Virus record (IMG/VR): IMGVR_UViG_3300032241_000156
Span: 1-20,304 of that record
Direction: 5' to 3' (one strand)
DNA: 20,304 nucleotides
Source: a virus
The translations under genes and the position numbers were made by a program. Below are positions 1 through 20,304 of the stretch, piece after piece. The notes below the pieces were generated by a model. It saw only the letters and a list, made by a program, of their open reading frames with translations, had not been told where the DNA came from and searched no databases. Every line of letters starts with the position of its first letter. Within the stretch, counting starts at the first letter, position 1.

Positions 1-2230
1 TGGCGTAACGGTCGGAATCAATCAATCCGCCATTACTATCGCTGAATCTCAAGTTACAAACCTCACCTCTGACCTTGCTGGCAAGGCTCCAACAACTCGC
101 ACAATCTCAACAACCGCACCGCTAACAGGTGGGGGAGATTTATCAGCAAATAGAACTCTTGGCGTAAACTCTGCTTCTACTTCCGCTAGTGGCGTTGTTC
201 AGTTATCTGACTCAACTTCGACAACATCTTCTACTCTCGCATCAACTCCAACGGCTACAAAAGCCGCCTACGACTTAGCGAACACCGCAAACACAACCGC
301 TAATAACGCCGTGCCTAATACCCGTACTGTTTCTACAACCTCACCTCTCGCTGGTGGCGGAGCGTTATCAGGTAACCTCACTCTCTCAGTAGGCTCAGCC
401 TCAACAACAACAAGCGGAGTCGTGCAACTTTCCGACTCGACTTCAACAGTATCTTCAACACTTGCCGCAACTTCTACCGCCGTGAAGTCTGCCTACGATC
501 TCGCCAATACTGCTAACACAACCGCTAATGCCGCAGTTCCTAACACGCGCAACATTTCAACGACCTCACCTCTCGCTGGTGGTGGAGCGTTATCCGGCAA
601 TCTCACTCTTTCCGTTGGAGCAGGAACTACCTCTGTCGCTGGCGTTGTTCAGCTCACCGACTCGACATCTTCCACCTCAACAACAACCGCCGCAACTCCC
701 AACTCCGTAGCGACTACCTACACCCTCGCCAATACTGCAAATACAACGGCGAACGCGGCTACACCTAAAACCACTTCAGTTTCAACTACCGCTCCTTTAT
801 CGGGTGGTGGTGCGTTATCAAGTAGCCTCACTCTTTCCCTCGGTTACGCTTCATCCCTCACAACCTCAGCAAACAACCTGATTGTTGATTCAACTGTTGT
901 GCCGTATCTTGCTAATGCAAATACTTTTACAAAAAATCAAATAATCAACACAGGCGCGACAACAAACATCGGGCTGATTGTCAAAGGCGCAGCAAGCCAG
1001 ACCGCAGATTTATTTGAGGCACAAAACTCCGCTTCTTCTGTACTCGCCAAAATCGACTCATCAGGCAACCTCTACGCTCCCACCCTTCAATCAACAACGG
1101 CTTCAACCGCTACCCTCACAACGAATGGGGATACGGGTGGATTGCTGATTGCTACGGGCGCAGATGCGAATAAAGGTTTGGTAATCAAGGGAAACTCAGC
1201 AACGCAATCATCTTCTGCACCAAGCCTCACAGTCTATAGAGACTCAACCAATATTGCGCTGACTGTTTCAAATCAAACTTATGCAGTAACGGCAAGCAAT
1301 TTTTATTCTCAAGGAAATGTAAATGCCGCTTTTCAAATAGGTGCAGGAAACTCGCTTCAAGGTACGCTTACGGCTAAATCTTACGCAACAACAACTGCAA
1401 ATTTGGTGTTGCAGACCATTGCTTCTCAAACTGCCGATATCATTTCCGTAACAGATTCAACTTCAACTCAGTTATTCCGCGTGAACTTCGCTGGTCAAAT
1501 CCAAGCACCTCAACCAGCCAAGCAAGCACTCATCGTCAAGGCAGCCACCACCATCACCAACTCATCGGTCACCTCTGCCGTTGGGTCGGGTTCGGCAACT
1601 GTCTTTACTTATTCCGCAACATCTCAGCTCTTTACTGTCGGTCAAACTGTTACCACAACAGGCTTCACTCCTGCGGGCTACAACGCAACAGGAACCATCA
1701 CCGCTATTGGAACTGTGACGGCTGGAACCACTTACACCTTCACCACCGCGAACACAACAACAGGAACATCCAGCGGAACGGGTACGGCTACTGTTGCTCA
1801 ATCGGTAAACATCCAAGAATGGCAGGATACGACAGGTTCGGCAATTCTGGCTTTGGCGTCAAACGGCGATTTGGTTTCATCAGGTAACCACAGTTCACGA
1901 TTTTCCTACATTCAAAATCAAGGCACATCAGGTGCTTATGTTGATTTCACCGCAACAAACAATGCGCTAACTGTTGTTCAACGACTTTCAGGAATTTTGG
2001 CTTTTGGAGTAAAAGGCGCAACAAGTCAGACCGCTGACCTCTTTCAGGCACAAAACTCCGCTGGAACTGTCCTTACTTCAATCACCTCAGCAGGAACTAT
2101 CAACTTTGCATCAGGTAACACCGCTACAACGGCAACAGCAGGAGCAATCACCGCACCATCTCAGGTTGCTGGTTACATCACCGCACAAATCGCTGGAACA
2201 ACAGTAAAGATTCCGTACTACGCAAACTAA
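1..2230 (+). CDS. Tail fibre protein built of repeats (5' end cut by window edge)
   Basis: The reading frame is open from the first bases, so only the C-terminal ~743 residues are present and no start codon is visible; the in-frame GTG at 311 lies inside a repeat and is not the start. The N-terminal part has three full 75-residue repeats and part of a fourth, with motifs like PLAGGGALSGNLTLSVG, GVVQLSDSTS and a YDLANTANTTANAA helix. These match the Phage_fiber_2 tail fibre repeat pattern (GVVQL...AATP.AVK.AYDLAN). The second half has about five copies of another repeat (VKGAASQTADLFEAQNS...DSSGNL). The C-terminus ends in an ITAQIAGTTVKIPYY-type tail, which I recall from other phage fibres. 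Composition is Ser/Thr/Ala/Gly/Asn-rich with no cysteine seen, as expected for a fibrous trimer. Probable role: adsorption or virion appendage. Its place upstream of the portal is unusual. Confidence 0.85.
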   Translation, partial: GVTVGINQSAITIAESQVTNLTSDLAGKAPTTRTISTTAPLTGGGDLSANRTLGVNSASTSASGVVQLSDSTSTTSSTLASTPTATKAAYDLANTANTTANNAVPNTRTVSTTSPLAGGGALSGNLTLSVGSASTTTSGVVQLSDSTSTVSSTLAATSTAVKSAYDLANTANTTANAAVPNTRNISTTSPLAGGGALSGNLTLSVGAGTTSVAGVVQLTDSTSSTSTTTAATPNSVATTYTLANTANTTANAATPKTTSVSTTAPLSGGGALSSSLTLSLGYASSLTTSANNLIVDSTVVPYLANANTFTKNQIINTGATTNIGLIVKGAASQTADLFEAQNSASSVLAKIDSSGNLYAPTLQSTTASTATLTTNGDTGGLLIATGADANKGLVIKGNSATQSSSAPSLTVYRDSTNIALTVSNQTYAVTASNFYSQGNVNAAFQIGAGNSLQGTLTAKSYATTTANLVLQTIASQTADIISVTDSTSTQLFRVNFAGQIQAPQPAKQALIVKAATTITNSSVTSAVGSGSATVFTYSATSQLFTVGQTVTTTGFTPAGYNATGTITAIGTVTAGTTYTFTTANTTTGTSSGTGTATVAQSVNIQEWQDTTGSAILALASNGDLVSSGNHSSRFSYIQNQGTSGAYVDFTATNNALTVVQRLSGILAFGVKGATSQTADLFQAQNSAGTVLTSITSAGTINFASGNTATTATAGAITAPSQVAGYITAQIAGTTVKIPYYAN
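89..850 (+). repeat. 225-bp (75-residue) in-frame tandem repeats of the tail fibre
   Basis: Units start at 89, 314, 539 and 764, an exact 225-base period; the fourth is cut short after the GGGALSSSLTLSLG segment. Each begins P-x-T-x-x-(I/V)-S-T-T-(S/A)-P-L-(A/T/S)-G-G-G and the full ones end in a LANTANTTAN helix. Units 2 and 3 encode the same PLAGGGALSGNLTLSVG run with different codons, so they are old repeats held by selection on the protein and not a fresh duplication. Confidence 0.9.
971..2115 (+). repeat. Five degenerate (I/V)KG...SQTAD...(D/N)S..G repeats in the tail fibre
   Basis: Copies begin near 971, 1175, 1399, 1525 and 2003. Each reads roughly (L/F)-(I/G)-V-K-G-A-x-S-Q-T-A-D-(L/I)-F-x-A-Q-N-S-x-x-x-V-L-x-x-I-x-S-x-G. 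The first and last copies are closest to each other (GAASQTADLFEAQNSAS and GATSQTADLFQAQNSAG). Spacing is irregular, and the fourth copy is split by an inserted Gly/Thr-rich beta segment between about 1559 and 1800. Confidence 0.75.
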
Positions 2231-2247
2231 TAGAAGGCAGGGAAACA

Positions 2248-2508
2248 ATGGCAATAGATTACGGCTCACTACTTACAGATGACCAAAAGAAAAACATCCT
2301 CACTCAGCGACTCAATCAATTCGCAAACGAGGCTTTTCAACATCAACTCAACGCACAAGTAGCAGAGGCAAACAACGACACCGCAGGAGTAGATGCCAGT
2401 AACGCGGCTCTCGCTCAACTTGACACCGCTATCACAGTTCACCAAGAAGCATTGGCGGCACTCACAACTGACGGCACAGACTCAACTGCTGATACCGCTT
2501 CAGCGTAA
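2248..2508 (+). CDS. Small helical protein of unknown function
   Basis: An 86-residue protein starting MAIDYGSLLTDDQKK, predicted to be almost entirely helical (heptad-like Leu/Ala spacing through residues 10-75) with an acidic Thr/Asp/Ala tail. No catalytic motif, signal peptide or membrane segment is visible. The ATG at 2248 follows a GGCAGGG purine stretch at suitable spacing, 17 bases after the fibre stop. It sits between fibre and portal. I do not recognise a named family, although similar MAIDY-start proteins seem to occur in related uncultured phages. It could be a fibre assembly factor or a minor head protein; the sequence does not decide between these. Confidence 0.75.
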   Translation: MAIDYGSLLTDDQKKNILTQRLNQFANEAFQHQLNAQVAEANNDTAGVDASNAALAQLDTAITVHQEALAALTTDGTDSTADTASA

Positions 2509-2535
2509 GTAAAAAAATAACTTTAAGGAGATTAC

Positions 2536-4386
2536 ATGGGCTTGTTTGATCGTTTCGCTAAAGCGGTTGCTAACGAAATTGTAAAAGCACCAAATCTTCC
2601 TACTGGCGCGAACACCATGAACGAAGCACAAATGCGAGCTACTGGTGGCATCGCTCAGAATCAATACGGCTATGGAACTTCAACGCCGCTTGTTCGTGAT
2701 CCGATTATGGCGACTGTTCCATTTGCACCGGGCTTACCACTTATCCCCGGCGCACTTAATCCGCTCAATCCAGCAACAGGCAGACCAGCACCTCGCCGTT
2801 ATGAATATACCGTTGCTCAAAACATCAACATCTCTGAAAATCGACCCGTTCCTTTCAAGACGCTTCGTGCAGCAGCAGATCAAATCGATATTCTTCGTCG
2901 CTGCATTGAAGTACGAAAAGCAAAGATCACCGGTTTAGAATGGGACATCGTTCTCAGTGATGCGGCAACAGAAAGAATCGTTGCAGAGTCAGGTGGAGAT
3001 CACCTCAAAGCAATGGCGCAAGCGAGAGATCAATTTGCCGATGAGATTGCACGGCTTCGATCATTTTGGGAAACTCCCGATCCTGCTAACGGACTGTCTT
3101 TCGTCGATTGGCTGAATATGGCTATCGAAGAAATCGATGTTCTTGATGCGTGGGCAATTTGGCCTGAAATGACTGTTGGCGGCAAGATTCGCGGACTTCA
3201 AATTTTAGACGGATCGACCATAAAGCCATTATTAGATGATCGCGGTATGCGACCCGACCCATCACAAGGCCCTGCATTCCAACAAATCCTTTACGGATTC
3301 CCTCGCTCTGAATTCAACGCAACTGTTGATGATGAGCAAGCCGACGGCGAGTTTACATCCGATGAATTAGCGTATTTCGTGCGAAACCGCCGAGCAAACT
3401 CTGTGTATGGCTATCCACCTGTCGAACGCGCTTTGGCAATGGCTGATATTTATTTGCGCCGTCAGCAATGGTTACGCGCTGAATTTACCGACGGAACAAC
3501 ACCAAAATCATGGCTCGAACTTCCCGAGAACGCGAACCTCACACCTGAGCAAATTCGCGCCTATGAGAACATTTACAACGATGATCTCGCTGGACAAACC
3601 GAGCAACGAAACCGCATGAGATTCTTGCTTCCCGGTGCAAAACTTCAATTTGAAGAAGGCTACTCCGAAAAGTTTAGCGATAAACTCGACGATTATCTCA
3701 TCACTTCCATTACAGGTCACTTTGGCGTTCTTCCCACCGAAATCGGATTCTCTGGTAAAACCGGACTTGGCGGAAGCGGACACCAACAAGGCGAACAAGA
3801 AGCCGCTGAATCTATCGGCGTTATTCCCACCGCTCGCTGGATCTCTCAGATGATTTCTAATTTGTCCTATCGCTGGTTAGGTATGCCTCGTGAACTAGAA
3901 TTTCGACTTGCTCCTTCAGAGCACACTAACGACTCGGACATGGCAAAACGTGATGACATTCGCACCCGTAACGGCACGAAAACAATTAACGAAAACCGCG
4001 CTGAATTAGGCTTGCCTCTTATTGACACACCTGAAGCAGATATGCCTATCCTCGTTGCTGGTCAATCAGTTTTCTTATTTAGCCCTGATGGAATGATCTC
4101 CGCTGGAACGCCTGTTGATGAAAACGGCAACCTCGAAGAACCAGCAGAGCCAACAGAACCTGTTGCAGAACCAGCCGAGGAACCTGAAGCAAAGCCTGAA
4201 CCTGCCGCGAAATCGGCTCAAGATGAAATGAAAACATTTATCCGATGGGTTCGCAAAGGTAATTCAGGTCGCTCATTTAACTTTGAATATGTCGAGCCTA
4301 CTTACGCCGAAGTATTAAATAAATTTGTCGATGCTCACGATCTCGATGGTGCGCGTTGGTATGCCGAGCGTTATCTAGGACTCTAA
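2536..4386 (+). CDS. Portal protein
   Basis: A 616-residue protein that would form the dodecameric ring at one capsid vertex, serving as DNA gate and neck attachment point. Recognised from size, gene order (directly before a MuF protein, protease and capsid) and portal-like sequence: the IDILRRCIEVRKAKITGLEWDI segment near residues 115-136, the ILDGSTIKPLLDDRG strand-turn from residue 223, a FVRNRRANSVYGYPP segment, and the LGGSGHQQGEQEA stretch typical of portals of this type. Residues ~534-560 are a Glu/Pro/Ala-rich linker, followed by a separate ~50-residue C-terminal piece (FIRWVRKG...FNFEYVEP) that looks like a small appended domain. The start ATG has a clear AAGGAG 8 bases upstream. The TAA stop abuts the next gene's ATG, suggesting coupled translation. 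Confidence 0.9.
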   Translation: MGLFDRFAKAVANEIVKAPNLPTGANTMNEAQMRATGGIAQNQYGYGTSTPLVRDPIMATVPFAPGLPLIPGALNPLNPATGRPAPRRYEYTVAQNINISENRPVPFKTLRAAADQIDILRRCIEVRKAKITGLEWDIVLSDAATERIVAESGGDHLKAMAQARDQFADEIARLRSFWETPDPANGLSFVDWLNMAIEEIDVLDAWAIWPEMTVGGKIRGLQILDGSTIKPLLDDRGMRPDPSQGPAFQQILYGFPRSEFNATVDDEQADGEFTSDELAYFVRNRRANSVYGYPPVERALAMADIYLRRQQWLRAEFTDGTTPKSWLELPENANLTPEQIRAYENIYNDDLAGQTEQRNRMRFLLPGAKLQFEEGYSEKFSDKLDDYLITSITGHFGVLPTEIGFSGKTGLGGSGHQQGEQEAAESIGVIPTARWISQMISNLSYRWLGMPRELEFRLAPSEHTNDSDMAKRDDIRTRNGTKTINENRAELGLPLIDTPEADMPILVAGQSVFLFSPDGMISAGTPVDENGNLEEPAEPTEPVAEPAEEPEAKPEPAAKSAQDEMKTFIRWVRKGNSGRSFNFEYVEPTYAEVLNKFVDAHDLDGARWYAERYLGL

Positions 4387-5574
4387 ATGAAATGGCCAGC
4401 GCATGGCGTGACCATGAGAACTGCGGCACAACACGCCGATAAAATCCGCAAAGCATTTAACGAGGCATTTGACTCAGATGCTATTGCTGAAGCGTGGACA
4501 CAGACTCACCTCGGCACGACTACGACAACCCCACAGATGGCACGGGATTGGGCTCATATTCATATCACCATCGACAAGAAAAAACTTGCCGATATTCTGC
4601 CTAAACTTTACGCTGATGGTTATGTAATCGGTGAAAATGCTGGGGCGTATATGCTCAGCAACCTCACTCGTAATAAAGCCGTTTCTGCTGGTGTTGTTGA
4701 TTGGGATACATGGAAGCCGGGCAATCAAGCCGCGAGCGCATTACTCAAACCAAAGGGTGGATTGCAGAATCTTCTCGATAGCCGAAATGTCACAATCGAC
4801 GGGATTAGTAATACGAAACTTGACCGAATCGGCACAGTTCTTAGCAAAGCATTAGAGCAAGGCTTAACACCCAAAGACATCGCGCCAATGATTGATCAAG
4901 TTGTCGATGATCCTCAAAGTGCTTTATCAATTGCTCAAACCGAAATGAGTCGCGCCGTATCTGTTGCCTCTCGTGATCTTTATGAGAATTCGGGAGTCGA
5001 GCAGGTTGAGTGGCTGGTTGCTGAAGGTTGCGACGATTGCCAAGATAACGCCGATGCTTCTCCTATCGAGATAGACGATACTTTCCCTACAGGCGACACA
5101 GAACCACCAGCACACCCTAACTGTATGTGTGCGCTTGCACCTTACATCGATACATCCGATATCGAACTTTCCTCACAGGCTGATCTTGTTAAATTTGTAC
5201 CAAGCAAAAATGAAGTTGATCGCGCTCTTTCTCGATTAAAGATTTTGCCTAATGCACCTGAGCAAGATGAGAAAACTATCGAGGCTCCGTGGAAGCGTAT
5301 CGACCCCATTACTGTCGATCCAAACATTTGGAATACTGCGGAATTAGCACTTGTTAATCTCGCCGATCTCACCGCAACAGATGAAGTCTTAAACCGCAAG
5401 AAACTCAAAAAACATATTAAGGCGATGGGTCAAACACTTTTGCCCTTTCGCTCTTATGCGCTGATCATTCAACAAGACGATCAGTTAATCATTATTGACG
5501 GGCATCACAGATTGTTCTCTCTCTGGTTACTCGGCAATCAAACCGCTCCCGTATGGCTAGCAAAGGAATCCTAA
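4387..5574 (+). CDS. MuF-type minor head protein with C-terminal ParB-like domain
   Basis: A 395-residue protein. Residues ~90-255 match the phage head morphogenesis (Mu gpF / SPP1 gp7) domain: IAQTEMSRAVSVASRD from residue 182, then C215-x2-C218 and the terminal H243-P-N-C246-M-C248 motif, the usual Cys/His set of this family. MuF proteins bind the portal inside the head and some are injected with the DNA. After a ~50-residue linker, residues ~315-395 look like a ParB/sulfiredoxin-superfamily domain: VNLADLTATDEVLNRKKL, then a strand IIIDGHHRLFSLWLLG with D371-G-H-H-R375, then a terminal hydrophobic strand. The DGHHR form is, as I recall it, also seen in SerK-like kinases and DUF1015, so nuclease, NTPase or kinase activity are all possible. 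Start is the ATG touching the portal stop. Confidence 0.88.
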   Translation: MKWPAHGVTMRTAAQHADKIRKAFNEAFDSDAIAEAWTQTHLGTTTTTPQMARDWAHIHITIDKKKLADILPKLYADGYVIGENAGAYMLSNLTRNKAVSAGVVDWDTWKPGNQAASALLKPKGGLQNLLDSRNVTIDGISNTKLDRIGTVLSKALEQGLTPKDIAPMIDQVVDDPQSALSIAQTEMSRAVSVASRDLYENSGVEQVEWLVAEGCDDCQDNADASPIEIDDTFPTGDTEPPAHPNCMCALAPYIDTSDIELSSQADLVKFVPSKNEVDRALSRLKILPNAPEQDEKTIEAPWKRIDPITVDPNIWNTAELALVNLADLTATDEVLNRKKLKKHIKAMGQTLLPFRSYALIIQQDDQLIIIDGHHRLFSLWLLGNQTAPVWLAKES

Positions 5575-5856
5575 ATGGCACTCGTTCAAACCAATAACAC
5601 AGTTGGCACAACCGCCACACTTGTTTTCACAGTTCCCGTCGGTAACCGCCAAAATGTCCCGGTCTATGTCGATAACCTCGACTCAGCACCGATTTGGATT
5701 GGCGATGCAGGAATTACCACATCGGGAGCAACACAAGGAATTAAGTTAGCTTCCGGCGGTTCTCGCCAGTTGTGGTGCAACGCTAACGATCAAATTTTCG
5801 CAATATCTGCCGCTGGAACTGGCGCAGGTCTTGTCGTCATCACCGCTTCAGTCTAA
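5575..5856 (+). CDS. Small beta-rich virion protein, candidate capsid decoration protein
   Basis: A 93-residue protein with alternating hydrophobic residues suggesting a compact beta sandwich: TATLVFTVPVG, VPVYVDNLDSAPIWIGD, GIKLASGGSRQLW, and a final GLVVITASV strand. No signal peptide or membrane segment is seen. The ATG touches the upstream TAA, with AAAGGA 7 bases upstream. Position between the MuF gene and the protease/capsid genes, together with small size and beta composition, points to a head-surface or head-fibre protein. Function is inferred from context; it could instead be a connector or fibre-attachment module. Confidence 0.65.
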   Translation: MALVQTNNTVGTTATLVFTVPVGNRQNVPVYVDNLDSAPIWIGDAGITTSGATQGIKLASGGSRQLWCNANDQIFAISAAGTGAGLVVITASV

Positions 5857-5868
5857 GGAGAATAAATA

Positions 5869-7500
5869 ATGGCACATGATTTTACAAGCGCGTATGCCGC
5901 GATTATCAAGGCAGACGAAAACGAAGATGGCACAATGACTGTCTACGGCAAAGCAACAGATGACTCGATTGATTCCGATAATCAGATTTGCGATGCCACT
6001 TGGTTAGATCGCGCTATGCCTGAATGGATGAAGTCTGGTGGAAACATTAGGGAACAACATTCGAACATCGCCGCTGGTGTTGCGACAGAACTTGAAAGCA
6101 AATCTGACGGGCATTACATCTCAGCTCTTGTCGTTGATCCTGTATCTGTCAAGAAAGTCAAGGCTGGCGTATTAAAAGGCTTCTCTATCGGTATTAAGGC
6201 ACCACGCGTTGTCCGAGATCAAAAAGCCGCAAATGGTCGCATTATTGACGGGCAGATTATCGAGGTTTCTCTCGTTGATCGACCTGCTAATCCCAACGCC
6301 AAATTGATCATGGCAAAGAGTGTCGAAGGTGAACCCACCCTGACACAAGTCGAGGAGTTTCACGAATACTCAGCACCGCTTCCTACTGATCTTTTCAAGC
6401 GAGAAGTATCAGACACCGAGCGTGAACGGCTAGCAGATCGTGGAGCGGCAATGCCTGACGGGTCATACCCCATCGCAAATGTCGAGGATCTCAAGAACGC
6501 TATCCAAGCATTTGGTCGCGCTAAGAATCCTGCAAAAGTTAAACAACACATTATCCGACGCGCTCGCGCATTGGGAGCAACAAATCTATTACCCGAGAAA
6601 TGGACAGAATCAATGAAAAAAGCAGAACAAATCATTGAGCGAGCCAAAGCCGTTGGAGCAGACTTATCTAAGTTTGACCAAGCAACTTTCGATGCCGCTC
6701 GAACCGCACTAGCCCAATTGTTTATCGTTGAGGCTCAAGAGTTAGCACAAGGCGAAGATGAGCGCGATTCATTCGAGCACCTTCTCGATGCTCTTGATGG
6801 TCTGATGGACTGGTACGAGAACGAAGCCGATGAAGGTGAAGTTGCTCCCTCATTCGACGGGCAAACTATCGAGATGTCCGCAAAGGCTGATGATTGCGAT
6901 TGCAAGTGCGACAAGTGCATGAAGTCTGAAGGATGCGACTCCAAAGAGTGCAAGTGTGCTTCGATGAAATCTGCTGACCTCGAGCCTGATGCTGAGAAGT
7001 CTGTTCACAAGTGCCTTGAGTGCGGTTGTAATCTTCCTGCCGAAGATCATGGGCGCGATGATGTCACTACCGCTGAGATGGTTGATCCCCAAGACAACGC
7101 CGGTAGCGAAGATGAAGAAAAGGATTCTGAAGATGATGCTTCAGAAAAAAGCGCAACGATTGAAAGCATCGTTGAACTAGCCGTTAAGTCTGCTATGAAG
7201 TCGGTCGAAGCCGAGATTGCTTCTCTAAAGTCTGCAAAAGAGGCAGCTGAAGAAAAGTCAGTAAAACTTGAAACCGAGTTAGCAACGGCATTAACAAAAA
7301 CAGTTGCAGGTGGCCCCAAGCGCACCGCAACAAAATACTCCAACGAGGCGCAAAACGATCTACTCGTCAAGGCGATGGACTATAAAGCCAAAGCCGATGC
7401 CTCAACCGACCCTCTCCTTGTCAAGGGATACCTCGGTCTTTACGCTGACTTCATGAAGAAGGCTGGTAAAGATGTCGTGGTTGCCGTAGACGACGAGTAA
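5869..7500 (+). CDS. Prohead protease fused to DUF6582-like, Cys-rich and coiled-coil regions
   Basis: A 543-residue protein. Residues ~1-150 look like an HK97-type (S21-like) or XkdF-like prohead protease: GNIREQH64, GVLKGFS106IGIK and IIDGQIIE132VSLVDRPANP; H64 and S106 are the likely catalytic pair. Residues ~185-246 carry a GAAMPDGSYPIANVEDLKNA...HIIRRARALG...LPEKW segment matching the DUF6582 pattern often found beside phage proteases. Residues 343-387 hold ten cysteines in 45 residues, a possible metal-binding knot. Residues ~430-478 are a Lys/Glu/Ala coiled coil, followed by a short C-terminal tail. With no separate scaffold gene before the capsid gene, the C-terminal half may act as scaffold; this is inference. 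The start ATG has AAGGAG 8 bases upstream. Confidence 0.85.
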   Translation: MAHDFTSAYAAIIKADENEDGTMTVYGKATDDSIDSDNQICDATWLDRAMPEWMKSGGNIREQHSNIAAGVATELESKSDGHYISALVVDPVSVKKVKAGVLKGFSIGIKAPRVVRDQKAANGRIIDGQIIEVSLVDRPANPNAKLIMAKSVEGEPTLTQVEEFHEYSAPLPTDLFKREVSDTERERLADRGAAMPDGSYPIANVEDLKNAIQAFGRAKNPAKVKQHIIRRARALGATNLLPEKWTESMKKAEQIIERAKAVGADLSKFDQATFDAARTALAQLFIVEAQELAQGEDERDSFEHLLDALDGLMDWYENEADEGEVAPSFDGQTIEMSAKADDCDCKCDKCMKSEGCDSKECKCASMKSADLEPDAEKSVHKCLECGCNLPAEDHGRDDVTTAEMVDPQDNAGSEDEEKDSEDDASEKSATIESIVELAVKSAMKSVEAEIASLKSAKEAAEEKSVKLETELATALTKTVAGGPKRTATKYSNEAQNDLLVKAMDYKAKADASTDPLLVKGYLGLYADFMKKAGKDVVVAVDDE

Positions 7501-7525
7501 ACACACTTAACGAAAGGATGCCCAC

Positions 7526-9193
7526 ATGGCATTAGTAAGCCCAAAGGCTTCTGACCTTTTCGGTGAAGTGAAGCCGAAGAAAGCAGCAGAGTTAATGGAC
7601 TCCTACATGGGAGAACTTAACAAAGCACTTTCTAACCCTTCATCAGTTCCCGGACAGGCTCCAGCCGCTCCCGTAGATTCACAAATCGAAGCATTGATGG
7701 CAAACAAGTCTTTGTCACCCGATGCTATCGGTTCACTTAATGCAGCACTTGCTTCACAACGAACTGCAACTGCTGACATCATCAAAGACATCACACTCAC
7801 CACACCACTTTCAACCTCTTTCGCAGCGTTTGATCTCGAGGCACCAGCAAAGATGCTTACCCCTCGACCTACACCACTTCGCAACAAGATCGCTCGTAAG
7901 AAGGGTGTCGGTACTTCACACCGCATCAAGCGCATCACAGGTTACACAGGTACCGGAACTGGTGGACAAGGTCAGATTTGGCCGGGCATCAACGAAGGTT
8001 CTTACAACCAATTTGGTCAGATTAACTATGAGCGTGGAGCAAAAATCTCCTACACCGCTGACGATAAGATTTTCCCTTATTTCAGCTACTCACTTTCTGA
8101 CTCTGTAAGTTTTGATGCTAACTTCTCAGGTCTTGGTTATCAAGATCTTCGTCAGTTGTCATCAACATCAACACTTTATGCAACAATGTTGATGGAAGAG
8201 CGTATGTTGCTTATGTCACGCGGAACAACCGGTAACGGATTCTCTGGCGCACTTACAGCACCTACTTTCTCAACTGCACACCCATCAGCAGGAACAAATC
8301 AATCTGCTCTTACTGCTACTACTTACTATGTAAATGTAACTGCCGACGCTGGTGTTTCTAGCGCAGGCTTCGGTGAGTCTGTCGTTGGATCTGAAGCAAC
8401 TGTTGCTGTTTCTGCCGGTCAGGTTCTCACAGTTACAATTTCAACTCCTGTTGCTGGCGCACTTGGTTACAACATTTATGTTGGTACAACCTCAGGCGCA
8501 GAAACATATCAGGGAACACTTCGCGGAACTGGTACTGTCACCATTGGCGGAACTGGTACAAGCACAAGTGCAACTCAGTTTGTTTACTCAACAACAAGCG
8601 CATCAATTACACGCGCTGCATCTGATACATCTGCTTATTCAACTGGATATGACGGAATTCTTGCTACCTTGTTGAACACCTCAAATGGTGCTTCTATTAA
8701 CGCAATCAACTCCACATTTTCAACATCAAATCCCGGTGTTGAATTCCAGAATGTATTTGCTAACTTGTATAACAACACTAAGGCTGATCCTGATGAGATT
8801 CTTCTCAACGGATTTGACCGCAAGCAGTTGTCCGATGCAATTAAGAATGGCTCAACCGCTAACTATCGTTTGAATCTTGCGCAAGCAGATACTGGCGATT
8901 ATGTTGGTGGCGCAGTTATTGGTGGACTACACAACGAGACAACTGGAAAGCTCGTCGATTTGACAGTTCACCCTTGGCTTCCACAAGGCGTTAGCCCCGT
9001 TCTTTCTTACACATTGCCAATCCCTGACACAGAAGTTTCTGATGTTTGGGCGGTTTACAATGTTCAGGATTACATGGGTATCCAATGGCCTGTTACACAA
9101 TTTGCTTACGAATTTTCTACTTATTTCCGTGGAACATTCGTATCTTATGCACCTTCCTTCAACGGAATCGTTACAGGAATTCAAACCGCATAA
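7526..9193 (+). CDS. Major capsid protein with Ig/FN3-like insertion
   Basis: A 555-residue protein, the presumed HK97-fold shell subunit. Placement directly after the protease, a likely removable N-terminal helical region (to about residue 95), and LTPRPTPLRNKIARKKG followed by RITGYTGTGTGGQG resemble capsid proteins of this type. The C-terminal domain has VEFQNVFANLYNNTKADPDEILLNG, GLHNETTGKLVDLTVHPWLP and a final beta-rich segment. Residues ~264-345 read as an inserted beta domain: TYYVNVTADAGVSSAGFGES, then VLTVTISTPVAGALGYNIYVG, a fibronectin/Ig-like strand pattern, probably displayed on the capsid surface. The insertion is in frame with no frameshift needed. The start ATG follows AAAGGA. 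A hairpin terminator follows the stop. Confidence 0.88.
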   Translation: MALVSPKASDLFGEVKPKKAAELMDSYMGELNKALSNPSSVPGQAPAAPVDSQIEALMANKSLSPDAIGSLNAALASQRTATADIIKDITLTTPLSTSFAAFDLEAPAKMLTPRPTPLRNKIARKKGVGTSHRIKRITGYTGTGTGGQGQIWPGINEGSYNQFGQINYERGAKISYTADDKIFPYFSYSLSDSVSFDANFSGLGYQDLRQLSSTSTLYATMLMEERMLLMSRGTTGNGFSGALTAPTFSTAHPSAGTNQSALTATTYYVNVTADAGVSSAGFGESVVGSEATVAVSAGQVLTVTISTPVAGALGYNIYVGTTSGAETYQGTLRGTGTVTIGGTGTSTSATQFVYSTTSASITRAASDTSAYSTGYDGILATLLNTSNGASINAINSTFSTSNPGVEFQNVFANLYNNTKADPDEILLNGFDRKQLSDAIKNGSTANYRLNLAQADTGDYVGGAVIGGLHNETTGKLVDLTVHPWLPQGVSPVLSYTLPIPDTEVSDVWAVYNVQDYMGIQWPVTQFAYEFSTYFRGTFVSYAPSFNGIVTGIQTA

Positions 9194-9207
9194 TAAGACT
9201 CACGCAG

Positions 9208-9239
9208 ATAGGGGTGGGGAAACCTGCCCCTATTTGTTT
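9208..9239 (+). terminator. Hairpin after the capsid gene
   Basis: A perfect 7-bp inverted repeat, ATAGGGG at 9208-9214 and CCCCTAT at 9227-9233, with a further T-G wobble inside, a 12-base spacer, and a short TTGTTT tail. It lies in the only gap between capsid and connector genes. The T-run is weak, so it may be a partial terminator or attenuator, or a 3' mRNA-stabilising hairpin. Confidence 0.55.
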
Positions 9240-9250
9240 AGGAAGGAATT

Positions 9251-9514
9251 ATGACTCGATTTGTTGGATCTTCAGGAATGAAGTCAATTGGTATTGAAAC
9301 ATCACGCGGAACGAAAACAATTAGACCCAACCGAGATGGAACATTTACTGTTAATGATCCTAAACTCGCTAAGAAATTAAAAGCAGAAGGCTTAGGTGTT
9401 GTCGGTATTGCACCTGTTACCAAAGAAAGTTTATTAGGCGGTTATGACTGCAAAAAATGCGGTTTTGGCTCCTTCTTCAAAAAATGCTCACGATGCGGAG
9501 AATTAAATGGCTAA
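9251..9514 (+). CDS. Small zinc-ribbon protein of the connector region
   Basis: An 87-residue protein. The first ~60 residues are basic and beta/helix mixed (GIETSRGTKTIRPNRDGTFTVNDPKLAKKL...), like small phage proteins that bound a capsid-connector junction. The C-terminus is a clear four-cysteine ribbon: C67-x2-C70-x8-C79-x2-C82, ending CSRCGELNG. Zinc binding is inferred from spacing. The start ATG follows a strong AGGAAGGAATT site just after the post-capsid hairpin, and the 3' end overlaps the next gene by 8 bases. Role is unknown; a structural stabiliser or assembly factor is more likely than a transcription factor given its place, but the ribbon alone would allow nucleic-acid binding. 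Confidence 0.75.
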   Translation: MTRFVGSSGMKSIGIETSRGTKTIRPNRDGTFTVNDPKLAKKLKAEGLGVVGIAPVTKESLLGGYDCKKCGFGSFFKKCSRCGELNG

Positions 9515-10400
9515 CGCTTACTCAGGAACGACTCACCAGTTCTCGACTCCGTACCTGACACTTGATGAATACAAGAACGCGCCAACCGCTATCGATCTCT
9601 CTAACCTTGTCTGGTATTCACAAGACCCTGATGTGCAAGATTCAGAGTTAAATAATGTCATCGCTCGTGCTTCCTCATGGATTGACACCTTCTGTAATCA
9701 AACACTCTCAGCGACTACAGAAAACGAGCAACAACGAGTCCGTATTAACGCTGACGGCACATTTCGCCTACATCCTCGATATAACCCGATCATTGCTTTA
9801 ACTTCAATGTATTACGGCAACCCGAACACCGAACTTCAATCCGTTCCTGATTGCTCTGTTGCGTGGATTGAGGACTCTCAAATCATTATGCCTTACGCTC
9901 TTTTGAGCACCACATATTCCGATCAAGGCCCACTTCAATTTGGCTTTCCTACATCGCCACGCGTTGAAACATATATCAAATACACTTATGTAGCTGGCTA
10001 TGCAAACACGACAATCAACACCGCTAATGGTGGCGATTCTTCTCTCACAGTAGCCGACGGCACAGGAATCACGCCGGGCATTTCATTAAAGATTTATGAT
10101 GGCTACAATTCAGAATTAGTCACAGTCGCTTCTTCCTACACTTTCGGCAGCACGACAATCCCTCTTGTGTCACCGCTCAACTATGCACACGCCATAGGGA
10201 TTTCGATTTCAGCTCTTCCACCAGCCATTAAAGAAGCCGCAATCCTCGTAACAACGGCCTTCCTTAAAGTTCGTGGCGATGCTTCAATGACAATGGGCGT
10301 ACTTACAACCGCTTCTAATAACAACTCTAACGCTCAAGTTGCCGGGCAAGAACTGGCACTCGCTGAACAACTTCTCCAGCCTTATAGGAGAATTCGTTAA
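9507..10400 (+). CDS. Head-tail connector (adaptor/neck) protein
   Basis: A 297-residue protein in the position of the head completion/adaptor protein (HK97 gp6 or SPP1 gp15-like). The N-terminal helical part (LDEYKNAPTAIDLSNLV...DSELNNVIARASSWIDTFCNQTL) has the WID...C pattern of connectors, and the C-terminal helix PPAIKEAAILVTTAFLKVRGDAS resumes the helical bundle. Between them, roughly residues 165-235, sits a beta-rich block (SSLTVADGTGITPGISLKIYDG...ELVTVASS...TIPLVSPL) that makes the protein longer than the usual connector. The ATG overlaps the upstream gene by 8 bases and has GGAG upstream. The TAA overlaps the next ATG by one base. Confidence 0.8.
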   Translation: MANAYSGTTHQFSTPYLTLDEYKNAPTAIDLSNLVWYSQDPDVQDSELNNVIARASSWIDTFCNQTLSATTENEQQRVRINADGTFRLHPRYNPIIALTSMYYGNPNTELQSVPDCSVAWIEDSQIIMPYALLSTTYSDQGPLQFGFPTSPRVETYIKYTYVAGYANTTINTANGGDSSLTVADGTGITPGISLKIYDGYNSELVTVASSYTFGSTTIPLVSPLNYAHAIGISISALPPAIKEAAILVTTAFLKVRGDASMTMGVLTTASNNNSNAQVAGQELALAEQLLQPYRRIR

Positions 10401-10891
10401 TGTCGGTCGGCAGAAAAGAAGCGCGTGAAACAATTGCTAATTTCATCACTCCACCTAATGTCGATGGAATCAACCAAGTCTTTACCTCATTTCCTAAAAG
10501 AATAGATTTTCAGGTTAATTCTTTGCCCAGCGATGTTTCTCGATGCGCCGCCGTAATCTTTATTGAGAACGAAAACGAAACGCGCCTTGCTATCGGTGGA
10601 GCGCATAGCGGAGTTAAGAAAGTTGATTATTCAATTGCCATTCAACTCTTTCATCACTCGATGCAGAGAGATGCCGAAGATGCAATGGATGACTTTGATC
10701 AAGTAATTGATAACTTAAAAGATCGATTGCGCTCAGATCATAATTTTGGCGATCCCACCAGCACTCTTGTATGGCAAGGAGCTGAGCCCGTCATCTCGAC
10801 ATCATACGGCGAGCCACTTGCAACCAATGGAGCCGCCACCGAAACGTGGGCGGTCGTTCGATTTACTGTTACCCAAATGATTCAAGCATAG
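10400..10891 (+). CDS. Tail terminator-like / head-tail joining protein
   Basis: A 163-residue protein with an alpha/beta pattern: helix RKEARETIANFI at the start, strands CAAVIFIENENETRLA and VDYSIAIQLFHHS, a long helix RDAEDAMDDFDQVIDNLKDRLRSD, and a final strand AVVRFTVTQMIQA. This order, size and place just before the tail tube gene fit the tail terminator family (lambda gpU-like), which caps the tail tube and joins it to the head. Assignment relies on context and fold pattern more than on a signature motif. An AGGAG site precedes the ATG, which overlaps the upstream stop by one base (TAATG). Confidence 0.6.
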   Translation: MSVGRKEARETIANFITPPNVDGINQVFTSFPKRIDFQVNSLPSDVSRCAAVIFIENENETRLAIGGAHSGVKKVDYSIAIQLFHHSMQRDAEDAMDDFDQVIDNLKDRLRSDHNFGDPTSTLVWQGAEPVISTSYGEPLATNGAATETWAVVRFTVTQMIQA

Positions 10892-10898
10892 GAGAAAA

Positions 10899-11048
10899 AT
10901 GAAACATACATACACAGGAAACCACGAGCGTGAGTTTCCTTCTCTGGGAATTACTGTCAAGCCCGGTGAATCATTTGAAGCACCGAAAGAATTTACCGCT
11001 CACAAGAATTTTGAAACTGCCCCCACAACTCAAGGAGATGAAGAATAA
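10899..11048 (+). CDS. 49-residue protein before the tail tube gene
   Basis: A short gene encoding MKHTYTGNHEREFPSLGI followed by TVKPGESFEAP and an acidic end GDEE. It is supported by an excellent AGGAG ribosome binding site 4-5 bases before the ATG, a 7-base gap from the upstream stop, and a TAATG overlap with the tail tube start; it fills the gap between those genes exactly. The beta-hairpin-like body (FPSLGITVKPGESFEAP) recalls small proteins found in connector regions of other phages. Function unknown. Confidence 0.75.
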   Translation: MKHTYTGNHEREFPSLGITVKPGESFEAPKEFTAHKNFETAPTTQGDEE

Positions 11049-12037
11049 TGGCACTAGCCCAACCCTCGTTAAAGTCGTACCTCGGGGTAGCACTCGAAAC
11101 GACAAAAGGAACACCAGTAACCGCAACTAACTTTGTGCCGATTACTCTGAACTCATTTAAGCCTGTCGATGTTATCGCGCCACTTTTCGATCAAGGAATT
11201 CGTGGATCACTTGCAACTAATTACAACTATGTACAAGGTCGCCGTAATACAACTGTCGATTTTGGTGGCCCTGTATTCGCTGACACTATCGGCTATTGGA
11301 TTGCAGGAATTCTCGGAGATGTCACCACAACCGGATCATCCGCTCCCTACACTCACGCTATCGCGCTAAAGAATGCCGTCGGCGGTTCAGGCGATGCACA
11401 ACCCAAAGCACTTACTATCACAGATTTTTATTCTGCTAACACTCGCCAATATCCCGGCTGCCAAATTACTGACTTTGGATTAACCTTCAACGCTGATGGA
11501 ATGTTGGAATACACAGTAAAGGCAATGGGATTTCCTTCTGTTACGACAACTGCTCCAACCCCTAGTTTCTCTACTGTTCTTCCTACTCAGGTATGGACAG
11601 GCACAGTCACAATCGGCGGCACAAGCGTTGGTTATGTTCGCACCGGAACCCTTGATCTTTCACGCGCATCTGAGGCGATTTGGGGCGTTAATAACACTCA
11701 ATCACCTTATCAAGTTTTCCTCGGTGGATTAACTGCTAAAGGCAAGGTTACATTCGTCATGCAAGATGACACCGAATTAACTCGCTTCATTACTAATACA
11801 CAACCTGCGCTTACCTTTAACTTCTCGACAGGCTCAGGATCAACCGCTACGCAAGTTCAATTTACTCTTTCAAAGGGTGCATATAACACAGGCGAGATTG
11901 ATCGCACTGCTGAGTATGTTCAAGTGACAGTTGATATCGAAGGATTAGGTAATACCACGGATGTAGGAGCAACTGGCGGTTACTCACCTGTCAAGTTTAC
12001 CTTACAGAACGCTCTCGCTTCAGGAACTTTCCAGTAA
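11048..12037 (+). CDS. Major tail tube protein
   Basis: A 329-residue protein forming the stacked rings of the non-contractile tail tube. It opens with SLKSYLGVALETTKGTPVTATNF, the pattern of the phage tail tube family found in actinophages (KSxLGxALExTxGTPVxxTxxxP). Beta-rich throughout: TTVDFGGPVFADTIGYWIAGILGD, YPGCQITDFGLTFNADGMLEYTVKAMG (the usual central strand pair), and VQVTVDIEGLGNTTDVGATGG near the end. No tail sheath gene follows, consistent with siphovirus morphology. The AGGAG upstream lies within the preceding gene, and the ATG overlaps that gene's stop by one base. A strong hairpin follows the stop. Confidence 0.88.
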   Translation: MALAQPSLKSYLGVALETTKGTPVTATNFVPITLNSFKPVDVIAPLFDQGIRGSLATNYNYVQGRRNTTVDFGGPVFADTIGYWIAGILGDVTTTGSSAPYTHAIALKNAVGGSGDAQPKALTITDFYSANTRQYPGCQITDFGLTFNADGMLEYTVKAMGFPSVTTTAPTPSFSTVLPTQVWTGTVTIGGTSVGYVRTGTLDLSRASEAIWGVNNTQSPYQVFLGGLTAKGKVTFVMQDDTELTRFITNTQPALTFNFSTGSGSTATQVQFTLSKGAYNTGEIDRTAEYVQVTVDIEGLGNTTDVGATGGYSPVKFTLQNALASGTFQ

Positions 12038-12050
12038 GCGACCACTAGAT

Positions 12051-12085
12051 GTCTAGCCCGTGACCGCCTTCCTCACGGGTTAGAC
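12051..12085 (+). terminator. Strong 13-bp hairpin after the tail tube gene
   Basis: GTCTAGCCCGTGA (12051-12063) pairs over its whole length with TCACGGGTTAGAC (12073-12085), with one G-T wobble and a 9-base loop. No T-run follows, so it is not a textbook intrinsic terminator; it may act as an attenuator, a factor-dependent terminator, or a 3' block to exonucleases. A smaller competing inverted repeat, CTAGA-TG-TCTAG (12045-12056), shares bases with the left arm. Confidence 0.7.
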
Positions 12086-12117
12086 CTTAATTCGGAAGGC
12101 ACGACGGAAAGGCAATC

Positions 12118-12468
12118 ATGTCACAAATAATCACACTCCCTAGCGGTAATACTGTTGTATTACGCGATCCATCTACTTTCAAAGTCAAAGATCAGAAAAA
12201 AGTATTTGCACACGCCAGCGATCAAGAGGGCATCGTTCAAGCTCTTTCTATTATTGACGGCTTAATTGCGGTGCTTGTTGAATCGTGGTCATTTGATCTC
12301 ATTCCACCTAGCATTAAAATTGAATCACTCGATGAGTTAGATATCCCTGATTACAATATGCTTTCGCAAGAAGCACAAAAAGTTCAGTCGTATCTTTTTC
12401 CATCAACTAATCAGACACCAGCAACGGAGTCAGACCCAAAAGCGGATACCGGAGAATTGAACGCTTAA
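12118..12468 (+). CDS. Tail assembly chaperone, short form (gpG-like)
   Basis: A 116-residue protein, MSQIITLPSGNTVVLRDPSTF at its start, with a helical middle (QEGIVQALSIIDGLIAVLVESWSFD) and a Thr/Pro/Asp-rich end. Position between tail tube and tape measure genes is that of the lambda G gene. These chaperones bind the tape measure protein and recruit tube subunits and are not part of the finished tail. An AAAGG site lies 5 bases before the ATG. The 3' end contains a -1 slippery heptamer, so a fraction of ribosomes should make a longer form. Sequence likeness to named chaperones is weak; the call rests on place plus frameshift architecture. Confidence 0.8.
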   Translation: MSQIITLPSGNTVVLRDPSTFKVKDQKKVFAHASDQEGIVQALSIIDGLIAVLVESWSFDLIPPSIKIESLDELDIPDYNMLSQEAQKVQSYLFPSTNQTPATESDPKADTGELNA

Positions 12469-12662
12469 AAGATTTATTGCGTGGCGGTTCTCGAAATGAG
12501 TTATACGACTATCCCGATGATGAATGGACTTACTATGTCTGCGCTAAAGAGTTCGGCTGGACTCCTGACATTGTAGATGAGCAACCCGTTTATTTATTAT
12601 CGTACATTCTTGCTATTAACACCGCAGTAAAGGAGATTGAAATTGAGCGACAATCTCCCTGA
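12118..12662 (+). CDS. Tail assembly chaperone, -1 frameshift long form (gpGT-like)
   Basis: Predicted product joined as 12118..12441 and 12441..12662. Ribosomes slipping back one base on CCCAAAA at 12435-12441 leave the short form's frame after Lys108 and continue ...SGYRRIERLKDLLRGG. The -1 frame is open from the slip site to a TGA at 12660-12662, giving 181 residues in total. The added 73 residues include DDEWTYYVCAKEFGWTPDIVDEQP and a helix YLLSYILAINTAVKEIEIE, resembling the second chaperone (T) part in actinophages. That region has no good independent start: its first in-frame candidate, a GTG near 12480, lies just after the short form's stop without an evident ribosome binding site. 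Confidence 0.82.
12435..12441 (+). promoter_or_regulatory. -1 ribosomal frameshift slippery site CCCAAAA
   Basis: The heptamer fits X XXY YYZ in the correct register: zero frame reads C CCA AAA, -1 frame reads CCC AAA A. The zero-frame stop lies 24 bases further on (12466-12468), and the -1 frame is open through it. I see only a weak 3-bp hairpin (CGG-ATA-CCG) just downstream, so any stimulatory structure is not obvious. Confidence 0.85.
12631..12635 (+). promoter_or_regulatory. AGGAG ribosome binding site choosing the TTG start at 12643
   Basis: AGGAG lies 7 bases before TTG at 12643. The in-frame TTG at 12637 is only one base from AGGAG, too close for initiation. The site lies inside the 3' end of the long chaperone form, so the two genes overlap by 20 bases. 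Confidence 0.7.
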
Positions 12663-13092
12663 AGTTGAAGAATCACTAAAGCGATGGAATACCCTATTTG
12701 ATAGGAAACTTGCCGAAGTTGTTAGTGATGTGTCAATGCGCCTTGAACAACTCGGCAAAGAGGAAATTCAAGGCGAGCGCGGTTACCATTACCCTAATGG
12801 CAAAAAACGCGGATTAAAAAAAGATCGCATTTACGACAAAGCCGAATCAGGAAAGCCACCAATGAACCGCACAGGTGATTTGCGCCGATCTATTGCAGGA
12901 ACAATGTCCCGTAAAGGTTTTGGCAGTTATTCGGCTGAAGTCGGCGCATATACCAAATACGCTCGCCATGTTGAACTTGGTGGGCCGAAATGGAAGCCCG
13001 GCGTTCGATTCCCTTATTTAGAGCCAGCAGTTAAAAAATTAGTTCAATCTAATTACATATCAACCGCTTTTAGAAAACAATTTAGGAGTTAA
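12643..13092 (+). CDS. HK97 gp10-like tail completion/neck protein
   Basis: A 149-residue protein read from TTG at 12643 (MSDNLPEVEESLKRW). The N-terminal helix (RKLAEVVSDVSMRLEQLGKEEIQGE) is followed by a basic loop, NRTGDLRRSI, and the hallmark end YTKYARHVELGGPKWKPGVRFPYLEPAVKKL. Gly-Asp-Leu-Arg-xSI followed by a YA..VE.G...PYL.PA pattern is that of the HK97 gp10 / minor capsid-tail joining family, thought to act at the head-tail interface. It is encoded after the chaperones and not among the connector genes. The start is a TTG chosen for its AGGAG spacing. The stop is one base from the tape measure start. Confidence 0.78.
   Translation: MSDNLPEVEESLKRWNTLFDRKLAEVVSDVSMRLEQLGKEEIQGERGYHYPNGKKRGLKKDRIYDKAESGKPPMNRTGDLRRSIAGTMSRKGFGSYSAEVGAYTKYARHVELGGPKWKPGVRFPYLEPAVKKLVQSNYISTAFRKQFRS
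13084..13088 (+). promoter_or_regulatory. AGGAG ribosome binding site for the GTG start at 13094
   Basis: AGGAG ends 5 bases before GTG at 13094, which directly follows the upstream TAA after one base. No ATG competes nearby in this frame, so the tape measure gene is taken to start with GTG. Confidence 0.75.
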
Positions 13093-13093
13093 A

Positions 13094-14665
13094 GTGGCAG
13101 ACGAAATTGAAGGCTTAAAAGTAACTGTTCTCTTTGATTCTTCTCAAGTTACTGAAGGCGTTAGTAAAACAACTGCCCAAATGAAGAAAATTAGCGAATC
13201 GGCAAGCAAATCGACTTCGGTTTTTTCTAATTTGAAAACCACTCTTTTAGGCGTTTTCGGTGGAAATGTTTTGTATCAAGGGATGCAAGACTTAAAAACA
13301 GGGTTAGAAGATTCTATTAAAGCCGCCGAAAATACTCAGCAAGCATATTCGCGCCTTAATACTGTTATGAAAGCCACAGGCGTAGGAAGTGCCTCAGCTG
13401 AAAAGGCAATGCGCGAAACTGCCGAGGCTAGCACTAACTTTGGCTTTAAAATTAGCGATACTGCAAGCGCACTTGGTACTTTAATTGCGGCAACACATAA
13501 CACCGTTGATTCTCAACATCTTTTGGGAACGGCGATGGATTACGCTCGTTTTAAGGGCATGGATTTAGGTACTGCTGCTTCTATCATGGCTCGCGCCACT
13601 CAAGGATCAGCAAAAGCATTTCACGAATTAGGCATCACTTTAGACACCAGTTTGCCAAAACAAAAAGCAATTAATAAAGCCATGAATGAATTTCAAGCAA
13701 CCGTTAAAGGTCAAGCCGCCGCCTATATGAAAACTTTTGCTGGTCAAATGTCTTTCTTATCAGCTAACTTTGAAAAATTGTCTGCCGATATTGGCGATAT
13801 TTTAATTCCCGTCATTATGGATGTTATTGGATTTTTCAAATCGTTTGGCAATGAAATTATTATTATTGGCGGAATTATTCTGGGCAGTATTGCACTTTTC
13901 AAAGCGTATCAAATTGCAATGAATGTGTGGAAATTTGCCACTATCGCTTATGCTTTAGCAACAAAAGGTTTGGCAGAAGCACAGGAAGTTTTATTGGCTT
14001 CGGCTGAAACAACTAAGGCAGGTCAAGAAGGATTAGCAGCAGCACAGGCAACTCTTAACGCCGTCATGAACGCCAATCCCATCATGTTAGTTGTCATCGC
14101 ACTTATCGCTCTCGCCGCTGCTTTATTGATCGCTTGGAATCATTCAAAAATAGTTCGTGACGGCATTATTGATATGGCTAAATTAAGCATTGAAGCGATT
14201 GGCTGGATTGTCGGTGCAGTTGGCTTACTTGTTAAAGCATTTCTCGAATTTGAAACAGGCCCACTTAAACTGCTCCTCAAAGGCTTGTCATTCTTGCCCG
14301 GTATTGGTGGCCCTGCAAAAGCGGCATTAAAAATCATTGGCGATGCTACTAAAGATGTCGGTAATTTTTTTGATGACGGGAAAAAGAAAATAGACAACTT
14401 TGCTGGTTCTCTTGATTCGCTTAAAAACAAAAAGATTGAATTGCCGGGCTTAGGCGGTGGCAAAACAACTGCCACCAGTCTTAATGATACTTCAGCGTAT
14501 AATTTGCATAACTACACAGGCTCAACCAAAACATCTAAAGCCAAATCAACAAAAACAAAACACGCTTCTATTAAAGCGCAAGAACGCGGCATTGTTCATT
14601 ACACCATTGTTAATGTAGATGGCACGAAAGCCGCTACGCAAAAAATTCTATACGGGGGGCAATAA
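13094..14665 (+). CDS. Tail tape measure protein
   Basis: A 523-residue protein that sets tail length and helps DNA entry. Typical start LKVTVLFDSSQVTEGVSKTTAQMKKISESASK, then a helical region (RLNTVMKATGVGSASAEKAM..., ASALGTLIAATHNTVDSQ..., ARATQGSAKAFHELGI) found in many phage tape measures. Three hydrophobic segments are seen near residues 255-270, 330-348 and 366-384, the usual membrane-active part. The C-terminal third is Lys/Thr-rich with low complexity, ending VHYTIVNVDGTKAATQKILYGGQ. At about 0.15 nm per residue, the tail would be near 80 nm, short for a siphovirus. GTG start. Its TAA overlaps the next ATG by one base. Confidence 0.9.
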   Translation: MADEIEGLKVTVLFDSSQVTEGVSKTTAQMKKISESASKSTSVFSNLKTTLLGVFGGNVLYQGMQDLKTGLEDSIKAAENTQQAYSRLNTVMKATGVGSASAEKAMRETAEASTNFGFKISDTASALGTLIAATHNTVDSQHLLGTAMDYARFKGMDLGTAASIMARATQGSAKAFHELGITLDTSLPKQKAINKAMNEFQATVKGQAAAYMKTFAGQMSFLSANFEKLSADIGDILIPVIMDVIGFFKSFGNEIIIIGGIILGSIALFKAYQIAMNVWKFATIAYALATKGLAEAQEVLLASAETTKAGQEGLAAAQATLNAVMNANPIMLVVIALIALAAALLIAWNHSKIVRDGIIDMAKLSIEAIGWIVGAVGLLVKAFLEFETGPLKLLLKGLSFLPGIGGPAKAALKIIGDATKDVGNFFDDGKKKIDNFAGSLDSLKNKKIELPGLGGGKTTATSLNDTSAYNLHNYTGSTKTSKAKSTKTKHASIKAQERGIVHYTIVNVDGTKAATQKILYGGQ

Positions 14666-15540
14666 TGACTTTAGGGGTTTATCAATTCTCATTTAACGGA
14701 CTTACTTTTGGCGCGGGAACTCCTTGGGTTGTTGAATCGGTCGAAGGCTTAGAATCAATGGCTCCGCTTCGTACTCAGGATGAGATTCGCGGATACAGCG
14801 ATGGTCAATGGTCAGGGCGTGATTTCTATGATGGGCGTGTTGTCACTTTTACTATTGTTACTTTAGGCAATGCCACCAGTAGCGCACAATCTTATTACCG
14901 CAGTTTGCGCCAAGCGTTGAGCCCTCAACAATTAGGTTATTATCCTGATGCTTACGCCGATGCCACAGGGGGAACTCAACCCGATGGGACTTTAGGCTTA
15001 TTTCAGTTTAAGTTAAATGCTGAAAGCGTGTCTGGCGATACTTCAATCAATGGCGTGAAAAGAATGTGGGGGCGCGTTCGATCTTTTGAAACCGATGTAA
15101 CTCCTGAATACTCTTACGGCTACATCACTTCAACAGTAGAAATGTATTTTCCCGATCCTCGATTTTACGATGATACCTTAGTTACAACAACGGCAACAAG
15201 CGGAAGCAATGTTACAATTCCTAATAATGGTTGGGCTACCTCATGCCCCCTTGTTGTTATTGCGAGTCCTGCATCAAGCGGAAATTTAGTATCTACTTCA
15301 CTTACAGGCGAACATCAAACTATGAATTTTGATAATGTAAGCGGATCACCTCTCGTCATTGATCTTTTAACAAAGTCAATTTTCATTGGTGGTGGTTCTG
15401 GCACAGGAACTTATGCGCGTAACACTTTATCGGGATTTAATTATTGGCTTGATGTTCCACCGCCTTTGCCTACGAGTCTTACAACTTTTTCTAGTACGCT
15501 TGGCAATATGACAGTTTATTCACGAAATGCCTACTTATGA
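14665..15540 (+). CDS. Distal tail protein (Dit-like)
   Basis: A 291-residue protein. The opening GVYQFSFNGLTFGAGTPWVVESVEGLESM...TQDEIRGYSDGQWSGRDFYDGRVVTFTI is the pattern of siphovirus distal tail proteins (strand, FNG turn, RG..DG.W.G.D). The middle has YRSLRQALSPQQL and WGRVRSFETDVTPEYSYGYITSTVEMYFPDPRFYD, typical of the first domain's end. The C-terminal half is a beta-rich (galectin-like in other Dits) domain starting about residue 180. Dit forms the hexameric hub between tube and tip. The start overlaps the tape measure stop (TAATG), with a GGGGGG purine run upstream. Confidence 0.8.
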   Translation: MTLGVYQFSFNGLTFGAGTPWVVESVEGLESMAPLRTQDEIRGYSDGQWSGRDFYDGRVVTFTIVTLGNATSSAQSYYRSLRQALSPQQLGYYPDAYADATGGTQPDGTLGLFQFKLNAESVSGDTSINGVKRMWGRVRSFETDVTPEYSYGYITSTVEMYFPDPRFYDDTLVTTTATSGSNVTIPNNGWATSCPLVVIASPASSGNLVSTSLTGEHQTMNFDNVSGSPLVIDLLTKSIFIGGGSGTGTYARNTLSGFNYWLDVPPPLPTSLTTFSSTLGNMTVYSRNAYL

Positions 15541-16778
15541 CATATAAATCAGAATGGACTTATGTTATTAGGCAGTTGTGGCAGTTTTCTGACCCTAACG
15601 CCGTTCTTGCTGATTTGCCATTTCAAAATGTAACTTTCAGTTCCGTTATTAACGGCTATGGAACTTTTCAAGGTGATGTATTACTTTCAGGACAAAATTA
15701 CACCCAGTTAGAAGAATATGTAACAAATGTATTTGATATTTTTACACCGGGTTGGGCATCTCTTTTTGTTTTGCACAACGGCACTCCCGTATGGAGTGGA
15801 GTAATTTGGGGAACTGATTGGGATTCTGAAACTCAAAAAATTACAGTAAACGCTCAAGAAATGCTTTCTTATTACGATCACCGCCGTATTGATACATCAC
15901 TAAATTCTGTGTACGGTGGAACCGCGCTTACTTACAAAAATCAAGACATTTTATATGTCACTAAAGATATTTTAGATTATGCTGAAGGTTGCTCGCCAAG
16001 CGGTTCTATTGGTGTTACATATTCAACATCTAACCCAACAACTACGGGCGTAGATGTAACGCGCACTTATTTTAATTTTGAATTAAAATCAATTTTTCAA
16101 GCGTGGAAAGATTTAGCCGCTGGAGCAACAAGCGGATCTGGGACAACATCAACATCATTTTTTGATTTTGTTATTAAACCGCGCATAGATTCTGGAAACC
16201 TTGTAAATGAATTGATTGTGGGAACTCCCGTTTTAGGAAGAACTTATGATGCAACAGTAACAACTCCAACATCAACAAAAGCATCTTTTAATTTTCAATT
16301 TCCGGGTAATGTTTCGTCTTACAAATACTCACAAGACGGTTCCGCAATGTCTAATTTTCTTTATGGTCTAGGATATGGCTCAAACACAAGCAAGCTAATT
16401 GTATCTTTACAAACTCCCAATATTTTAGGAACTTCGATCCTCACTTCAGGGATGCCATTGCTCCAAGATACTGTCGATTATAGCGATGTACAAGATCCTG
16501 ATTTATTAAAAAAGATCACCGCAGGTAAATTAAGTGCCATTGCTATTCCGCCAACAACAATTCAAATAACTTTGCCTACTTATGTAGATCCTCAGTATGA
16601 CCCTGTAAATTCTTATCAAATAGGTGATCAGGTTCAATTAACAATTACAGATGATCGTTTTCCCAACGGATTTCAAGGAATTTTTAGAATTATGCAAATA
16701 GACATTACGCCGGGCGAAAATGGTCCTGATGATGTTACCCTTACTCTAAATCTACCCGTTCAATCGAATGTGATTTAA
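15537..16778 (+). CDS. Tail tip / baseplate protein (Gp37-like, Tal N-terminal type)
   Basis: A 413-residue protein directly downstream of Dit with a 4-base ATGA overlap. Features such as VTFSSVINGYGTFQGDVLL, VFDIFTPGWASLFVLHNGTPVWSGVIWGTDWDSETQKITVNAQEMLSYYDHR and, at the end, YQIGDQVQLTITDDRFPNGFQGIFRIMQIDITPGENGPDDVTLTL match the Siphovirus Gp37-like (ReqiPepy6 type) tail protein family, a hub component that closes the tube and supports receptor-binding parts. No good ribosome binding site precedes it, so translation is probably coupled to the Dit gene. AT content rises clearly from here on. Confidence 0.8.
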   Translation: MTYKSEWTYVIRQLWQFSDPNAVLADLPFQNVTFSSVINGYGTFQGDVLLSGQNYTQLEEYVTNVFDIFTPGWASLFVLHNGTPVWSGVIWGTDWDSETQKITVNAQEMLSYYDHRRIDTSLNSVYGGTALTYKNQDILYVTKDILDYAEGCSPSGSIGVTYSTSNPTTTGVDVTRTYFNFELKSIFQAWKDLAAGATSGSGTTSTSFFDFVIKPRIDSGNLVNELIVGTPVLGRTYDATVTTPTSTKASFNFQFPGNVSSYKYSQDGSAMSNFLYGLGYGSNTSKLIVSLQTPNILGTSILTSGMPLLQDTVDYSDVQDPDLLKKITAGKLSAIAIPPTTIQITLPTYVDPQYDPVNSYQIGDQVQLTITDDRFPNGFQGIFRIMQIDITPGENGPDDVTLTLNLPVQSNVI

Positions 16779-16779
16779 T

Positions 16780-17259
16780 ATGACTTACGCCATCGTTCCC
16801 CCTAATTTACACGATATGTTTAAGACTATTAATAGTCGATTAGTAAAATTAGAAACAACAGGGCCGGGATTAGGAATTGAACCCGTCACGGATATTGGAA
16901 GTGCATTTGGCGGCACTACAAATGTAGATTTATTAACTGCTCCTATTGTTTTTTATACATCAAGCGCAACGGCAAATGGAACGCTTAACTTTCGCGGTAG
17001 TTCTAATGTTCCTCTCGATAACATTATTCAACCCAATCAAGCAATCACCTGTGCCGTTATCGTCACCAACGGCTTAACCGCCTATTACCCCACCGCATTT
17101 ACTATTGACGGCTCTACGCCATACAAAACTGTCTGGGCGAATGGAACTGCACCAGCATCAGGAACTGCAAATGGCGAAGATGTGTACTCATTTACTTTTA
17201 CAAAACTTACATCTGACCCTCATTGGCATATGAGAGCGCAGGTTGTCAGTTATGCCTAA
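16780..17259 (+). CDS. Minor tail / virion structural protein
   Basis: A 159-residue protein. After a short N-terminal helix (NLHDMFKTINSRLVKLETTG, a likely trimer or anchor segment) comes a beta-rich domain: DLLTAPIVFYTSSATANGTLNFRG, AITCAVIVTNGLTAYYPTAFTIDG, YKTVWANGTAPASGTANGEDVYSFTFTKL, and a final W.M.AQVVSYA. The W.G..AP.SG.A...DVYSFT pattern recurs in tail-tip proteins of other phages. No enzymatic motif is seen. It starts one base after the upstream stop without a clear ribosome binding site and overlaps the propeller gene by 8 bases, so both may be translated by coupling. Likely part of the tip assembly; exact role unknown. Confidence 0.7.
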   Translation: MTYAIVPPNLHDMFKTINSRLVKLETTGPGLGIEPVTDIGSAFGGTTNVDLLTAPIVFYTSSATANGTLNFRGSSNVPLDNIIQPNQAITCAVIVTNGLTAYYPTAFTIDGSTPYKTVWANGTAPASGTANGEDVYSFTFTKLTSDPHWHMRAQVVSYA

Positions 17260-18469
17260 AGTTGGATTGCTCGGTGGGTATAACGCGCTGAGGGCTTATG
17301 GTGATCCTTTAGCAAATAAAAAGAATTGGGTTGTTTCAGGACTAAACCAAGCATCTATGATAGTGGCGCCTAATGGCAATATTTATACAATGGGATGGAT
17401 TAGTAACTGTGCATTAATTTTTTGTTTTAATCCGCAAGGTTATTTAATATGGCAAAGATTAACCAATGGTTATTTTGGCAATACGCTTGCTTCAATGGCA
17501 GTTGATTCAGCAAGTAACCTTTATATTAGTGGTTACGATACAGTTCCTAATTCATTTCTTTTTAAGATAGATTCAACTGGAAATTTATCGTGGGTTCGTG
17601 AAATTTCTGGAAATGTTTGTTACGCATTAACAGTAGATTCCAGCGACAATATTTATGTGGCGGCTCAAATTTATAGTGGTACCTATCCGCCTGCTTTTTA
17701 TAGTTTTAATAGTAGCGGCACTCTCAACTATCAAACCATTATTATTGGAATTTCATCAAGAACTCTTACTTATTGTAATGGTTATTTGTATTCTATTGAG
17801 GGCGTAAATTTAACAAAACTTACATTAAGCGGAACGGTTGTTTGGAATTATGTTTTATCAGGGTTTCCAGGAGGCGTTTATTTTGGAATATCAGAATGTT
17901 ATGCAAATCCATATACAGGAAGCATATGGGCAACGGGTAACACAATTATTAGTTCTACTAATCGTTTAATAGTAATGGAAATAACTGAAACAGGTGGGGT
18001 TCCTTCAATAGCATTTCAAATTATTTCTGATCAGAACAATGGTTCGCCAGTAATAGCCAATTCTTACAGTGGCATTACAATGGCATTTGATAGTTCGGCA
18101 AGTTATATCGCTTCTAATGCGACTATTCTTAAATATGACAATAGTAATAATTTAGTATGGCAAAGATATATTGGTGGCGAGGCTGGTTGGAATAGTTCAT
18201 TGGCGACCCAAGGAAATAACTTTATTTTTAACGGTTACGGCGGAACCGATTTCTTAGGTTCGCTTCCAAAAGATGGAAGCAAGATAGGCAGTTATGCGGG
18301 CGGTGCTGCTACTTTTAATTATTCCGCAACTTCGTACACATTTTCCCCTTTATCAATGACTCTTTCCGCTGGCGCAACCGTTTATTACAACACTAATTAT
18401 TCTACTATCAGCAATATAACTACTACACTAAGTACGACAACCAATCCCTATTATCGCATTGCCATATAA
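17252..18469 (+). CDS. Putative seven-bladed beta-propeller tail protein
   Basis: A 405-residue protein from ATG 17252 (MPKVGLLGGYNALRAYG). Seven blade-like repeats of the form (A/T)-V-D-S-x-x-N-(I/L)-Y-(V/I)-x-(G/A)...F-x-(I/F)-(D/N)-S-x-G-x-L-x-W-x-R begin near 17351, 17488, 17613, 17753, 17875, 18066 and 18184, followed by a ~50-residue Ser/Thr/Tyr/Asn-rich beta tail. The pattern resembles NHL/SBBP-like propellers. Placed at the end of the tail module and before lysis, it is a good candidate receptor-binding or glycan-binding tip protein; no catalytic motif supports an enzyme. The gene is much more AT-rich than its neighbours (two 60-base rows count 16 and 19 G+C), suggesting separate acquisition. 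An in-frame TTG at 17243 is a less likely start. Confidence 0.75.
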   Translation: MPKVGLLGGYNALRAYGDPLANKKNWVVSGLNQASMIVAPNGNIYTMGWISNCALIFCFNPQGYLIWQRLTNGYFGNTLASMAVDSASNLYISGYDTVPNSFLFKIDSTGNLSWVREISGNVCYALTVDSSDNIYVAAQIYSGTYPPAFYSFNSSGTLNYQTIIIGISSRTLTYCNGYLYSIEGVNLTKLTLSGTVVWNYVLSGFPGGVYFGISECYANPYTGSIWATGNTIISSTNRLIVMEITETGGVPSIAFQIISDQNNGSPVIANSYSGITMAFDSSASYIASNATILKYDNSNNLVWQRYIGGEAGWNSSLATQGNNFIFNGYGGTDFLGSLPKDGSKIGSYAGGAATFNYSATSYTFSPLSMTLSAGATVYYNTNYSTISNITTTLSTTTNPYYRIAI

Positions 18470-18485
18470 CCGAAAGGTCTAATCC

Positions 18486-18737
18486 ATGTTCTGGAACTCC
18501 GCAAACACAGTTAGCAACGCTATTTGGGCAATCCTTGAAAGTGCCGTCATTCTTGGCGCACCTTTCTTTTGGATTAACAAGATGTTTCGGAAAATGGATA
18601 AGCGACTTGATCGGATTGAATACGCTATTTACAACGACGGCAAAACAGGGTTAGTGAATAAAGTAGATACTCTCGTAGAAAATCAGCAACAAATTAAAAT
18701 CGATATTGAAATAATGAAAGTTAAAACCGAGGAGTAA
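18486..18737 (+). CDS. Candidate holin (one membrane segment plus coiled coil)
   Basis: An 83-residue protein. Residues ~8-31 (VSNAIWAILESAVILGAPFFWINK) form one membrane segment; the remainder is a charged helix with coiled-coil character (MDKRLDRIEYAIYNDGKTGLVNKVDTLVENQQQIKIDIEIMK). The ATG has AAAGG at good spacing, and the stop lies 2 bases before the lysin start. Small size, a single membrane segment and placement directly before the lysin support a holin-like role, although the NDGKTGLVNKVDxL tail is also seen in small membrane proteins of phages whose function is untested. Confidence 0.65.
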   Translation: MFWNSANTVSNAIWAILESAVILGAPFFWINKMFRKMDKRLDRIEYAIYNDGKTGLVNKVDTLVENQQQIKIDIEIMKVKTEE

Positions 18738-18739
18738 AC

Positions 18740-19585
18740 ATGGCTGGCGCAATTGATGTTTTGAATGTTGCGCGTTCTCAGATTGGTTTTGTCGAAGGCG
18801 CACAAGAGGAAACCCCTTATTCCATCTGGTACGGGATTCCGGGGGCTGCCTATTGCGCCATGTCGGTTAGTTGGTGCTTTGCGCAAGTGGGACTTTCGCC
18901 ACTCGTTGCGGCTTCTACGCCAAAAGGATTTTCCTATTGCCCTGCTGGGTTAGCGTGGTTTCAACGGCAAGGATGTGTTGTTAATAAGTACGAAGGCAAA
19001 CCGGGCGATTTGGTCTTTTATTGCTGGGACAATTCAGGGGTTGCGGAGCATATCGAAATCATCGAGAACGCTTCAGCCGACGGAATAACTGCAATTGGAT
19101 TTAATACCGGAAACCCTGCTGATCCTTCCAGCACTAAAACAGGATGTTACCGAGTCCACCGACCTTATATGTTCGTAATGGCGGTTGTCCGACCTAAATA
19201 TCCAACTGTGGTCGTCACGCCTAAAACTTCAACAAGTAAAAAAGCAACGGCAGGGGTCGCGGCGGCTGGCACTTTAGCAACGGGCGGAGCGGCGGCACTT
19301 CATACTGGGGCAACAACCGCTACAACTGCAACCACTTCCCCGACAGTATTTATCGCACCGCCATATCCCATATCAAAAACCGCGTTCAATGTCGGTCAAA
19401 AGAATGGCGCGGTGCTGACAATAGAGAAGGCACTTTTTAAGGCTGGGCTACTCCCTGCGCAATACGAAACGGGCATAATGAACACCCAGACTCAAACCGC
19501 GCTAAAGAAATGGGAAAAGGAAAAAGGCATCTCTGCTACAGGCGTTCCTCAGCTCGTTTACGACACCTTAAAGGCTTCGCTATGA
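18740..19585 (+). CDS. Endolysin: CHAP-like domain, linker, peptidoglycan-binding domain
   Basis: A 281-residue protein that would cut host peptidoglycan. Residues ~1-155 have CHAP/NlpC-P60-like features: AAYC39AMSVSWCFAQVGL with C39 as nucleophile, KPGD90LVFYCW, AEH104IEIIE with the catalytic His, and GFN122TG as possible third polar residue. The position before C39 is Tyr, where many family members have Trp. A ~60-residue Ala/Thr/Gly/Lys linker follows, then a PG_binding_1-like domain (~222-281: AVLTIEKALFKAGLLP...NTQTQTALKKWEKEKGISATGV). There is no signal peptide, so export depends on a holin. The start ATG has GAGGAG upstream. The last 4 bases overlap the next gene (ATGA). Confidence 0.88.
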   Translation: MAGAIDVLNVARSQIGFVEGAQEETPYSIWYGIPGAAYCAMSVSWCFAQVGLSPLVAASTPKGFSYCPAGLAWFQRQGCVVNKYEGKPGDLVFYCWDNSGVAEHIEIIENASADGITAIGFNTGNPADPSSTKTGCYRVHRPYMFVMAVVRPKYPTVVVTPKTSTSKKATAGVAAAGTLATGGAAALHTGATTATTATTSPTVFIAPPYPISKTAFNVGQKNGAVLTIEKALFKAGLLPAQYETGIMNTQTQTALKKWEKEKGISATGVPQLVYDTLKASL

Positions 19586-19920
19586 AAAAGCACTTTAAGT
19601 TTAAGATCACCGATGCCAAACAACTTGCCATCGCTTTTACTGGAGCGTTTAGCACTTGGGCGGCGACAGGCTTTCAAAAAGATTTACCGCATCTGTCCTA
19701 TGTCATTATCGGATTTATTTCGGGCGGTTTGGTATCTCACGAATCCTCACACTTTGACCAAACAATTCCCCCTGATGCTCATATCGTGACTCCATATGCT
19801 CAGAATGTGCAAGAGGTTCCTGCGATTGACACCCCAGCAGCCGTCATACCCGTCACAGCCGTCACAACGGGAACAGATGTACCCAAATTAATTCAAATCA
19901 GTTCAGGATTGGTGAAATGA
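19582..19920 (+). CDS. Small membrane protein, second holin candidate
   Basis: A 112-residue protein from ATG 19582, overlapping the lysin stop (ATGA), with AAAGG 7-8 bases upstream. Two hydrophobic segments, residues ~12-31 (KQLAIAFTGAFSTWAATGF) and ~37-54 (LSYVIIGFISGGLVSHES), are followed by a ~55-residue Pro/Thr/Val-rich tail. The basic N-terminus MKKHFKFK and two close membrane helices fit a class II holin or antiholin topology. A start further upstream, inside the lysin gene, is rejected: it would overlap the lysin by 75 bases with an Arg-rich, unlikely leader. Confidence 0.65.
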   Translation: MKKHFKFKITDAKQLAIAFTGAFSTWAATGFQKDLPHLSYVIIGFISGGLVSHESSHFDQTIPPDAHIVTPYAQNVQEVPAIDTPAAVIPVTAVTTGTDVPKLIQISSGLVK

Positions 19921-20304
19921 CCGATAAACATGATCAAAAGATTACTAACGCATATACGATACATTTTCCAGAACACGCGCCGAGAGAAACCGATCCCTAT
20001 TATAAAGATTTTGAGCATTACCGCAAGCAAACCGAGGCTACGGCTCAATGCCAGTTCGGAAGCGACCGAGGGGATTTCTCCGAGTGTGAGGGTGGATTAG
20101 AGCTACATCACTCGCATATTGAATTCTCTATGGCGAACGCGGTTGATATGAAACTCTTAGAACATGATTACCCCGGCGTATCTGATCCCAATAAAGTGGG
20201 AGAATGGATAGAGTCTGCTGAGAACCTTATGTGGATTTGCGCCAAACATCATAGAGGTGTGGGCGGTATTCATCATGCAGCAGCCGCAGATTATGAAGCC
20301 GAAA
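19917..20304 (+). CDS. HNH endonuclease (3' end cut by window edge)
   Basis: A reading frame starting at ATG 19917 (ATGA overlap with the upstream gene) and still open at the window's end, giving 129 residues. It shows a treble-clef HNH layout: C45 and C57 before a Gly-Gly turn, L-E-L-H64-H65-S-H67-I-E-F-S, N103-L-M-W-I-C108-A-K-H111-H112-R-G. H64/H65, N103 and H111/H112 are the expected catalytic and metal ligands. The sequence following (GVGGIHHAAAADYEAE) suggests the domain is nearly complete and the gene ends soon after the edge. HNH proteins near phage late genes can assist packaging or be mobile nucleases; no intron or intein borders are visible here. Confidence 0.85.
   Translation, partial: MTDKHDQKITNAYTIHFPEHAPRETDPYYKDFEHYRKQTEATAQCQFGSDRGDFSECEGGLELHHSHIEFSMANAVDMKLLEHDYPGVSDPNKVGEWIESAENLMWICAKHHRGVGGIHHAAAADYEAE

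What the first reader, a model, noticed from the sequence alone, without database searches (positions are those of the whole stretch)
4387..5574. MuF minor head protein with a ParB-like C-terminal domain
The sequence shows a complete MuF domain (IAQTEMSR, C215-x2-C218, HPNC246-M-C248) followed by an ~80-residue ParB/Srx-superfamily-like segment with D371-G-H-H-R375. MuF proteins are packaged with the portal and some enter the host with the DNA, and C-terminal effector domains on MuF proteins are an established theme in phage polyvalent and toxin-like proteins. A ParB-like domain delivered at infection could bind or cut DNA, use a nucleotide, or phosphorylate something. Which one is unknown.
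Basis: partly seen in the sequence, partly recalled or inferred. Interest (0 to 1): 0.62.

Follow-up and report, generated by a model that had tools for sequence, protein, structure and literature searches.

The report
ParB-fold module at phage portal vertex
This phage head protein carries a conserved nucleotide-binding-type domain that related phages attach to one of three neighbouring head genes (MuF, the portal, or a small gene of its own), so it looks like an optional working part of the virus particle's DNA gate rather than one of the swapped toxins found beside it.

Summary
ORF 4387-5574 is a MuF protein. Its C-terminus (residues ~268-395) is a separate module with a ParB/sulfiredoxin fold (AlphaFold2, all five models pLDDT 87-89; every listed PDB match belongs to that superfamily) and D371-G-H-H-R375 invariant in all 51 aligned relatives.

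It is not a plain part of MuF: close relatives end at residue ~260. Nor is it one of the swapped MuF toxins. About 55 distinct uncultured copies show three placements: C-terminus of MuF, a stand-alone gene just after a MuF that carries another effector (e.g. ADP-ribosyltransferase, papain-fold deamidase), or inside the portal protein's C-terminal linker. Where effectors swap, they swap between MuF and the module, which stays. Module dN/dS is 0.07-0.20.

The architecture exists in cultured Stenotrophomonas phages DLP_3/DLP_5/Summit, labelled only "ParB-like nuclease". DLP3's copy was found in purified particles by mass spectrometry and set aside as possible contamination; the MuF domain found here explains it.

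Best reading: an optional virion module, held inside the head at the portal vertex, with an intact nucleotide-phosphate pocket. Its reaction and target are untested. It lacks the defining residues of ParB CTPase, sulfiredoxin and serine kinase.

The parts
4387..5574 (+). MuF minor head protein with C-terminal ParB/Srx-fold module, 395 aa
   Evidence: ORF and translation; Pfam and PHROG hits
4825..5136 (+). MuF domain, residues 147-250 (PF04233)
   Evidence: 30.1 bits against cut-off 29.6; 59% identity to L002, whose MuF ends right after it
5188..5337 (+). conserved N-terminal extension of the module, residues 268-317 (VPSxxEV..ALSRLxxLPN...V[ED][SA]PW)
   Evidence: present in 49 of 51 aligned module sequences, W302 and W315 invariant; pLDDT about 86-94 from residue 271 on
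5338..5571 (+). ParB/sulfiredoxin-fold core, residues 318-395
   Evidence: AlphaFold2; Foldseek/VIA-align matches to Srx, SerK, SbnI, ParB and Noc over model residues 52/58-135
5497..5511 (+). D371-G-H-H-R375 pocket motif
   Evidence: invariant in 51 of 51 and 55 of 55 relatives
2536..4386 (+). portal protein, partner gene directly upstream; in one clade of relatives the module is embedded in this protein
   Evidence: PF04860 E 9.9e-12; portal-embedded modules L118-L153
5575..5856 (+). 93-aa gene directly downstream; missing together with the module in L006
   Evidence: breakpoints in L006 against L086
5869..7500 (+). prohead protease / scaffold-like protein, next gene of the head cassette
   Evidence: PF04586 weak, phrog_80 head maturation protease 2.7e-10
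7526..9193 (+). probable major capsid protein of the same head cassette
   Evidence: phrog_13692 (function unknown) 8.8e-87; role inferred from gene order

Best explanation
The C-terminus is an optional virion module of the ParB/Srx superfamily that phages of this group anchor at the inner face of the portal vertex, either by fusing it to MuF (which binds the portal in SPP1), by fusing it into the portal's own C-terminal linker, or as a small gene beside them. SHOWN by sequence: the fold, the invariant DGHHR pocket with conserved R337 and R355, purifying selection, the three placements, and separation from the swapped MuF effectors. SHOWN elsewhere by mass spectrometry: a MuF-ParB protein is in particle preparations of cultured phage DLP3. 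INFERRED: the pocket binds a nucleotide or phosphate, as the equivalent motif does in sulfiredoxin, SerK and Osa. Most likely the domain acts while still held at the portal vertex, as an NTP-binding or phosphoryl-transfer/nuclease-type domain working on DNA or on head proteins during packaging, DNA retention or the start of ejection, rather than as an exchangeable toxin released into the host.
For: Fold: (pLDDT 88.6, five models agree). Pocket: DGHHR 51/51, R355 51/51, R337 R or K in 51/51. Placement: about 19 MuF-fused, 9 stand-alone and 27 portal-embedded distinct sequences; exactly one copy in each of 10 contigs of 25-40 kb that have it, none in 8 others. Portal placement is one clade (SH-aLRT 99); MuF placement needs at least four changes. 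Swap anatomy: in L111/L113 and L116/L120 the flanks are 79-92% identical up to the end of MuF and again from the module start, while effector plus the N-terminus of the module gene are exchanged. L006/L086: module plus 93-aa gene (722 nt) against 12 nt in otherwise 83-90% identical DNA. dN/dS 0.07-0.20, like MuF. Independent cases: DLP_5 gene 003, MuF plus module, between portal and XkdF protease; DLP3 gp2 in particles, 8 unique peptides (PMC7326821); Rhizobium phages fuse the domain to XkdF protease downstream of MuF. SPP1 gp7 (MuF) binds the portal and enters the procapsid (PMC6316719).
Against: No activity has been measured for any member. Portal embedding does not exclude release by the prohead protease, and MuF-fused copies could be ejected with DNA. 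The module is absent from many close relatives, so it is not essential for assembly. The DLP3 ghosts held some host proteins, and their LiCl preparation does not mimic natural ejection. The DLP MuF domain is far from this one (27.5 bits, just under Pfam's cut-off), so that case shows recurrence, not orthology.
Confidence: 0.5

Rival explanations
1. Injected early effector: MuF (or proteolytic release from portal) delivers the ParB-like domain with the DNA, where it acts as an NTP-regulated nuclease, kinase or anti-defence factor in the host.
For: MuF C-terminal effectors are an established theme (PMC5576092, PMC5512222); [quoted passage not shown] neighbouring MuF proteins in this very family carry ADP-ribosyltransferase and papain-fold deamidase tails.
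Against: The module is constant while effectors are exchanged next to it, coexists with them as a separate gene, and is built into the portal in a whole clade.
Confidence: 0.33
2. Degenerate, purely structural use of the fold: a DNA- or protein-docking domain at the portal vertex without catalysis or nucleotide binding.
For: Catalytic residues of the known enzymes are missing (Srx Cys is H373; SerK E30 position is variable; ParB GERR is DGHHR). The N-terminal extension is strongly conserved too, suggesting a docking role.
Against: DGHHR and R355 are invariant, and R337 nearly so, across 51 sequences at 59% mean column identity.
Confidence: 0.15
3. Polymorphic toxin of the MuF class with immunity protein.
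For: MuF context; Tox-ParB domains exist in other polymorphic toxins (PMC3482391).
Against: The module itself does not vary; no obvious immunity gene follows it (next are a 93-aa gene and the protease gene); PMC3482391 lists Tox-ParB with other delivery systems but not MuF.
Confidence: 0.07
4. Chance resemblance or misassembly.
For: Single-sequence ParB hit is sub-threshold.
Against: About 55 distinct copies from independent contigs, all with DGHHR, and low dN/dS in the pairs tested.
Confidence: 0.01

Closest known systems
Stenotrophomonas phages DLP_3, DLP_5 and Summit, 'ParB-like nuclease domain protein' (DLP3 gp2, 445 aa)
   Same: Directly after the portal gene; MuF domain then ParB-like tail with DGHHR; the window's module profile aligns over positions 4-126 of 130 of DLP_5 gene 003 (E 1.6e-8 at Z=20000); DLP3 gp2 found in particles (PMC7326821)
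   Different: MuF part is very diverged, conserved LPN...ESPW extension not evident, not described as MuF in the DLP3 paper's domain tables
Rhizobium phages RHph_TM3_3_9 and kin, ParB plus XkdF protease fusion (245 aa)
   Same: DGHHR ParB-like domain in the head cassette just downstream of MuF
   Different: Fused to the prohead protease (PF14550 2.2e-7), not to MuF or portal; no N-terminal extension
Free serine kinase SerK and SbnI
   Same: Same fold; SerK has the same DGHHR motif; best sequence matches in the PDB
   Different: SerK catalytic E30 position is variable here; these are metabolic enzymes with additional sequence beyond the ParB-like core
Osa and P1 DdrB-like ParB domains
   Same: ParB/Srx fold in mobile-element proteins; Osa reported as ATPase and DNase; DdrB incorporated in the P1 head (PMC5512222)
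   Different: Weak structural match to Osa (Z 4.1-4.5); no Pfam hit to a DdrB-type family; no large polyvalent protein here
MuF polymorphic toxins
   Same: MuF N-terminus with a C-terminal added domain next to the portal gene
   Different: Module constant, also found in portal and as its own gene, coexisting with effector tails
ParB-CTPase fold fusions surveyed in PMC12704722
   Same: ParB fold reused by fusion; several bind CTP, ATP or GTP
   Different: Main text of that survey never mentions MuF or portal; it used PF02195, which was not among this module's Pfam hits

Membership tests
MuF minor head protein (PF04233) | MuF domain above curated cut-off, gene directly after portal | tested here: met
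   30.1 bits against 29.6; portal 2536-4386 directly upstream
ParB/sulfiredoxin fold superfamily | alpha+beta ParB/Srx fold | tested here: met
   VIA Z 8.6-8.8 to sulfiredoxin 6ky4 (rmsd 1.9-2.0, 74-76 aligned), 7.7 SerK; all listed matches in the superfamily; Foldseek best E 1.7e-3 to 4.8e-3
ParBc_2 (PF08857) | score above gathering cut-off 23.6 | tested here: not met
   17.7 bits for the window module; 47 of 51 relatives hit at E <= 0.1, best 1.1e-4
Canonical ParB CTPase clamp | GERR phosphate motif plus HTH and dimerisation domains | tested here: not met
   DGHHR in all 51; protein ends 20 residues after the motif, leaving no room for HTH and dimerisation domains
Sulfiredoxin | catalytic Cys in F-G-G-C-H-R | tested here: not met
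   aligned position is H373, invariant; motif equivalence as argued for the related DGQQR motif in PMC4619093
Free serine kinase SerK | catalytic Glu30 and DGHHR | tested here: not met
   DGHHR present; the E30 position (about residue 333) is T/E/K/P/Q; role of E30 from own knowledge and the PDB mutant titles
MuF polymorphic toxin | variable C-terminal toxin domain with adjacent immunity gene | tested here: not met
   module conserved across swaps and placements; no obvious immunity gene next to it
DdrB-like ParB of polyvalent proteins | DdrB-specific residues and extra helix | tested here: inconclusive
   no such family in the Pfam hits; HMMER may miss distant kin
Osa-like NTP-regulated DNase | ATPase and DNase activity | not testable with these tools
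   needs purified protein
Virion protein | present in purified particles | not testable with these tools
   only indirect: DLP3 gp2, same architecture, 8 unique peptides, 20% coverage (PMC7326821)

The most novel reading that the evidence does not exclude
A dedicated portal-vertex enzyme: a ParB/Srx-fold nucleotide-binding domain that works inside phage heads (sensing or spending NTP, or processing DNA ends) and that phages relocate between portal, MuF, prohead protease and a stand-alone gene. This would be a previously unrecognised functional part of the DNA packaging/ejection machine.
Probability: 0.25. Interest if true: 0.8.

Novelty: new variant of a known kind. Interest (0 to 1): 0.52.

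Why it matters
Domains glued to MuF are usually read as toxins or effectors injected into the host. Here the same domain is found on MuF, in the portal and alone (and a related one on a prohead protease in other phages), while the real effectors are exchanged around it. That points to a working part at the DNA gate with a nucleotide-type pocket, which could be tested directly in cultured DLP-type phages. It also offers an explanation for an existing mass-spectrometry result that its authors found surprising, and suggests relabelling some 'ParB-like nuclease' and 'DNA methyltransferase' genes in phage head cassettes.

Tried and rejected
Tail alone (98 aa) against IMG/VR and cultured phages by single sequence: nothing; an alignment was needed. 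Spectrin hit PF24615 is a one-member artefact. The AlphaFold model from 11 sequences was fragile (85, 67, 44, 44, 42), so it was repeated with 51 (88.6-86.8). Vibrio phage genes at the MuF position (V-YDF132, labelled 'ParB-like nuclease'; KarBoss homologue) were checked: no DGHHR and no module match, so the V-YDF132 label was apparently transferred through MuF similarity. 9NA gp37 'DNA methyltransferase' lies at an XkdF-like match and is only 137 aa. HCTV-5 gp114 carries a DGHHR ParB domain in a polyvalent-type protein, not in a MuF gene. A possible frameshift joining MuF-ART to the module in L035 was considered; an ordinary ATGA overlap suffices. The LPN...ESPW extension was not found outside modules in the fetched loci. 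The genome scan gave one phage-like contig in a Phenylobacterium MAG (L160) and a weak archaeal match; host not established.

Full report
OBSERVATION. The window is a 20,304-base uncultured virus contig. ORF 4387-5574 encodes 395 aa, starting right after the portal gene (2536-4386) and ending right before a 93-aa gene. MuF is confirmed by Pfam (30.1 bits, cut-off 29.6, residues 147-250) and by several PHROG minor-head families. The ParB signal in the single sequence is weak (E 0.017).

THE TAIL IS A SEPARATE MODULE. The first relative found (L002) shares 59% identity over MuF and stops after it. Scans with portal, MuF and tail alignments gave about 160 loci, some overlapping. MuF proteins in these loci end near residue 260, or carry the window's tail, or carry quite different tails. 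The tail family (alignment A5, 51 rows) keeps W302, W315, L328, I344, G348, R355, I369, D371-G-H-H-R375, W380 and G383 in every sequence. The conserved unit starts near residue 268, so it is about 128 residues, with an N-terminal extension before the ParB core. Pairwise dN/dS, where it could be computed, is 0.07-0.20 in the module and 0.07-0.18 in MuF. It is therefore kept by selection.

FOLD. AlphaFold2 on A5 gives pLDDT 88.6, pTM 0.83, with five models at 86.8-88.6. Foldseek and VIA-align return only ParB/Srx superfamily entries among the listed matches: sulfiredoxin (Z 8.6-8.8), SerK 7.7, Noc 7.7-7.8, ParB, SbnI, Osa. Foldseek E-values are modest (1.7e-3 at best), as expected for an 80-residue core; the uniformity of the list, not any one score, carries the claim. 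By sequence the profile finds SerK and SbnI first in the PDB.

THREE PLACEMENTS. The same module, extension included (the distant L155 and L157 aside), lies (a) at the C-terminus of MuF (window, L003-L005, L007, L008, L014, L015, L083-L086, L102, L106, L110, L112, L132, L134, L145, L160; distant L155), (b) in a small gene just after a MuF that bears another tail (L035, L111, L113, L116, L120, L126, L137, L157), or (c) inside the portal protein between its core and its conserved C-terminal segment (L118, L119, L121-L125, L127-L131, L133, L135 and others). Distinct sequences number about 19, 9 and 27; a few of the last are on truncated portals at contig ends. Among 18 contigs searched whole, ten have exactly one copy and eight have none (contigs may be incomplete). 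On a portal tree the portal-embedded form is one clade (SH-aLRT 99), while the MuF-fused form needs at least four changes.

EFFECTORS ARE SOMETHING ELSE. MuF tails in relatives include ADP-ribosyltransferases (PF03496, up to 3.5e-21) and papain-fold glutamine deamidase (PF15644). Others show HExxH-type (L055, L059, L068, L111) and RelA/SpoT-like (L033, L049, L099, L137) sequence features that I read by eye only; Pfam gave no support for them. In two close pairs (L111/L113, L116/L120) the DNA is 79-92% identical up to the end of MuF and again from the start of the module, and what differs is the effector plus the N-terminus of the module's gene. So effectors are inserted or exchanged between MuF and the module. 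In the pair L006/L086, 722 nt holding module and 93-aa gene correspond to 12 nt, so the module can also be lost or gained cleanly.

CULTURED COUNTERPARTS. Stenotrophomonas phage DLP_5 gene 003 lies between portal and XkdF protease and is annotated only as a ParB-like nuclease. Its residues 178-275 match MuF (27.5 bits, just under the cut-off; PHROG minor head protein 2.9e-16) and 361-427 match ParBc_2 (22.8 bits). The A5 profile matches residues 308-425 (E 1.6e-8 at Z=20000). The DLP3 homologue gp2 (75% identical) was detected in ghost particles with 8 unique peptides and 20% coverage; the authors called it surprising and suspected contamination (PMC7326821). The MuF domain offers a simpler explanation. 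Nine Rhizobium phages fuse a DGHHR ParB-like domain to an XkdF protease downstream of MuF. Thus the fold recurs in head cassettes of distantly related phages, not only in this uncultured group.

HOW IT MOST LIKELY WORKS. SPP1 gp7 (MuF) binds the portal, is carried into the procapsid in few copies, and raises infectivity (PMC6316719). Portal C-termini face the head interior in known portals (own knowledge). All three placements can therefore put the module at the same spot, the inner portal vertex (inference). The DGHHR motif corresponds to the ATP-phosphate-binding GCHR of sulfiredoxin, as argued for the related DGQQR motif (PMC4619093), and the fold is a general NTP-binding module (PMC12704722). 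I therefore favour an NTP- or phosphate-binding domain acting at the vertex, and rank injection as an early effector second. The exact reaction cannot be called: the catalytic residues that define sulfiredoxin, SerK and ParB CTPases are each absent.

KNOWN OR NEW. MuF proteins with extra domains and ParB-fold fusions are both known kinds. The MuF-ParB architecture is already in deposited genomes, apparently unrecognised as such. I found no report of the portal-embedded form or of the three-way placement, within the open-access library searched, which misses many papers. Verdict: new variant of a known kind, interest 0.52.

Noticed in passing
L120:1548-2270 and L126:4710-5408: The stand-alone module gene that follows a MuF with a papain-fold deamidase tail has an extra ~90-aa N-terminal domain (immunity-like by position, only a weak PepSY hit); possible immunity domain fused to the module.
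   Followed up: partly
MuF C-termini in L033, L035, L045, L047, L048, L049, L055, L059, L063, L067, L068, L081, L096, L099, L111, L113, L116, L120, L125, L126, L129, L137, L157: A rich set of effector-like tails on MuF in uncultured phages of one portal lineage: ADP-ribosyltransferase, papain-fold deamidase, HExxH metallopeptidase-like, RelA/SpoT-like, and several without any convincing Pfam hit.
   Followed up: partly
window 5869-7500: The protease/scaffold-like protein has a cysteine-rich stretch (CDCKCDKCMKSEGCDSKECKC ... CLECGC) between protease and scaffold parts, also present in L002 and L035; possible metal-binding segment in a scaffold.
   Followed up: no
window 311-2230: 639-aa Ser/Thr/Ala-rich, internally repeated protein upstream of the portal, where a terminase would be expected.
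   Followed up: no
L164:3854-4591 (Rhizobium phage RHph_TM3_3_9): ParB-like plus XkdF protease fusion annotated as DNA methyltransferase/prohead protease; the methyltransferase label seems wrong and is spread over XkdF-like genes of 9NA-like phages.
   Followed up: partly
L162:2498-6379 (HCTV-5 gp114): Zeta-toxin/ParB polyvalent-type protein of a haloarchaeal virus holds two copies of a LPLASESPDPERERVDAPW segment reminiscent of the module's LPN...VESPW extension, away from its ParB core; the match is not significant.
   Followed up: no
L167:2504-3601: Vibrio phage V-YDF132 gene labelled 'ParB-like nuclease' has no DGHHR and no module match; probably mislabelled through its MuF part.
   Followed up: yes
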